Shown piece after piece: positions 1 to 64,000 of a stretch of 64,000 bases of DNA; within the stretch, counting starts at the first letter, position 1, and each line of letters begins with the position of its first letter. The stretch is from an uncultured Lachnospiraceae bacterium. Its GTDB lineage: Bacteria; Bacillota; Clostridia; Lachnospirales; Lachnospiraceae. The stretch is taken from assembly GCA_948473115.1 (NCBI GenBank), contig CAOKWI010000005.1, positions 34,574 through 98,573 of the forward strand, read 5' to 3'. The notes under the pieces were generated by a model. The model was given only the letters and a program-made list of their open reading frames with translations, ran no database searches and was not told the DNA's origin. The position numbers and the translations under genes were made by a program.

Positions 1-1
1 A

Positions 2-1570
2 TTCCTGAAACAGCCTGCCACGGAGGGCGGCTATATCGTGGATCTGATGGAGCACCTGGCTCTTTCCAGGCCGGACATTTCCTTTAAACTGCTGGTGGGA
101 AGCCAGATGAAGTTCCACACTTCGGGAAACGGAGACTTGAAGGAAGTCATTTATCGCATTTACGGCAGGGATGTGGCTGCGTCCCTTGTGCCGGTGCAGA
201 CGGAAAGGGACGGCATCCATGTGGAGGGTTATCTGGGGAAGCCTGTGCTGGTGCGCTCCAACCGGAATTTTGAGATCTATTTCATCAACGGCAGGTTCAT
301 CCGCAGCAGTGTGGTGTCCCGGGCCGTGGAGGAGGGGTATAAGGAGTATCTGATGCAGCATAAATTCCCGCTCTGTGTCCTCCACATTACCATGGATACG
401 GCCAGGGTGGATGTGAATGTGCATCCCACCAAGATGGATGTGCGGTTCAGCGATGCCATCGCTTTCAGCAACTTCCTGATGGAAATCGTGAGAGAAGCCC
501 TGCGCGGCAGGGAGATGATACCGGAGGCTTCCCTGTCCGGCGACAGGGAATGGAAGGCGGCAGCCGCGGCGGAACAGAAGGCGGCACAGGAAGAACAGAC
601 GCCGGAACCTTTTGAGCGGAATCGCACGGAGAGCTATCATCTGGAGGAAGAGACAAAGTATAGGGCAGCTGCCGCGGAGAGGAAGATACAAAGCCCGGAA
701 ATGCAGGATTTTATGCAGAATCCTGTCTGGAGAAGGGTAAAAATGTCGGAAAAACCGGTCGAAGGAAGCGATTTATCGCAGAAAATGACAGAAAACACAG
801 CAGAACCGGCTGTTTCGGCAGAGGAAGAAGACTTTTTCACAGAGACCTCCGAATTGCCTGAGGACGCGGGACAGCATGATACGTTCCCGCTGCCCCCGCC
901 GGAACAGGAACAGCCAGCACTGGGGCAGCTGGAATCGGGCGTGACGTCACAGCTGAACCTGTTCGAGGAGAAGATCCTGACAGTGGACAATCGTTCCCGA
1001 TTCCGTATTATCGGACAGGTTTTCGAGACATACTGGCTGATACAGTTTGAGGAAAAGCTGATGATGGTGGATCAGCATGCGGCCCATGAGAAAGTGAATT
1101 ATGAACGGCTCATGAAGCAGTACCGGGAGAAGAACGTGATCTCCCAGGCGCTGATGCCGCCGGCAATCGTCAGTCTGTCAGGCCAGGAGGAGACCATGCT
1201 GAAAGAGAACATGGAGGTCTTCGCCTCCCTGGGATTTGAGGTGGAATCCTTCGGCGGCAGCGAGTATGCCCTGCGGAGTGTGCCGGTGGATCTCTACGGC
1301 TGCGACGGGCGGGAAATGTTCCTGGAGGTGCTGGATCAGCTCTCCTCAGGAACTGCATTCGGCAATATCCGCGTGATAGAGGAAAAGATTGCCTCCATGT
1401 CCTGCAAAGCAGCGGTAAAGGGAAACAGTCTGCTGAGCTTCGCGGAGGCGGAAGCGCTGATCGATGAATTGCTGACCCTGGAAAACCCTTATAACTGCCC
1501 CCACGGCAGACCCACCATTGTCACCATGACAAAGGCGGAGATGGACAGAAAGTTCAAGCGCATCGTGTAA
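2..1570 (+). CDS. mutL: DNA mismatch repair protein MutL (C-terminal part, 5' end outside window)
   Basis: Frame open from the window edge; GHKL/S5 region (VNVHPTKMDVRFSD), C-terminal dimerisation motif DQHAAHEKVNYE, and CPHGRPT near the C-terminus; followed by miaA as usual. Confidence 0.95.
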   Translation, partial: FLKQPATEGGYIVDLMEHLALSRPDISFKLLVGSQMKFHTSGNGDLKEVIYRIYGRDVAASLVPVQTERDGIHVEGYLGKPVLVRSNRNFEIYFINGRFIRSSVVSRAVEEGYKEYLMQHKFPLCVLHITMDTARVDVNVHPTKMDVRFSDAIAFSNFLMEIVREALRGREMIPEASLSGDREWKAAAAAEQKAAQEEQTPEPFERNRTESYHLEEETKYRAAAAERKIQSPEMQDFMQNPVWRRVKMSEKPVEGSDLSQKMTENTAEPAVSAEEEDFFTETSELPEDAGQHDTFPLPPPEQEQPALGQLESGVTSQLNLFEEKILTVDNRSRFRIIGQVFETYWLIQFEEKLMMVDQHAAHEKVNYERLMKQYREKNVISQALMPPAIVSLSGQEETMLKENMEVFASLGFEVESFGGSEYALRSVPVDLYGCDGREMFLEVLDQLSSGTAFGNIRVIEEKIASMSCKAAVKGNSLLSFAEAEALIDELLTLENPYNCPHGRPTIVTMTKAEMDRKFKRIV

Positions 1571-1572
1571 AA

Positions 1573-1620
1573 AAGCGTCCCTTCGTGACGCTTGCAAGAA
1601 TGCTTCGCATTCTTGTGAGA
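1573..1620. other. two adjacent hairpins (AGCGTC..GACGCT and CAAGAATGC-TTC-GCATTCTTG)
   Basis: Direct inverted repeats between mutL and miaA. Confidence 0.6.
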
Positions 1621-1642
1621 TTTGCCTGATTTGAGGATAAAT

Positions 1643-2626
1643 ATGAAGCTGGAAAAGAAAAACGTGCTGGATATGAAGCCCCCCATGATTGTTCTGACCG
1701 GACCCACCGCAGTGGGCAAGACGAAGCTTTCCCTGGCGCTGGCGGAGGCCGTGGGGGGTGAGATCATCTCCGCGGATTCCATGCAGGTCTACAGGCATAT
1801 GGATATCGGTTCGGCGAAGATCACACAGGAGGAGATGCGGGGGATCCCCCATCATATGATCGACATCCTGGAGCCATGGGAAGCTTTTCATGTGGCTGCC
1901 TTTAAGGAGCGGTGTGAAAGGGCGCTGACAGAGATCTACGGGCGTGAGCATATTCCCATTGTCGCCGGAGGAACCGGATTTTACATCCAGGCATTGCTGC
2001 GGGATATCGATTTTACGGAGAATGAGGAGGATGCGGAATACCGCGCCTGCCTGGAGGAACTGGCCGCCAGGGAAGGCGCCGGAAAGCTTTACGGGATGCT
2101 TCTGGAGGCAGATCCGGAGGCTGCCCGTGCGATCCACCCCCATAACAGCAAGCGCGTCATACGCGCACTGGAATATCATCATCTGACCGGACAGAAGATC
2201 TCCCTGCACAACGAGCAGGAGCGACAGAAGCAGAGCGCGTACAATTCCTGTTACTTTGTGCTGAACGATCTGCGGGAGCGGCTGTATGAGCGCATCGAAC
2301 AGCGGATCGACGAAATGCTGGAACAGGGGCTTGTGGCGGAGGTAGAGAAGCTGCGTGATATGGGCTGCCACCGGGGAATGGTTTCCATGCAGGGGCTGGG
2401 ATATAAGGAAATCCTTGCTTATCTGGAGGGAGAGTACACCTATGAGCATGCGGTGGAGATCCTCAAGCGGGACACCAGACACTTTGCCAAAAGACAGCTC
2501 ACCTGGTTTCGCAGGGAATCGGATGTGATCTGGATAAATAAAAACGAGTTTGGATATGATGAACGGAAGATACTGGAATTTATGCTGGATGAATTACAGG
2601 AGCATGGAATTGTCGTGGAACGCTGA
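1643..2626 (+). CDS. miaA: tRNA dimethylallyltransferase
   Basis: P-loop GPTAVGKTKLSLALA, ISADSMQVYRHMDIGSAK, FHVAAFKERCERAL, RDTRHFAKRQLTWFRRE. Confidence 0.95.
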   Translation: MKLEKKNVLDMKPPMIVLTGPTAVGKTKLSLALAEAVGGEIISADSMQVYRHMDIGSAKITQEEMRGIPHHMIDILEPWEAFHVAAFKERCERALTEIYGREHIPIVAGGTGFYIQALLRDIDFTENEEDAEYRACLEELAAREGAGKLYGMLLEADPEAARAIHPHNSKRVIRALEYHHLTGQKISLHNEQERQKQSAYNSCYFVLNDLRERLYERIEQRIDEMLEQGLVAEVEKLRDMGCHRGMVSMQGLGYKEILAYLEGEYTYEHAVEILKRDTRHFAKRQLTWFRRESDVIWINKNEFGYDERKILEFMLDELQEHGIVVER

Positions 2627-2722
2627 TCAAGGCGCGTCTGCAGAAGATTCCGGGACAAGGATGCGATATGCTTATAACCGGTTCTTCCCTGGAAAAAGGT
2701 GACTGCCCGGAAGCGAGAAGGG

Positions 2723-2847
2723 AACAGTTCGGCCTTAGCAGTGCCTGGCGGCTTGTTTGGGTGGAAAAGGGGACAGCATGGCGCCGCCGTCCCTTGAGCC
2801 GGAAACCCAGAGAACAAGCTACCAGACACTACTAAGGCTGAACTGTT
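2723..2847. repeat. long inverted repeat (35-bp arms, about 30/35 complementary, 65-bp spacer)
   Basis: aacagttcggccttagcagtgcctggcggcttgtt (2723-2757) versus aacaagctaccagacactactaaggctgaactgtt (2813-2847). Confidence 0.85.
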
Positions 2848-2851
2848 ATAA

Positions 2852-2940
2852 GGGAAGATAAGGAAGGGAAGATAAGGAAGAGAAGACAAGGAAGAGAAGA
2901 CAAGGAAGAGAAGATAAAGAAGAGAAGATAGGGAAGAGAG
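2852..2940. repeat. polypurine tandem repeat, 14-bp unit x about 6 (AGATAAGGAAGAGA)
   Basis: Read directly; ends 11 bp before the ATG at 2952. Confidence 0.9.
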
Positions 2941-2951
2941 GACACAAGACC

Positions 2952-4268
2952 ATGACTGTCACAGAACATACAAAGGAATTATACAGTGCCATGGGTATAT
3001 CGCCGGAAGTATATGACTATGGAAACGTGATCGCCGTACAGCTGCGGGAGCGCTTTCAACAGATAGACGACATTGCCGAATACAACCAGCTGAAGGTGCT
3101 CCATGCCATGCAGAAAAACCAGGTCAGCGAGGCCTGTCTGCTGGGAACCACGGGATACGGCTATAACGACCTGGGGAGGGACACCCTGGAGGCGGTCTAC
3201 GCGGACATTTTCCACACGGAGGACGCTCTGGTGCGTCCCCAGATCACATGTGGGACCCATGCCCTGGCCCTGGCTCTGATGAGCAACCTGAGACCCGGGG
3301 ACGAGCTTTTCTCCCCGGTGGGAAAACCCTACGATACCCTGGAGGAAGTGATCGGCATCCGGCCCTCCAGAGGCTCCCTTGCGGAATACGGTGTGACCTA
3401 CAGGCAGACGGATCTGCTGGAGGACGGAAGCTTCGATTATGAGGGCATCCGGAAATCCGTCAACGAAAAGACCCGCCTTGTGACCATACAGCGCTCCAAG
3501 GGCTATCAGACCAGACCCACCCTCTCCGTGGAACGCATCGGGGAATTGATCAGGTTTATCAAAGAGATCAAACCTGACGTGATCTGTATGGTAGACAACT
3601 GTTATGGTGAATTTGTGGAAGAGAGAGAGCCCGGCGATGTGGGGGCGGATCTGGTGGTGGGCTCCCTGATCAAGAATCCCGGCGGCGGGCTGGCGCCCAT
3701 CGGCGGCTATATCGCAGGAAAAAAAGAGTGCGTGGAGAACGCTGCCTTCCGCCTGACCTCCCCCGGCCTGGGCAAAGAGGTGGGGGCTTCCCTGGGGATC
3801 CTGAAAGACTTTTACCAGGGGCTTTTCCTTGCCCCTGTGGTTACCGCGGGCGCGCTGAAAGGCGCTGTCTTCGCGGCTAATCTGTATGAAAAGCTGGGCT
3901 ATGCCGTGGTTCCCAATGGCAGCGAGAGCAGGCACGATATCATCCAGGCCGTCACCTTCGGACAGCCCGAGGGGGTGATCGCATTCTGCCGCGGGATCCA
4001 GGCGGCGGCGCCGGTGGACAGCCATGTGACCCCGGAGCCCTGGGATATGCCGGGCTACGACGCGAAGGTGATCATGGCGGCGGGGGCTTTTGTGTCCGGC
4101 TCCTCCATTGAATTGTCCGCCGACGGTCCCATCAAACCGCCCTACGCCGTCTACTTCCAGGGAGGACTTACCTGGCAGCACGCCAGATTCGGCATTTTGA
4201 AATCACTGCAGTCGTTGGTTGACGCCGGTCTGGTGGAACGGAATGCCCTCCGCTGTAACAATATGTAG
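2952..4268 (+). CDS. aluminium resistance / methionine gamma-lyase family PLP-dependent protein
   Basis: FHTEDALVRPQITCGTHALALALMSNLRPGDEL, DNCYGEFVEEREP, GSLIKNPGGGLAPIGGYIAG (PLP lysine region). Confidence 0.9.
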   Translation: MTVTEHTKELYSAMGISPEVYDYGNVIAVQLRERFQQIDDIAEYNQLKVLHAMQKNQVSEACLLGTTGYGYNDLGRDTLEAVYADIFHTEDALVRPQITCGTHALALALMSNLRPGDELFSPVGKPYDTLEEVIGIRPSRGSLAEYGVTYRQTDLLEDGSFDYEGIRKSVNEKTRLVTIQRSKGYQTRPTLSVERIGELIRFIKEIKPDVICMVDNCYGEFVEEREPGDVGADLVVGSLIKNPGGGLAPIGGYIAGKKECVENAAFRLTSPGLGKEVGASLGILKDFYQGLFLAPVVTAGALKGAVFAANLYEKLGYAVVPNGSESRHDIIQAVTFGQPEGVIAFCRGIQAAAPVDSHVTPEPWDMPGYDAKVIMAAGAFVSGSSIELSADGPIKPPYAVYFQGGLTWQHARFGILKSLQSLVDAGLVERNALRCNNM

Positions 4269-4449
4269 AAAATCATCAAAATAAAATCTATGAATTTTAT
4301 GTACAGGTTTTCAAATTTGTGGTATTATAGTAAGACGTATGAGGGAAATGCTTCCAATGGGCAGGAAGATTTTCCCGTCTGTGCGGCTGCAGTCCGTTGA
4401 CAGATGGAATGTTACCCTCATGGAAGAATGAAAAAGAAGAGGAAATACT

Positions 4450-4689
4450 TTGAGAAGAGTGAATTGGGTACTGGTCCTGCTGGTGCTGGTGGGATTTGTG
4501 ATCGGCCGTTTCATAGGAACCTTCTTTGACGGAAGCTTCCTGAATTACGGACAATCCTTCGGACTGAGTTCCCCCATGGTGCTTGATCTGGGATTTTTCG
4601 TGCTGACCTTCGGACTCACCATCCAGATCACCATCGCAAGTGTCATCGGAGTGGTGATAGCGCTGGTGGTATACCGCTTTATCAGATAG
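4450..4689 (+). CDS. small two-TM membrane protein (DUF4321-like)
   Basis: 79 aa, TTG start, two hydrophobic segments, located just before radC. Confidence 0.65.
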   Translation: MRRVNWVLVLLVLVGFVIGRFIGTFFDGSFLNYGQSFGLSSPMVLDLGFFVLTFGLTIQITIASVIGVVIALVVYRFIR

Positions 4690-4734
4690 TTCTGCCATGT
4701 CCTGTCAGTCGGAGAGGGTTGCAGGGAGAAAGAT

Positions 4735-5433
4735 ATGGCAAGCGGAAAAAACAAATCAACTTATCAGGCACAGCTCCTTCCCTATGAAAGGTTTCTTCGG
4801 TTCGGACCGGAGAACCTGACGGAGACAGAGCTGCTTGCGATCATTATCCGTACCGGTACAAAGGACTGTAATGCCTTGCAGCTGGCGCAACAGGTTCTCT
4901 CGCTGGCGAAATATCCCAAGGAGGGACTGCTGGGACTCTATGATGTGTCTTTGAAGGAACTGCAGGGCATCAAGGGGATCGGGGAGGTCAAGGCTGTGAA
5001 GCTGAAATGCCTCACGGAGCTGACCATGCGGATGAGCGCTGCCACCGCGAAGAAAGGGGACTGTTTCAACAGCTCGGGACAGGTGGCGGATTACTTTATG
5101 GAAAAACTGCGTCACAAAAAGACGGAATGCGTGATTCTGGTCTGTCTGGATGCAAAGACGCAGATACTCTCGGAGCAGAAGCTTTCCGAGGGGAGTGTGA
5201 GAATGTCGCTGATCTCACCAAGGGAGATCTTTCTGACGGCGCTGCAATGTAATGCGGTCAATATCCTGCTGGTGCACAATCATCCCAGCGGCGACCCGAC
5301 GCCCAGCAGGGCGGACATGGAACTGACCGCCAACCTGAGGGAACTGGGTGATAAAATGGATATCCCGCTGCTGGATCATGTCATCATCGGGGATAACCGG
5401 TACACCAGCTTCAAGGAAGCGCTGCTTTTATAG
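4735..5433 (+). CDS. radC: RadC family JAB-domain protein
   Basis: HhH region and C-terminal LLVHNHPSGDPTPSRADMELT ... LLDHVIIGD. Confidence 0.95.
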   Translation: MASGKNKSTYQAQLLPYERFLRFGPENLTETELLAIIIRTGTKDCNALQLAQQVLSLAKYPKEGLLGLYDVSLKELQGIKGIGEVKAVKLKCLTELTMRMSAATAKKGDCFNSSGQVADYFMEKLRHKKTECVILVCLDAKTQILSEQKLSEGSVRMSLISPREIFLTALQCNAVNILLVHNHPSGDPTPSRADMELTANLRELGDKMDIPLLDHVIIGDNRYTSFKEALLL

Positions 5434-5462
5434 ATCATTACGTTAAGAAAGGGGCTTTTGTT

Positions 5463-6473
5463 TTGGCAAATAACGCATTCGGTATCGACCTCGGTACCAA
5501 CAATATTAAAATCTACAGCAGAGGCGAAGACAACGTTCTTGTGGAAAAGAACATGATTGCCATTGAGAATAAAAACACGCTGTTCGCCTATGGCGATTCC
5601 GCTTTTGAAATGTATGAGAAGGCGCCCAGCAATATTCATATTTCTTATCCGCTGTCCAATGGAGTCATCGCCGATATCAAGAATATGGAGACCCTGGTAC
5701 GCTATTTTATCAGCGACCTGCAGAAGGGCAATAACAAGCCCGCTGATTTTTTTATCGCGGTTCCCACGGATGTGACGGAAGTGGAGAAGAGAGCTTTTTA
5801 CGATCTGATCAGGGACGCCAATGTGAAGGCGAAAAGGATCATGGTGGTGGAGAAGGCGGTGGCGGACGGCCTTGGACTGGACATTGATGTGAAAAATTCC
5901 CAGGGTGTCCTGGTGGTGAATGTGGGGTATGAGACCACGGAGATCTCCATTTTATCCCTGGGAGGGATTGTGCTCAGCCGCCTGATCAAGACGGGGGGAC
6001 TGAAATTTGATGAGGCGATCCGTGCCGCGGTGCGCAAGGAATTCAGCCTGATCATCGGCGGCAAGACCGCGGAGACAGTGAAGATTTCCCTCAGCGAGCT
6101 GGAGAAGGAAGAGCAAGGAGCCGTGGTCTACGGCAGGGATATTGTGACGGGGCTTCCGGTGGAGCGGGAGATTCCCACCAGACTGGTGGATCAGTGTCTG
6201 GAGGAGCATTTTAACACCATCATTGACAATGTGAAGGTGATCCTGGAGAGGACTCCCCCCGAGCTTGCCGCGGACATCTACCGTCACGGCGTTTATCTCA
6301 CCGGCGGGGCATCCCAGGTGAGCCATCTGTCGGAGCGTCTCGCCACAGGGACGGGACTGAAGGTAAATGTGGCCGAGAATCCCGTTACCAGCGTTGTTAT
6401 GGGGCTTGCCAAGATCATCAAGGACGACAACTATAAATCTGTAGCCTATGCAATCGAAGGGATGAGTAAATGA
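5463..6473 (+). CDS. mreB: rod shape-determining protein MreB/Mbl family
   Basis: GIDLGTNNIKIY actin-fold phosphate motif, followed by mreC-mreD. Confidence 0.93.
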   Translation: MANNAFGIDLGTNNIKIYSRGEDNVLVEKNMIAIENKNTLFAYGDSAFEMYEKAPSNIHISYPLSNGVIADIKNMETLVRYFISDLQKGNNKPADFFIAVPTDVTEVEKRAFYDLIRDANVKAKRIMVVEKAVADGLGLDIDVKNSQGVLVVNVGYETTEISILSLGGIVLSRLIKTGGLKFDEAIRAAVRKEFSLIIGGKTAETVKISLSELEKEEQGAVVYGRDIVTGLPVEREIPTRLVDQCLEEHFNTIIDNVKVILERTPPELAADIYRHGVYLTGGASQVSHLSERLATGTGLKVNVAENPVTSVVMGLAKIIKDDNYKSVAYAIEGMSK

Positions 6474-7336
6474 GCCCGATCATAAAAAGAAAAGGGGAGA
6501 GATTTACTTTACCGAGTAAATATCTCCTTTTGATTTTAACCATATTGTGTACAGGTATGATGCTGGTCACCTTTGGGACGGATGTGTTTAACCGCCCCCT
6601 GAATACCGTGGTGGGCTATGTCGTCGTTCCCTTCCAGCGGGGGATCAGCACCGTGGGAGGCTGGCTTTCCAACCGTTCCGAGGAGCTGGTGCAGATCAGG
6701 ACGCTGCTGGACGAAAATGCCCGGCTGCGGGAGGAGATTGCCGCCCTGACGGAGGAGAACACCCTGCTTCAGCAGGATAAATATGAGCTGAACCGGATGC
6801 GGGAGCTGGTCTCGCTGGATGAACAGTACGGCGAGTACACGAAAGTCGGCGCCCGGATCATAGGCAGGGATTCCGGAAACTGGTATTCCTCCTTTGTCAT
6901 TGACAAGGGAGAGGAGGACGGGCTGGCGGTTGACATGAATGTGATCGCGGGAGGCGGTCTGGTAGGCAGAATCACTTCCGTGGGTCCCAACTGGGCCAGG
7001 GTAACTTCCATTATTTCCGACAATGTCAATGTCAGCGCCATGACACTTTCCACAGAAGACAATCTTACCATTACAGGTGATTTAAAGCTGATGGCCAATA
7101 ACTGCATTACCTTCAGCCAGCTTGTGGACAGCAAGGACAAGGTGGTGGAGGGGGATAAGGTAGTGACCTCCGATATCAGCGATAAATATCTGCCCAATAT
7201 ACTGATCGGGTATATCAACACCATCAATAAGGATAACAATAATCTGACGAAATCCGGTCTGGTCACGCCCGCGGTTGACTTTGAGCATCTCAGCGAGGTG
7301 CTGGTGATCACGGATAGGAAGCAGACTGTGGAATAG
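6470..7336 (+). CDS. mreC: rod shape-determining protein MreC
   Basis: TM plus coiled coil, GARIIGRDSGNWYSSFVIDKGEEDGL, GGGLVGRITSVGPNWARVTSII. Confidence 0.95.
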   Translation: MSPIIKRKGERFTLPSKYLLLILTILCTGMMLVTFGTDVFNRPLNTVVGYVVVPFQRGISTVGGWLSNRSEELVQIRTLLDENARLREEIAALTEENTLLQQDKYELNRMRELVSLDEQYGEYTKVGARIIGRDSGNWYSSFVIDKGEEDGLAVDMNVIAGGGLVGRITSVGPNWARVTSIISDNVNVSAMTLSTEDNLTITGDLKLMANNCITFSQLVDSKDKVVEGDKVVTSDISDKYLPNILIGYINTINKDNNNLTKSGLVTPAVDFEHLSEVLVITDRKQTVE

Positions 7337-7402
7337 GGTGAAAAGTACTTCTAACCGCTCGCAGCAATGGATGCTTCGCGGAGAAGTACTAAGTTTCACC
7401 CT
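7335..7402. other. hairpin between mreC and mreD
   Basis: agggtgaaaagtacttct (7335-7352) pairs with agaagtactaagtttcaccct (7382-7402), with an inner ccgc/gcgg stem. Confidence 0.75.
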
Positions 7403-7440
7403 GGAACCGGGGCACAGTAAGGTCATGCCATGGAGGGTAT

Positions 7441-7959
7441 ATGCTGAGAAAGGTTATCGTCACACTATTTATTTTAACATGTTTTATCTTACAGTGCAGT
7501 GTGTTCAACAGCCTGGCATTCGCGGGGATCATCCCCAACCTGATGATCATACTGACTTCCTCCTTCGGATTCATGAGAGGGGAGAAGGAGGGGCTGGTGA
7601 TCGGTTTTTTCTGCGGACTGCTGAGCGATATCTTCTTTGGAAGCTTTTTGGGGTTCTACGCGCTGGTGCTGATGTACATAGGCTATCTGAACGGAAAGTT
7701 CAGCAGGATATTTTATCCCGAGGATATCAAGCTTCCCATTGCGCTGATTGTGATCAGCGACCTTTCCTACGGGGTTCTGTGTTACTGCCTGATGTTCCTG
7801 CTGCGCGGCAGGTTTGAGTTCAGCTACTATTTCAGACATGTGATCCTGCCGGAAGCAATTTACACCATTGTCATCACTATCTTCCTGTATCCGGTTATCC
7901 TGCTGGTGAACGGGAAGCTGGAAGCAAGGGAAAAAAGGAGAGCGCAGAAATTTGTTTGA
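7441..7959 (+). CDS. mreD: rod shape-determining protein MreD
   Basis: Multi-TM, ATG start, synteny mreC-mreD-PBP2. Confidence 0.92.
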   Translation: MLRKVIVTLFILTCFILQCSVFNSLAFAGIIPNLMIILTSSFGFMRGEKEGLVIGFFCGLLSDIFFGSFLGFYALVLMYIGYLNGKFSRIFYPEDIKLPIALIVISDLSYGVLCYCLMFLLRGRFEFSYYFRHVILPEAIYTIVITIFLYPVILLVNGKLEAREKRRAQKFV

Positions 7960-10837
7960 TGAATTTAGAGACAAGATAATCGGCATATTGACAAGCAGAC
8001 TGACGCTGCTGACCCTGTTTTTCTGCGTTCTTGGCGGGATACTGGCATACCGCTGCTTTGACCTGCAGATTGTGCACGGGGAAGAGTATCTGAACGACTT
8101 CATCCTGCAGATCGAGAAGACCAGGGATATCACCAGTACCCGGGGCAATATCTACGACAGGAACGGGGATCTGCTTGCCTACAACGAACTGGCATATTCC
8201 GTGAAAATAGAGGATGTGTTTGAAACCGACAGGTATAAAAACAGGAACCTGAACGAGACGATCTTCCGCCTGATCCAGATGGTGGAGAAGAACGGTGACA
8301 GTGTGATCACTGATTTCAAGGTCTATATTGACGAGGACGGAGAATTTGCGTATACCACGGAGGGGACAAGCCTTCTGCGGTTTCTGGCTGACGCCTACGG
8401 GCATCCGACCATAGATGAGCTGACGGATGAGGAAAGGACAGCCACGGCCAGGGAGCTGATGGAGTACTTAAGCAGCACAAAGCGCTTTGCCATCGGGGCA
8501 TACGAGGATCCGGACAATTCCAAGAGCACTTTTCTGCCGGGGGAGGGGTATTCCCAGGAGGACTGGCTGAAGATGGTGACCATCCGCTATGCCATGAGCC
8601 TGACTTCCTTCCGGAAATATATAGGGACCACGGTGGCCACCAACGTGAACGAGAGGACCAGGGCGGTCATTCTGGAAAATGCGGATGTGCTGCCCGGCGT
8701 CAGGATCGAGGAGGATACCATCCGCAAATATGTGGACAGCAAGTACTTTGCCCATGTGCTGGGTTATACCGGCAAGATTTCCTCCGATGAACTGACGGAG
8801 CTGAACAGGCAGGTGGAAGCCGCGGGAGGCAGTCCGGATACATACAGTATCAATGACGTGGTGGGCAAGAGCGGCATTGAGGCGTATCTGGAGACCACGC
8901 TTCAAGGGCAGAAGGGCTATGAGAAGGTGGTGGTGGACAATACCGGCAAGGTGATCACCATCCTGGAGACCCAGGAGCCGCTGTCAGGCCAGGATGTCTA
9001 TCTGACCATTGACAGGGAGCTGACGAAGGCCGTCTATAACATCATGGAGCAGAAGCTTGCCGGCCTGGTTTCCAGCAAGATCATCAACACGAAGGAATAT
9101 GTTGCCGCCCCGGGCTCCGGCAGCGCGGAGATCAAGATACCGATCTATGATGTGTACTTTGCCATGTTCAACAACAGCATTATCGATATGAAGCATCTGG
9201 CCCTTGACAATGCGGGGGAGATGGAACGCCAGGTGTACGAGAGATATCTGACCTACAAGCAGAATGTCTATGATACGCTGCTCCACGAGCTGACGGAGGG
9301 TTTGACTCCCTATAACAGACTGACCAAGGAGTATCAGGTATACCAGAGCAATATCGTCACCCTGCTGAACCGTAACGGCGTGATCATGAGCGAGGCGGTG
9401 GATGCCAATGACGCCACGCAGATCGCCTGGGCCACGGACGAGGTCATCAGCTTAAATGAATATCTCAAATACTGTATCGCGCAGAACTGGATCGATGTGA
9501 GCAAACTGGATCTGGACGCCAAATATTCAGATTCCGCGGAGATCTATGCGAAGCTGCTGGATTATATCATAGCGTCAATAGACAAGAATACAGAATTTCA
9601 GAAGCGCTTTTACAAATATATGCTTCTCTCAGATGCGATCACGGGGAAGGATGTCTGTATGATCCTCTGTGAGCAGAACAGGATAGAGATATCGCTGGAG
9701 GATGAAGAGGCGCTGTATTCCGGCAGGATGAGCGCCTACGATTTCATGCTGAACCGCATTAAAAATCTGGATGTCACCCCGGCGCAGCTGGCCCTTGATC
9801 CCTGTAACGCGTCCGTGGTGATCACGGATGTAAACACGGGGGATGTGCTGGCCATGGTTTCCTATCCCGGATATGATAATAACAAGATGGCCAATTCCAT
9901 TGACGCGGAATATTATGCCCAGCTGAACGCGGATAAATCGAGTCCCCAGCTGAACTATGCCACCCAGTATAAGGCGGCTCCGGGATCCACCTTTAAGATG
10001 GTGGCCGCTACGGCGGGGCTGATGGAAGGCGTGATCGACCTCCATGAGAGGGTCAACTGTGTGGGTACTTTCGAGGAAATCACTCCGCCGCCCAGATGCT
10101 GGAGGCGTTCCGGACACGGAAATGAGACGCTGACCACGGCGATCAGGGATTCCTGCAACTATTATTTCTTTAATGTGGGTTACCAGCTTTCCATCCGCTC
10201 GGGGGTCTATAACGAGACGGAGGGGTTAAACACATTGTACCGTTATGCGGATCAATTCGGGCTGACGGAGAAATCCGGTGTGGAGATCACGGAGTACGAG
10301 CCCGACTTTTCGGATATCGACCCTGCCCGCTCCTCTATCGGTCAGGGCGGAACCAGCTATACCACCGCGGGACTGGCACGGTATATCACCACGGTGGCTA
10401 ACAGCGGAACCTGCTATTACCTGACGCTGATCGACAAGATTACGGATTCGGAGGGTGTGGTGCTGGAGGAGCACGAGCCGGACATCCGTAATACGGTGGA
10501 GCTTCCCCAGGAATACTGGGACGCCATCCATCTGGGAATGCGCCAGGTGGTGGAGAACAAGACTTATTTCAGCAATCTGGCAGTCAATGTGGCGGGCAAG
10601 ACCGGTACTGCGGAGCAGACCTCCTCCAGGCCGAACCATGCGCTGTTTGTATGCTATGCGCCTTACGAGGAGCCGGAGATCGCCATGACTGTCAGGATTC
10701 CTTTCGGGTATTCCTCGGACCATGCGGCCCAGGCGGCAAGGGATATCATTAAATATTACTACGGTCTGGCGGAAGAGGAGGAACTGATCACGGGTACGGC
10801 GGATGCTCCTGATGCCGGAATATCCAACGAAATGTAG
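7952..10837 (+). CDS. mrdA: penicillin-binding protein 2 (MrdA-like) with a large insertion
   Basis: TRGNIYDRNGDLLAYN, PGSTFKM (SxxK), SCNYYF (SxN), KTGTAEQ (KTG); 961 aa. Confidence 0.93.
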   Translation: MFDEFRDKIIGILTSRLTLLTLFFCVLGGILAYRCFDLQIVHGEEYLNDFILQIEKTRDITSTRGNIYDRNGDLLAYNELAYSVKIEDVFETDRYKNRNLNETIFRLIQMVEKNGDSVITDFKVYIDEDGEFAYTTEGTSLLRFLADAYGHPTIDELTDEERTATARELMEYLSSTKRFAIGAYEDPDNSKSTFLPGEGYSQEDWLKMVTIRYAMSLTSFRKYIGTTVATNVNERTRAVILENADVLPGVRIEEDTIRKYVDSKYFAHVLGYTGKISSDELTELNRQVEAAGGSPDTYSINDVVGKSGIEAYLETTLQGQKGYEKVVVDNTGKVITILETQEPLSGQDVYLTIDRELTKAVYNIMEQKLAGLVSSKIINTKEYVAAPGSGSAEIKIPIYDVYFAMFNNSIIDMKHLALDNAGEMERQVYERYLTYKQNVYDTLLHELTEGLTPYNRLTKEYQVYQSNIVTLLNRNGVIMSEAVDANDATQIAWATDEVISLNEYLKYCIAQNWIDVSKLDLDAKYSDSAEIYAKLLDYIIASIDKNTEFQKRFYKYMLLSDAITGKDVCMILCEQNRIEISLEDEEALYSGRMSAYDFMLNRIKNLDVTPAQLALDPCNASVVITDVNTGDVLAMVSYPGYDNNKMANSIDAEYYAQLNADKSSPQLNYATQYKAAPGSTFKMVAATAGLMEGVIDLHERVNCVGTFEEITPPPRCWRRSGHGNETLTTAIRDSCNYYFFNVGYQLSIRSGVYNETEGLNTLYRYADQFGLTEKSGVEITEYEPDFSDIDPARSSIGQGGTSYTTAGLARYITTVANSGTCYYLTLIDKITDSEGVVLEEHEPDIRNTVELPQEYWDAIHLGMRQVVENKTYFSNLAVNVAGKTGTAEQTSSRPNHALFVCYAPYEEPEIAMTVRIPFGYSSDHAAQAARDIIKYYYGLAEEEELITGTADAPDAGISNEM

Positions 10838-10843
10838 GAAGGG

Positions 10844-11530
10844 GTGTCAACTGGAAGGATGAAAGACGCAGTATTGATCAAGAGTTTCCCTAAGGGAATC
10901 TCACTTTTCCTGAATGAAGAAGCTTCCTTTGAGAAGATCCTGGAGGAGCTTGCCAGCAAGTTTTCAGGGGCAAAGAGTTTTTTTGGCACGGCCTGCATGG
11001 CTCTCTCCATTGACGGGAGAGAGGTCAGCAGCGCGGAGGAGATCGCAATCCTGGATACCATTCACCAGAACAGTAATCTGAGCATTGCCTGTATCGTGGG
11101 CAGGGATGAGGCCGCCAACAGGAATTTCATCAAGGCGCTGGCCCATATGGAGAAAAAGCTCAGCGGCGGAGAGGATGGACAGTTTTTTAAGGGCACCCTG
11201 AAAAATAACGAAGTGATAGAGACGGAGAACAGCATCATCATCCTGGGGGATGTCTATCCCGGGAGCGCGATCATCAGCGCCCGGAATATCATTGTCCTGG
11301 GCGGACTCTACGGAGAAGCCTACGCAGGCGGAAACGGCAGGGAGGGAGCCTTTGTGGCAGCGCTTGAAATGGAGCCGGAGAGAATCAAGATCGGCGATTT
11401 CAAATATAAAGCAGGTACAAAACAGTCAAAATGGAGTATACGCCAGAAGGTACAGCCGAAAATCGCATATGTGAAGAACGAAAAGATAATATTTGATTCC
11501 TTTACGAAAGATTTGCTGAGTTCTTTTTAA
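10844..11530 (+). CDS. minC: septum site-determining protein MinC
   Basis: DVYPGSAIISARNIIVLGGLYGEAYAGGNG C-terminal domain; precedes minD. Start GTG 10844 or ATG 10859. Confidence 0.92.
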   Translation: MSTGRMKDAVLIKSFPKGISLFLNEEASFEKILEELASKFSGAKSFFGTACMALSIDGREVSSAEEIAILDTIHQNSNLSIACIVGRDEAANRNFIKALAHMEKKLSGGEDGQFFKGTLKNNEVIETENSIIILGDVYPGSAIISARNIIVLGGLYGEAYAGGNGREGAFVAALEMEPERIKIGDFKYKAGTKQSKWSIRQKVQPKIAYVKNEKIIFDSFTKDLLSSF

Positions 11531-11551
11531 GGAACTGCCGGACAGTTCCTT
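11529..11551. terminator. perfect 9-bp stem hairpin overlapping the minC stop codon
   Basis: aaggaactg-ccgga-cagttcctt; no T-tract. Confidence 0.5.
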
Positions 11552-11593
11552 GGAATTCGGAGGACGACAAAAATAAAATGGAGGATTTGAATC

Positions 11594-12388
11594 ATGGAAA
11601 GTCAGGTCATTGTCGTCACTTCAGGAAAAGGCGGTGTGGGGAAGACCACCACATCAGCAAATGTCGGAACAGGTCTTGCGAAGCTGGGGAAGAAAGTGTG
11701 TCTGATCGATACGGACATCGGCCTGCGCAATCTGGATGTAGTGATGGGGCTGGAGAACCGGATCGTCTATAATCTGGTGGACGTTGTGGAGGGAAACTGC
11801 CGCGTGAAGCAGGCCCTGATCAGGGACAAGAGGCATCCGGGGCTGTATCTCATGCCCTCGGCACAGACAAGGGATAAGTCCGCCGTGTCCCCGGGGCAGA
11901 TGGTAAAGGTCATCGAGCATTTGAAAGAGCAGTTTGATTACATTATCCTGGACTGTCCGGCGGGGATCGAACAGGGCTTCCAGAATGCCATTGCCGGCGC
12001 TGACAGGGCGCTGGTGGTCACCACGCCGGAAGTCTCGGCGATCCGCGACGCGGACCGGATCATCGGTCTGCTGGAGGCAAACGGCTTTAAACAGATGGAT
12101 CTGATCCTCAACCGTCTCCGGATGGATATGGTGCGGAAGGGAGATATGATGTCGGCCCAGGATGTGGTGGATATTCTTGCCATTCCGCTGATCGGCATCG
12201 TCCCCGACGACGAGAACGTGGTCATTTCCACCAATCAGGGCGAGCCCCTGGTGGGCAGCGACTGCCCGGCGGGACAGGCATATGCCAATGTGGTGCTGCG
12301 GGTAGAGGGTAAGGAAGTGCCTTTCATGAATTTTGAGAAGGGGATTTCTTTCTGGACGAGGGTAACGGGAATTTTCCATAAAGCATAA
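11594..12388 (+). CDS. minD: septum site-determining ATPase MinD
   Basis: VVTSGKGGVGKTTTSANVG deviant Walker A; DTDIGLRNLDVVMGLENRIVYN. Confidence 0.98.
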   Translation: MESQVIVVTSGKGGVGKTTTSANVGTGLAKLGKKVCLIDTDIGLRNLDVVMGLENRIVYNLVDVVEGNCRVKQALIRDKRHPGLYLMPSAQTRDKSAVSPGQMVKVIEHLKEQFDYIILDCPAGIEQGFQNAIAGADRALVVTTPEVSAIRDADRIIGLLEANGFKQMDLILNRLRMDMVRKGDMMSAQDVVDILAIPLIGIVPDDENVVISTNQGEPLVGSDCPAGQAYANVVLRVEGKEVPFMNFEKGISFWTRVTGIFHKA

Positions 12389-12402
12389 GGAGGAGCAGTG
12401 AA

Positions 12403-12696
12403 ATGAGACATTTCTTTCGCAGAAAAAGCTCCTGCCAGATCGCCAAGGACAGATTAAAGATTCTGCTGATCTCAGACAGGGTCAACTGCTCGCCGGAAAT
12501 GATGGAGCTTATCAAGACCGATATCGCCAAGGTGATATCGAAGTATATGAAAATAGACGCGGAAAACATAGAGATCCAGATCAGTACAGTGGGAAGCAGG
12601 ACTGGCAAAGGAGCAGGCGGCAAGCATCCGATGCTGTACGCCAACATTCCGATTCTGGATACGACAACGCAGGAACATGCGCTGAATACAAAGTAG
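12403..12696 (+). CDS. minE: cell division topological specificity factor MinE
   Basis: SCQIAKDRLKILLISDR, follows minD. Confidence 0.95.
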   Translation: MRHFFRRKSSCQIAKDRLKILLISDRVNCSPEMMELIKTDIAKVISKYMKIDAENIEIQISTVGSRTGKGAGGKHPMLYANIPILDTTTQEHALNTK

Positions 12697-12760
12697 CCTT
12701 GTAAATATAATATGATTTTTCAAGTACAGGGCAGCTTTGCTTAGAAAGTATGGTAGCAGA

Positions 12761-13876
12761 ATGTTTAGAAACTACAGGATAAGAGATTATGACTTTAAAC
12801 TGATGGCCATGATACTGGCATTGGCATCCATTGGTATCATGGCCATCGGGAGCGCCGAAGAGTCCCTCCAGAAGCGGCAGCTTGCAGGGGTGGTCGCGGG
12901 AGCCGTGGCGATGATCATAATATCATTTTTCAATTATTCACTGATATTGAAATTGTATTGGCTCATGTATATCGCCAATATCGGACTGCTGGGTCTGGTC
13001 ATGTTCACCAGCGCGGGAGATGACGCCAAAGGAGCGCAGAGATGGCTGGAAATCGGCAGTTTGAGATTTCAACCTTCAGAAACTGCGAAAATCTTGTTGA
13101 TTTTATTCTTTGCACAGTTTATTATGAGATATAGGAAGAAGATCAATACGGTTGGGTTCATTGTGTGCGCTGTTATTCTGGCCGCGGTTCCGTGGGTGAT
13201 GATCTATAAGCAGCCGGATTTATCCACCAGTATTGTAATCATTGTCGTATTCTGTTTTGTAATGTTTGCAGGAGGGATCAGCTGGAAGCTTGTGGTCGGC
13301 GCTTTTGCCGTCGCCATTCCCGCAGTGGCCATCGTCATATCACTGGCGCTGCAGCCGGACAATGGGATCCTGACGGACTATCAGCGGGGGCGTATCCTGG
13401 CTTTCGTGTATCCCCAGGAGTATGCCACCACGACGGCATATCAACAGTTGAATTCGGTGACAGCCATCGCCTCGGGACAGCTGGACGGCAAAGGATATAA
13501 GAACAACGAGATCACCTCCGTTAAAAACGGCAATTTCATTTCGGAGGCGCAGACGGATTTCATCTTCGCGGTGATCGGAGAGGAATTTGGTTTTAAGGGA
13601 AGTATCGCTGTCATTGTTCTTCTCATGGGGATTTCACTGGAATGTGTCTCCGTCGCCAGAAAGGCGAAGGATACGGCGGGGACGGTCATTGCGGCTGGAA
13701 TGGGAGGAATGGTGGCTTTTCAGGGCTTTGTCAATATCGGCGTGGCAACCTTTATCCTGCCAAACACGGGATTGCCGTTGCCCTTTGTGAGCTACGGATT
13801 GACTTCCCTGATGAGCCTTTTTATGGGCATGGGGTTTGTCCTGAATGTAAGGCTTCAGGCAAGGAGAGCAAAATAG
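12761..13876 (+). CDS. rodA: FtsW/RodA/SpoVE family glycosyltransferase
   Basis: Multi-TM SEDS protein: RWLEIGSLRFQPSETAKI, FVSYGLTSLMSLFMGMG. Confidence 0.93.
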   Translation: MFRNYRIRDYDFKLMAMILALASIGIMAIGSAEESLQKRQLAGVVAGAVAMIIISFFNYSLILKLYWLMYIANIGLLGLVMFTSAGDDAKGAQRWLEIGSLRFQPSETAKILLILFFAQFIMRYRKKINTVGFIVCAVILAAVPWVMIYKQPDLSTSIVIIVVFCFVMFAGGISWKLVVGAFAVAIPAVAIVISLALQPDNGILTDYQRGRILAFVYPQEYATTTAYQQLNSVTAIASGQLDGKGYKNNEITSVKNGNFISEAQTDFIFAVIGEEFGFKGSIAVIVLLMGISLECVSVARKAKDTAGTVIAAGMGGMVAFQGFVNIGVATFILPNTGLPLPFVSYGLTSLMSLFMGMGFVLNVRLQARRAK

Positions 13877-13898
13877 CAGAAGTAAGTGGGGTAAAACT

Positions 13899-14297
13899 AT
13901 GATGAATATCGCTTTGATCGCACATGACGCCAAGAAGAAACTGATGCAGAACTTTTGCATCGCGTACAGGGGGATCCTGAGCAAGAACGAGCTGTTTGCC
14001 ACAGGAACCACGGGGCGTCTGATTGAGGAGGTCACAAACCTGAACATTCATAAATACCTGGCGGGACATCTGGGAGGCGAACAGCAGATCGGCGCGCAGA
14101 TTGAGCATAACCAGATCGACCTGGTGATCTTTCTGAGAGATCCGCTGACGCCCAAGCCCCATGAACCTGATGTGAACAATGTGGTGAAGCTTTGCGATAT
14201 GTACAATATACCGCTGGCGACCAACCTGGCCAGCGCAGAACTGTTGATCAAGTCCCTTGACAGAGGAGATTTAGAGTGGCGTGAAATGTACAGATAG
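13899..14297 (+). CDS. mgsA: methylglyoxal synthase
   Basis: MNIALIAHDAKKKLM, TGTTGRLI, GGEQQIGAQI, DLVIFLRDPL. Confidence 0.95.
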   Translation: MMNIALIAHDAKKKLMQNFCIAYRGILSKNELFATGTTGRLIEEVTNLNIHKYLAGHLGGEQQIGAQIEHNQIDLVIFLRDPLTPKPHEPDVNNVVKLCDMYNIPLATNLASAELLIKSLDRGDLEWREMYR

Positions 14298-15270
14298 AAA
14301 AATGATCAGAAGGATCCTGTGCCTGTTGTGTGCCTGTGGGCTTTTGCTCACGGGATGCGGTGGGCTGCCCTGTGACCTGGCCTATGGCGGGAACTCACAG
14401 ATCAGCAGCTTCAATGTGGTCTCCCGGCAGGACAGGAATGTTGCGGAGCCTTTTGCCGCCGGTCTGTGTGTGGTGACGGAGGACGTCACGGATGATGAGA
14501 ATGTGGACATGTCCCAGGCCGGAGCGGCGATTCTTTTTGACCTGAATAACAGGGAAATCCTGTATGCAAAGAGTGCGCATGAAGTCCTGCATCCGGCCAG
14601 TCTGACCAAGGTGATGACAGCCCTTGTGGCCCTGCAGCACGGCAGTCTGGATCAGAGGCTGACCGCTACGCCGTCAGTCAATATCACGGAGGCGGGGGCA
14701 CAGCTCTGCGGACTGAAAAGCGGGGATTCCATGACGCTGGATCAGGCGCTGCGGATCCTGCTGGTGTACTCGGCCAATGATGTGGCCATGCTGATTGCGG
14801 AGAACATAGGCGGTACGGTGGAAAATTTTGTGGAGATGATGAACCAGGAGGCCAGAAGGCTGGGCGCCACCAACACCCATTTTTCCAATCCAAATGGCCT
14901 GACGGACGCGGAGCATTACACCACGGCCTACGATCTTTACCTGATCTTTAATGAGGCGGTAAAATACGAAACCTTCAATGAAATCATACAGATGACCGCG
15001 TACCAGACCACCTATCTGGACAAGGACGGCAAGGAGAAGAGCTTTGACAAGACCACCACCAACCTTTTTGTCAGGGGGGATTATCAGGCTCCGGCAAATG
15101 TAACGGTCATCGGAGGCAAGACAGGAACCACCCAGGCGGCAGGGCATTGCCTGATGCTTCTGGCCAGGGATTCCGGCGGTGCGCCTTATATCGCGATTGT
15201 GCTCGGGTCGGACGCGACAGAGACGCTGTACAGGGAGATGACAGACCTGTTGGACGAGATTCATAAATAG
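14281..15270 (+). CDS. D-alanyl-D-alanine carboxypeptidase, lipoprotein-type signal
   Basis: PASLTKVMTAL (SxxK), YSANDVA, KTGTT; lipobox-like LLLTGCGG. Confidence 0.93.
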   Translation: MKCTDRKMIRRILCLLCACGLLLTGCGGLPCDLAYGGNSQISSFNVVSRQDRNVAEPFAAGLCVVTEDVTDDENVDMSQAGAAILFDLNNREILYAKSAHEVLHPASLTKVMTALVALQHGSLDQRLTATPSVNITEAGAQLCGLKSGDSMTLDQALRILLVYSANDVAMLIAENIGGTVENFVEMMNQEARRLGATNTHFSNPNGLTDAEHYTTAYDLYLIFNEAVKYETFNEIIQMTAYQTTYLDKDGKEKSFDKTTTNLFVRGDYQAPANVTVIGGKTGTTQAAGHCLMLLARDSGGAPYIAIVLGSDATETLYREMTDLLDEIHK

Positions 15271-15348
15271 TAGTTGTTTTTTGCGTCAACATAAATTATA
15301 ATAAAAATACGAGCAGTAAGACTAAAATTACTATAGGAGGGTATTCCA

Positions 15349-15768
15349 ATGGTTCAGCTGATTGTAGGTAAAAAGGGTAAGGGTAAGACGAAACAGTTAT
15401 TAGACAAGGTTAACAGCGAGATCAAGGAGATTTCCGGTAATATCGTATATCTGGATAAGAGCACCAAGCATATGTATGAGTTAAACAACAAGGTGCGTCT
15501 TATCGATGTGTCTCAGTGCGCTATAGAGAACAGCAGTGAATTTACAGGCTTTGTGTGCGGCATCCTCTCACAGGACCACGATCTGCAGCAGATGTATTTT
15601 GACAGCTTTTTAAAGCTCTCCCATCTGGAGGATCAGGACATCACTCCCACAGTGGAGAAATTAGAGAAGATCAGCAAGATCTTTGACGTGAACTTCATTC
15701 TGAGCATTTCCAAGGATGAGGATGAACTTCCCGAAGCCCTTAAGGAGAAGATCATTATTTCCCTGTAA
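15349..15768 (+). CDS. small P-loop-like conserved protein of unknown function
   Basis: 139 aa, N-terminal Walker-A-like GKKGKGKTK; good RBS (aggaggg). Confidence 0.7.
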   Translation: MVQLIVGKKGKGKTKQLLDKVNSEIKEISGNIVYLDKSTKHMYELNNKVRLIDVSQCAIENSSEFTGFVCGILSQDHDLQQMYFDSFLKLSHLEDQDITPTVEKLEKISKIFDVNFILSISKDEDELPEALKEKIIISL

Positions 15769-15848
15769 TTTGTATTACAACCTGAATCTTTTTACAGGAT
15801 TCTGGCGGTTTTGAGTATAAATATAGCATTATAATGGCAAGCGTTGTA

Positions 15849-15876
15849 AAGCCTCGGATGACAGCCGGGGCTTTGA
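15849..15876 (+). terminator. probable terminator
   Basis: aaagcctcgg-atgacag-ccggggcttt followed by gatttt. Confidence 0.65.
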
Positions 15877-15894
15877 TTTTGGAGGCAGGTTCTT

Positions 15895-17505
15895 GTGGCA
15901 GAGAAAACAGCAAACAGGACGGCGGATAAAACGGCAGACAGACCATCAAACAGACGACCTGTGAACAGATCGTCAAACGGAAGGCCGGCGGGCAGAACAT
16001 CCGGCAGGACGGCTCATATGCCGGACAGCATGCCGGCAAATCGTCCGAAAAGAAGAGCGGCGGACAAGCCGGAAACCAGACCGGAAAAAAGAACGGCAAA
16101 TCAACCGAAAAACAAACCGGAAAAGATCAAAAAATATCACAAACCCTTAAACCTGAATATCGGCATGGTTATTTTCGCCGTGATCTTTGTTTATGTCCTG
16201 GTCTGTGTCGTAATGTATTTTCAGACAAGCTACATAGTGCGCTATGAGGTGCAGGAGGGCTCCCTTGCCACAAACAATATTTACCACGGCGTCGTGATCC
16301 GCAGGGAGAGCGTCGTTTATACCACCTCCGCGGGATATGTCAATTATTATGCCCGGGAGGGGGAACGTGTGGCAAAAAACGACCTGGTATATGTGGTGGA
16401 TGAGACCGGACGGCTGAATGAAGAGCTGGAAGGTATGAATATGGGGGAAAATTCCCTGAGTGAGAGGGAGCTTGCCGAGTTCAGGAATGAGATCGTTAAC
16501 TTCGTTCATGGTTTTGACAGATGCAATTTTGAAAAGACCTATGATTTCAAATACTCCTTAAAAAATACGGTGTTAAAGCTGGCAAATGTGAGCATGCTGC
16601 AGAGCGTCAGTGACCTCAACGGGGTCGCCGGCACAAATGTCATCAATTATTCCAATTCCCCTTCCTCCGGGATCGTGGCGTACTGGGTTGACGGCCTGGA
16701 GGAGCTGTCTCCCCAGGATGTGACAGCTGCACTGCTGGAGGAAACGGACTATGAGAAGAAGCAGTTTATAGGCAATTCCCTGATGGCCGCAGGGGATCCG
16801 GCATATAAGCTCTCCACCAGCGAGAACTGGTCCCTTGTGATTCCCATCGAGGAGGAGAGGGGAACGCAGCTGGAGGAAGAGGATTATATCAAGGTACGGT
16901 TTTTAAAGAATCAGTATGAGTCCTGGGGAAAGGTAACCCTCCTCCACAATGCGGACGGCAATACCTATCTGCAGCTGGATTTTAATAATTCCATGGTGAG
17001 CTTTATCTCGGACCGGTTTCTGGATGTGGAACTGATCCTGGAGGATGAAACCGGGCTGAAGATACCCGTATCCTCCATTGTGCAGAAGGAATTTTTCCTG
17101 ATCCCGGAGGCATATGTGATTCCCGGAGGCAGTAACGGCGGCGAGAGCATTATGCGCCAGTGTTATCTGGAGGACGGCACTATTTCCAGCGAGGTTCTGG
17201 AGATAGATGTCTACAATTTTGATGAAGAAAATAAGGAATACTATGTGGACAGCTCGATCCTTGATGTGGGTGATATCCTGTATCAGCTGGACAGCCAGGA
17301 GACTTACGCCGTCAGCAAGCGGGCTACGCTGACCGGTGTCTACAATATGAATAAAGGCTATGCCGATTTCAAGCAGATCATCATTTTGTATGATAATGAG
17401 GAATATGCCATCGTGCAGCCCAACACAAAATACGGCCTGAGCGTATATGATTATATCGTGCTGGACGCGGATTCCGTCAGCGACGATCAGTTTATCAATC
17501 AGTAA
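15895..17505 (+). CDS. HlyD-like membrane-anchored protein with a low-complexity basic N-terminal region
   Basis: GTG start; Arg/Lys/Asn/Pro-rich first ~80 aa, one TM, then biotinyl-lipoyl/HlyD-like beta-rich region; located upstream of yggS-sepF. Confidence 0.7.
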   Translation: MAEKTANRTADKTADRPSNRRPVNRSSNGRPAGRTSGRTAHMPDSMPANRPKRRAADKPETRPEKRTANQPKNKPEKIKKYHKPLNLNIGMVIFAVIFVYVLVCVVMYFQTSYIVRYEVQEGSLATNNIYHGVVIRRESVVYTTSAGYVNYYAREGERVAKNDLVYVVDETGRLNEELEGMNMGENSLSERELAEFRNEIVNFVHGFDRCNFEKTYDFKYSLKNTVLKLANVSMLQSVSDLNGVAGTNVINYSNSPSSGIVAYWVDGLEELSPQDVTAALLEETDYEKKQFIGNSLMAAGDPAYKLSTSENWSLVIPIEEERGTQLEEEDYIKVRFLKNQYESWGKVTLLHNADGNTYLQLDFNNSMVSFISDRFLDVELILEDETGLKIPVSSIVQKEFFLIPEAYVIPGGSNGGESIMRQCYLEDGTISSEVLEIDVYNFDEENKEYYVDSSILDVGDILYQLDSQETYAVSKRATLTGVYNMNKGYADFKQIIILYDNEEYAIVQPNTKYGLSVYDYIVLDADSVSDDQFINQ

Positions 17506-17521
17506 ATATGGAGGCTTGTCA

Positions 17522-18229
17522 ATGATTCGTGACAATTTGGAACAGGTGCGGCAAAAGATAAAAGACGCCTGCGACAGGGCGGGACGGGATGCAGGGGAAG
17601 TTACCCTCATTTCTGTCAGCAAGACAAAACCCCTGTCCATGCTGGAGGAGGCATATGAGGCCGGCGCCAGGGACTTTGGCGAGAATAAGGTCCAGGAGCT
17701 GCTGGAGAAGATTCCACAGATGCCGAAGGATGTCCGCTGGCATATGATCGGTCACTTACAGCGAAACAAGGTGAAGTACATTGTGGGAAAGGTCTCTCTG
17801 ATCCACAGTGTGGATTCCCTCCGGCTTGCGGAGGAGATCAGCAGGGAGGCGGTAAAACAGGACACGTCCGTGGATATCCTGCTGGAGGTCAATGTGGCAC
17901 AGGAGGAGAGTAAATTCGGAACCACCCTGGAGGAGACCGCGGATCTGGCGATCAGCGTCTCAAAGCTGCCGGGAATCCACGTCTGCGGACTGATGACCAT
18001 TGCCCCCTATGTTGAAAATGCAGAAGATAACCGTCAGTATTTTAGGAAGCTGAAACAATTGTCTGTTGACATTGAACAAAAAAACATTGATAATGTTAAT
18101 ATGAATGTCCTGTCGATGGGTATGACAGGTGATTATTCCGTGGCGGTGGAGGAGGGCGCCACCTGTGTGAGGGTGGGCACCGGCATCTTTGGGCAGCGGG
18201 ATTATGTGAAAGGCGTGGTATCTGAATGA
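17522..18229 (+). CDS. yggS: YggS/YlmE family PLP homeostasis protein
   Basis: VSKTKP, FGENKVQEL, HMIGHLQRNKVKYI, MGMTGDYSVAVEEGATCVRVGTGIFG. Confidence 0.95.
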   Translation: MIRDNLEQVRQKIKDACDRAGRDAGEVTLISVSKTKPLSMLEEAYEAGARDFGENKVQELLEKIPQMPKDVRWHMIGHLQRNKVKYIVGKVSLIHSVDSLRLAEEISREAVKQDTSVDILLEVNVAQEESKFGTTLEETADLAISVSKLPGIHVCGLMTIAPYVENAEDNRQYFRKLKQLSVDIEQKNIDNVNMNVLSMGMTGDYSVAVEEGATCVRVGTGIFGQRDYVKGVVSE

Positions 18230-18741
18230 GTGTAATGGACAAGTTCTTAAATTATATGAAACTGAACGGTGAAGATGACGACGAGTATTATGACGACGAG
18301 TATCTGGACGATGAGGAGGATATGGAGCCGGCGCCCAAAAAGAGCGCTTCCAGGGCAAAGGATGTGGATGCCTACGAGGATACCGTCGCGAAGAAGCCTG
18401 TGTCGAACAAGATCACTCCCATTAACAAGCCCACATCCAAGCGCATGAACAACGGCAGCGGGATGGAGGTCTGCGTGATCAAGCCCACTTCTGTCGAGGA
18501 TGCCCGTGAGATCACGGAGACACTGCTGGCAAACCGCACCGTAGTCCTGAACCTGGAGGGACTGGATGTGGATATCGCCCAGAGGATCATCGACTTTACC
18601 AGTGGCTCCTGCTTTGCCATCGGCGGCAATCTGCAGAAGATTTCCCACTATATTTTTATCATTACGCCTGCCAGCGTAGATATTTCCGGCGATTTCCAGG
18701 ATATTTTCGGCGGTTCCTTTGAGATGCCGCTGAACAGTTAA
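18226..18741 (+). CDS. sepF: cell division protein SepF
   Basis: Acidic linker then KPTSVEDAREITETLLANRTVVLNLEGLDVDIAQRIIDFTSG. Confidence 0.96.
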   Translation: MSVMDKFLNYMKLNGEDDDEYYDDEYLDDEEDMEPAPKKSASRAKDVDAYEDTVAKKPVSNKITPINKPTSKRMNNGSGMEVCVIKPTSVEDAREITETLLANRTVVLNLEGLDVDIAQRIIDFTSGSCFAIGGNLQKISHYIFIITPASVDISGDFQDIFGGSFEMPLNS

Positions 18742-18764
18742 CGCATGGAGGAAGAGGTATACTG

Positions 18765-19874
18765 ATGTCAGAGAGATTACCAATACTTTATTATAAAAAG
18801 CCCTGCTATGATATTGTTTTCACCCAGTCCTTTGACGGACTGTGGGACGAACTGCAGGCTCTGGGGTGTGACGGCAGACGGCTATGCATCGTGACGGATT
18901 CCAAGGTGGACGAGCTGTACGGAGCGGCCGTTTTCAGCCTGCTGGAGGGCAGATGCCGAAAGGCTGTCAAATATGTCTTTCCCAACGGGGAGGAGAACAA
19001 GACGCTGGACACGGTGCGGGGAGTCTATACGTTCCTGATCGAGGAAGGCTTCGACCGCAGGGATATGCTGATTGCGCTGGGCGGCGGCGTAGTGGGCGAT
19101 CTCACGGGATACGCTGCGGCCACTTATTTGAGGGGCATCGATTTCATACAGGTGCCTACCACGCTGCTCTCCCAGGCGGACAGCAGCATCGGCGGCAAGA
19201 CAGGTGTGGACTTTGACGGTTATAAAAATATGGTGGGGGCGTTCAAGATGCCCCGTCTGGTGTATATGAACCTGGCCGTGCTGGGCACCCTGGAGGACAG
19301 GCAGTTCTTTTCCGGCTTTGCGGAAGTGATGAAGAGCGCGCTGCTGAAGGACAGCATATTTTATGAGTGGCTGATAGAAAATATGTATGAAATCTGTGAG
19401 CGCGACCTGGATGTGTTACAGGAAATGCTCAGGCGAAGCTGCGGCATTAAGAAGCTTGTGGTGGAGAAGGATCCCACGGAGCAGGGCGACAGGGCGCTGC
19501 TGAACCTGGGACATACGATAGGACATGCCATAGAGAAATACAAAAATTTCAAATTATACCATGGGGAGTGCGTGGCCCTGGGCTGTGTGGCGGCGGCATA
19601 CATTTCCTGGAAGAAGGAATTGCTGTCCATGGACGAGTACTATGAGATCAGGGATATGTTCGTACCCTTCAATCTCCCCATCTCCATAGACGACATCGAG
19701 CCTCAGGAGATTCTGCGGCTTACAAAGTCTGACAAAAAGATGGAGGCTGGAACGATCAAATTCGTCCTGCTCAAGAAGATCGGCAGGGCAGTGATAGACA
19801 GAACCGTCACAGACGATGAAATCCTGGCGGCTGTCAATGAAATTTATTTCAGCGAAGAGGATGCCCATGAATAA
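18765..19874 (+). CDS. aroB: 3-dehydroquinate synthase
   Basis: GGGVVGDLTGYAAATYLRGIDFIQVPTTLLSQADSSIGGKTGVDF. Confidence 0.97.
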   Translation: MSERLPILYYKKPCYDIVFTQSFDGLWDELQALGCDGRRLCIVTDSKVDELYGAAVFSLLEGRCRKAVKYVFPNGEENKTLDTVRGVYTFLIEEGFDRRDMLIALGGGVVGDLTGYAAATYLRGIDFIQVPTTLLSQADSSIGGKTGVDFDGYKNMVGAFKMPRLVYMNLAVLGTLEDRQFFSGFAEVMKSALLKDSIFYEWLIENMYEICERDLDVLQEMLRRSCGIKKLVVEKDPTEQGDRALLNLGHTIGHAIEKYKNFKLYHGECVALGCVAAAYISWKKELLSMDEYYEIRDMFVPFNLPISIDDIEPQEILRLTKSDKKMEAGTIKFVLLKKIGRAVIDRTVTDDEILAAVNEIYFSEEDAHE

Positions 19875-20391
19875 GAGAGTGAAGATGTTATTGATCGATG
19901 TGGTGATCGTGGCGGCGCTGCTGGCTTTTGACCAGTATACGAAAATGCTGGCGATCCTGCATCTGAAGAATAATCCGGCCATCGTGCTGATTGACGGGGT
20001 GCTGGAGCTGCAATATCTGGAAAACAGGGGATCTGCCTTCGGGATGCTGCAGAACCAGAAGTTTTTTATCCTGTTTGTGGGCATCATATTCCTTATGGTG
20101 ATCCTGTTCTTCCTGTTTAAGCTGCCTGCGCAGAAGAAATATAATATCGTCCATGTCCTGCTGTCCGTCGTGATCGCGGGCGGGATCGGCAATATGGTGG
20201 ATCGGTTCCGGTTTGATTATGTGGTTGATTTTATTTCATTTATTCTGATCAATTATCCGATCTTTAATGTGGCCGACTGTTATATTGTAGTGGCAATGAT
20301 CAGTCTGTTTATTCTGTTTGCCTTTGTATTCAAGGAAAAAGATCTGGAATTCCTGAATTTTAAGCAGAACCGGTATCGGGAGATGAAATAA
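19867..20391 (+). CDS. lspA: lipoprotein signal peptidase
   Basis: YLENRGSAFGML, GGIGNMVDRFRFDYVVDFI, FNVADCYI. Confidence 0.96.
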   Translation: MNKRVKMLLIDVVIVAALLAFDQYTKMLAILHLKNNPAIVLIDGVLELQYLENRGSAFGMLQNQKFFILFVGIIFLMVILFFLFKLPAQKKYNIVHVLLSVVIAGGIGNMVDRFRFDYVVDFISFILINYPIFNVADCYIVVAMISLFILFAFVFKEKDLEFLNFKQNRYREMK

Positions 20392-20547
20392 GGAACTGTT
20401 AAAGAATTAATCTTCACATTTGACTTGTCTGAGTTCGCAAATGCTGCGTTGTCATCAGTCGACGATGCCCGCATCGTCTCCTTCTTCCGCCTTGCCTTTG
20501 CATTCTCATCCTGCGTCAAAATGTAAAATGAATTCTTAACAGTTCCT
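20391..20547. repeat. palindromic intergenic element, family A copy 1
   Basis: Outer arms aggaactgttaaagaatt... / ...aattcttaacagttcct; inner hairpin gacgatg-cccg-catcgtc; shared core cgttgtcatcagtc and ctccttcttccgccttg. Confidence 0.88.
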
Positions 20548-20571
20548 AACACAGCGGAGAGGATAAACCGG

Positions 20572-21480
20572 ATGGAACGGTTTCGATTTGAGATAACAGA
20601 AGAGCTGGAAGAGGAGAGGATCGATAAGTGTTTGTCAATGCTTATCGATTCTTTGTCGCGCTCTTTTATCCAGAAGCTGATCAAAGAGCAGGCGGTCACC
20701 GTCAACGGAGTCCCTGCGAAGGGAAGCTACCGGGTGAAAGCGGACGACACGGTTGAATTTGAGCTTCCCGAAGCCGTGGAGCCGGATATCGAGCCGGAAA
20801 ACATCCCTTTGGATATTCTCTATGAAGACAGGGATGTGATTGTGGTAAATAAGCCCAAGGGGATGGTGGTGCATCCCGCGGCGGGCCACTACAGCGGCAC
20901 GCTCGTGAATGCGCTGATGTATCATTGCGGCAGTGAGCTCTCCGGTATCAACGGATATATGCGGCCTGGCATCGTACACCGGATCGACAGGGACACCACC
21001 GGCTCCCTGGTCGCCTGTAAAAACAATGCGGCCCATCTGTGCCTTGCGGAGCAGCTGAAAGAGCACTCCGTCAACCGGCGCTATGTGGCCATCTGTTACG
21101 GCCGCCTGGAAGAGGAGGAGGGCGTCATTGACAGACCCATCGGGCGCCATCCCACAGAGAGGAAAAAAATGGCGGTCAATGAGCGGAGCGGCAGGCGTGC
21201 AGTGACCCATTACCGCATTTTGCGGAGGTTTGAGAAATATACTTATGTAGAGTGCAGGCTGGAGACGGGCAGAACCCACCAGATCAGGGTACATATGGCC
21301 AGCATCGGACACCCGCTTCTGGGGGATGAGGTCTATTCCAACCGGAAATGCCCCTTTCATCTGGAGGGTCAGACACTCCATGCGAAAACCCTTGGCTTCC
21401 GTCATCCCTCCACGGGGGAGTATGTGGAGGTGGAGGCGCCTCTGCCCGCGTATTTCAGTCATTTGCTGGAAGTGCTGTGA
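20572..21480 (+). CDS. rluD: RluA/RluD family pseudouridine synthase
   Basis: S4 domain, MRPGIVHRIDRDTTGSLV, LETGRTHQIRVHMASIGHPLLGD. Confidence 0.96.
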   Translation: MERFRFEITEELEEERIDKCLSMLIDSLSRSFIQKLIKEQAVTVNGVPAKGSYRVKADDTVEFELPEAVEPDIEPENIPLDILYEDRDVIVVNKPKGMVVHPAAGHYSGTLVNALMYHCGSELSGINGYMRPGIVHRIDRDTTGSLVACKNNAAHLCLAEQLKEHSVNRRYVAICYGRLEEEEGVIDRPIGRHPTERKKMAVNERSGRRAVTHYRILRRFEKYTYVECRLETGRTHQIRVHMASIGHPLLGDEVYSNRKCPFHLEGQTLHAKTLGFRHPSTGEYVEVEAPLPAYFSHLLEVL

Positions 21481-21565
21481 CGAACAGTTCTATTTTTTGT
21501 AGTTGCCTGAATACTTTAAATATAGTATAATGTAATCAGAAAAACACAGAAAAGGGGTGCGTTAT

Positions 21566-22192
21566 ATGAATACAGTTATAACAATTGGCAGGCAATTTGG
21601 CTCTGCCGGACGTGAGATCGGAGAGAAGGTTGCAGAATATTTCGGCATTAAGTGTTATGACAAGGAGCTGCTGACCAGGGCGGCACAGGAGAGCGGCTTC
21701 TGTGAGGAAATGATCCAGAACCACGATGAGAGACCTACCAATTCGTTCCTGTATAATCTGGTCATGGATACTTACTCCTTTGGCTATAACGCATCCTCCT
21801 TCGTGGATATGCCCATCAGTCACAAGGTATTTCTGGCACAGTTCGACACCATAAAGAAGATCGCGGACGAAGGTCCCTGTGTGATCGTCGGCCGCTGTGC
21901 CGACTATGCGCTGGCAGATTACAAGAACGTGATCCACCTGTTCATCTATGGAAACGAGTCCTGCAAGGTAAAACGCATTATGCAGAAATATGACCTCAGC
22001 GAGGCAAAGGCAAAGGACATGATTCTCAAGAAGGATAAGCAGCGCCAGAGCTATTACAATTATTATTCTTCGAAGAAGTGGGGGCGCGCGGACAGCTATG
22101 ACCTGTGTATCAACAGCAGCGTCCTGGGTGTGGAAGGCACCGTCAAGCTGATCACGCAGTACGTGGAAGACTTTGAGAAGAAAAACGGTTAA
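21566..22192 (+). CDS. cytidylate kinase-like family protein (paralogue 1)
   Basis: ITIGRQFGSAGREIGEKVAEYFGIKCYDKELL, CVIVGRCADYAL. Confidence 0.9.
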   Translation: MNTVITIGRQFGSAGREIGEKVAEYFGIKCYDKELLTRAAQESGFCEEMIQNHDERPTNSFLYNLVMDTYSFGYNASSFVDMPISHKVFLAQFDTIKKIADEGPCVIVGRCADYALADYKNVIHLFIYGNESCKVKRIMQKYDLSEAKAKDMILKKDKQRQSYYNYYSSKKWGRADSYDLCINSSVLGVEGTVKLITQYVEDFEKKNG

Positions 22193-22243
22193 GCTGTCAG
22201 TACAGAGAAGTTACAAAGCGGGGAAAAAAACAGCTAAAAAAGA

Positions 22244-22273
22244 TTGACAAAATAAGGCATCTCATGCTATGAT
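22244..22273 (+). promoter_or_regulatory. sigma-A-like promoter of rplU operon (TTGACA-18-TATGAT)
   Basis: Read directly at 22244-22249 and 22268-22273. Confidence 0.7.
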
Positions 22274-22279
22274 ACTACG

Positions 22280-22393
22280 GTATGCCGCATAACGAGGTAT
22301 AAGTGTAACCGCGGGTAGCTGCGTTTACCACCAAAGTTAGCGAGTAAATGAACGAAGGTTCAGCCGTAGTTCATGAATAGGAGGTGCCTTAAT
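22280..22393 (+). ncRNA. probable ribosomal protein L21 leader
   Basis: Leader with ...ggtataagtgtaaccgcgggtagctgcgtttaccaccaaagttagcgag... immediately upstream of rplU; recognised by position and appearance, not by covariance search. Confidence 0.6.
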
Positions 22394-22699
22394 ATGTACG
22401 CAATTATTGCAACAGGCGGAAAACAGTACAAGGTTTCTGAAGGTGATGTGATCAAGGTTGAGAAGCTGGACGTGGAAGCTGGAAATACTGTTACTTTTGA
22501 CCAGGTGATCGCAGTAAGTGACGGAGCCCTGAAGGTTGGCGGTGATGTAGCAAATGCAAGCGTGACCGCAACTGTCATGGAACAGGGAAAAGGTAAGAAG
22601 GTTATTGTATACAAATACAAGAGAAAAACCGGCTACCACAAGAAGAATGGTCACAGACAAGCATACACTCAGGTTAAGATTGACAAGATCAATGCATAA
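22394..22699 (+). CDS. rplU: 50S ribosomal protein L21
   Basis: [25 protein letters not shown]. Confidence 0.98.
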
Positions 22700-22777
22700 T
22701 GTATCATGTTCACTCCGCGTCCATGGTACTCATGGCCATCCGGCCGCTGATTGTCCTGAATAAGGATATGTTATATT

Positions 22778-23110
22778 ATGATAACTGTAGAGATCTGTAG
22801 GACCAGGAATCATGAATACAGAGGCTTTTTCTGTATGGGACATGCAGAGTACGCGAGGCCCGGCGAACCGGATATCGTGTGCGCGGCCGTCTCGGCGCTG
22901 ACCATAGGAACTGTCAATTCCCTGGAGGAGCTGGCGGGAGAAAGGCTGCGTGTCAGCCAGGATCAGAGGACGGGATTTTTCAAATGTGATTTTGAGGGTA
23001 CTTTGCAGGAAAAGTCCAGTTTCCTTATGGATTCCATGGTATTTTCACTGGAAAACATAAGCAGGGAATATGGCAAAAAGTTTCTACAAGTAAAAATCAA
23101 GGAGGTGTAG
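22778..23110 (+). CDS. prp: ribosomal-processing cysteine protease Prp
   Basis: GHAEYARPGEPDIVCAAVSAL between rplU and rpmA. Confidence 0.95.
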   Translation: MITVEICRTRNHEYRGFFCMGHAEYARPGEPDIVCAAVSALTIGTVNSLEELAGERLRVSQDQRTGFFKCDFEGTLQEKSSFLMDSMVFSLENISREYGKKFLQVKIKEV

Positions 23111-23113
23111 ACC

Positions 23114-23398
23114 ATGTTAAATATGAACCTTCAATTTTTCGCTCATAAAAAGGGAGTCGGTTCCACCAAGAACGGCAGGGATTCCGAGTCCAAGAGATTA
23201 GGTGCGAAGAGAGCTGACGGACAATTCGTAAAGGCAGGAAATATCCTGTACAGACAGCGTGGAACCAAGATCCATCCCGGCGTCAATGTAGGTATCGGCG
23301 GTGATGATACCCTGTTTGCCCTGGTTGACGGCGTTCTCCGTTTCGAGAGAAAGGGCAGGGACAAGAAGCAGGCTTCCGTTTATCCTGTTGAGAAATAA
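23114..23398 (+). CDS. rpmA: 50S ribosomal protein L27 with N-terminal extension
   Basis: [30 protein letters not shown]. Confidence 0.98.
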
Positions 23399-23478
23399 CG
23401 ATTACGAATGTGGGCGGGACTTCAAACTAAAGATGTTTGAAGTCCTGTTTTTACCTTATAGCTTATGTAGGAGATATT

Positions 23479-24771
23479 ATGTTTGCAGACAGAGCCAGAA
23501 TTTATGTCAGAAGCGGAAAGGGCGGCGACGGCCATGTCTCGTTCCGGCGGGAAAAATATGTGCCAAACGGCGGTCCCGACGGCGGCGACGGCGGCAGGGG
23601 CGGCGATGTGATCTTTGTGGTGGACGAGGGGCTTAACACCCTGATCGACTTCAGAAATATCCGAAAATATAAGGCGGGGGACGGCGAACCCGGAAACAAG
23701 AAAAACTGCCGCGGCAAGGACGGCCAGGACATCACCATAAAAGTCCCCCAGGGCACCGTGATCAAAGAAGCGGAGAGCGGAAAGGTCATTGCGGATATGT
23801 CCGGGGACAACCGGGAGATCGTCCTTCTAAGAGGCGGCCGCGGCGGAAACGGCAACCAGCATTACGCCACAAGCACCATGCAGGCTCCCAAGTATGCCCA
23901 GCCGGGACAGCCTGCCCAGGAGCTGGAGCTTCTGCTGGAATTGAAGGTGATAGCGGATGTGGGGCTGGTGGGATTTCCCAATGTGGGGAAATCCACGCTG
24001 CTTTCCAGGGTGACCAACGCAAGACCCAAGATTGCAAACTACCATTTCACCACCTTAAACCCAAATCTGGGGGTGGTGGATCTGGAAGGGACGGGCGGTT
24101 TTGTGATTGCGGATATACCGGGGCTTATTGAGGGCGCCTCGGAGGGAGTGGGCCTGGGCCATGAATTTCTGCGTCATATTGAGCGCACAAAGGTCATTAT
24201 CCATATTGTGGATGCGGCGGGAACAGAAGGACGGGATCCCATTGCGGATATCTATGCCATCAACAGGGAGCTGGACGCTTATAATCCCGACATTGCGAAG
24301 CGTCCCCAGGTGATCGCGGCCAATAAGATCGATGCCATATTTGATCCGGAGGATCGTTCCGTGGAGGCCATCAAGGCGGAGTTTGAGCCGAAGGGGGTCA
24401 AAGTCTATCCCATTTCCGCAGTCAGCGGCGAGGGAGTGAGGGAACTGCTGTATCATGTCTACGAGATGCTGCAGGATATCGGTGAGGAACCCACTGTGTT
24501 TGAGCAGGAGTATTTCCCCGAAGTACAGTCCGGGGATCTCTCCAGGGAACCCTTTACCGTGGAATATGATGCGGAGGAGGATGAATATGTGGTGGAAGGT
24601 CCCAGGATTGAGAAGATGCTGGGCTATACCAATCTGGACAGCGAAAAAGGATTCCTTTTTTTCCAAAACTTCCTGAAAAATAACGGAATCCTGGAGCAGC
24701 TGGAGGGGCTTGGCATCAAAGAGGGAGATACGGTGCGCATGTACGGTTTATCCTTCCATTATTACAAGTGA
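23479..24771 (+). CDS. obg: GTPase Obg
   Basis: MFADRARIYVRSGKGGDGHVSFRREKYVPNGGPDGGDGG; GFPNVGKSTLLSRVT. Confidence 0.98.
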   Translation: MFADRARIYVRSGKGGDGHVSFRREKYVPNGGPDGGDGGRGGDVIFVVDEGLNTLIDFRNIRKYKAGDGEPGNKKNCRGKDGQDITIKVPQGTVIKEAESGKVIADMSGDNREIVLLRGGRGGNGNQHYATSTMQAPKYAQPGQPAQELELLLELKVIADVGLVGFPNVGKSTLLSRVTNARPKIANYHFTTLNPNLGVVDLEGTGGFVIADIPGLIEGASEGVGLGHEFLRHIERTKVIIHIVDAAGTEGRDPIADIYAINRELDAYNPDIAKRPQVIAANKIDAIFDPEDRSVEAIKAEFEPKGVKVYPISAVSGEGVRELLYHVYEMLQDIGEEPTVFEQEYFPEVQSGDLSREPFTVEYDAEEDEYVVEGPRIEKMLGYTNLDSEKGFLFFQNFLKNNGILEQLEGLGIKEGDTVRMYGLSFHYYK

Positions 24772-24832
24772 TGAAAATGAATATCCAAATATTGATTGGC
24801 ATGCGCGCCATGACGCGCTAAGGGGTGGAAAA

Positions 24833-25141
24833 ATGACAAGTAAACAGAGAGCGTATTTAAAAAGTCTCGCCAGCAAGATAAACCCTGTTTTTCAGGTGGG
24901 AAAATTCAGTCTGACGCCGGAATTTACCGAGGCGGTCAGCCAGGCATTTAACAACAATGAACTGATCAAGATCGCGGTTTTAAAAAACTGTGCGGACGAT
25001 CCGAACGAGATCGGACAGATCCTTGCAGAGAGGACCCATTCCCAGCTGGTACAGGTGATCGGCAAGAAGATTGTACTCTATAAGCCTGACAAGGATAAAC
25101 CAAGGATCGTGCTGCCCAGGGCGGGAGGAGCGGAAAAATAA
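24833..25141 (+). CDS. yhbY: YhbY/CRM domain RNA-binding protein
   Basis: MTSKQRAYLKSLASKINPVFQVGK ... KIVLYK. Confidence 0.95.
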   Translation: MTSKQRAYLKSLASKINPVFQVGKFSLTPEFTEAVSQAFNNNELIKIAVLKNCADDPNEIGQILAERTHSQLVQVIGKKIVLYKPDKDKPRIVLPRAGGAEK

Positions 25142-25144
25142 GCT

Positions 25145-25753
25145 ATGGGAAACAGACGTATTGGAATCATGGGCGGCACATTTAACCCCGTTCATATGGG
25201 GCATCTGCTGCTGGCCGAATGGGTGAAAGGCGAGGCCGGCCTGGATGAAATCTGGCTGATCCCCAGCGGAGTCTCTTATAGGAAAGAAGCGCAGGAGGTT
25301 GCTCCGGCGGAGGACAGGCTGCGGATGGCAGAGCTGGCGATCAAGAGAAACAGGTATTTCAAATGTCTTGACCTGGAGGTAAAGAGGAGCGGTTATACTT
25401 ATAGCTACGAGACCATGGAGGAGCTGACCCGTGCTTATCCCGGGGATACCTTCTATTTTATCCTGGGGGCGGACTGCCTCTTTACCCTGGAAACCTGGAA
25501 ATATCCCGAGAGGATCTTTCAGTGCTGTAAGCTGATCGCGGCGGTGAGGGATGACGCCTCCCCGGAGGCGATGGAAGAGAAGAAGAAGGAACTGGAACAG
25601 CGCTTCAGCGGTGAGATCCTGCTGCTTCCCTTTGTCAGGCTGTCCCTTTCCTCCACAGAGATCAGGGAGCGGATCAGACAGGGAAAGAGCGTGCGCTATA
25701 TGGTGCCTGACAGTGTTTTAACTTATATTGAGGGAAAGAGGCTTTACAAATAG
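25145..25753 (+). CDS. nadD: nicotinate-nucleotide adenylyltransferase
   Basis: GIMGGTFNPVHMGHLLLAE; LSSTEIRERI. Confidence 0.97.
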   Translation: MGNRRIGIMGGTFNPVHMGHLLLAEWVKGEAGLDEIWLIPSGVSYRKEAQEVAPAEDRLRMAELAIKRNRYFKCLDLEVKRSGYTYSYETMEELTRAYPGDTFYFILGADCLFTLETWKYPERIFQCCKLIAAVRDDASPEAMEEKKKELEQRFSGEILLLPFVRLSLSSTEIRERIRQGKSVRYMVPDSVLTYIEGKRLYK

Positions 25754-25754
25754 A

Positions 25755-26360
25755 ATGAAGGCAGATAAGAAAAAGTCGGATCAGCTGAGGAAGCTTCGGA
25801 AGGAGATGGAGAAGCTTCAGGATGCCAGGCGGTTTGAGCATACCCTTGGGGTGGAGTTTACGTCAGCCGCCCTGGCCATGCGTTACGGAGCTTCTGTAAG
25901 GGACGCGCAGACAGCGGGGCTTCTGCATGACTGCGCAAAATGTCTCACAGACAGGGAGAGGGTCTCCATCTGTCAGAAAAACAATATCTCCATGACGGAA
26001 CTGGAGATGGAAAATCCCTTTCTTCTGCATGCCAAAGTGGGCGCTTTTCTGGCAAGGGAGCGGTACGGGGTTACGGATCAGGACATTCTGAATGCCATCC
26101 ATAACCATACCACCGGCAGACCGGGCATGAGCCTGCTGGAGAAAATCGTGTTCATTGCGGATTATATGGAGCCGGGCAGAAGCCATGCCCCAAATCTGGA
26201 GGAGATCCGCTGCATGGCGTTTGCAGATCTGGATCGGACCCTGCTGAAAATACTGGGCGATACTCTTGACTATCTGGACGGCGGGAACGGGGATGTAGAC
26301 CCAATGACGAGAAAAACATGGGAATATTACAAAGAAAAAGCCGCACACGCGGCGGAATGA
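25755..26360 (+). CDS. yqeK: YqeK family HD-domain protein
   Basis: RFEHTLGVEFTSAALA, AGLLHDCAK, IVFIADYMEPGR. Confidence 0.95.
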   Translation: MKADKKKSDQLRKLRKEMEKLQDARRFEHTLGVEFTSAALAMRYGASVRDAQTAGLLHDCAKCLTDRERVSICQKNNISMTELEMENPFLLHAKVGAFLARERYGVTDQDILNAIHNHTTGRPGMSLLEKIVFIADYMEPGRSHAPNLEEIRCMAFADLDRTLLKILGDTLDYLDGGNGDVDPMTRKTWEYYKEKAAHAAE

Positions 26361-26368
26361 GAGGATAT

Positions 26369-26725
26369 ATGGAACAGAGATCAATGGAAATGGCAAAGCT
26401 TGCCATCGGGGCGCTGGAGGACAAGAAAGCGGAGGATATCCGTGTCATTGATATCAGTGAAGTGTCCGTGATTGCGGATTACTTCCTGATCGCCGGAGGA
26501 AACAACCGCAGCCAGATCCAGACGCTGTGTGACAATGTGGAGGAAGCGCTTGGAAGGGCGGGATATCCCTGCCGGCAGAAGGAGGGATATGACACCGCCA
26601 ACTGGATCCTGATGGATTTCGGGGATGTGATTGTGCATATCTTTGACAAAGAAAACAGGCTGCTGTACGATCTGGAGCGCATTTGGAGAGACGGTAAGCT
26701 GGTGGAAGCAGAAAGCTTAAAATGA
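26369..26725 (+). CDS. rsfS: ribosomal silencing factor RsfS
   Basis: YDTANWILMDFGDVIVHIFDKENRLLYDLERIW. Confidence 0.96.
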   Translation: MEQRSMEMAKLAIGALEDKKAEDIRVIDISEVSVIADYFLIAGGNNRSQIQTLCDNVEEALGRAGYPCRQKEGYDTANWILMDFGDVIVHIFDKENRLLYDLERIWRDGKLVEAESLK

Positions 26726-26803
26726 ATAGCGTGAAACGCTTTTATCAGCGTGTCTCGAAAGGCCTGAAACTGGAAAAACAGGAAAGTGCCGTCACGGGCA
26801 TGG

Positions 26804-26838
26804 AAAAAGGAAGCCGCATCATGGCAGCTTCCTTTTTC
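26804..26838. terminator. bidirectional rho-independent terminator
   Basis: aaaaaggaagc-cgcatcatggca-gcttccttttt. Confidence 0.8.
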
Positions 26839-26867
26839 TGTGTTTTCTGAATTTTACATTTACTGCC

Positions 26868-27104
26868 TTATCGTTGCCTGTCAGGCTCGGCCCTGTCCGA
26901 CAGCTTCATGAAAAAGCTGATCAGGTAAAGGCCGCAGGTGCCTACAAGGGTGTAGACGATCCTGGAAAGCCATGACATATCTCCAAAAATAAAAGCTACC
27001 AGGTCAAAACGGAACAGACCGATCAGGCCCCAGTTGATGGCACCTATGATAGCAATGGTAAGCGCAGTAGCATCAACATATTTGTTTCCCATATTAGCCC
27101 TCAT
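26868..27104 (-). CDS. DUF378-like two-TM membrane protein
   Basis: 78 aa; TIAIIGAINWGLIGLFRFDLVAFIFG. Confidence 0.85.
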   Translation of the reverse strand: MRANMGNKYVDATALTIAIIGAINWGLIGLFRFDLVAFIFGDMSWLSRIVYTLVGTCGLYLISFFMKLSDRAEPDRQR

Positions 27105-27182
27105 TTCTGCGCGGTTTTGCTTCTCTTATGAAACCGGCAGTATTAATATCTGTAAAATCCAAAATAATATACACATTTTTTA

Positions 27183-27211
27183 TTGACAAAAAAACAGGAA
27201 CAATGTATTAT
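27183..27211 (+). promoter_or_regulatory. sigma-A-like promoter of livJ (TTGACA-17-TATTAT)
   Basis: Read directly. Confidence 0.75.
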
Positions 27212-27267
27212 TTAAAAATATATACAGATACATTATTGTATACATGTATATAGAAGGAGGAGATATT

Positions 27268-28452
27268 ATGAAGAAATTCAAAAAATTTGCCTGTGTGGCA
27301 ATGGCTTCGGCCATGGTATTTGCCATGGCAGGCTGCGGCTCTGATGGAAGCGGCAATGGCAATGGAAGCGGCAGCGCAGACGCGACTTCTTTCAAAATCG
27401 GTGGTACAGGCCCTTTGACCGGCGGCGCGGCAGCCTACGGACAGGCCGTTCAGAATGCGGCACAGCTGGCTGTGGATGAAATCAATGCCAACGGCGGCGT
27501 AAACGGATATACGCTGGAGCTGAACTATCAGGATGACGAGCATAATGCGGAGAAGGCGGTCAATGCGTACAATACCCTGAAGGACTGGGGTGTACAAATC
27601 GTTCTGGGCAGCGTTACCTCCGCACCCTGCATCGCCGTGGGGGACAAGACAAAGGACGACAATATCTTCCAGCTGACCCCTTCAGGTACGGCTGTGGATT
27701 GTACAAAGTTTGACAATGCTTTCCGCGTATGCTTCTCCGATCCCGCCCAGGGAACGGTTTCCGCACAGTACATCGGAGAAAATAACCTTGCCACCAAGGT
27801 AGCAATCATTTATGACAGTTCGGATCCCTATTCTTCCGGTATTTACGAGAATTTTGCCAAGGAAGCGGAAAATTATTCCTTTGAGATCGTGAGTGCGGAA
27901 GCCTTTACGGAGGACAGCAAGACTGACTTCTCCGTTCAGCTGCAGAAGACAAAAGATTCCGGGGCTGATATGGTATTCCTTCCGATCTATTACAGCGAGG
28001 CTGCCCTGATCCTTACCCAGGCAAACGGCATGGGCTTTTCGACCACATTCTTCGGTGTGGACGGCATGGACGGCATCCTGAGCGGCGTGGATAACTTTGA
28101 TGCGTCCCTTGCGGAAGGCGTAATGTTCCTGACACCTTTTGCATCCACGTCCACGGAGACAAATATTGTCAACTTTGTGAGCGCTTACGAAGAAAAGTTT
28201 GGTGAGACTCCCAACCAGTTTGCAGCGGACGCTTACGATGGAGTGTATATCATCAAAGAACTTATTGAAAAGAGCGGTGTAAAACCCACCGATGATGTAT
28301 CAACAATCTGCAACGGGCTCAAGGAAGCCATCTCCAACGGTTATTCCTTTGATGGACTGACCGGTAAAGGTATCACCTGGTCCGCGGACGGAGAGCCCAA
28401 CAAGGCTCCCAGTGTCGTGATCATCAAGGACGGCGTTTACCAGCAGTTATAA
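27268..28452 (+). CDS. livJ: branched-chain amino acid ABC transporter substrate-binding lipoprotein
   Basis: Lipobox AMAGCGS; IGGTGPLTGGAAAYGQAVQNAAQLAVDEINANGGVNGY. Confidence 0.95.
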   Translation: MKKFKKFACVAMASAMVFAMAGCGSDGSGNGNGSGSADATSFKIGGTGPLTGGAAAYGQAVQNAAQLAVDEINANGGVNGYTLELNYQDDEHNAEKAVNAYNTLKDWGVQIVLGSVTSAPCIAVGDKTKDDNIFQLTPSGTAVDCTKFDNAFRVCFSDPAQGTVSAQYIGENNLATKVAIIYDSSDPYSSGIYENFAKEAENYSFEIVSAEAFTEDSKTDFSVQLQKTKDSGADMVFLPIYYSEAALILTQANGMGFSTTFFGVDGMDGILSGVDNFDASLAEGVMFLTPFASTSTETNIVNFVSAYEEKFGETPNQFAADAYDGVYIIKELIEKSGVKPTDDVSTICNGLKEAISNGYSFDGLTGKGITWSADGEPNKAPSVVIIKDGVYQQL

Positions 28453-28476
28453 TCCGCAAGAGTCAAAGAAGAGCCA

Positions 28477-28513
28477 AAGGGGGCTGCTCCTTTCAGTGGG
28501 CAGCTCCTTTTAC
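28477..28513 (+). terminator. terminator/attenuator after livJ
   Basis: aaagggggctgctcc...gggcagctccttttacctt. Confidence 0.65.
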
Positions 28514-28611
28514 CTTATAAGAAACTATGCGAAACTATGGATTCTTAAGGCTGTTTCTGCTATACTTGATTCAATGGACATTTAGGTATCAACAAACACA
28601 CGTTATATACT

Positions 28612-28773
28612 AGTACTGCATTGCGCAATTAACAGTGAATTCAGCACCGCCTATTTGCGCCAGTGCTTCGTTGTCATCAGTCAGCGATGGATCCACATCG
28701 CTTCCTTCTTCCGCCTTGCGCTGACACAAATATCCGGCACTGAAATTCACTGCTATATGCGCAATGCAGTACT
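28612..28773. repeat. palindromic intergenic element, family A copy 2
   Basis: agtactgcattgcgcaattaacagtgaattcag... / ...ctgaaattcactgctatatgcgcaatgcagtact; inner agcgatg-gatcca-catcgct; core cgttgtcatcagtc, cttccttcttccgccttg. Confidence 0.9.
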
Positions 28774-28804
28774 CGTGAGTTGAAATGACAGATGGAGGGG
28801 TTTC

Positions 28805-29689
28805 ATGAGTTTTGTACAATATTTAATCAGCGGGCTGAGTCTGGGAAGCGTATACGCCCTGATTGCACTGGGGTATACCATGGTTTATGGTATTGCCAAA
28901 ATGTTGAACTTTGCCCACGGGGATGTCATCATGATAGGCGCGTTTACCACATACACAGTCTGCAGTACCATGGGTCTGCCTACGGCGGCAGGAGTGCTTG
29001 CAGCAGTGGTTCTCTGTACGCTGCTTGGTGTCTGCATAGAGAAAGTGGCATATAAACCTCTGAGAAAGGCCGCATCTCCCCTGGCAGTCCTGATCACGGC
29101 AATCGGAGTCAGTTATCTGCTGCAGAACATTGCCCTGCTGATTTTTGGAACCAATACCAAGGCATTTGCCTCCGTTGTGTCTCTGGATGCCATTAAGCTT
29201 GCAGATGGACAGATCACCTTTACGGGAGAAACCATAGTGACCATTATCGCTTGTATTGTCATTATGGCTGGTTTGATGCTCTTTATCAAAAAGACCAAGG
29301 CAGGTCAGGCCATGCTGGCTGTGTCCGAAGACAAGGGAGCAGCACAGCTTATGGGGATCAATGTGAACGGAACAATTGCGCTGACTTTCGCAATCGGCTC
29401 GGCGCTGGCTGCCATTGCAGGGGTGCTGCTTTGCTCGTCCTATCCTTCCCTGAATCCCTATACCGGTTCCATGCCGGGCATCAAGGCTTTCGTGGCGGCG
29501 GTTTTCGGAGGCATCGGTTCCATTCCGGGCGCTTTTATCGGCGGTATCCTTTTGGGAATTATCGAGATTTTTGCCAAGGCGTATATTTCATCCCAGATGG
29601 CGGATGCCATTGTATTTGCCATACTGATCGTGATTCTGCTGATCAGGCCCACGGGACTTTTCGGCCGGAACATTCAGGAGAAGGTATAA
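28805..29689 (+). CDS. livH: branched-chain amino acid ABC transporter permease LivH
   Basis: GLSLGSVYALIALGYTMVYGIAKMLNFAHGDVIMIGAF. Confidence 0.95.
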   Translation: MSFVQYLISGLSLGSVYALIALGYTMVYGIAKMLNFAHGDVIMIGAFTTYTVCSTMGLPTAAGVLAAVVLCTLLGVCIEKVAYKPLRKAASPLAVLITAIGVSYLLQNIALLIFGTNTKAFASVVSLDAIKLADGQITFTGETIVTIIACIVIMAGLMLFIKKTKAGQAMLAVSEDKGAAQLMGINVNGTIALTFAIGSALAAIAGVLLCSSYPSLNPYTGSMPGIKAFVAAVFGGIGSIPGAFIGGILLGIIEIFAKAYISSQMADAIVFAILIVILLIRPTGLFGRNIQEKV

Positions 29690-29761
29690 GACCGTTCTGG
29701 AAACAGATACACGCGAAAGAACGTAGAAGCAGCGTTCTTCCCATAAAGAATTGGAGTTAAT

Positions 29762-30847
29762 ATGAGAATGATGGCCGCAAAAATCAAATCAAATAGAATA
29801 TTGAGAAGTAACCTGATCACCTTTGGCATGGTGATTGGCGTGTATATTATTGTCCAGATATTGGTGGCTGCAGGCGCTGTGTCCAGCCTGGTCAGGGGGC
29901 TTCTGGTTCCTCTCTGCACCTATGCGATTCTGGCGGTATCCCTGAACCTGACAGTGGGAATCCTGGGGGAACTCAGTCTGGGGCACGCCGGATTCATGTG
30001 CATCGGGGCATTCAGCAGCGCGTTCTTTTCCAAGTGCATGCAGGATGTGATCCCCATAGCCGGGATACGTTTCACCATTGCCATATTGATCGGGGCGTTG
30101 ACCGCAGGAGTGTTCGGCCTTCTGATCGGGATTCCCGTCCTCAGGCTGAAGGGGGATTACCTTGCCATAGTGACGCTTGCCTTCGGTGAAATTGCAAAAA
30201 ATATAATCAACATGCTGTACGTCGGAATCGACGAATCCGGAATCCATTTTTCTACCCGCAATTCCCTGGAACTGAATCTTTCGGAAAACGGTGTGGTGAT
30301 CATCCAGGGGGCGCAGGGAATCACGGGGACCCCCAATGATTCCAGCTTCACTGTGGGGATATTGCTTCTCCTGATTACCCTGGTGGTGATACTGAATCTG
30401 ATCCACTCAAGGGACGGACGCGCCATTATGGCGATCCGTGACAATACCATTGCGGCGGAGTCCGTGGGAATCAATATCACAAAATATAAGCTGATGGCGT
30501 TCTCCATCTCGGCTTCCTTTGCCGGCGTTGCTGGAGTGCTTTACGCCCACAATCTTTCCTCTTTGAGTGCAACGTCCAAAAACTTCGGCTACAATATGTC
30601 CATTATGATCCTGGTATTTGTGGTGCTGGGCGGCATTGGAAATATCAGGGGATCCATCATTGCCGCGGTAGTGCTTACATTGCTGCCGGAATTGCTGCGG
30701 GGTCTGAACGATTACCGCATGTTGATCTATGCAGTGGTGTTGATTGCCATGATGCTGTTCAACTGGGCTCCTTCCTGTATCCGGTGGAGAGAGAAGATTG
30801 TGTATAAGCTGAAATCCGGAAAAAAACACGCAAAGGGGGCTGAATAG
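29762..30847 (+). CDS. livM: branched-chain amino acid ABC transporter permease LivM
   Basis: LNLTVGILGELSLGHAGFMCIGAF. Confidence 0.95.
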   Translation: MRMMAAKIKSNRILRSNLITFGMVIGVYIIVQILVAAGAVSSLVRGLLVPLCTYAILAVSLNLTVGILGELSLGHAGFMCIGAFSSAFFSKCMQDVIPIAGIRFTIAILIGALTAGVFGLLIGIPVLRLKGDYLAIVTLAFGEIAKNIINMLYVGIDESGIHFSTRNSLELNLSENGVVIIQGAQGITGTPNDSSFTVGILLLLITLVVILNLIHSRDGRAIMAIRDNTIAAESVGINITKYKLMAFSISASFAGVAGVLYAHNLSSLSATSKNFGYNMSIMILVFVVLGGIGNIRGSIIAAVVLTLLPELLRGLNDYRMLIYAVVLIAMMLFNWAPSCIRWREKIVYKLKSGKKHAKGAE

Positions 30848-30849
30848 GA

Positions 30850-31608
30850 ATGGCAATGTTAGAGATACGGAATCTGAGCATTTCCTTCGGCGGGCTCCGG
30901 GCTGTGGACGACTTTAATGTCGAGGTAAGGAAAGGCTGCCTGTATGGCCTGATCGGTCCAAACGGCGCAGGAAAGACGACAGTGTTTAATCTGCTGACGG
31001 GCGTGTATAAGCCCAATGAGGGAATTATTACGCTGGACGGCCAGGATATCACAGGGAAAAGAACCATTGACATCAATCATGCCGGCATAGCACGGACCTT
31101 CCAGAATATCAGGCTTTTTAAAGATCTGTCCGTGGCGGATAATGTGAAAGTAGGACTGCATAACCACATGCATTACAACACTTTGGAGGGCATTTTGCGG
31201 CTGCCCAGATACCGTGCGGTGGAAAAGCAGCTGCAGGAGCAGGCACTGGAGCTGTTGAAGGTATTTGAGCTGGAAGCGGAGGCGGATGTCCTTGCCGCGA
31301 ATCTTCCCTATGGCAAACAGCGCAAGCTGGAAATCGCAAGGGCGCTGGCAACGAAACCAAAGCTGCTTCTGCTGGATGAGCCGGCGGCGGGAATGAATCC
31401 CAATGAGACGCTGGAGCTGATGAATACCATCAAGTTTGTGCAGGATCATTTTGATATGACAATTATTTTGATCGAGCATGATATGAGGCTGGTCAGCGGG
31501 ATCTGTGAGGAACTCACGGTGTTGAATTTCGGCCGTGTCCTCTGTCAGGGTGCCACCAATGATGTGTTGAAGGATCCGGAAGTGATCAAGGCATATTTAG
31601 GCGAGTAG
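30850..31608 (+). CDS. livG: ABC transporter ATP-binding protein LivG
   Basis: GPNGAGKTTVFNLLTG, LPYGKQRKLEIARALATKPKLLLLDEPAAGMNP. Confidence 0.96.
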   Translation: MAMLEIRNLSISFGGLRAVDDFNVEVRKGCLYGLIGPNGAGKTTVFNLLTGVYKPNEGIITLDGQDITGKRTIDINHAGIARTFQNIRLFKDLSVADNVKVGLHNHMHYNTLEGILRLPRYRAVEKQLQEQALELLKVFELEAEADVLAANLPYGKQRKLEIARALATKPKLLLLDEPAAGMNPNETLELMNTIKFVQDHFDMTIILIEHDMRLVSGICEELTVLNFGRVLCQGATNDVLKDPEVIKAYLGE

Positions 31609-31625
31609 TGTGAAAGGTATATACT

Positions 31626-32336
31626 ATGATGTTAGAGGTTAAGGATTTACAGGTGTTTTATGGCATGATACAGGCGATCAAGGGTGTTTCCTTTCATGTG
31701 GATGAAGGAGAGGTGGTTGCCCTCATCGGCGCTAACGGAGCCGGAAAGACGACAATCCTTCACACGATATCCGGCCTGCTTCCTCCCAAGGAGGGAAGTG
31801 TCATTTTTGAGGGAACGGATATCACCAAAGTTCCCAGCCACAGGATCGTTTCCATGGGAATGGCTCATGTCCCCGAAGGAAGACGTGTTTTTGCACAGCT
31901 CTCCGTCCTGCAGAACCTGAAGATGGGTGCATATACCAGAAAGGATAAAAATGAGATCCAGCAGACACTGCGGACGGTGTTTGACCGTTTCCCCAGGCTG
32001 GAGGAGCGCCAGAACCAGATGGCAGGAACCTTAAGCGGAGGCGAACAGCAGATGCTTGCCATGGGAAGAGCGCTGATGTCCCACCCCAGGATCATATTGA
32101 TGGATGAGCCTTCCATGGGGCTTTCCCCTATTTTTGTAAATGAAATCTTCGATATCATCCAGGAAGTCAGCAAAAGCGGAACTACCGTTCTCCTGGTTGA
32201 ACAGAATGCAAAAAAGGCTTTATCCATTGCGGACAGGGCATACGTGCTGGAGACAGGCAGGATTGTCCTGGAGGGCAGCGCCGGAGATCTGCTGAATAAT
32301 GATTCGGTAAAGAAGGCTTATTTGGGCGAGGGATGA
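31626..32336 (+). CDS. livF: ABC transporter ATP-binding protein LivF
   Basis: GANGAGKTTILHTISG, LSGGEQQMLAMGRALM, LMDEPSMGLSP. Confidence 0.96.
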   Translation: MMLEVKDLQVFYGMIQAIKGVSFHVDEGEVVALIGANGAGKTTILHTISGLLPPKEGSVIFEGTDITKVPSHRIVSMGMAHVPEGRRVFAQLSVLQNLKMGAYTRKDKNEIQQTLRTVFDRFPRLEERQNQMAGTLSGGEQQMLAMGRALMSHPRIILMDEPSMGLSPIFVNEIFDIIQEVSKSGTTVLLVEQNAKKALSIADRAYVLETGRIVLEGSAGDLLNNDSVKKAYLGEG

Positions 32337-32359
32337 CGCAGGACAGGACGGTTCACATT

Positions 32360-32568
32360 AAGGAAGCTGAAAGAAATAACCTGATAAATTTTACGGTGGA
32401 TGAATTGGCAGAGGCGAGACGGAAGAGGGAAGCGTAGTGTGCTACGCTGACCAATGGTGCTGTGTGCCAGTGGCACACGTCCAGCACGAACCGAAGCGGA
32501 GCGGAGACCAACGAAGCATATGCCGATTCAGACAAGTAAAATAGCAGGTTATTTCTTGAAGATTCCTA
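32360..32568. repeat. palindromic intergenic element, family A copy 3 (long form, core on minus strand)
   Basis: aggaagctgaaagaaataacctgataaattttac / gtaaaatagcaggttatttcttgaagattcct; near-identical to 52415-52622. Confidence 0.93.
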
Positions 32569-32642
32569 AGGAACTGGTAAGAAACAACTTCATGTTTTGA
32601 TGTAGGATGAGGTTGAAAGGTTTATTTCCCAACAGTTCTTAA
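32567..32642. repeat. inverted repeat abutting family A copy 3
   Basis: aaggaactggtaagaaa... / ...tttcccaacagttctta with inner caacttcat/atgaggttg. Confidence 0.6.
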
Positions 32643-32670
32643 GGCTCAGTGACGGGAAGGAGAGATTACT

Positions 32671-33291
32671 ATGGAAAAGGTTGTGATCACCATTGCACGG
32701 CAGTATGGCAGCGGCGGGCGTACCATTGGTGAAATGCTGTCTCAAAGGCTGAATATCCATTATTATGACAAGGAACTGATGAAACTGGCAAGCGAAGACA
32801 GCGGGATCAATGAGGCACTGTTTGCCAATGCGGATGAAAAGGTAAAAAGCACCCGCCTGTTTCACATTGCCAGAAGTGTATACGGCGGGGAACTGATCCC
32901 TCCGGAGAGCGATAACTTTACTTCTACGGACAATCTCTTTAATTATCAGGCCAAGATCATTCGTCAGCTTGCGGAAGAGGAGTCCTGTGTCATCATTGGC
33001 CGTTGTGCGGACTATGTGCTCAAGGATTATGACAATGTCCTCAGCGTATTTATCCATGCGCCGAAGGACTTCTGTCTCGAACAGGCCGCAAAGAAGCACA
33101 GCATGAGCCGGAAAGAGCTGGAGAAGTTTATCCAGAAGACCGATAAACACAGGTCGGATTACTATACCTACCATACGGGAAGAAGCTGGTTTGATGCCAG
33201 AAATTATGACCTTTGCCTGGACAGCTCCAAACTGGGATTTGACAGGTGTGTGGATGAGATTATCTCCTATATGAAAGTACGGTTCCAGTGA
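32671..33291 (+). CDS. cytidylate kinase-like family protein (paralogue 2)
   Basis: ITIARQYGSGGRTIGEMLSQRLNIHYYDKELM, CVIIGRCADYVL. Confidence 0.9.
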   Translation: MEKVVITIARQYGSGGRTIGEMLSQRLNIHYYDKELMKLASEDSGINEALFANADEKVKSTRLFHIARSVYGGELIPPESDNFTSTDNLFNYQAKIIRQLAEEESCVIIGRCADYVLKDYDNVLSVFIHAPKDFCLEQAAKKHSMSRKELEKFIQKTDKHRSDYYTYHTGRSWFDARNYDLCLDSSKLGFDRCVDEIISYMKVRFQ

Positions 33292-33362
33292 TGGAAAGGT
33301 TTCAGCGTTGAGTAAGCGTTGCTTACATTCCAGATGATGAAACGGTTCAGATGAACGGTTTT

Positions 33363-33405
33363 ACCAGTCGCCCCGCCAGTAGAACAGGTGGGGCGACTGT
33401 TTTCT
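33363..33405. terminator. rho-independent terminator
   Basis: cagtcgccccgcc-agtagaaca-ggtggggcgactg-ttttct. Confidence 0.85.
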
Positions 33406-33418
33406 GTAAATATCGGTA

Positions 33419-34036
33419 TCAACGATAAAATCGGAATACGCCAAACACTTTTCCGAGAATCTGGCAGTCGTTCACAATGATGGGATCCATGGTATCATTT
33501 TCCGGCTGCAGACGTATATGGCCGTTTTCCTTGTAAAATGTTTTTACCGTGGCGGAGTCATCGATCAGTGCAACCACGATATCACCGTTGGACGCTATGT
33601 TGCAGACATTTACAAAGACACGGTCTCCGTCAAATATACCGGCATTGACCATGGATTCCCCTCGGACATTTAAAATGAAAGATTCTCCTGAAGGAACCAG
33701 GTCTGCAGGAACAGGAAAGTATTCCTTCACATTTTCTTCTGCCAAAATGGGCTGTCCGGCAGCGACATTTCCAACGACAGGCAGACTTACCATCTCCGTG
33801 CGGACCATCTGAAAACTGTCATCACAGATCTCTATGGCACGGGGCTTGGTAGGATCGCGTCGGATATAACCGTTTTTCTCCAGCGTTTCCAAATGAGAGT
33901 GAACGGAAGAGGTAGACTTCAGGTTCACTGTTTCACAGATTTCCCGCACAGTGGGTGGATATCCCTTCTTCAATATCTCGTCCTTAATATAATTGAGAAT
34001 TTCCTGCTGCTTTGCTGAAATTTTTCCATAACTCAT
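33419..34036 (-). CDS. lexA: LexA repressor
   Basis: [61 protein letters not shown]; cleavage-site-like NVAAGQP; S/K peptidase motif. Confidence 0.97.
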
Positions 34037-34189
34037 AGTATATCTACCTTAACCTTTCTAAATATTATATATTGCCCTGCAATTCACGTTGGATGGCCAC
34101 TCAGCCGCTGATTTTTCTACCATGGTCATTATATCACAGTTTTAAGGAAAAAGCAAACATATATTCCAAAAATATGTTCGATTTTTCTA

Positions 34190-34218
34190 TTGACAAACAA
34201 ATGTTCCTGTGATATAGT
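34190..34218 (+). promoter_or_regulatory. promoter of LysM gene (TTGACA-17-TATAGT)
   Basis: Read directly. Confidence 0.7.
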
Positions 34219-34231
34219 CCAATCATAGGAG

Positions 34232-34245
34232 CGAACGTGCGTTCC
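34232..34245. promoter_or_regulatory. putative LexA/SOS box CGAACGTGCGTTCC
   Basis: Matches the Firmicutes CGAAC-N4-GTTCG pattern with one mismatch, just downstream of the -10. Confidence 0.75.
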
Positions 34246-34273
34246 GAACATATGGGCTGAGAGGTTAAATGCT

Positions 34274-34681
34274 ATGGATATAAGGGCGATGAGAAGAAAC
34301 AGTATGACGGAGAATTATGGACGAGCCAGGGAACTGGGACGATGCAGAAGGGTGCAGAGTCTTAGAAGAGCGCGCCTGCGCAAATGCCTGACATGGAGTT
34401 TGACGCTGGCAGTCATTTTCTGCATGATCCTTGTCTGTACCATGCTATACGGTTCTATCAGGGTGCAGGCAAATACAGGATATAAATACTATACCTGTAT
34501 CACGGTGGAAGAGGGTGAGACCTTCTGGAGCATTGCGTCCCGATACAGGGATACTGCTTATTATGAAGATGTGGAAAGCTATATTGCAGAAGTGGAAAAT
34601 ATCAATCATCTGGACGCTTATGAAACACTGTTGGCAGGACAGCGTCTGATTATACCTTATTATTCTGCGGAATATCAATAG
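34274..34681 (+). CDS. small membrane-anchored LysM-domain protein (YneA-like candidate)
   Basis: One TM then YTCITVEEGETFWSIASRYRD...LLAGQRLIIPY; divergent from lexA. Confidence 0.8.
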   Translation: MDIRAMRRNSMTENYGRARELGRCRRVQSLRRARLRKCLTWSLTLAVIFCMILVCTMLYGSIRVQANTGYKYYTCITVEEGETFWSIASRYRDTAYYEDVESYIAEVENINHLDAYETLLAGQRLIIPYYSAEYQ

Positions 34682-34690
34682 GGTACACTG

Positions 34691-35749
34691 CTATTTTTCC
34701 CTTAAGTGTACCATTGTGGCCGCTTTCCTGCGGCGTTCATCTGCCTGGGCCGCATAATGCTTCCGGGTTGTATTGACGTCCTTGTGACCAAGTACGTCCG
34801 CCACCAGGTAAATGTCCCCAGACTCCTGGTATAGGGTAGTGCCGTAGGTACTTCTGAGTTTGTGGGGGGTGATTTTTTTTAAAGTAGTCACCCTGGAAGA
34901 ATATTTCTTTACCAGGTTTTCTACGGAGCGTACGGCCATCCTGCGGTTCTGCAATGACAGAAACAGCGCATTTTCATGCCCTTCGGCGGGAATCATGTGG
35001 TTTCTTTCCTCAAGGTAATCCAACAGTGCGGTTTCCACCTCAGCGCCAAAATAGATGACTGCCTCATAGCCTCCCTTGCGCCGGATCTTGATTCCGTTTA
35101 CCTCAAAATTGACATCGGAAATGTCCAGTCCCACACATTCGGAAACACGGATCCCGGTGCCCAGGAGCAGTGTCAGGAGCGCCACATCGCGCAGTTTTGT
35201 CTTTTTATGGTATTCCAGTTCCTTTTTAGTCAGTTTTGTCCCGTCTTCCACCTGGTCTAACAAAATTGCAACCTCATTCGGCTCCAGACGGATGATTTCT
35301 TTCTCATGCAGCTTGGGAAGAGGAACCAGCGCCGCAGGATTGGTACTTATCATTTCGTTCTGGAAGTAATAATTATAGAAGCTGCGCAGAGCGGCAAGTT
35401 TTCTTGCTTTGCCCCGCTCCTCATTGGAGATATCCTTTCCGTCCTTCTGGTACAGCGACATGTACTGCAGATATTCCTCGATATCCACCCGCTTGATCTC
35501 ATCCAAAATGGAAAGGGGGAATTCAATGATCTCCATTTTCTTGCATATGGCATTGTTTTCATGCAGATATTCAAAGAACAGACGGATATCGTAAGCATAG
35601 GCAAGCCTGGTCCGCGAGGATGTATATTCTTCTATGCCTCGGAAAAATGCCTTGCAGAAGGCAGGAAGCGTCTCCAAAACGGTTCGCATTTTTAAAATGT
35701 TCTGCTTATTTTGTTCATCATGGTAATTATTTGGTTTCATTACTGCCAA
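34691..35749 (-). CDS. XerC/D-type tyrosine recombinase
   Basis: GTGIRVSECVGLDISDV, HKLRSTYGTTLYQ, LGHKDVNTTRKHY catalytic motifs. Confidence 0.92.
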   Translation of the reverse strand: MAVMKPNNYHDEQNKQNILKMRTVLETLPAFCKAFFRGIEEYTSSRTRLAYAYDIRLFFEYLHENNAICKKMEIIEFPLSILDEIKRVDIEEYLQYMSLYQKDGKDISNEERGKARKLAALRSFYNYYFQNEMISTNPAALVPLPKLHEKEIIRLEPNEVAILLDQVEDGTKLTKKELEYHKKTKLRDVALLTLLLGTGIRVSECVGLDISDVNFEVNGIKIRRKGGYEAVIYFGAEVETALLDYLEERNHMIPAEGHENALFLSLQNRRMAVRSVENLVKKYSSRVTTLKKITPHKLRSTYGTTLYQESGDIYLVADVLGHKDVNTTRKHYAAQADERRRKAATMVHLREK

Positions 35750-36467
35750 GGTACTCCACCCAGCCTTTCATATTTCCGGTTCTGACAGCAGTAAACATGC
35801 GCTCCTTCACACCGGGATTTTCAAGATTTAACTGCCGCAGCAGCTTTTTCACGTATTCCCGCTTCGTATGCCCGTCCGCGGGACAGGGACTTTTCACTAC
35901 AGGAACATCATATTTATTTACAAAGCCGATCACATCCGCTTCATTCATGTACATGAGTGGGCGGATAACGGTAAGATCCATGCGGTCAAGATAAGTGACG
36001 GGGGCAAAGGTGTGAAAACGCCCCTCGTAGATCAGGGACATCAGCATGGTCTCCACCACGTCATCCTTATGATGCGCATAGGCAACCTTATTACAGCCTG
36101 CCTCTTTGATTGCCTGGTTCAATGCGCCTTTCCGCATTTTGGCGCAGAGGGAACAGGGATTTTCCTCCCTGCGTTCCTCAAATATGATCCGGGCAATATC
36201 CGTCTTGACAATGGTATATTCCACTCCGAGCGTATTGCAAAGTTCCTGTATCCTGTCCAACTGCAGATTTTCGAATCCCAGATCCACCGTCACGGCATGG
36301 ATCTCGAAATGCTCCGGATAAAAGCGCCTCAGGTCGTTCATGGCATACAGGAGAGTGAGACTGTCTTTTCCGCCGGAGATCCCTATGGCGATCCTGTCCC
36401 CATTCTGAATCATATGGAAATCATCCACCGCCTTACGGACATGGCTTAATACCTGCTGTAATTTCAT
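35727..36467 (-). CDS. ttcA: TtcA/TilS-family tRNA thiolation protein
   Basis: IAIGISGGKDSLTLLYAM (PP-loop), CSLCAKMRKGAL, AYAHHKDDVVETMLM. Confidence 0.88.
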   Translation of the reverse strand: MKLQQVLSHVRKAVDDFHMIQNGDRIAIGISGGKDSLTLLYAMNDLRRFYPEHFEIHAVTVDLGFENLQLDRIQELCNTLGVEYTIVKTDIARIIFEERREENPCSLCAKMRKGALNQAIKEAGCNKVAYAHHKDDVVETMLMSLIYEGRFHTFAPVTYLDRMDLTVIRPLMYMNEADVIGFVNKYDVPVVKSPCPADGHTKREYVKKLLRQLNLENPGVKERMFTAVRTGNMKGWVEYLGSNETK

Positions 36468-36681
36468 TTGTGTACCCCTTGTGTGCTCTGGAAAGCATAC
36501 CAATCTATACTCATAAGCGCATATATTTGCCGCTTTTTGCCTTATATTACTGAGACGTTCACTGTGCCGTGCATCTCTATTGTATTATAAACGATTTTTC
36601 AGGGAAATCAAAGAGTGCAAATTGATATTTTGATTTTTATATGGACATACTGTTATTGTTCACACGATTTTATAAGTCAAC

Positions 36682-36860
36682 AACCCCGCTGCAAGCAACG
36701 GGGTATCAAGCTAGCAACGCTGCAGAGCAGAAGGTGTCCCATGGACACCTTGGTATGGTGACCCTCGCGGCATTCGCCAAGTCAGCTTGCTGACTTTATG
36801 CCCGTGCAAGCAGCGGCACAAAGTCAGTTACACTGACTTGGCTCATTGCTCGCGGGAATC
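36682..36860. repeat. family B palindromic element copy 1 (conserved segment 36762-36858)
   Basis: ccctcgcggcattcgccaagtcag ... ctgacttggctcattgctcgcggga plus upstream hairpins ccccg..cgggg and aaggtgtcc-atggacacctt. Confidence 0.85.
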
Positions 36861-36886
36861 AAAAAAAGAAGAAGGAGAATTTGATT

Positions 36887-37483
36887 ATGGCAGTGGATTT
36901 TACCAGGAGCATTACGAAGGATAATCTGATGAGGGCTTTCGCCGGTGAAAGTCAGGCAAGGAACAGGTACACGTTTGCGGCATCCCAGGCCAAAAAGAAT
37001 GGCTTGTATGTGGTCAGCGCTGTTTTCGCGTTTACGGCTTCTCAGGAGAAAGAGCACGCGGAAATATTTTACAACCATTTAAAGGAAATGGCCGGTGAAA
37101 CCATTTTTATAGACGGCGGATATCCTGTGGATATCTCCGATAATGTGGCTGATCTCCTTTCCATGGCGCAGCACAATGAATATGAGGAACATGACGATGT
37201 CTATAAGGCATTCGGTGAAAAGGCAAGGGAAGAGGGCTTTGACAGAATCGCGGCTTCCTTCCTGCAAATTGCGGAAATTGAAAAGATCCATGGAGACCGC
37301 TTCGGGAAGTTTGCCCAGCTGTTAAAGGAGGGCAATCTCTTTGTGTCGAATGTGGAAGAGGAGTGGATGTGCTTAAACTGCGGTTATGTGTTTAAAGGCA
37401 CCAAGGCTCCCGCCGTCTGCCCGGTATGCCAGCATGACCAGGGATATTTCATTCGATTTGAACTTGCACCTTTTTGCAGATAA
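36887..37483 (+). CDS. rubrerythrin
   Basis: Ferritin-like domain (AFAGESQARNRYTFAA) and rubredoxin-like CLNCGYVFKGTKAPAVCPVC. Confidence 0.96.
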   Translation: MAVDFTRSITKDNLMRAFAGESQARNRYTFAASQAKKNGLYVVSAVFAFTASQEKEHAEIFYNHLKEMAGETIFIDGGYPVDISDNVADLLSMAQHNEYEEHDDVYKAFGEKAREEGFDRIAASFLQIAEIEKIHGDRFGKFAQLLKEGNLFVSNVEEEWMCLNCGYVFKGTKAPAVCPVCQHDQGYFIRFELAPFCR

Positions 37484-37527
37484 GAGTATTATAGTAGTAA
37501 ATCCATACCAAAGAGGGGACGTTTTTC

Positions 37528-38874
37528 ATGAAATTCAAATTTAACAATAAATATTTCCGATGGGGTATGACAGCTTTTATTGTCATTGCCGCCAGCATAG
37601 TATTTTATTACCTGATGTTCCACCATTCCAATATTAAGGCAGGCATTGCCATGGCAACGGATATTGTGATGCCGGTCATGCTGGGGCTGGTCATGGCGTA
37701 TCTGCTGACCCCCATCCTGAATTTCCTGGAAGATAAAATACTGGTTCCCCTATGCAATATATGGGAAATAAAAGAATCCGCCAAAAGGAATTCTATCATC
37801 AGGGGGATCGGCATACTGGTCACGGATTTTTTGTTTATCTCATTGATCTATCTGCTGGTTGCCATGTTGCTGTCACAGATTATCCCCAGCATACAGAATA
37901 TTGTCGGGAATTTTGAGTCTTACACCAGCAATTTCATTAAATGGCTGGATCAACTGCTGGAAGACAATCCAGAGGTGGGAACGTATGTGACACAGACTGT
38001 AAACAAATACTCGGATGAATTAGAAAAACTGATGAACGATTTCACCAAGATCAGCCCGCTGATCAAGACGGTATCCCTCAGTGTCATCAATGTACTGGGC
38101 GTGCTGTGGGACAGCATTATCGGTTTTGTGATCTCCATCTATGTCCTGGCCAGCAAGGAAAAATTTGCCGGACAGGCAAAAAAGATTGTTTATGCGGTAT
38201 TTGAAAAAAATACCGCGAACATAGTGATCCGGAATTTCCGTTTTACCCACCAGACTTTCATCGGCTTTATCAGCGGCAAGATCCTGGATTCCATCATTAT
38301 CGGCATTTTGTGCTTTATCGGTACTTCCATCCTGCATACGCCATATGCGGCGCTGGTCAGCGTGATCATCGGCGTCACAAATGTCATTCCTTTTTTTGGG
38401 CCTTACCTGGGCGCAATTCCATGCGGGGTGCTTGTCCTTGTCGTAGACCCGGGACATCCTTTGAACTGTGTTTACTTTTTACTGTTTATCCTGATATTGC
38501 AGCAGTTTGACGGCAATATTCTCGGGCCTAAAATACTGGGAAGTTCCACGGGGCTCACCGGCTTTTGGGTCATTTCTTCCATTACTTTGTTCGGTGGACT
38601 GTTCGGGGTGCTGGGTATGATAATCGGCGTTCCTATCTTTGCGGTGATTTACGCAGCAATCAAATCTCTGGTCAATACTTCCTTACAGAAGAAGGCTCTG
38701 CCCTGCGAGACAAAGAAATATCAAAACCTGGATTATATTGACGAGGATGGCTTGCATGAGAGTGTACCGGAGAAAAAGAATTCAAAGAATAGAAATATCA
38801 ATCCGGCAAAATCGGAACATAAACCAATGACGGAAGAAAATTCGGTCCCTGACACAGATCGGACAGATTCCTGA
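37528..38874 (+). CDS. AI-2E family transporter (PerM/YtvI-like)
   Basis: Multi-TM; VIGVTNVIPFFGPYLGAIPCG, QQFDGNILGPKILG. Confidence 0.92.
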   Translation: MKFKFNNKYFRWGMTAFIVIAASIVFYYLMFHHSNIKAGIAMATDIVMPVMLGLVMAYLLTPILNFLEDKILVPLCNIWEIKESAKRNSIIRGIGILVTDFLFISLIYLLVAMLLSQIIPSIQNIVGNFESYTSNFIKWLDQLLEDNPEVGTYVTQTVNKYSDELEKLMNDFTKISPLIKTVSLSVINVLGVLWDSIIGFVISIYVLASKEKFAGQAKKIVYAVFEKNTANIVIRNFRFTHQTFIGFISGKILDSIIIGILCFIGTSILHTPYAALVSVIIGVTNVIPFFGPYLGAIPCGVLVLVVDPGHPLNCVYFLLFILILQQFDGNILGPKILGSSTGLTGFWVISSITLFGGLFGVLGMIIGVPIFAVIYAAIKSLVNTSLQKKALPCETKKYQNLDYIDEDGLHESVPEKKNSKNRNINPAKSEHKPMTEENSVPDTDRTDS

Positions 38875-38965
38875 GAATGAAGTTCTGAGGGGAACGGCAG
38901 ATTCCTGAGGAATGGATTACTGAGGGAAACGGCAGATCCTTGAGAATTGGGTTCTGAGGTAGAAG
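38861..38965. repeat. tandem repeat, 35-bp unit x 3
   Basis: ggcagattcctgaggaatggattactgagggaaac and two variants, exactly in register; first unit contains the stop codon of the upstream gene. Confidence 0.88.
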
Positions 38966-39023
38966 CATTCAGGTAAACAGGAAGGTGTTCCGCGGGAAAC
39001 CATGCGGACAGGAGCAGGGGAAA

Positions 39024-39479
39024 ATGCGATTTTTAATACAGAGAGTAGCACATGCGGCCGTTGAAGTAGAAGGCCGGACAATCGGCAGTATCGGAAAAGG
39101 TTTTCTGGTATTTGTGGGGATCAGTTGTACGGATACGGAAGCGATTGCCGATAAGATGGTCAGGAAGCTGATCGGGCTCAGGATATTCGAGGATGAGAAT
39201 GGCAAGACCAACCTGGATCTCAAAGCAGTGGGCGGGGAAATGCTGATTATTTCCCAGTTTACCCTGTATGCGGACTGTAAAAAGGGAAACAGGCCGTCTT
39301 TTACAAATGCGGGAGCACCGGGACCTGCGGAGGAGTTATACCAGTATATCATCCGGCGTTGCCGACAGGAGGCAGCAAGGGTTGAAGAGGGCAGTTTCGG
39401 CGCGGAAATGAAGGTTTCCCTGTTGAATGACGGACCTTTTACCATATGGCTGGACTCGGAGGAAATCTGCGGCGCATAA
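39024..39479 (+). CDS. dtd: D-aminoacyl-tRNA deacylase
   Basis: [64 protein letters not shown]. Confidence 0.97.
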
Positions 39480-39566
39480 CTTTTTGGCATCAAAGACATA
39501 CTGAGATACATAACAATATACAAAAGAGGGTGTTCATACCCTCTTAAGAGAAAATGGAGGGTACAT

Positions 39567-41051
39567 ATGATTAATTTTGTGACATCTGTGGCGGTTATTG
39601 CGGTTATTCTACTGGTGGTGATCTTTCTGACCGGTTATGTGAAGGCGTCTCCTGACACGGCGCTGATCATATCTGGACTGCGGAAAAAACCGAAGGTACT
39701 GATCGGTAAGGCAGGAATCAAGATCCCTTTTCTGGAGAGGAAAGATGCCCTGAACCTGCAGCTGATACCCATTGACGTCAAGACATCCAGCGCAGTGCCC
39801 ACGGCGGACTACATAAACATCAACGTGGATGCCACCGTAAATGTGAAGATCAGTGACAATGAGGAGCGCCTGAAACTGGCAGCACAAAATTTTCTGAACA
39901 AGAAACCTGAATACATCGGCCACGTGGCCAGGGAGGTCCTGGAAGGAAATGTTCGTGAAATTGTAGGTAAGATGGCTCTGGAGGAAATGGTTTCCGACAG
40001 ACAGAAATTTGCCATGCTGGTAAAGGAAAATGCGGAACCGGATCTGGCTGCAATGGGTCTGGATATCATCAGTTTTAATGTACAGAATTTCGTGGATGGC
40101 AACGGTGTTATCGAGAATCTGGGTGTGGACAATATTGTGAAGATCCAGAAGAATGCCGCCATTTCCAGGGCGGAAAGCGAGAAGGAGATCGCCAAAGCCC
40201 AGGCTCAGGCCAAGCGTGAGGCGAATGAAGCCGAGGTTAACGCGGAATCCGAGATTGCAAAGAAAAAGAATGAACTGGATATCCAGAAGGCTGAATTAAA
40301 ACGTGAAGCGGATGTGAAGCGCGCGGAAGCGGACGCAGCGTATAAGATCCAGGAAGAGGAACAGCGTAAGACGGTGGAAGTCACCACTGCAAACGCCAAC
40401 ATTGCAAAGCAGGAGAAGGAAATTCTCTTAAAGCAGAGAGAAGCCGAAGTGATGGAGCAGGCTCTGGATGCCCAGGTTAAGAAAAAAGCGGAAGCGGAAA
40501 AATTTGCGAAGCAGCAGTATGCTGACGCGCAGCTCTATGAGCGTCAGCGCGAAGCGGAAGCAAAGAAGTTTGAAACAGAAAAGGAATCCGAGGCGATGAA
40601 AGCCCAGGCCGAAGCCAAAAAATACACGATGGAACAGGAGGCGGAAGGTATCCGCACCCGCGGTGTTGCGGAGGCTGAGGCGATCCGGGCAAAAGCCATA
40701 GCCGAGGCGGAAGGTATTGAGAAAAAAGCGGAAGCCATGGCAAAGATGGGTGAAGCCGCGGTACTGGAAATGTACTTTAAGGCATTGCCTGAGGTGGTTA
40801 AGAATGCAGCTGAACCTTTGTCCAATGTAGATAAGATCACCATGTACGGAGATGGAAATTCTGCAAAGCTGATGAAGGATGTTATGGGCACGGTTGTACA
40901 GATCACGGACGGATTAAAAGAATCCACAGGAGTAGATCTGCAGGCAGTGTTGTCAGGATTCCTGGGTGGAAAGGTGGCCACCGGCACCTCACAGAATGGT
41001 TCTGTCATAACAGGCTCAAATAATCCCGTGCCCAACAACAATTTAGAATAA
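39567..41051 (+). CDS. SPFH/flotillin family protein
   Basis: SPFH domain followed by Ala/Glu/Lys-rich coiled coil. Confidence 0.92.
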   Translation: MINFVTSVAVIAVILLVVIFLTGYVKASPDTALIISGLRKKPKVLIGKAGIKIPFLERKDALNLQLIPIDVKTSSAVPTADYININVDATVNVKISDNEERLKLAAQNFLNKKPEYIGHVAREVLEGNVREIVGKMALEEMVSDRQKFAMLVKENAEPDLAAMGLDIISFNVQNFVDGNGVIENLGVDNIVKIQKNAAISRAESEKEIAKAQAQAKREANEAEVNAESEIAKKKNELDIQKAELKREADVKRAEADAAYKIQEEEQRKTVEVTTANANIAKQEKEILLKQREAEVMEQALDAQVKKKAEAEKFAKQQYADAQLYERQREAEAKKFETEKESEAMKAQAEAKKYTMEQEAEGIRTRGVAEAEAIRAKAIAEAEGIEKKAEAMAKMGEAAVLEMYFKALPEVVKNAAEPLSNVDKITMYGDGNSAKLMKDVMGTVVQITDGLKESTGVDLQAVLSGFLGGKVATGTSQNGSVITGSNNPVPNNNLE

Positions 41052-41055
41052 TTAT

Positions 41056-41137
41056 CCTCGCGGCATTCGTCAAGCCACTGTGTTGGATTTATGCTCTTGC
41101 AAACAACACAGTCGACTTGGCGAATTGCTCGCGGGAA
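41056..41137. repeat. family B palindromic element copy 2
   Basis: cctcgcggcattcgtcaag ... cgacttggcgaattgctcgcgggaac. Confidence 0.85.
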
Positions 41138-41163
41138 CAAGCAGAAGAGAGGGCATTTAATTA

Positions 41164-42380
41164 TGGGAATACTTCATACCTTTTTTTCTCAATATTTCCT
41201 TAACGGTATCATTGAGTTGTTTGTCACACTCATAAACCTGATCAAGAGCAACGGTTATACCGTGGATACCGTAAAGCAGATGAACCATGGTAGCAGCAAT
41301 GCATATAGTAATGAAATTGTTTTGACATTACTTGAACCAATATATGATTCATATTGTACCTATTTAGAGGAACATGAAGAAATAGATTTTAATGATATGA
41401 TTCATATGGCAGCACGGTATGCCGAAGAGAAGAAATATATTAGTCCATATAAGTATGTAATAGTTGACGAGTATCAGGATATTTCCAAAGCCCGATTTTC
41501 ACTGCTATACAGTATGCGGCAGGCGAATCCCTACAAGCTGTTTTGTGTAGGAGATGACTGGCAGAGTATTTATCGTTTTGCAGGAAGCGATATCAGTTTT
41601 ATTTTGAACTTTGAATGTTATTGGGGTGCTGCCGAAATCAGCAAGATTGAAACTACATACCGTTTTTCACAAAAGCTTATAGAAGTCAGCGGAGACTTCA
41701 TTATGCAGAATCCAATACAAATCAAAAAGGCTATCAGGGGAAAGACGGACTCAGTAGGTTTTGCGTTAGGGGAAATCAGCGGTTATACTGAAAAATACGC
41801 CATTGAATTCATGATTAAAAGACTTGACGAACCGCCAAAGGGCGCAAGTATATTTTTTATTGGAAGATATCTATCCGATGTCAATTTATTAAACAATAAT
41901 ACATCGTTAGAATGCCAGTATAATAATATCAGCAAATTAATTGATGTAAATTATACGAAAAGAAAAGATCTGAAAATGACTTTCCTTACAGCACATAAGT
42001 CTAAAGGACTACAGGCGGATTATGTATTCATTATTAACAATAAAAAATCAAGAATGGGATTTCCAAGTAAAATACAGGATGCAGCTCTCTTGAACCTGTT
42101 ATTAGACAATACGGATCGCTTCCCATATGCGGAAGAACGGCGGCTTTTTTACGTGGCATTGACAAGGGCAAAGAAAAAAGCATTTATCCTTACTGTCAAT
42201 AATCAAGAATCAGAATTTGCCTTAGAATTAAAAAAACGCTATGAGAAAGAACTCAAGCATGAACGATTTGAATGTCCATTATGCGGTGGACAGCTGCAAA
42301 AAAAATCCGGACCCTATGGTGAGTTTTGGGGATGTTCAAATTATAAAATAAAAGGATGTACTTTCAAAAGAACCAAGTAA
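41164..42380 (+). pseudogene. UvrD/helicase-IV-like protein lacking the N-terminal Walker A region, with C-terminal zinc finger
   Basis: DEYQDISK, GDDWQSIYRFAGSD, LTAHKSKGLQADYVF, LFYVALTRAKKKAF, CPLCGGQLQ..GEFWGCSNYKIKGC present; no GxxGxGKT anywhere in the ORF; AT-rich. Confidence 0.75.
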
Positions 42381-42416
42381 GGTTGGTAACAGATCAGGAA
42401 AGCTGACTTTATAAAG

Positions 42417-42462
42417 CGTTCCAACTATTCGTTAAACTTGTCTTTTGCGAATAGTTGGAACG
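42417..42462. terminator. perfect 15-bp inverted repeat downstream of truncated helicase
   Basis: cgttccaactattcg ... cgaatagttggaacg. Confidence 0.65.
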
Positions 42463-42512
42463 GGGCAGCCACCACTATCTTATTTCATTCATCTCCACTT
42501 AAATACTACCCA

Positions 42513-43070
42513 TTAAATACTACCCAATGTAAAGAAATATGCCGCAATCTGTGCGCGGGAACTGAATGATTCTCCATTGTCGATCAGGTCGGCAACTTCC
42601 TCACGGGTGTAAAACTTTGCCTCAATCTGTTCATTTTCGGAAGAATTGTCCTCAAAATCGCCTTCAACCTCGGCAAAGGCAATATAGGTCGTGGTATCGG
42701 AAAAAGCCACTGCAGCAAAGGAAGGCGGCAGGATTTTTTTAATTTCTTTTACCCTTAATCCTGTTTCCTCATATAATTCCCGCGCAATGCAGGCTTCAAT
42801 GTCCTCACCGGTCTCCAGCATTCCTGCGCAAAGATTGTACACGGTGCGGTTTACGCCCATGCGGAATTCGTGTAGTAATAAAAGTCTATCATTATTGGTT
42901 GCAACAATAGAAACGCCGCTGGGCTTCGCCCCCAGATCCTCAGCGCTCTTCAGTTCCCTTCTGCTGACAATCTCATACTTCTTTTCCCTGCCAAGCTTGT
43001 TGAGATATGTAATCTCATAGTTTTTCAGATATTTCCCATCTTTTACCTTTTCAAATCGAATCAATTCCAT
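42513..43070 (-). CDS. NUDIX hydrolase (ADP-ribose pyrophosphatase-like)
   Basis: Nudix box AGMLETGEDIEACIARELYEETGL. Confidence 0.93.
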   Translation of the reverse strand: MELIRFEKVKDGKYLKNYEITYLNKLGREKKYEIVSRRELKSAEDLGAKPSGVSIVATNNDRLLLLHEFRMGVNRTVYNLCAGMLETGEDIEACIARELYEETGLRVKEIKKILPPSFAAVAFSDTTTYIAFAEVEGDFEDNSSENEQIEAKFYTREEVADLIDNGESFSSRAQIAAYFFTLGSI

Positions 43071-43115
43071 TCTTATACCTCTTTTCGCGCAATGGCGCGC
43101 AAACCAATTCCGTAT

Positions 43116-44489
43116 TTATTTCCGCAGTTGCTCACGTAGGGGTTTACTTGTCTTCTTCCGGGTAATCTCCACCAGTCCCAGGGGTGTCATGTCCACGACC
43201 GTGGTTCTGATCCTGTCCCTGCCGGTCAGCTGTCTCAACAGGTTCATGACCTGAGTCCTGGAGGAATCCTGTGCCATGTTGATAAAATCAACTATGATAA
43301 TGCCTGACAGATTGCGCAGCCGCAGCTGTAAAGCGACTTCCTCTGCAGCCTCCAGATTGACGGCCAGTGCAGCCTCCTCATTGCCCTTCCTGGTCTCATA
43401 TTTGCCTGAATTGACGTCGATTACTGTCAGGGCTTCTGTGGGTTCAATAACGAGATAACCGCCCGATTTGAGCCATACACGGCTTCCCAGGGCCGTTTCC
43501 ATCCTGCTCTCAATGGAATACAGGCTGGAAAGGGTCAGCAGATCGTCCTGGTACAGCCGCAGCGGCCTAGAATCCTCATGGGATTCACAATAGTCCTGAA
43601 GCTTCTGATAAAGCTTCTCATTGTCAGTTACGATCTCCTGATATTCCTGCCCGTCGGCCAATTCCTGCAAAACAGCCTCCACGGCGCCGGGAGCTTCCTT
43701 CAGGCAGGTAAAGCAGCTCCTGTATCTCGCCCTGTGCAATAATCGGGCATATTCTTCCATAAGCGCGAAGAAGTATTTTTGCAAAGGCTCCTGCTGTAAA
43801 AAAGCATCGACTGCGTCCGCCGCTTTCGTCCGGACGATACAGCCTGTGGGAGGCAGGGGGAGAAGCTCCGTGGAAATATGCTCGGCAGCCAGACGTTCCG
43901 CGGAGCATGCGGACAACAGATTGTCCCATTCCTGGATCAGTTCACCGTTTCGGGCGATGACACCTTCTGTAAACAGGTATGTGATCCTTTTTCTGAGAGC
44001 CTCCCTCTTCTCTTTCTCAAGCTTGGCGGAATAGCTGATCTGCCGCGACCCCATTGATATCACAAAATAATCGTTGGACAGGGAAATGTGGGCGGTGACA
44101 GATGCCTGTTTGTTCTTCTGGGCATCCCGCTCCACCTGAACCAGAAGGGTATCTCCCTCCACCAGTCTTCCGTCATATGTCCGGTTCAAAAGATACGGAA
44201 ATACTGCCTTTTTCAAGGGGAGGAAACAGATTTCCCTGTCTGCAATCTCCACAAAGCAGGCATCTATGTTTTTGACCATGTTTTTGATTTTTCCAATGTA
44301 AATGGCGCCGATCCTGCCAGCTATTTCGGACAGGACGCGGGCTGCGGTGAGCCTGTCCTTCCGGATCAACAGAGCGCATTCCTGCCCCCGATAATCTGTA
44401 AAAAGCACCTTCCCCTGTACGGTTTCCCGCTCCCTGGTATCCCGCTCTGACAGGGTCAGGGAATTTTTTGCCGGAATCTGTCTGCTCAT
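43116..44489 (-). CDS. rng: ribonuclease G/E family protein
   Basis: GAIYIGKIKNMVKNIDACFVEIADREICFLPL, GGYLVIEPTEALTVIDVNSGK, GIIIVDFINM. Confidence 0.95.
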   Translation of the reverse strand: MSRQIPAKNSLTLSERDTRERETVQGKVLFTDYRGQECALLIRKDRLTAARVLSEIAGRIGAIYIGKIKNMVKNIDACFVEIADREICFLPLKKAVFPYLLNRTYDGRLVEGDTLLVQVERDAQKNKQASVTAHISLSNDYFVISMGSRQISYSAKLEKEKREALRKRITYLFTEGVIARNGELIQEWDNLLSACSAERLAAEHISTELLPLPPTGCIVRTKAADAVDAFLQQEPLQKYFFALMEEYARLLHRARYRSCFTCLKEAPGAVEAVLQELADGQEYQEIVTDNEKLYQKLQDYCESHEDSRPLRLYQDDLLTLSSLYSIESRMETALGSRVWLKSGGYLVIEPTEALTVIDVNSGKYETRKGNEEAALAVNLEAAEEVALQLRLRNLSGIIIVDFINMAQDSSRTQVMNLLRQLTGRDRIRTTVVDMTPLGLVEITRKKTSKPLREQLRK

Positions 44490-44514
44490 GCTCTTTTCTC
44501 CTGGTTTTTGCCGT

Positions 44515-44656
44515 AAAGTTCTATCACCTGATATCAACTTGTATCTGCTGCAAAAGTTCAATCATCTGAGATCTTCTTGTATCTGCTGCAAAAGTTCAAT
44601 CACCTGATATCTATTTGTATCCACTGTAAAAATTCTATCATCTGATATCTACTGCA
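44515..44656. repeat. tandem repeat, 38-bp unit x about 3.7
   Basis: aaagttcaatcatctgagatcttcttgtatctgctgca and variants in exact 38-bp register. Confidence 0.9.
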
Positions 44657-45350
44657 CAAAGCCGATTTCATCCAACGGCACCAGGTGCGGCAGTTCTTCT
44701 GTCTCCGTATGGGAATAGACTTCTTCCCTGGTGATCAGCAGGGCGTTTTCCTGTAATCCTTCTCCGCAGCCTGCAAGCAGCGCCTCTATGATCTGCACAG
44801 GCTTGATGTTTCCTCCGCTGGAAGCGTCCACCAGCATGGTAAAAGCGTTGTCACGCCATTCCAGCTGGTAAATACCGGGTCTTAAATCCACCTCGCGGCT
44901 TCCCTTTTTCGTTTCCTTTGTGACCATAATATGCTCTTTTGCCAGAAATCCGGGTAGAACTGCCGCCATGTCGGCGGCGGGCTCCCTCCCTTCGCGGAAG
45001 CGTACCGTATAGGAAGCGGCGGCCACGCTTGCCATGGCATTTCCCGCTTTTTCCGGCAGGATCTTTACCGAGATTACCTCTATGCCCGGCACACACGCCT
45101 GGTTCAGGCGTTCCATGACATCCTGGCAGGATCCCATGGAATTGACTTCAATATCCATGTATTCCCCGTTGCTGGTCAGTCCCACGCCAAGGGGTGCGGC
45201 AAAGGACATGACCTGATGGGGGCTGAATCCTGTCGTATATGTGACATCGATCCCTGCCCTGCGGATAGCCTTCTGGAAGAAACGCATGACATCCAGATGC
45301 CCGATAAAGCGAAGAGGTCCAAATTTTCTAAATTTTATTCGAAGTTTCAT
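44649..45350 (-). CDS. TIGR03936/DUF2344 radical-SAM-associated protein
   Basis: MKLRIKFRKFGPLRFIGHLDVMRFFQKAIRRAGIDV; strong RBS aaaggag before this ATG. Confidence 0.93.
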   Translation of the reverse strand: MKLRIKFRKFGPLRFIGHLDVMRFFQKAIRRAGIDVTYTTGFSPHQVMSFAAPLGVGLTSNGEYMDIEVNSMGSCQDVMERLNQACVPGIEVISVKILPEKAGNAMASVAAASYTVRFREGREPAADMAAVLPGFLAKEHIMVTKETKKGSREVDLRPGIYQLEWRDNAFTMLVDASSGGNIKPVQIIEALLAGCGEGLQENALLITREEVYSHTETEELPHLVPLDEIGFVQ

Positions 45351-45369
45351 ATGCCTGAAATCTCCTTTT

Positions 45370-45505
45370 GTTCCAGTGTACCGTTCCGGTATGTCTCCCC
45401 GGTGCATTGTTCCAGTGTACCGTTCCGGTATGTCTCCCCGGTGCATTGTTCCCGTGCACCGTTCCGGTGTGTCTCTCCGGTGCTTTTCTCCAGTGTACCG
45501 TTCCG
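45370..45505. repeat. tandem repeat, 39-bp unit x about 3.5
   Basis: gttccagtgtaccgttccggtatgtctccccggtgcatt; first two copies identical. Confidence 0.95.
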
Positions 45506-45566
45506 TCCAATATGCCGAACAGTGTGCCTCTCCTCCATATCGCTCCGGCATACCATTTCGTTACGG

Positions 45567-47444
45567 TCAGTTTACCCTCGGTTCAAAGCAGATCCCGCCG
45601 CCGAACCTGGCCGCACCGCAGCCCTGGCATTTCAGCTTACAGTTTTCGGAGGTTTCCTCCCTCCTTGCCTTCTCCCACTCCCTGGCCAGGAATTCTTTCG
45701 TCACGCCGCAGTCAATGAAATCCCAGGGCAGGATCTCGTCCACGGGACGCTCCCTGTGGGTGTAAAAGTCCACGGAAAGCCCGCATTCTTCTATGGTTTC
45801 CAGCCAGCGCCCATTGTCGTAATACTCACTCCAGGCATCATAAAAGCTTCCCTTTTCATAAACCCTACGTATCACCTGGCAGAGCCTTCTGTCGCCCCTG
45901 GCCAGCACGCCCTCCATCACACTGGCATCCGCCTCATGCCAGTTGTACTTGATGCTCTTCTGATTCAGCTGTTCAGAGATGGCGGTCCTGGTCTGGTACG
46001 CCTTGTCCAGAAATTCCTCCTTGGTGCACTGGGCGGCCCACTGAAAGGGTGTGAAAGGCTTCGGCACGAAGAAGGAGGTGCTTGCCACAATCTGCACTCT
46101 GCCATTCACGCGCTTTTCCTTGGGCACCGTCTCAAAAAAGACGGCCGCAATCTTGTTGGAAAGCTCCGCGATCCCCCTGATATCCTCCGATGTCTCCGTG
46201 GGAAGCCCCAGCATAAAATACAGCTTCACCCTGGTCCAGCCGCCCTCAAAGGCAAGGGCGGAGCCCTTAAGGATCGCTTCCTCGGTAAGCCCCTTGTTGA
46301 TCACATTGCGAAGCCTCTGGCTGCCTGCCTCCGGAGCAAAAGTCAGGCTGGATTTCTTCACATCCTGTACCTTGCTCATCACATCCAGGGAAAAGGCGTC
46401 TATCCGGAGGGACGGAAGGGATATGTTCACATGCTGTCTGCCGCACTCTTCTATCAGGAAGTCGATCAGCTCGGGCAGCCTGGAATAGTCGCTGGAGCTT
46501 AAGGAACTGAGAGAGATTTCCTCGTGTCCGGTATTTCGCAGCATCTCCAGCGCATATTGCTTCAGCCTCTCCACATCGCGCTCCCTCACCGGCCGGTACA
46601 GCTGTCCCGCCTGGCAGAAACGGCATCCCCTGATGCAGCCTCTCTGGATCTCCAGCACTACCCTGTCCTGTGTGATCTTGATAAAGGGCACTATGGGCTT
46701 CATGGGATAGTAGGTGTCCGTCACATTCATCTCGATCTCTTTCCGGATGACAGCGGGAATCCCCTCTTCCACCGGGGCAAAGGACTGAATGGTTCCGTCC
46801 CGGTTGTAGTTGACTTCATAAAACCGCGGTACATACATTCCCGGCAGCTTTGCCGCCCGGCGCAGAAATTCTTCCCGTCCCGTCTTTTCCTCCCTGCATC
46901 TCTCATACAGGTCAATGAGGTTTCTGTACTGCGTCTCACCTTCACCGATATAGAAAATGTCAAAAAAGTCCGCCAGCGGTTCCGGATTATAGGTACAAGG
47001 ACCGCCGCCGATCACAATGGGACAGTCCTCCCCCCGCTCTTCTGCCGTCAGGGGAATCTGCGCCAGATCCAGCACCTGCAGGATGTTGGTATAACACATC
47101 TCATATTGAATCGTGATGCCCAGGAAGTCAAATGCTTTCACCGGATCCTGTGATTCCAGCGCAAACAGCGGGATACGCTCTCTGCGCATGATGGCGTCCA
47201 GATCCAGCCAGGGGGAATATACCCGCTCGCACCACACATCCTCCATGGTGTTGAACATATCATATAAGATCTGGATCCCCAGATGGGACATACCAATCTC
47301 ATACACATCGGGAAAGCACATGGCAAAGCGGACCTTGACCTGATCCTTATCCTTTACCACGGAGTTTACCTCATGCCCGATATATCGTTCCGGTTTCTCT
47401 ATTTTCATCAGGATATCATCCGAAAGCGCCAAATGATCGTTCAT
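45567..47444 (-). CDS. TIGR03960-type B12-binding/radical SAM protein
   Basis: QRGCIRGCRFCQAGQLYRPVRERDV (CxxxCxxC), SLSSSDYSRLPELI. Confidence 0.93.
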   Translation of the reverse strand: MNDHLALSDDILMKIEKPERYIGHEVNSVVKDKDQVKVRFAMCFPDVYEIGMSHLGIQILYDMFNTMEDVWCERVYSPWLDLDAIMRRERIPLFALESQDPVKAFDFLGITIQYEMCYTNILQVLDLAQIPLTAEERGEDCPIVIGGGPCTYNPEPLADFFDIFYIGEGETQYRNLIDLYERCREEKTGREEFLRRAAKLPGMYVPRFYEVNYNRDGTIQSFAPVEEGIPAVIRKEIEMNVTDTYYPMKPIVPFIKITQDRVVLEIQRGCIRGCRFCQAGQLYRPVRERDVERLKQYALEMLRNTGHEEISLSSLSSSDYSRLPELIDFLIEECGRQHVNISLPSLRIDAFSLDVMSKVQDVKKSSLTFAPEAGSQRLRNVINKGLTEEAILKGSALAFEGGWTRVKLYFMLGLPTETSEDIRGIAELSNKIAAVFFETVPKEKRVNGRVQIVASTSFFVPKPFTPFQWAAQCTKEEFLDKAYQTRTAISEQLNQKSIKYNWHEADASVMEGVLARGDRRLCQVIRRVYEKGSFYDAWSEYYDNGRWLETIEECGLSVDFYTHRERPVDEILPWDFIDCGVTKEFLAREWEKARREETSENCKLKCQGCGAARFGGGICFEPRVN

Positions 47445-47502
47445 ACAAATCCTCCATGATTCCGTTCCGCGGCATCCCATCATCCCAGAGCCGGCAGGTT
47501 GA

Positions 47503-48789
47503 TTAATCCATGCAGGCCAGCTTCATCCGCTTTACATCTTCGGCGGTGGTCTCCCTGTCCGAGTAACGAGCCTGCTCGTAAAGCTCTGCCATATCCGGCA
47601 GGGACAAGGCGTCGCCGCATTCTCTCGCCGTCATAAATTTTAGTTTGTCCCTGTCTTCCTTTTCCGGCCGACCGGAAAGAACCCGCTTTCTGTATAACCG
47701 GCGCACCCGCTCCACAGGGGTAAACCGCTGGAACAGGCCGACACGACTGCCGTCGTGCTCCTTCTTTTCAATCCTGCACTTTTCCCGGACATCGAAAACG
47801 TCCTCCTGACCGGTATGGATATTTCCGTTGCCTGCCTTATTGCCGTCAAATTTCTCTTTCACATAACGTATCAGCCATTTTAACGCCCGGAACAGCACGT
47901 AGGCGCATCCGCAGAAAAATAGGATCACCGCCGCATATTCCAGTACCTCCCAGAGCCAGAAGGCTTCTCCGACCGGCAGCCCCTCCAGCCCGGAAGTATC
48001 ATTTGGTCCCGTATTTTCCATGGGAATCAGTTCCCCTGCATCCCCGCCCTTTGGCAGAAGCATGAAGAGGATCCGCAGAAGGAAGATGGCTCCAGCCTTT
48101 AACACACGCAGGATAGGTTCCAGCCATGTCACATTTAGGCTCAACAGCAGGACCAGCACACCGAACAGCGTATAGGGAAGGACAAAGCCGATGCCCGAGT
48201 GCAGGATTTCCCTGGCCGGCAGATATCCGGCACTGGATCTGTTCACCCGCAGGAAGCTCAGATAATGTTTCAGATAGTGGATGATCAGATAACAGGCAAA
48301 GACGCCGATCAGGATAAACAGATAATACCTGTCCCAGTCGGGCATGCCATCCTCCCTGTGGAACAGGAAGTTCGCCACTACAGTAAGCCCCAGTGCGGTG
48401 AGCGGATGGATGCTCCCCGAATAAACGGATGCATTTTCCCTCAGCCGCAGCATAAAGGAATAAATGATATAAGCCGCGGCACAGACCACACAGAGAGCTG
48501 CCTGGCTGGTGGACAGCAGCGCCGCGGTTGCCAGCGCCAATGCCAGGACACCCCCGTGACACAGCACGAAAAGCCAGAACCGTTCCGCATAGTACCTGGC
48601 CAGGAAAAGGACAATGGGAATCAGGCCGCAGACCGTCCACAGCAAAAAATCGGGATTGCCCTCCACAGGCTTTCCCAGCAACCGCATGGAGACGCCCAGC
48701 GCCGTCATCACCAGAGGGAAAAAGATCCAGTGATTCATCACTGAGGTCAGTATTTCTATGACCAGTTCGAGTCTTTCGGTCTTTACCAT
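47503..48789 (-). CDS. multi-TM membrane protein of the MoxR-DUF58 operon
   Basis: Overlaps the DUF58 gene by 7 nt; about 7 hydrophobic segments, cytoplasmic C-terminal tail. Confidence 0.7.
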   Translation of the reverse strand: MVKTERLELVIEILTSVMNHWIFFPLVMTALGVSMRLLGKPVEGNPDFLLWTVCGLIPIVLFLARYYAERFWLFVLCHGGVLALALATAALLSTSQAALCVVCAAAYIIYSFMLRLRENASVYSGSIHPLTALGLTVVANFLFHREDGMPDWDRYYLFILIGVFACYLIIHYLKHYLSFLRVNRSSAGYLPAREILHSGIGFVLPYTLFGVLVLLLSLNVTWLEPILRVLKAGAIFLLRILFMLLPKGGDAGELIPMENTGPNDTSGLEGLPVGEAFWLWEVLEYAAVILFFCGCAYVLFRALKWLIRYVKEKFDGNKAGNGNIHTGQEDVFDVREKCRIEKKEHDGSRVGLFQRFTPVERVRRLYRKRVLSGRPEKEDRDKLKFMTARECGDALSLPDMAELYEQARYSDRETTAEDVKRMKLACMD

Positions 48790-49925
48790 ACCATATCGCT
48801 CCTGTCAAGATGAATGAAACGCACCTGCTTCTGTATTTTCTCGGGAAGTACCGGTTCCTCTTTTCCGGAGACGGGATAGAACCAGTAAAACTCATTTCCT
48901 TCATCCGCATATTTCTCCAGCAGTTCCAGAAAGTCATCATAGTGGTTTGGCGCCACAAAGCAGGTGATCGTCCCCTTTGCCTCCGAGAACAGCCGCTCCT
49001 CGAAGCAGCCGGTAAAATCCACTGTGGGCTGATCCAGGTCCAGACGGGCGAGCCCCCGGCAGATGGTGTCAAACTGACCGTCCCCCGCCTTTGCAGCAAT
49101 GGCTAGGGGCTCGTGGGTCCGGATATCCACACCGTTCCCATAACATGCCGTCTGAATGCCCTGCCGCAGGAAAAAAGCGCCCAGCCCTGCCGTCAACTGT
49201 AAGGATGCCTCCACACAGTCCTCTTTTTTCATAATGCCGTTATCCTCCACATTGAAAAAAATGCGGATGGATTTCAGTGATGTATAATTCTTCTGGTTTA
49301 CCTTTAACTCCCCGGTCTTGGCAGTGGCTTTCCAGTTAATGCTGCGCATGTCATCAAAGGGCTGGTATTCCCGGATCCCCCTGTATTCGAAAGGATCTTC
49401 CAACAGATGGCGCCTGGACAGAACCTCACCGTTCAACTGGGTCAGGGAACGGCGCATCTCCTGGCTGTCATAGGGTCTGGGATACACATAAACTTCCGCG
49501 TGCAGAGACAGATCCTCCACCATCTGGCTGGTCAGGAATATATCGGAAGCCACCAGGCTGGCGCCGTTGATCTCGTAAAAGCCTCTTCTGCCGCCGGTGA
49601 ATTTCAGAGTCCTGGTGATCTTTTCCCCGCCTCCCACGCGGAACATATCATTCCGGTAAAACTGATCCGTGGTACGGGCGCCCTCAACGCTGTCCCCGAA
49701 CACCAGGTGCCGGTCGGTCTGGAATTTTACTTTCAGTATGGGCAGGGGCAGCTTTTTCCGGTTTTGGATGATCTCCTTCAGCGAACTCTCTTCTCCTTCA
49801 AAAATGTGTTCCTTTGCAAAGCTGATATCCACCGTCAGATTCTGATTCCACAACTTCTGATAGATAATCTTCTGCAGCAGGAACAGCAGGAAAAAGAGCA
49901 GGCCGATGCCAAATAATTTAATCAT
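48783..49925 (-). CDS. DUF58 domain-containing protein
   Basis: REYQPFDDMRSINWKATAKTGELKVNQ. Confidence 0.93.
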   Translation of the reverse strand: MIKLFGIGLLFFLLFLLQKIIYQKLWNQNLTVDISFAKEHIFEGEESSLKEIIQNRKKLPLPILKVKFQTDRHLVFGDSVEGARTTDQFYRNDMFRVGGGEKITRTLKFTGGRRGFYEINGASLVASDIFLTSQMVEDLSLHAEVYVYPRPYDSQEMRRSLTQLNGEVLSRRHLLEDPFEYRGIREYQPFDDMRSINWKATAKTGELKVNQKNYTSLKSIRIFFNVEDNGIMKKEDCVEASLQLTAGLGAFFLRQGIQTACYGNGVDIRTHEPLAIAAKAGDGQFDTICRGLARLDLDQPTVDFTGCFEERLFSEAKGTITCFVAPNHYDDFLELLEKYADEGNEFYWFYPVSGKEEPVLPEKIQKQVRFIHLDRSDMVW

Positions 49926-50872
49926 GCTGTAAAATCCTCAGTAGGCACAGGTGTGGTCTCAAGCAGCTTCCGGATCAGTTCCCCTGCGGTGTCGCTTCCG
50001 CCGGAGCCGTAGCCCTGCACCAGTCTGTGAGCCAGGACAGGGATTGCCAGAATCCTTATGTCGTCAGGCGTCACAAAGTCCCTTCCTTCCAGGTATGCGT
50101 ATGCCTTGGCACAGCGAAGCAATGCCAGGTTTCCCCTGGGGCTGACGCCCATGACCACAGTGCTGTCCTGTCTGGTGGCATCCACAATGGAAACCATATA
50201 TTCCATCACACATTTATGTACAAAGACCTGATTGGCCTCCTGTCTTGCCTGCAGCAGCTCCTCCAGGGTCAGGACGCTCTGCAGTTCGTCCAGAGGTTCC
50301 TCTGTCATATACCGCTGTAATATGGCAAGCTCTTCTTCCCTTCCCGGCAGCCCCATGGAAAGCTTCATCATAAAGCGGTCCATCTGCGCTTCCGGCAGGG
50401 GAAAGGTTCCCGCTGTCTCCACAGGGTTCTGGGTGGCGATCACAAAAAAGGGCTTCCCCGGAAGGTAGGCCTCCCCGTCAATGGTCACCTGCCGTTCCTC
50501 CATACATTCCAGAAGACCGGCCTGAGTCCTGGGGGTGGCGCGGTTGATCTCGTCCGCCAGGAGAATATTGGTAAAGACAGCTCCCTTCCTCAGTACAAAT
50601 TCGTTTTGTTTGCTGTCAAAGAAATTGATGCCGGTGATGTCGCTGGGGAGCAGGTCGGGGGTAAACTGGATCCTGGAGAACTCTCCCGCTATCGTTTTTG
50701 CCAGTGTCTTCGCAAGCTTTGTCTTGCCGGTTCCGGGCACGTCCTCCAGCAATACGTGGCCGTCCGCCAGCAGGGCGGTCAGCAGAAGCTTCGTGGTCTG
50801 TTCCTTGCCCACGATCACCTTCGCAATATTCCCAAGTACTCTCTCACCCAATGCTTTTCCGTTGCCTGCCAT
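49922..50872 (-). CDS. MoxR family AAA ATPase
   Basis: LLEDVPGTGKTKLAKTLAKTI, LLADEINRATPRTQAGLLECMEERQVT, IATQNPVETAGTFPLPEAQMDRFMM. Confidence 0.95.
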   Translation of the reverse strand: MAGNGKALGERVLGNIAKVIVGKEQTTKLLLTALLADGHVLLEDVPGTGKTKLAKTLAKTIAGEFSRIQFTPDLLPSDITGINFFDSKQNEFVLRKGAVFTNILLADEINRATPRTQAGLLECMEERQVTIDGEAYLPGKPFFVIATQNPVETAGTFPLPEAQMDRFMMKLSMGLPGREEELAILQRYMTEEPLDELQSVLTLEELLQARQEANQVFVHKCVMEYMVSIVDATRQDSTVVMGVSPRGNLALLRCAKAYAYLEGRDFVTPDDIRILAIPVLAHRLVQGYGSGGSDTAGELIRKLLETTPVPTEDFTA

Positions 50873-50962
50873 CTCTATCCCGTTCCTTTCCTGAGGTTCA
50901 ATTTCCTTATATTTTACCATAGAATGGGACTTATTGCTATTTAAATTTTGGGGATTTCCGAC

Positions 50963-50999
50963 AAAGGGACGGCGCAGGGTGGACAGGGGTATTTCCTGC
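50963..50999. repeat. GC-rich dispersed repeat copy 1
   Basis: aaagggacggcgcagggtggacaggggtatttcctgc; similar to 63751-63786. Confidence 0.65.
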
Positions 51000-51034
51000 C
51001 CAACCTGTGCCTGTATCCTACAAGCTGTGCTCTC

Positions 51035-51832
51035 TCACTTGGCCGGGATATTGATCATCTGCCCTACCCGGATCATATCGCTGTCCTTGATCTGGGGATT
51101 GGCCGCCATCAGGGATTTCAGGCTGATGTCGTTTGTGACGGCTATCCGCGAAAGCACGTCCCCGGATTCAATGGTATAACCCTTCATTAATACTACAATA
51201 TATTCATCTCCCCGATTCAGGCGAAACATGGCGTTGCCTGACTCCTGGATCCGGTAGAACTCCTCCTGCCGCATGGTTCCGTCAAATTCATCATAATAGT
51301 AGAGCACCGCGTGCCGTCCGGCATTCTGGGGACCAAAGGACAGGTGCGCGTTGACAGGACAGGGATAAGTGTCCTTTTCCTCCATGGCAAATTCCCGGCT
51401 GATGGTGATCCCATCCAGCAGCTGCTGTCTGGCTGCCCCGGGGATATCGGACGCCTCACACAGTGTGATCTGCACAGGGTATTCCGCCCTGCTGATATCA
51501 CTGCCGCTTAAACTGAACGTGAGTCCGTCCCCCATATGCAGCGCCAGGGTGGCGTTTTTCCCTGCCAGGCTGTTCAGGACATCCGTGGGAACCATGACGG
51601 AATTACCGGCCGAAAAATTGACATTCTCCCCCTTTCCCTCCCGGATTGCCGTTTCCAGCATTTTCAACATTTCGTTCCAGTCTGCCGTTGCCGTAATGTC
51701 AGCGCCTATGACAACCGTATGGCTCAGGATCTCACTGGCGACATCGGATCCTGCCTGCCTGATCCTTCCGGACACAGGTATCAGTGCGGCTGTAAGTGTC
51801 GCCGCAAACATCAAAACTGCTTTTTTCTTCAT
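51035..51832 (-). CDS. secreted LysM-domain protein
   Basis: Signal peptide MKKKAVLMFAATLTAALIPVSG; C-terminal LysM SGDVLSRIAVTNDISLKSLMAANPQIKDSDMIRVGQMINIPA. Confidence 0.85.
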   Translation of the reverse strand: MKKKAVLMFAATLTAALIPVSGRIRQAGSDVASEILSHTVVIGADITATADWNEMLKMLETAIREGKGENVNFSAGNSVMVPTDVLNSLAGKNATLALHMGDGLTFSLSGSDISRAEYPVQITLCEASDIPGAARQQLLDGITISREFAMEEKDTYPCPVNAHLSFGPQNAGRHAVLYYYDEFDGTMRQEEFYRIQESGNAMFRLNRGDEYIVVLMKGYTIESGDVLSRIAVTNDISLKSLMAANPQIKDSDMIRVGQMINIPAK

Positions 51833-52034
51833 TTTCACCCCACACATTCTACCGCATAGCGGATTTTTGATTATATTTACAGTTTCATCCTCTGTTTTCA
51901 TTATTTCCCGTGGAAACATAAAACATGATATTTTTACTCTGGCAACTTTTACCGAAGGGAAAAGAATGCATATGACTTGTTCTAAAATGAGAAAGCGTAC
52001 ATACTTTATAATAATCAAATTTTGTTGGTGAAAT

Positions 52035-52412
52035 ATGCGTGATGTGACTACAGAACAGAGACTCCGCCTGGTACAGCAGGTCCGCTCCCGCTATCATGAG
52101 AATCAGTATGATCTCTCCAACAGGGAACGGATCCTGTATGGAAAAAGCTTTGTCAGGGAAGCGCCCGAAGGTTTTCAGCAGGAAAATCCGGATACCGATC
52201 CGAAGCCTGTATCCTCCTTTAAGCTTCGCCTTATGATAGCGATCCTTCTGGGAGCGGCAGTCATTTCCATGGATCGGAATAACGCCAAAATCGCCGGAAT
52301 CACCTCAGAACAGATCTACCAGGCGATTTCGGCGGATTTTGAAGAAAATATAGAAAAAATGGTAGCAGCCATGTCTCAGGATACGATTACTGACGCCGCG
52401 ACAGAAGAATGA
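52035..52412 (+). CDS. hypothetical single-TM protein
   Basis: 125 aa, divergent from the LysM gene. Confidence 0.6.
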   Translation: MRDVTTEQRLRLVQQVRSRYHENQYDLSNRERILYGKSFVREAPEGFQQENPDTDPKPVSSFKLRLMIAILLGAAVISMDRNNAKIAGITSEQIYQAISADFEENIEKMVAAMSQDTITDAATEE

Positions 52413-52414
52413 TT

Positions 52415-52622
52415 AGGAAGCTGAAAGAAATAACCTGATATATTTTACGATGGATGAATTGGCAGAGACGAGGCGGAAGAAGGAAGCGTAGTGGGCTACG
52501 CTTCCTGATGGTGCTGTGTGCCAGTGGCACACGTCCAGCACGGACCGAAGCGGAGCGGAGACCAACGACGCATATGCCAATTCAGACAAGTAAAATAGCA
52601 GGTTATTTCTTGAAGATTCCTT
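52415..52622. repeat. palindromic intergenic element, family A copy 4 (long form, core on minus strand)
   Basis: Near-identical to 32360-32568; arms aagaaataacctg(c/a)tat.tttac; inner gtgtgcca/tggcacac and agcgtag/ctacgct hairpins. Confidence 0.94.
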
Positions 52623-53394
52623 AACTCCAGAAATTGTATCTTCCACTGGAATACGGGTTGGTTCTGGAGCCGGCAGCATCATAATAGCCGGAATAGCTCT
52701 CCGCGTTGGCGTCAGCAAAATCGGATACCCGGGAAGCCAGATAACTCATTTTTGAGAAAAAGCCTCCCTCTTTGAAAATAAGTGCATTTAACCTTGCAGC
52801 AGAATCCGCGGCTGTGTCTGCAGTCTCTGCTGTTTTGGATTCTTCCGTGCCTGTCTCTGCCGTGGAATCAGCCGCAGCTTCGGCTTCTGTAGCCGCACTC
52901 TCCCCGGTGGCACTGTCGCCGGAGTTTTTGGTACCCTGCTGCGCCTGGAATGCCTCAAATGCCGTCCTGCTGAAACTCAATGTGCCGTCCTTTGCCACCG
53001 TGATACCGAGTTCGGCCAGTTCCTGCTTGTATTCCTTTACGGTATCCTTGGCGGTCTGTGCATAGAACAGATTCAGGGTATCGGATGACTTGCCCAGGTT
53101 CTTCAACAGATCATTGTATTTGTCCACAAAGGACTGCACATCGGCAGCGGTTATGTTTCCGCTGCCGGCTGACAGCAGTCTGTCGGCGGAGGCGGCTGTC
53201 TGGTCCGCGGATTTCTCCAGCTTCTCATAATCCGATTTCTTTGTGGCATCTGCCGCTTTGTTTGTCTTGGACAGGGCATTTGCCAGGGAAACATTGGAAT
53301 TATTTCCCCTGATGTAGTTGACCAAAGAAGTCCTGTTGGAAGGTAGTCCCGCCTTCTGGGCTGATCTGTTCAACATTTGTGTGGTAATTCTCAT
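52621..53394 (-). CDS. flagellar hook-associated/FliD-like protein of uncertain function
   Basis: N-terminal MRITTQMLNRS (FlgL-like), DVQSFVDKYNDLLKNLGK (FliD-like), Ala/Thr/Glu-rich linker. Confidence 0.5.
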   Translation of the reverse strand: MRITTQMLNRSAQKAGLPSNRTSLVNYIRGNNSNVSLANALSKTNKAADATKKSDYEKLEKSADQTAASADRLLSAGSGNITAADVQSFVDKYNDLLKNLGKSSDTLNLFYAQTAKDTVKEYKQELAELGITVAKDGTLSFSRTAFEAFQAQQGTKNSGDSATGESAATEAEAAADSTAETGTEESKTAETADTAADSAARLNALIFKEGGFFSKMSYLASRVSDFADANAESYSGYYDAAGSRTNPYSSGRYNFWS

Positions 53395-53428
53395 GATAAA
53401 CTCCCCGTTTCTGAAGCGTTTCGTCATT

Positions 53429-53534
53429 GTCCCCGCGGCAAGCAACAGGGTCTTTGCCCCGCGGCATTCGCCAAGCCACTTTTCAGTAACACAAAGTCGG
53501 TAAGACTGACTTGGCTCATTGCCCAACGGGAATC
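53429..53534. repeat. family B palindromic element copy 3
   Basis: gccccgcggcattcgccaagccac ... ctgacttggctcattgcccaacgggaatc. Confidence 0.8.
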
Positions 53535-53615
53535 ACGGATGAATGATTGGTGGTTTGTGAGACTTTATCTGTGACGCTTCCACACAGACAGCCTCACATG
53601 ACCCGCTTTGCAGGT

Positions 53616-53650
53616 CTAAGAAAACGTTGATTAAATCAGCGTTTTCCTAA
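53616..53650. terminator. inverted repeat agaaaacgttgattaaatcagcgttttcct
   Basis: Direct palindrome between two minus-strand genes. Confidence 0.55.
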
Positions 53651-53657
53651 ATATGCA

Positions 53658-54071
53658 TCAGCTTCTCGCGAAGCGTGATGTCCAGATGTGTGACGGATGG
53701 CAGCCATAGCTGCTCATGGCCTGATATGTGCTCCTGGCGGAAGCACCGCGGTCGGCCAAAGCTCCTGCGGCGGTATTTCCCCTGTCAGAAGCAGTCTGTG
53801 ACGCGGAAACCGTACTGTCCTTGATCCCCATGGACTCCTGCAGCGCTTTGCGGAAGGCATCCTGAAAGGCTGCCTGGAAATCAGCGGAAGTCCTGCTTCC
53901 AGTCCCTGAGCCGGCGGCCTCGCCGCCTGTGGTTTTCCCGGCGCTTCCGGCATAATAATTCTTCAGCTGTTCATAAAAACTCATCATGTACAGAGAATTT
54001 GTCATATTCATGCCATAAGGATCAAATCCGCCGGCGTTCATGAAATTATAGCCGAACAAATTGTAACTCAT
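53658..54071 (-). CDS. hypothetical protein
   Basis: 137 aa, good RBS, Gly/Ser/Ala-rich middle. Confidence 0.55.
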   Translation of the reverse strand: MSYNLFGYNFMNAGGFDPYGMNMTNSLYMMSFYEQLKNYYAGSAGKTTGGEAAGSGTGSRTSADFQAAFQDAFRKALQESMGIKDSTVSASQTASDRGNTAAGALADRGASARSTYQAMSSYGCHPSHIWTSRFARS

Positions 54072-54238
54072 GTTCCATGCCTCTCCTTTCTTGATTTATT
54101 ACCTGTTTATATGTACCTATTCAGGGACATGCAATGTTTTCAACACTGATTCTGAATAGTTACATACACTATATCGAAAAAAATATTCTGCAGGCAAGCG
54201 AAATGTAACCAAGCCGCTTATAAGCGGAATGAATGCGC

Positions 54239-55714
54239 TCACGAGTACAGCAGCACCGTCAATGTAAACCTGTTCTCGTCCGCTTCCCAGGACACTCCTC
54301 CCCGATACCTCTCTGCGGCGGCCCGGATATTGTGCAGGCCGATGCCGTGAGCCTCACCATCCGGCTTTGTGGTGGCGGGAAACAGGTTCCCCTGAAGAAG
54401 CTTCAATTCCCCGTTAAAGCTGTTCTCGACAGTCAGGAGGAGCATCCCCTGCCTGCAGCCGGAGTACAGCCGTATGAAGCGCCCTTTCCCGCCGGCATCG
54501 GTCTCCTGCTTTTCACAGGCTTCTATTGCATTATCCAGCGCATTTCCCAGGATGATACACAGGTCGGTAGGCTGAATCCTGCAGTCTTTTGGGATGATCA
54601 GATTCTCCGCCTCAAAACGGATCCGGGAGAATTTTTCACAGGCTTCGTGGTATTTCATGAAAAGAAGGGAATCTACCACAGTGCTTCCGGTCTGAAAGGG
54701 AATATCCAGCTTTCCCAGCGTCCGGCTGAGCTGTCCCAGATAGTCGGACAGCTCAGCCCTGTTCTCCTGCCGTTCCATCAGATTTTCCAGTACTGCCAGC
54801 TGATTCTTCATATCATGCTTCATGGAGCGGACACCGGAATAGATGCGTTCCAGTTCCCTTGCGTGCTCCTCCATGCTGACGACCTGTTTTTCCAGCACCG
54901 CCCTCCTGTTCCGCTCCGCGTTCAATGCCAGCATTTCCTGATACAGCTTCATGCTGTACAGCATGGAAAACAGACAGATGACCAGCAGGATCGGAACAAT
55001 GCCTGTGAGCAGCGGAAACGCCTCAAAGAGTGTCTTGGGCATCACATTCTTGTTGGTAAAGGTAAACATAATGACCCTGAGCAGGGTACACAGCAGGAAG
55101 CTGCTGGCACAGGGAAACAGCAGGAACAGATATTCCGTCTTGTGCAGGGGCAGTTCCCTGCTCTTAAAAATCCTGCACACATAGCGGAATGTGCCATATA
55201 TGACGACAATAAAGATCACCATATACAAAAACTGCTGGAGGATAGCCAGACATTCCATCAGGAACAGAAAATCTTCCGCAGCCACCGTGAAATAATTCCG
55301 TTCAAACCATCGATTCAGAATGTCATATAATGTATTCCAGAAGGCGGAAAATGAAAAAGAGAGAAAACGGCCGGTCTCACTGACTGCCGCAAACAACACG
55401 GTGATCAGAAAAATCTGCTTTTTGCTCCCCTGATAAAGCAGAAAAGAAGACAGCAGCAGAAATCCGTAAATCAATAATTGCTTAAGAAGACTTTTCATGC
55501 TTTCTGCGGGTGAGATCAGATTGACTACCATCAAAGCGTCCATGATCCGTTTCACCACAAACCAAAGGACACCGGGCAGAAAGGTCATCCACCAGGAATC
55601 GGAATGAAATTTTAACCGGAAAAAGTGATGATACAAGAGACATAAAATGGCAGACCATGTGACCTGCGTGAAAATATCGATCACTTCAATGATCAGGTGA
55701 TAAATATCAGACAC
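54239..55714 (-). CDS. GHKL-domain sensor histidine kinase (AgrC-like)
   Basis: Six-TM N-terminus; SMKHDMKNQLAVLENLM H-box; LCIILGNALDNAIEAC N-box; GIGLHNIRAAAERYRG. Confidence 0.92.
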   Translation of the reverse strand: MSDIYHLIIEVIDIFTQVTWSAILCLLYHHFFRLKFHSDSWWMTFLPGVLWFVVKRIMDALMVVNLISPAESMKSLLKQLLIYGFLLLSSFLLYQGSKKQIFLITVLFAAVSETGRFLSFSFSAFWNTLYDILNRWFERNYFTVAAEDFLFLMECLAILQQFLYMVIFIVVIYGTFRYVCRIFKSRELPLHKTEYLFLLFPCASSFLLCTLLRVIMFTFTNKNVMPKTLFEAFPLLTGIVPILLVICLFSMLYSMKLYQEMLALNAERNRRAVLEKQVVSMEEHARELERIYSGVRSMKHDMKNQLAVLENLMERQENRAELSDYLGQLSRTLGKLDIPFQTGSTVVDSLLFMKYHEACEKFSRIRFEAENLIIPKDCRIQPTDLCIILGNALDNAIEACEKQETDAGGKGRFIRLYSGCRQGMLLLTVENSFNGELKLLQGNLFPATTKPDGEAHGIGLHNIRAAAERYRGGVSWEADENRFTLTVLLYS

Positions 55715-56417
55715 AGGAAACTCCTTCCTGCTTCAAATAATTCATATATGCAGTCACAAAATCGTTATATTTTTCCTTGGATAAATAGACGGTTTCCCCA
55801 TTGTGCAAAAGGATGTTGTCCGCGCTGTACTGGGCAATATATGCCATATTTACCAGATATCCCCGATGGCACCGATAAAAACCGTCTCCCAGCAACTCCT
55901 CCATATGCGCCATGGTGGCATAGATGGTTTCTGTCTGGTGGAGGGTGTGGATATCCACCTTGCGCCGACAGTTTTCCACATACAGGATCTCGTTTTTTAA
56001 CAGGGTAAAGCTTCGCGATTTCGTCTGGAAGAAAAGGGATTCTTCCCTGTTGCGGATGCGCCTTCCCGCTTCCTTTACCGCCTCCTGGAACACACTGTTA
56101 AATTTGTCTTTCGCCAGGGGCTTCAGCAGATAATGGAAAGCGGACACGTCGAAGGCTTCAAAAACATATTCCTTTAAAGCAGTCACAAAAATCAGGACCG
56201 TATCTTCTTTCCGCTCCCGCAAGGTTCTGGCTATCTCCATTCCATTCGTGTCGGACATCTGTATATCCAGAAAAAGTATATCGAAATGCTGTCTCTCCGC
56301 CAGAAACTGCTTACCGGAGCAATAGTACAGGATCTGGCTCTCAGGAGCCATTGCCAGGACCAGCTTCTTTATCTGCAGACAGATTTCCTTTTCATCATCA
56401 CAAATTCCTATGTTCAT
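55707..56417 (-). CDS. LytTR-family response regulator
   Basis: MNIGICDDEKEICLQI, DILFLDIQMSDTNGMEIA; LytTR domain GFYRCHRGYLVNMAYIAQYSADNILLHNGETVYLSKEKY. Confidence 0.95.
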   Translation of the reverse strand: MNIGICDDEKEICLQIKKLVLAMAPESQILYYCSGKQFLAERQHFDILFLDIQMSDTNGMEIARTLRERKEDTVLIFVTALKEYVFEAFDVSAFHYLLKPLAKDKFNSVFQEAVKEAGRRIRNREESLFFQTKSRSFTLLKNEILYVENCRRKVDIHTLHQTETIYATMAHMEELLGDGFYRCHRGYLVNMAYIAQYSADNILLHNGETVYLSKEKYNDFVTAYMNYLKQEGVSCV

Positions 56418-56656
56418 GCCTCTTGCTCTCCTCGTAATCTATATCGGTAGTTTTTGAAAAAACCTGGGGCAAAATGTAACGAAACATATGAAAAAATGTA
56501 ATAAAATCAAATTTGCCTGGATTGCCGCCGCGGACAAAAAAAGCCATCGCACTGGCGGCTCGGCATATCCGGCTACCATGCAACAGCTGCTGCTCTTTCC
56601 TGTGACTCAGGTCATACTCTAGTTTGTATGATAACACATTCCAAAAGAAAAGTCTA
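56418..56656 (-). promoter_or_regulatory. promoter (TAGACT-17-TATCAT) and structured 5' leader with terminator-like hairpin upstream of the LytTR operon
   Basis: -35 at 56651-56656, -10 at 56628-56633 (minus strand); GCCAGTGCGATGGCTTTTTTT at 56555-56536. Confidence 0.5.
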
Positions 56657-56682
56657 GTATAAATTTTCCTTTTTGATATACT

Positions 56683-56832
56683 GATGTTACTGTTCACAGC
56701 TGCGCTGCTCACAGCAACATAATGCACACAAAATGAGCAAAAGACGCTCATTTTGGCGCCCGCAGTCTCGGGTTTTTATGCCCAAAACGCATAAAAACGC
56801 CTTCGCGAAACCGGCTGTGAATAGTAACATAC
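56683..56832. repeat. long palindromic intergenic element (family C, single copy seen)
   Basis: gatgttactgttcacagctg / cggctgtgaatagtaacatac; inner aaaatgagc/gctcatttt and tttttatgc/gcataaaaa hairpins. Confidence 0.8.
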
Positions 56833-56946
56833 TGATACTACACAGTTCAGCCAGTCCATAGAATGGCGGAAAATCATGCTTGCATGAACCTTACGCCGTT
56901 TCCATGGTGCGGGCTGAACCACAACCCACACAGAAAGGAGCACCAA

Positions 56947-59900
56947 ATGAAACTTGAAGAGCAAAGGCACATTCAGGGAACCTCCCGCAGGGACGAGGAG
57001 AAGCACCTGGAAGAGACACTTGATGTAATCCATGCGAACATGGATAGCTATGGTCGTCAGGTTCGGGAAATGAAGGAAAATATCGATGAGATGCTGGAGC
57101 ATTATCACGACGACAATGCGGAGGTGTATGTGATTCTCTGTAATACCATCACCATGCATGACCACATGAAACGGGCTCTGGAGCGGAATGAAAGGGCTGC
57201 GGACAAGCCCTACTTCGGGAGGATCTGCTTCCACGACGAGACCCTGGACAAAGAGGAATCCCTCTACATCGGCAAGGGCGGCATCTCCCGTGATTCCACC
57301 CGGCAGGAGGTAATCGACTGGCGCGCCCCGGTGGCCAACGCCTATTATGAAAACGGACTGGGCAGATGCAGTTATCCCTCCTCCGACGGCGCTCCCCTGT
57401 GGATAGACCTGCAGTTGAAACGCACCTATGAGATCGAACAGGGAAAGCTGCTGGATTATTTTGACAGCGAAGTGATCTCCAATGACGACCTGCTCACCAA
57501 ATACCTGGCAAAGAATAAACAGGCTGTGCTGGGCGAGATTGTTGCCACGATCCAGAAGGAACAGAATGACATTATCCGCAAATCCCCTTACCACAACATG
57601 ATCGTGCAGGGGGTGGCGGGATCCGGGAAGACCACTGTCGCCATGCACCGGATCTCCTTTATCCTGTATAATTATGAGGAACGCTTCCGCCCCAATGACT
57701 TTTATATCGTGGGCAGCAACCGTATCCTGCTGAATTACATCACCGGCGTGCTGCCCAGCCTGGATGTCCACGGCGTACACCAGATGACCATGGAACAGCT
57801 TTTTACCAGACTGCTCTATGAGGACTGGGACGAGAAAAAGTACAGCATCCGCAGAAAGGCCCTGAATATGGATTCCGGGAAAGTGAAGGGAACAGACGGC
57901 TGGTTCCGTCTGCTGGGACAATTCTGCGACAGGCTGGAAAAGGACATGATCTCCACTGATTCCATTTATCTGAATCCCATGCAGTTCGTTGAGGGGATTG
58001 AGAACGGCCGTTCCGGTGTCTATGACAGGAGCGGCGGAAACACACCCGATAAGGGGGCGCTTGTCCCGCTGGTGGACGGACAGGCCGTAGAGCGCTATAT
58101 CCGGCAGAATCCCGGCGTATCCATCCAGAGCAAGATCAATATGCTGAACGAGCGTCTGCTGATCAAGGTGAAGGATGAATTTCTGGGAAAGGGCGTAAAG
58201 TATACGGATGCCGAGCGGAAAGCCATCCTGAAGGCTTACCGGAACCACTATGGCGGTAAGATCTGGAAGCTGTCCACCTACAGGCTTTATGAGGATTTCC
58301 TGAAAGAACGGATTGCCGCAGGCGCGCAGATGGAACTTCCCGGCAGGGAGTTTGACGTTTACGATCTGGCGGCATTGGCATACATTTACAAACGGACAAA
58401 AGAGACGGAGGTGATCAGCGAAGCGCACCATATTGTGATCGACGAAGCGCAGGATTTCGGCATGATGGTATACGACTGCCTGCATTTCTGTATCAAGGAC
58501 TGTACCTATACCATCATGGGGGATGTGTCCCAGAATATCCGCTTCGGATTCGGATTGAATGACTGGGAGGACTTGAGAAGGCTTCTTCTGGCAAACGATC
58601 CCATGTCCAGCTTTGGGATTCTGAAAAAAAGCTACCGAAACACAGTGGAAATCTCTCATTTCGCCACAGATATCCTGCACCATGGGAAACTGGTGAGTTA
58701 TCCGGTGGAACCCATCATTCGGCACGGCGCCTCTGTAAAAGTCCAACAATTCCAGGATGAGAATGAACTGTGGCAGGAGGCTGCACGTCAATGCCGCGAA
58801 TGGCAGGAGAAGGAACTTCCCACCATTGCCATCATATGCAGGGATCAGGAAAGCGCCGGCCGGGCGGCTGCTGAACTGGAAAAACGGATCGAAATTCTGG
58901 AGACAGACCTGGAGAAAGCAGAATTTGGAAACGGGATCATGGTACTTCCCGTGGAATATACGAAAGGACTGGAATTTGACGCGGTGCTGATCTTAAATCC
59001 CACCAGGGAGGAGTATCCCGTGGACGACGGACACGCAAAGCTTCTGTATGTGGCGGCTACCAGGGCATTGCATGAACTTTGTGTGCTGCACACAGGAAAC
59101 CTGACGGGGCTGATCGCGGATCCCGTGCCGGAAACCATGAAAATCATGTATGCATCCGAAATGCCGGAAACCATGAGTACATCGAAAATGCCGGAAGCCA
59201 TGGGGGCATCCGAAACACCGGAAACCACAAGACCACCGGAAAACCCGACTGCATCAGGAAACGCGGAAACAATGAAGCCCTCCTGCGCAAAGAGACCCCG
59301 CCCGGCTGCCGCAAGCCCCTCTGTCAAAGGAAACGTCAAGGTGGCGCTGCCAAAGAACAGTGTATCGCCGTCCCATACTATCCTACAGACATATCAGGCT
59401 GGCAGGAAAACCAATGTCAATAATACCAACTCCGCCGGAGTGTTGGAAAAACAATTTCCCGAAAAGAAAAGAACTGACCCGGTCAGTCAAATTGACCGTG
59501 TCAGCCATCACAGTCTGGAAACCGGACAGCGCTCTTCCGCCAAAGATAAAGCAGTGAAAACCGGCTTTCCGGATTTCGGGGACTATCCTCCTACCGAAAA
59601 ACTGCGCCCCCTGGGGCACAACAGGATCGATCTGGGGGTTCGCTGGGTCACGAAACAGCCGGATGGGCTCTATCTACAGAGCCGATATGGCATCCTGCGG
59701 CTCTCTCCTGTGGGCAGCGGTATTGTGCGGATAACCTTTGCAAAGGGCGGGAAGCTTCTGGATGGCACACATCCCCTGATCCAGGTGCGCAGACTGGAGA
59801 AATTCTGGCTGTATAAGGAATCCGGTCAGATCGTTACCTTATCCACCGATGAACTGTTTCTCCAGGTGGACAAGACCACAGGGGCGATCCGTTACCTGGA

Positions 59901-60288
59901 TCAAGCCAAAAAGCTTTTATTGGCAGAGCGCGGCAGGGAATGCCGGCAACAGGAGGCTTTTCCCGGCGGGGAATTACAATCCTGGCTTTTCCTGGAACCA
60001 TCAAAGAAGGAGCAGCTTTTTGCCGTGGGATCCGGTGAACAAAAGCTTCTCCCGCTGCGGGGAACTGCCAGATATATTTCCAACGCGGGGGAACTGCCCT
60101 TCCTTTTCTCCGATCAGGGTTACGGCATATTGATAGCCTCGGACAGCCCCGTGATCTGCTGTGACCTGCCGGCCTACGGCACTTACCTGCACACGGAAAA
60201 GGAAGCGCAGATGGATTACTATTTCATTAGTGGGAAAAAAACCGACACGCTGATGAATGCATGCCGGTTCCTTCGGGGAGAACTGTGA
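56947..60288 (+). CDS. HelD-like UvrD/Rep superfamily helicase with C-terminal GH31-N-terminal-domain-like extension
   Basis: VQGVAGSGKTTVAMHR, IVIDEAQDFG, GDVSQNIRFGFG, VEYTKGLEFDAVLI, LLYVAATRALHEL; C-terminus resembles GH31 N-terminal beta-sandwich; RBS gaaaggagcaccaaATG. Confidence 0.88.
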   Translation: MKLEEQRHIQGTSRRDEEKHLEETLDVIHANMDSYGRQVREMKENIDEMLEHYHDDNAEVYVILCNTITMHDHMKRALERNERAADKPYFGRICFHDETLDKEESLYIGKGGISRDSTRQEVIDWRAPVANAYYENGLGRCSYPSSDGAPLWIDLQLKRTYEIEQGKLLDYFDSEVISNDDLLTKYLAKNKQAVLGEIVATIQKEQNDIIRKSPYHNMIVQGVAGSGKTTVAMHRISFILYNYEERFRPNDFYIVGSNRILLNYITGVLPSLDVHGVHQMTMEQLFTRLLYEDWDEKKYSIRRKALNMDSGKVKGTDGWFRLLGQFCDRLEKDMISTDSIYLNPMQFVEGIENGRSGVYDRSGGNTPDKGALVPLVDGQAVERYIRQNPGVSIQSKINMLNERLLIKVKDEFLGKGVKYTDAERKAILKAYRNHYGGKIWKLSTYRLYEDFLKERIAAGAQMELPGREFDVYDLAALAYIYKRTKETEVISEAHHIVIDEAQDFGMMVYDCLHFCIKDCTYTIMGDVSQNIRFGFGLNDWEDLRRLLLANDPMSSFGILKKSYRNTVEISHFATDILHHGKLVSYPVEPIIRHGASVKVQQFQDENELWQEAARQCREWQEKELPTIAIICRDQESAGRAAAELEKRIEILETDLEKAEFGNGIMVLPVEYTKGLEFDAVLILNPTREEYPVDDGHAKLLYVAATRALHELCVLHTGNLTGLIADPVPETMKIMYASEMPETMSTSKMPEAMGASETPETTRPPENPTASGNAETMKPSCAKRPRPAAASPSVKGNVKVALPKNSVSPSHTILQTYQAGRKTNVNNTNSAGVLEKQFPEKKRTDPVSQIDRVSHHSLETGQRSSAKDKAVKTGFPDFGDYPPTEKLRPLGHNRIDLGVRWVTKQPDGLYLQSRYGILRLSPVGSGIVRITFAKGGKLLDGTHPLIQVRRLEKFWLYKESGQIVTLSTDELFLQVDKTTGAIRYLDQAKKLLLAERGRECRQQEAFPGGELQSWLFLEPSKKEQLFAVGSGEQKLLPLRGTARYISNAGELPFLFSDQGYGILIASDSPVICCDLPAYGTYLHTEKEAQMDYYFISGKKTDTLMNACRFLRGEL
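59128..59244. repeat. in-frame tandem repeat (27-bp unit x 3 plus a 36-bp variant) in the HelD linker
   Basis: ccggaaaccatgagtacatcgaaaatg and variants; protein PETMSTSKM/PEAMGASET/PETTRPPEN. Confidence 0.85.
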
Positions 60289-60291
60289 CAG

Positions 60292-60334
60292 AAACTTCCC
60301 TGCGTCCTGTTCCAGGATGGGACGCAGGGAAGTT
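60292..60334. terminator. bidirectional hairpin terminator
   Basis: aacttccctgcgtcc-tgttccaggat-gggacgcagggaagtt. Confidence 0.85.
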
Positions 60335-60351
60335 CATTTCTTCTGTAGGTT

Positions 60352-61638
60352 TCATCTGTTGGCAAGCTCCGTGGTAATCTCCTCCCAGGTCACGTCCTTC
60401 TCCGCCATCAGCACCATCATGTGATATAAAAAATCGCTGATCTCATACTTGATCTCGTTGGGATTGGGATTCTTCGCGGCTATGACAATTTCCGTTGCCT
60501 CCTCGCCCAGCTTTTTCAGGATCTTATCGATTCCCTTGTCAAACAGGTAATTGGTATAGGATCCCTCCTTGGGATGTATCTTACGGTCTTTAATGACTTC
60601 AAAAACCTCCTCAAAGACCTGAAGGGGATTGCTGCTCTCCTCATAATCCTTTTTAGTAATCTCGTTGAAGAAGCAGCTTCTGGCTCCTGTATGGCACGCC
60701 GCTCCCACCTGGGAAACCTTTGCCAGGATGGTATCCATGTCACAGTCGGCGGTAAGGCTCTTTACGTACTGGAAATGGCCGCTGGTAGCGCCCTTTAACC
60801 AAAGTTCATTGCGGCTGCGGCTGAAATAGGTCATCTTACCGGTGCTGATGGTCTGTTCATAAGCCTCCTCATTCATATAGGCAACCATCAAAACCTCAAG
60901 GGTGCGGTAATCCTGCACCACCACGGGCACCATGCCGTCGCTGTTTGTCTTGAAGTCGGACCATTGGTAAGCCGCCTCAAAGGTTTCCACTTGGATCCCG
61001 TTCTCCCTGCACAGGTTTTTCAGGGACAGGATTTCCCTGTAATTATCATTGATGGTATTGCCTGTCACGCCGCACACACTGTCATAGGAGAAAATCTCCA
61101 TCAGCTTATTCAACGCAATCTGGTTGATCTGCACATAGAAGGGCAGCCCCGTGATTCCCTGGGTCTCACGGATCTGGTGAGGGTTCATCAGCACCATGGC
61201 AGAAACATATTTTTCAAGCAGGTCTTTATTTGCGGCCACTGTCTGCGGATCATTATAGCTGACGAGGATCTTATCCCTGCCGAATTTCAGGGAAACTTCC
61301 TCGGTGATACCGATATTGCTCTCCTTCTCATAATCCAGGATCGCTTTCTTACAGCCCGCATAGAGAAGCTTTTTCACGTCTTCCATGCGCTTCACATTTC
61401 CTGCGCCGATCACGTCCATCTCCGCGGTCCCACAGATTTCCTTTAAGATGTCGAGGGCAGCCTCATGTTCCCCGTCCCCTTCCGACATATCAAAAACGAT
61501 CAGTTCATCGGCATTGTTTTCGTTATAATAATGCACCAGACGCAGGGGCTCTGTTTCTACGACGGAAGTATCCGCAAGGCTCCTTACCGCGTGTTCGTGA
61601 TATAAATAAATACAGGGCACAAATTTTTTTGTTATCAT
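60352..61638 (-). CDS. hisIE: HisF/HisA-like barrel fused to HisI and HisE (phosphoribosyl-AMP cyclohydrolase / phosphoribosyl-ATP diphosphatase)
   Basis: N-terminal ADELIVFDMSEGDGEHEAALDILKEI; HisI YMNEEAYEQTISTGKMTYFSRSRNELWLKGATSG, CHTGARSCF; HisE GEEATEIVIAAKN. Confidence 0.93.
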   Translation of the reverse strand: MITKKFVPCIYLYHEHAVRSLADTSVVETEPLRLVHYYNENNADELIVFDMSEGDGEHEAALDILKEICGTAEMDVIGAGNVKRMEDVKKLLYAGCKKAILDYEKESNIGITEEVSLKFGRDKILVSYNDPQTVAANKDLLEKYVSAMVLMNPHQIRETQGITGLPFYVQINQIALNKLMEIFSYDSVCGVTGNTINDNYREILSLKNLCRENGIQVETFEAAYQWSDFKTNSDGMVPVVVQDYRTLEVLMVAYMNEEAYEQTISTGKMTYFSRSRNELWLKGATSGHFQYVKSLTADCDMDTILAKVSQVGAACHTGARSCFFNEITKKDYEESSNPLQVFEEVFEVIKDRKIHPKEGSYTNYLFDKGIDKILKKLGEEATEIVIAAKNPNPNEIKYEISDFLYHMMVLMAEKDVTWEEITTELANR

Positions 61639-61668
61639 ATGCAGTCCACACCTTTCACAGCCTTACCA

Positions 61669-62256
61669 CTACAGGCTTCCCTTTGTACTGAGCACATCCG
61701 CGATACGGGGATCTATTCCCGTGGCCTGGTCCAGCGCTTTTGCAAACGCCTTGAACATGGCTTCGATCATGTGATGTGCATTGATGCCGTCCAGCATTTT
61801 CATATGCAGATTCATGCCGGCGCTGTAGGAAACGGCATAAAAAAATTCCCGCACCAGCTCGGTGTCCAGCCCGCCTACGCGCTCCACCGGAAAAGCACAG
61901 TCAAAATTCAGGAAAGGACGTCCGCAGAGATCCACCGCGCAGAGCGCCAGTGCGTCATCCATGGGCAGGATAAAAGAGCCGTATCTGCGGATCCCCTTCT
62001 TATCTCCCGCTGCCCGGGCAATAGCCTGTCCCAGGACGATTCCCGTGTCCTCCACGGTATGGTGTCCGTCCACATGGAGGTCGCCCTTCACCTGGCATTT
62101 CAAATCAAAAAATCCATGTCTGGAAAACCCTTCCAACATATGGTCAAAAAAACCGATTCCCGTGGAAAGTTCCGCTATTCCTTTGCCGTCCAGGTCCAGG
62201 GTCAGTTCTATATCCGTCTCTTTCGTCTTACGTCCTACTGTCGCCGTCCGTCCCAT
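61669..62256 (-). CDS. hisB: imidazoleglycerol-phosphate dehydratase
   Basis: GIGFFDHMLEGFSRHGFFDL, DGHHTVEDTGIVLGQA, NAHHMIEAMFKAFAKAL. Confidence 0.97.
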   Translation of the reverse strand: MGRTATVGRKTKETDIELTLDLDGKGIAELSTGIGFFDHMLEGFSRHGFFDLKCQVKGDLHVDGHHTVEDTGIVLGQAIARAAGDKKGIRRYGSFILPMDDALALCAVDLCGRPFLNFDCAFPVERVGGLDTELVREFFYAVSYSAGMNLHMKMLDGINAHHMIEAMFKAFAKALDQATGIDPRIADVLSTKGSL

Positions 62257-62269
62257 TTTTACCTCCATG

Positions 62270-63559
62270 CTATTCAAATCTCACTTTGATGCTGTTGGCG
62301 TGTGCCGTCAGACCTTCGCTCTCCGCAAAAGTTTCAATATCCTTATGTACCTTCTCCAGGGCTTCCATTGAATAAGAGATGATGCTGGTCTTCTTGATAA
62401 AATCATCCACATTCACCGGAGAGAAAAACTTTGCCGTTCCGTTGGTGGGAAGGATATGGTTGGGACCCGCGAAATAATCTCCCAGCGGCTCGGAAGCATA
62501 CTCTCCCATAAAAATTGCGCCCGCATTTCGGATCTTGGTCATCACTTCAAAGGGATTGGCCGTCAAAATCTCCAGGTGTTCGGATGCAATCTCGTTCACC
62601 GCTTCGATGGCATCCCCCATGTTCTCTGCCACAAGGATGTAGCCATAGCGATCCAGCGACTGCTGTATGATCGCTTTCCGGGAAAGTTCGCTGACAAACA
62701 CATCCACTTCCGCTGAGACATTCTGTGCCAGTTCTTCTGAGGTCGTGATCAGGATGGCACTTGCCATCTCATCGTGCTCCGCCTGGGACAGCAGGTCCGC
62801 CGCCACATAGCGTGGATTTGCCGTTTCGTCGGCAAGGACAAGAATCTCGCTGGGGCCTGCAATGGAGTCAATGCTGACATATCCGTACACCGCCTTCTTC
62901 GCCAGCGCCACAAAAATATTGCCGGGTCCCGTGATCTTGTCCACTTTGGGTATGGATTCGGTTCCAAAGGCCATGGCTGCGATGGCCTGGGCTCCCCCCA
63001 CCTTGTAAATGGTGTCCACCCCCGCAATATCCGCCGCCACCAGTGTTCCGGGATTGACCCTGCCGTCCGCCCCGGGAGGCGTGGTGATAATGATCTCGTC
63101 CACTCCTGCCACCTTTGCGGGAACCACATTCATCAGCACACTGGAGGGATATGCTGCCTTTCCGCCAGGCACATAGACACCGGCCCTGGCGATGGCAGTG
63201 ATCTTCATGCCCAGAATGGTTCCGTCCTCTTTCGCGTCAAACCAGCTGTTGCGCAGCTGTCTGGAGTGGAAAGCGCGGATGTTCTCCGCCGCTCTTCTGA
63301 TGACGCCCACCAGTTCCGGGGACAACTTCTCATAAGCCTCGTCTATTTCTTTCCTGGTCACTTTGATATTGTCCGCATCCAGGGCAAATTTATCAAATTT
63401 CAGCGTATACTCAAAAACCGCCGCATCCCTCCGAGTACGCACATTGTCTATGATCTCATTGACGGTTGCCTCATATTCCATGTAATTGTTGGGACTTCTT
63501 TTCAGCAGACTGTCCAGAATATCCTTTTTTGTCTCGTTTGTCAGTGCTACAATCCTCAT
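62270..63559 (-). CDS. hisD: histidinol dehydrogenase
   Basis: GVYVPGGKAAYPSSVLMNVVPAKVAGV, YKVGGAQAIAAMAFGTESIPKVDKITGPGN, DSIAGPSEILVLAD. Confidence 0.98.
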   Translation of the reverse strand: MRIVALTNETKKDILDSLLKRSPNNYMEYEATVNEIIDNVRTRRDAAVFEYTLKFDKFALDADNIKVTRKEIDEAYEKLSPELVGVIRRAAENIRAFHSRQLRNSWFDAKEDGTILGMKITAIARAGVYVPGGKAAYPSSVLMNVVPAKVAGVDEIIITTPPGADGRVNPGTLVAADIAGVDTIYKVGGAQAIAAMAFGTESIPKVDKITGPGNIFVALAKKAVYGYVSIDSIAGPSEILVLADETANPRYVAADLLSQAEHDEMASAILITTSEELAQNVSAEVDVFVSELSRKAIIQQSLDRYGYILVAENMGDAIEAVNEIASEHLEILTANPFEVMTKIRNAGAIFMGEYASEPLGDYFAGPNHILPTNGTAKFFSPVNVDDFIKKTSIISYSMEALEKVHKDIETFAESEGLTAHANSIKVRFE

Positions 63560-63727
63560 TTTTCCCTGCCCTTCCTGTATGCTCTGCCTGTCATTTGATT
63601 TATCCTGTTTCAGGTTTTTCCGCGAGAGCCAAACACATAACACAGTATAACATAAATCGTTTCCAATAGAAATATTTATGTGACTAAAATTGCTAAAAAA
63701 GTGACAATTCAGCCCCGATCGTACCAG

Positions 63728-63786
63728 GCGGTTGGGGGGGGGTGGGGAGGAAGGGACGGCGCAGTGGGGGCAGGGGTACTTTCTGC
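63728..63786. repeat. G-rich tract followed by GC-rich dispersed repeat copy 2
   Basis: ggcggttggggggggggtggggagg then aagggacggcgcagtgggggcaggggtactttctgc (cf. 50963-50999). Confidence 0.6.
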
Positions 63787-64000
63787 GACGGCTCGATGGG
63801 CGTTCCGATGAGCCTTATGCACGGCGATGCCCGCCAGAGGGGTGTTTACATTGCATAATCGTAGTAATTATATAGAGCCATTTTTAAGAATATTGAAACT
63901 ATACAGGTGAAAATATTCTGAATTCCCTTGCATCTTGATTCATATGATATTTGCCAGAAAGGATTGGCTTTTGTCCATGCAGGCACGATTACTCGGTTCT

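Follow-up and report, generated by a model that had tools for sequence, protein, structure and literature searches.

A HelD-like motor that seems to carry a captured and repurposed glycosidase domain in Lachnospiraceae

HelD removes stalled RNA polymerase (RNAP) and is linked to rifampicin tolerance (PMC10719064, PMC12802891). In the window, by which we mean the whole stretch of 64,000 nucleotides analysed from the contig of an uncultured Lachnospiraceae bacterium, one gene was found to encode a HelD-type helicase that continues into the N-terminal beta-sandwich of family 31 glycoside hydrolases (GH31). The locus raises the question of whether such a fusion is a functional chimera or a fossil, between which an earlier note on the sequence had not chosen, and of what a domain of enzyme origin may contribute to a motor of this kind.

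The gene and its HelD-like motor

The gene and its immediate signals were located as follows, all on the plus strand.

56947-60288, plus strand: whole gene, HelD motor, disordered linker and GH31 N-domain, 1113 aa, without internal stop
56934-56940, plus strand: ribosome-binding site AAAGGAG, read from the sequence; start codon consistent with homologues
56947-59127, plus strand: HelD-family SF1 motor, aa 1 to about 727, by profile and fold; its end, LTGLIADP, lies roughly where unfused relatives terminate
57607-57636, plus strand: Walker A QGVAGSGKTT, aa 221-230, from the sequence; invariant or almost invariant across 25 fused homologues
58432-58455, plus strand: Walker B region ..DEAQD, aa 496-503; D499, E500, Q502 and D503 invariant in the 25-homologue alignment
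60293-60334, plus strand: intrinsic terminator with a 19-pair stem, between the gene and the convergent hisIE

The start at ATG 56947 is backed by the homologues, which begin at the MKLEEQ methionine; a second in-frame ATG, also open, lies upstream at 56863. Since the 19-pair terminator separates the gene from the convergent histidine gene, it is probably monocistronic. An open frame of 671 aa (56776-58791) runs antisense to the motor. A MITE-like element of about 145 bp was noted at 56685-56829, separated by 117 bp from the ATG downstream. Its inverted ends read TGTTACT(G/A)TTCACAG, and it is flanked by a target duplication of 6 bp (TACTGA). Thirteen more near-full-length copies occur in the genome at 95-99% identity, those inspected having flanking duplications of about 6 bp each, and the element was absent from the fetched loci of the related orthologues L028, L029 and L031. 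It contains a terminator-like hairpin and might affect expression. On the opposite strand upstream (54239-56417), the translations point to a LytTR-type response regulator and an AgrC-style histidine kinase.

We found the assignment of the motor to the HelD type, made in the earlier note, to agree with both profile and fold. The best family was NCBIfam HelD_BACSU (E 1.8e-96), at 323.8 bits and thus below the equivalog cut-off of 419, which was also missed by one unfused relative and by other fused members; a second HelD in the genome (L066, a 739-aa open frame) scored above it at 443.4 bits. The motor matched the B. subtilis HelD chain 6wvk_H at E 3.5e-60, and the top Foldseek matches were the HelD structures 6wvk, 6zca and 6yxu (6wvk E 1.9e-33). 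The SF1 motifs GSGKTT, DEAQD, YRNT, YTKGLEFD and ATRALH are intact, being invariant or nearly so among the 25 fused homologues. The motor model, of moderate confidence, has N-terminal helices at 14-52 and 58-84, where a coiled coil resembling the secondary-channel arm would form, and shows an insertion that separates the two 1A halves, a candidate for the clamp arm.

With class I HelD (B. subtilis HelD, 6wvk/6zca) the protein shares the SF1 motor and its 2A head and, probably, also a split 1A and a coiled-coil arm at the N-terminus. The difference is that the fused protein joins a small-isoform motor to a linker and a GH31 N-domain, reaching about 1000-1190 aa, whereas the published HelD size classes are approximately 680-720 and 740-850 aa (PMC8655204). 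Unfused relatives of the fused motor were mostly 680-730 aa long (range 680-849), close to the size that the same paper gives for the small isoform, and for this reason the fused protein may be a specialised small-isoform HelD paralogue. By homology it would bind RNAP and remove stalled polymerase. We know of no direct biochemistry on the small HelD isoforms of Firmicutes.

A C-terminal domain derived from GH31 enzymes

The remainder of the protein was divided into the following parts, again on the plus strand.

59128-59574, plus strand: disordered, basic linker, approximately aa 728-876, about 150 aa (75-196 aa in homologues)
59151-59227, plus strand: coding minisatellite inside the linker, 27-bp unit x 2.9
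59575-59631, plus strand: cap motif FGDxPxTExLRPxGHxRID, aa 877-895, conserved among the fused proteins, unaligned in GH31s
59632-60231, plus strand: GH31 N-terminal galactose-mutarotase-like beta-sandwich, aa 896-1095, by sequence and fold
60232-60285, plus strand: terminal helix equivalent to the GH31 sandwich-to-barrel connector, aa 1096-1113, by 5jou match, alignment and model

The C-terminal domain (CTD, aa 877-1113) was modelled by AF2 with a pLDDT of 92.7 and a pTM of 0.91. When this domain was searched against the PDB with Foldseek, all 50 matches listed were GH31 enzymes (best E 1e-11; query-normalised TM-score up to 0.77). As a single sequence it matched 5jou (BoGH31A) at E 1.4e-5, across the sandwich as well as the connector that leads to the barrel, and its family profile did so at E 3.7e-16; hhalign against GH31 paralogues of related genomes gave E 6.6e-36 over 220 columns. 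PF13802 was found in 15 of 28 CTD homologues (best 1.6e-8) and was not matched by the CTD of this gene itself. The proposed GH31 fusion is thus upheld, as is the remark that the protein ends where the barrel would start: it terminates at the connector helix, the catalytic (beta/alpha)8 barrel and catalytic Asp are absent, and the terminator and then the convergent gene follow. The two-part layout described in the earlier note also stands, with its extents (approximately 740 and 230 aa) in need of revision, as about 150 disordered aa lie between the parts and the domain runs from approximately aa 877. A subgroup of fused proteins (L036-L043) was noted to lack the terminal connector helix and to end right after the last strand (DYYF).

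The earlier note had proposed to look for a full-length GH31 paralogue that would provide the C-terminal part. The same genome encodes two full-length GH31 proteins, each with its own N-domain, and on these grounds a split or decayed enzyme is rejected. A protein search with the CTD found no match to either of the two at E <= 10.

We then compared the fused domain with GH31 hydrolases (PF13802; BoGH31A 5jou, MeXyl31 5zn6), with which it shares the beta-sandwich and the helix connecting to the barrel. In the joint alignment (domain numbering), the CTDs retain a GH31-invariant core of P45, R52, E118, E146, G152, Y167, P175, S179, Y183, G202, D214 and F217. In contrast to the enzymes, and beyond the absence of the barrel and its catalytic Asp, approximately 33 residues of the GH31 relatives are missing, and the CTDs have lost residues of the GH31-invariant GLGQ (150-153) and HQxN (169-172) stretches, which we take to lie at the active-site side in GH31 structures. 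Net charge was found to be reversed, ranging without overlap from +2 to +14 in 60/60 CTDs and from -5 to -16 in 16/16 GH31 N-domains (211 shared columns; the rows are related by descent, so that a p-value here is not one of independent tests). Five positions are basic in at least 90% of CTDs and not in GH31s (R899, K933, K957, K1020, R1042), and H15, R124 and C196 (domain numbering) are conserved specifically in the fused domain. Net charge by itself hints only weakly at nucleic-acid binding. Because active-site-side residues invariant in GH31 are lost and the charge is reversed, these alignments do not support a sugar-binding role, and the description of the domain as a carbohydrate-binding-like module was not retained.

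Distribution, origin and selection

The same architecture was identified in about 60 homologues from at least 26 genera of Lachnospiraceae. It was present in 19 of 36 same-genus genomes, the source genome not counted; a family-wide sample of 397 genomes contained it in 33, belonging to 26 genera, which was confirmed on HelD ORFs. Outside Lachnospiraceae, samples of 392 genomes at order level and 399 at phylum level yielded no fused architecture, the matches there being GH31-like frames without the cap region. A motor of this type (E <= 1e-60) occurs in 67 genomes of the family sample, about half of which are fused by open-frame length. One genome (G418) carries fused and unfused HelDs of one subfamily together (L130 and L150), a pair suited to comparison inside a single strain. 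An assembly or prediction artefact is ruled out by the spread over 26 genera and by the presence of the architecture in one complete genome, AP025576.1 (L031, Lachnospiraceae bacterium CE91-St56), as well as in the single-contig genomes G006 and G106. In two homologues (L117:5779-8887 and L032:100-3508), the motor and CTD lie in different, overlapping frames; the offset, near the linker, may be a frameshift, a sequencing error or programmed slippage.

In a motor tree that includes 27 unfused relatives, the 57 fused motors formed one clade (SH-aLRT 98, quick method), with the nearest unfused HelDs branching successively below it in a ladder-like manner. The 60 CTDs likewise formed one clade against 16 GH31 N-domains (100/99; 200/200 bootstrap trees), and the same two large subgroups were recovered in both trees. 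Comparison of the tails indicated that unfused proteins stop about where fused proteins enter the linker, and loss of the domain was seen in 0 of the 57 fused-clade motors. With the fused motors as one clade and unfused HelDs as its successive sisters, the pattern fits one fusion event and mainly vertical descent, alongside which some transfer between genera may have occurred. A first tree with fewer unfused relatives had required two changes, as under multiple independent fusions or repeated loss; this was dropped when 17 unfused relatives were added and two distant HelDs omitted, which gave one fused clade.

Among informative related pairs (Nei-Gojobori), omega was 0.07-0.16 for the motor, 0.08-0.20 for the CTD and 0.14-0.62 for the linker; the very close pair L123/L125 gave no information on the CTD (dS 0.01), and saturation affected several distant pairs. 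Purifying selection acts on the CTD as it does on the motor; the linker drifts. The domain has been carried for a long evolutionary time across Lachnospiraceae. Neither absence of a GH31 N-terminal fold, nor restriction to one assembly, nor a neutrally evolving C-terminus was found, the grounds that the earlier note had named for giving up its proposal.

Possible roles of the captured domain

The linker is predicted to be disordered (pLDDT about 30 in the full-length model) and is basic in most members, while the motor is acidic; it is predicted to serve as a flexible tether. The position of the CTD relative to the motor is left unfixed by the full-length model (pTM 0.38), so that docking of the GH31 N-domain on the motor itself is possible. 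PcrA, an SF1 motor, binds RNAP through its Tudor domain, which sits at the C-terminus behind a long disordered linker (PMC8318588). The fused protein resembles PcrA/UvrD in that its SF1 motor, which would likewise act at RNAP, is followed by a long disordered linker and a C-terminal beta domain; it differs in that the Tudor fold is unrelated and that RNAP binding, demonstrated for PcrA, is a proposal for the fused HelD.

From the charge and the analogy to PcrA, we propose, with a probability of about 0.5, that the glycosidase domain has been put to new use as a docking arm that reaches the transcription complex on a flexible tether. The motor would be a lineage-specific HelD (a small class I isoform) that, judging by its homologues, acts as an ATP-driven remover of stalled RNAP. 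The trees support that once, in an ancestor within Lachnospiraceae, a GH31 N-terminal beta-sandwich was appended, by some rearrangement, behind the native C-terminus of the motor. The captured domain has retained its fold, lost the residues serving the vanished active site, gained a conserved N-terminal cap and turned basic. The arm, on its linker of 75-196 aa, would grip nucleic acid of the stalled complex or, alternatively, an acidic surface of RNAP or of a partner, and may recruit the motor or hold it in place. The delta subunit, the helper of B. subtilis HelD, is generally absent from Clostridia (PMC7749167, PMC8655204), and it is conceivable that the CTD compensates for it; the existence of unfused HelDs in the same family speaks against the need for such a substitute.

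A basic domain inherited together with an acidic motor could also be expected if the CTD packs on that motor and has a structural or autoinhibitory function in its own protein. We consider this unlikely, as the linker is long, unconserved and variable in length, and the modelled inter-domain arrangement is not confident (pTM 0.38). Somewhat less probable again is a sensor role, in which a sugar or other small metabolite would turn the motor on or off and so tie carbohydrate supply to RNAP recycling. The domain descends from part of a carbohydrate-active enzyme, GH31 enzymes are encoded in related genomes, and H15, R124 and C196 are conserved specifically in the fused domain; however, it no longer has the residues on the active-site side that do not vary in GH31 relatives, its net charge has changed sign, and no constant neighbourhood, carbohydrate genes included, was found across the 48 loci compared. 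The GH31 N-domain is itself not the catalytic sugar site. The wider notion that a recycling motor of gut bacteria senses carbohydrate or metabolite through its captured glycosidase domain, coupling nutrient state to the removal of stalled RNAP, appears slightly more doubtful still.

Non-functional baggage left by a fossil fusion could be argued from the two members with motor and domain in different frames (L032 and L117), but it is highly improbable against an omega of 0.08-0.20 in informative pairs, the 26 genera carrying the architecture and the retention of the domain in all 57 fused-clade motors. Of the two outcomes entertained in the earlier note, the functional chimera is therefore favoured by breadth of occurrence (at least 26 genera), purifying selection, single-origin trees and the lack of loss, and the fossil is not.

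No prior description of a HelD with a GH31 N-domain was found in the open-access papers searched. The protein thus seems to be a HelD-like motor with a captured and repurposed glycosidase domain, apparently undescribed within that literature, in which part of an enzyme seems to have found a second use as a binding arm on a tether. It looks like a clear case of an enzyme accessory domain that was parted from the catalytic half and taken into new use with its charge reversed. The reason that some bacteria retain several HelD isoforms has been called unclear (PMC8655204), and a conserved, glycosidase-derived extra domain on one isoform offers a handle on HelD isoform specialisation in a major gut family.
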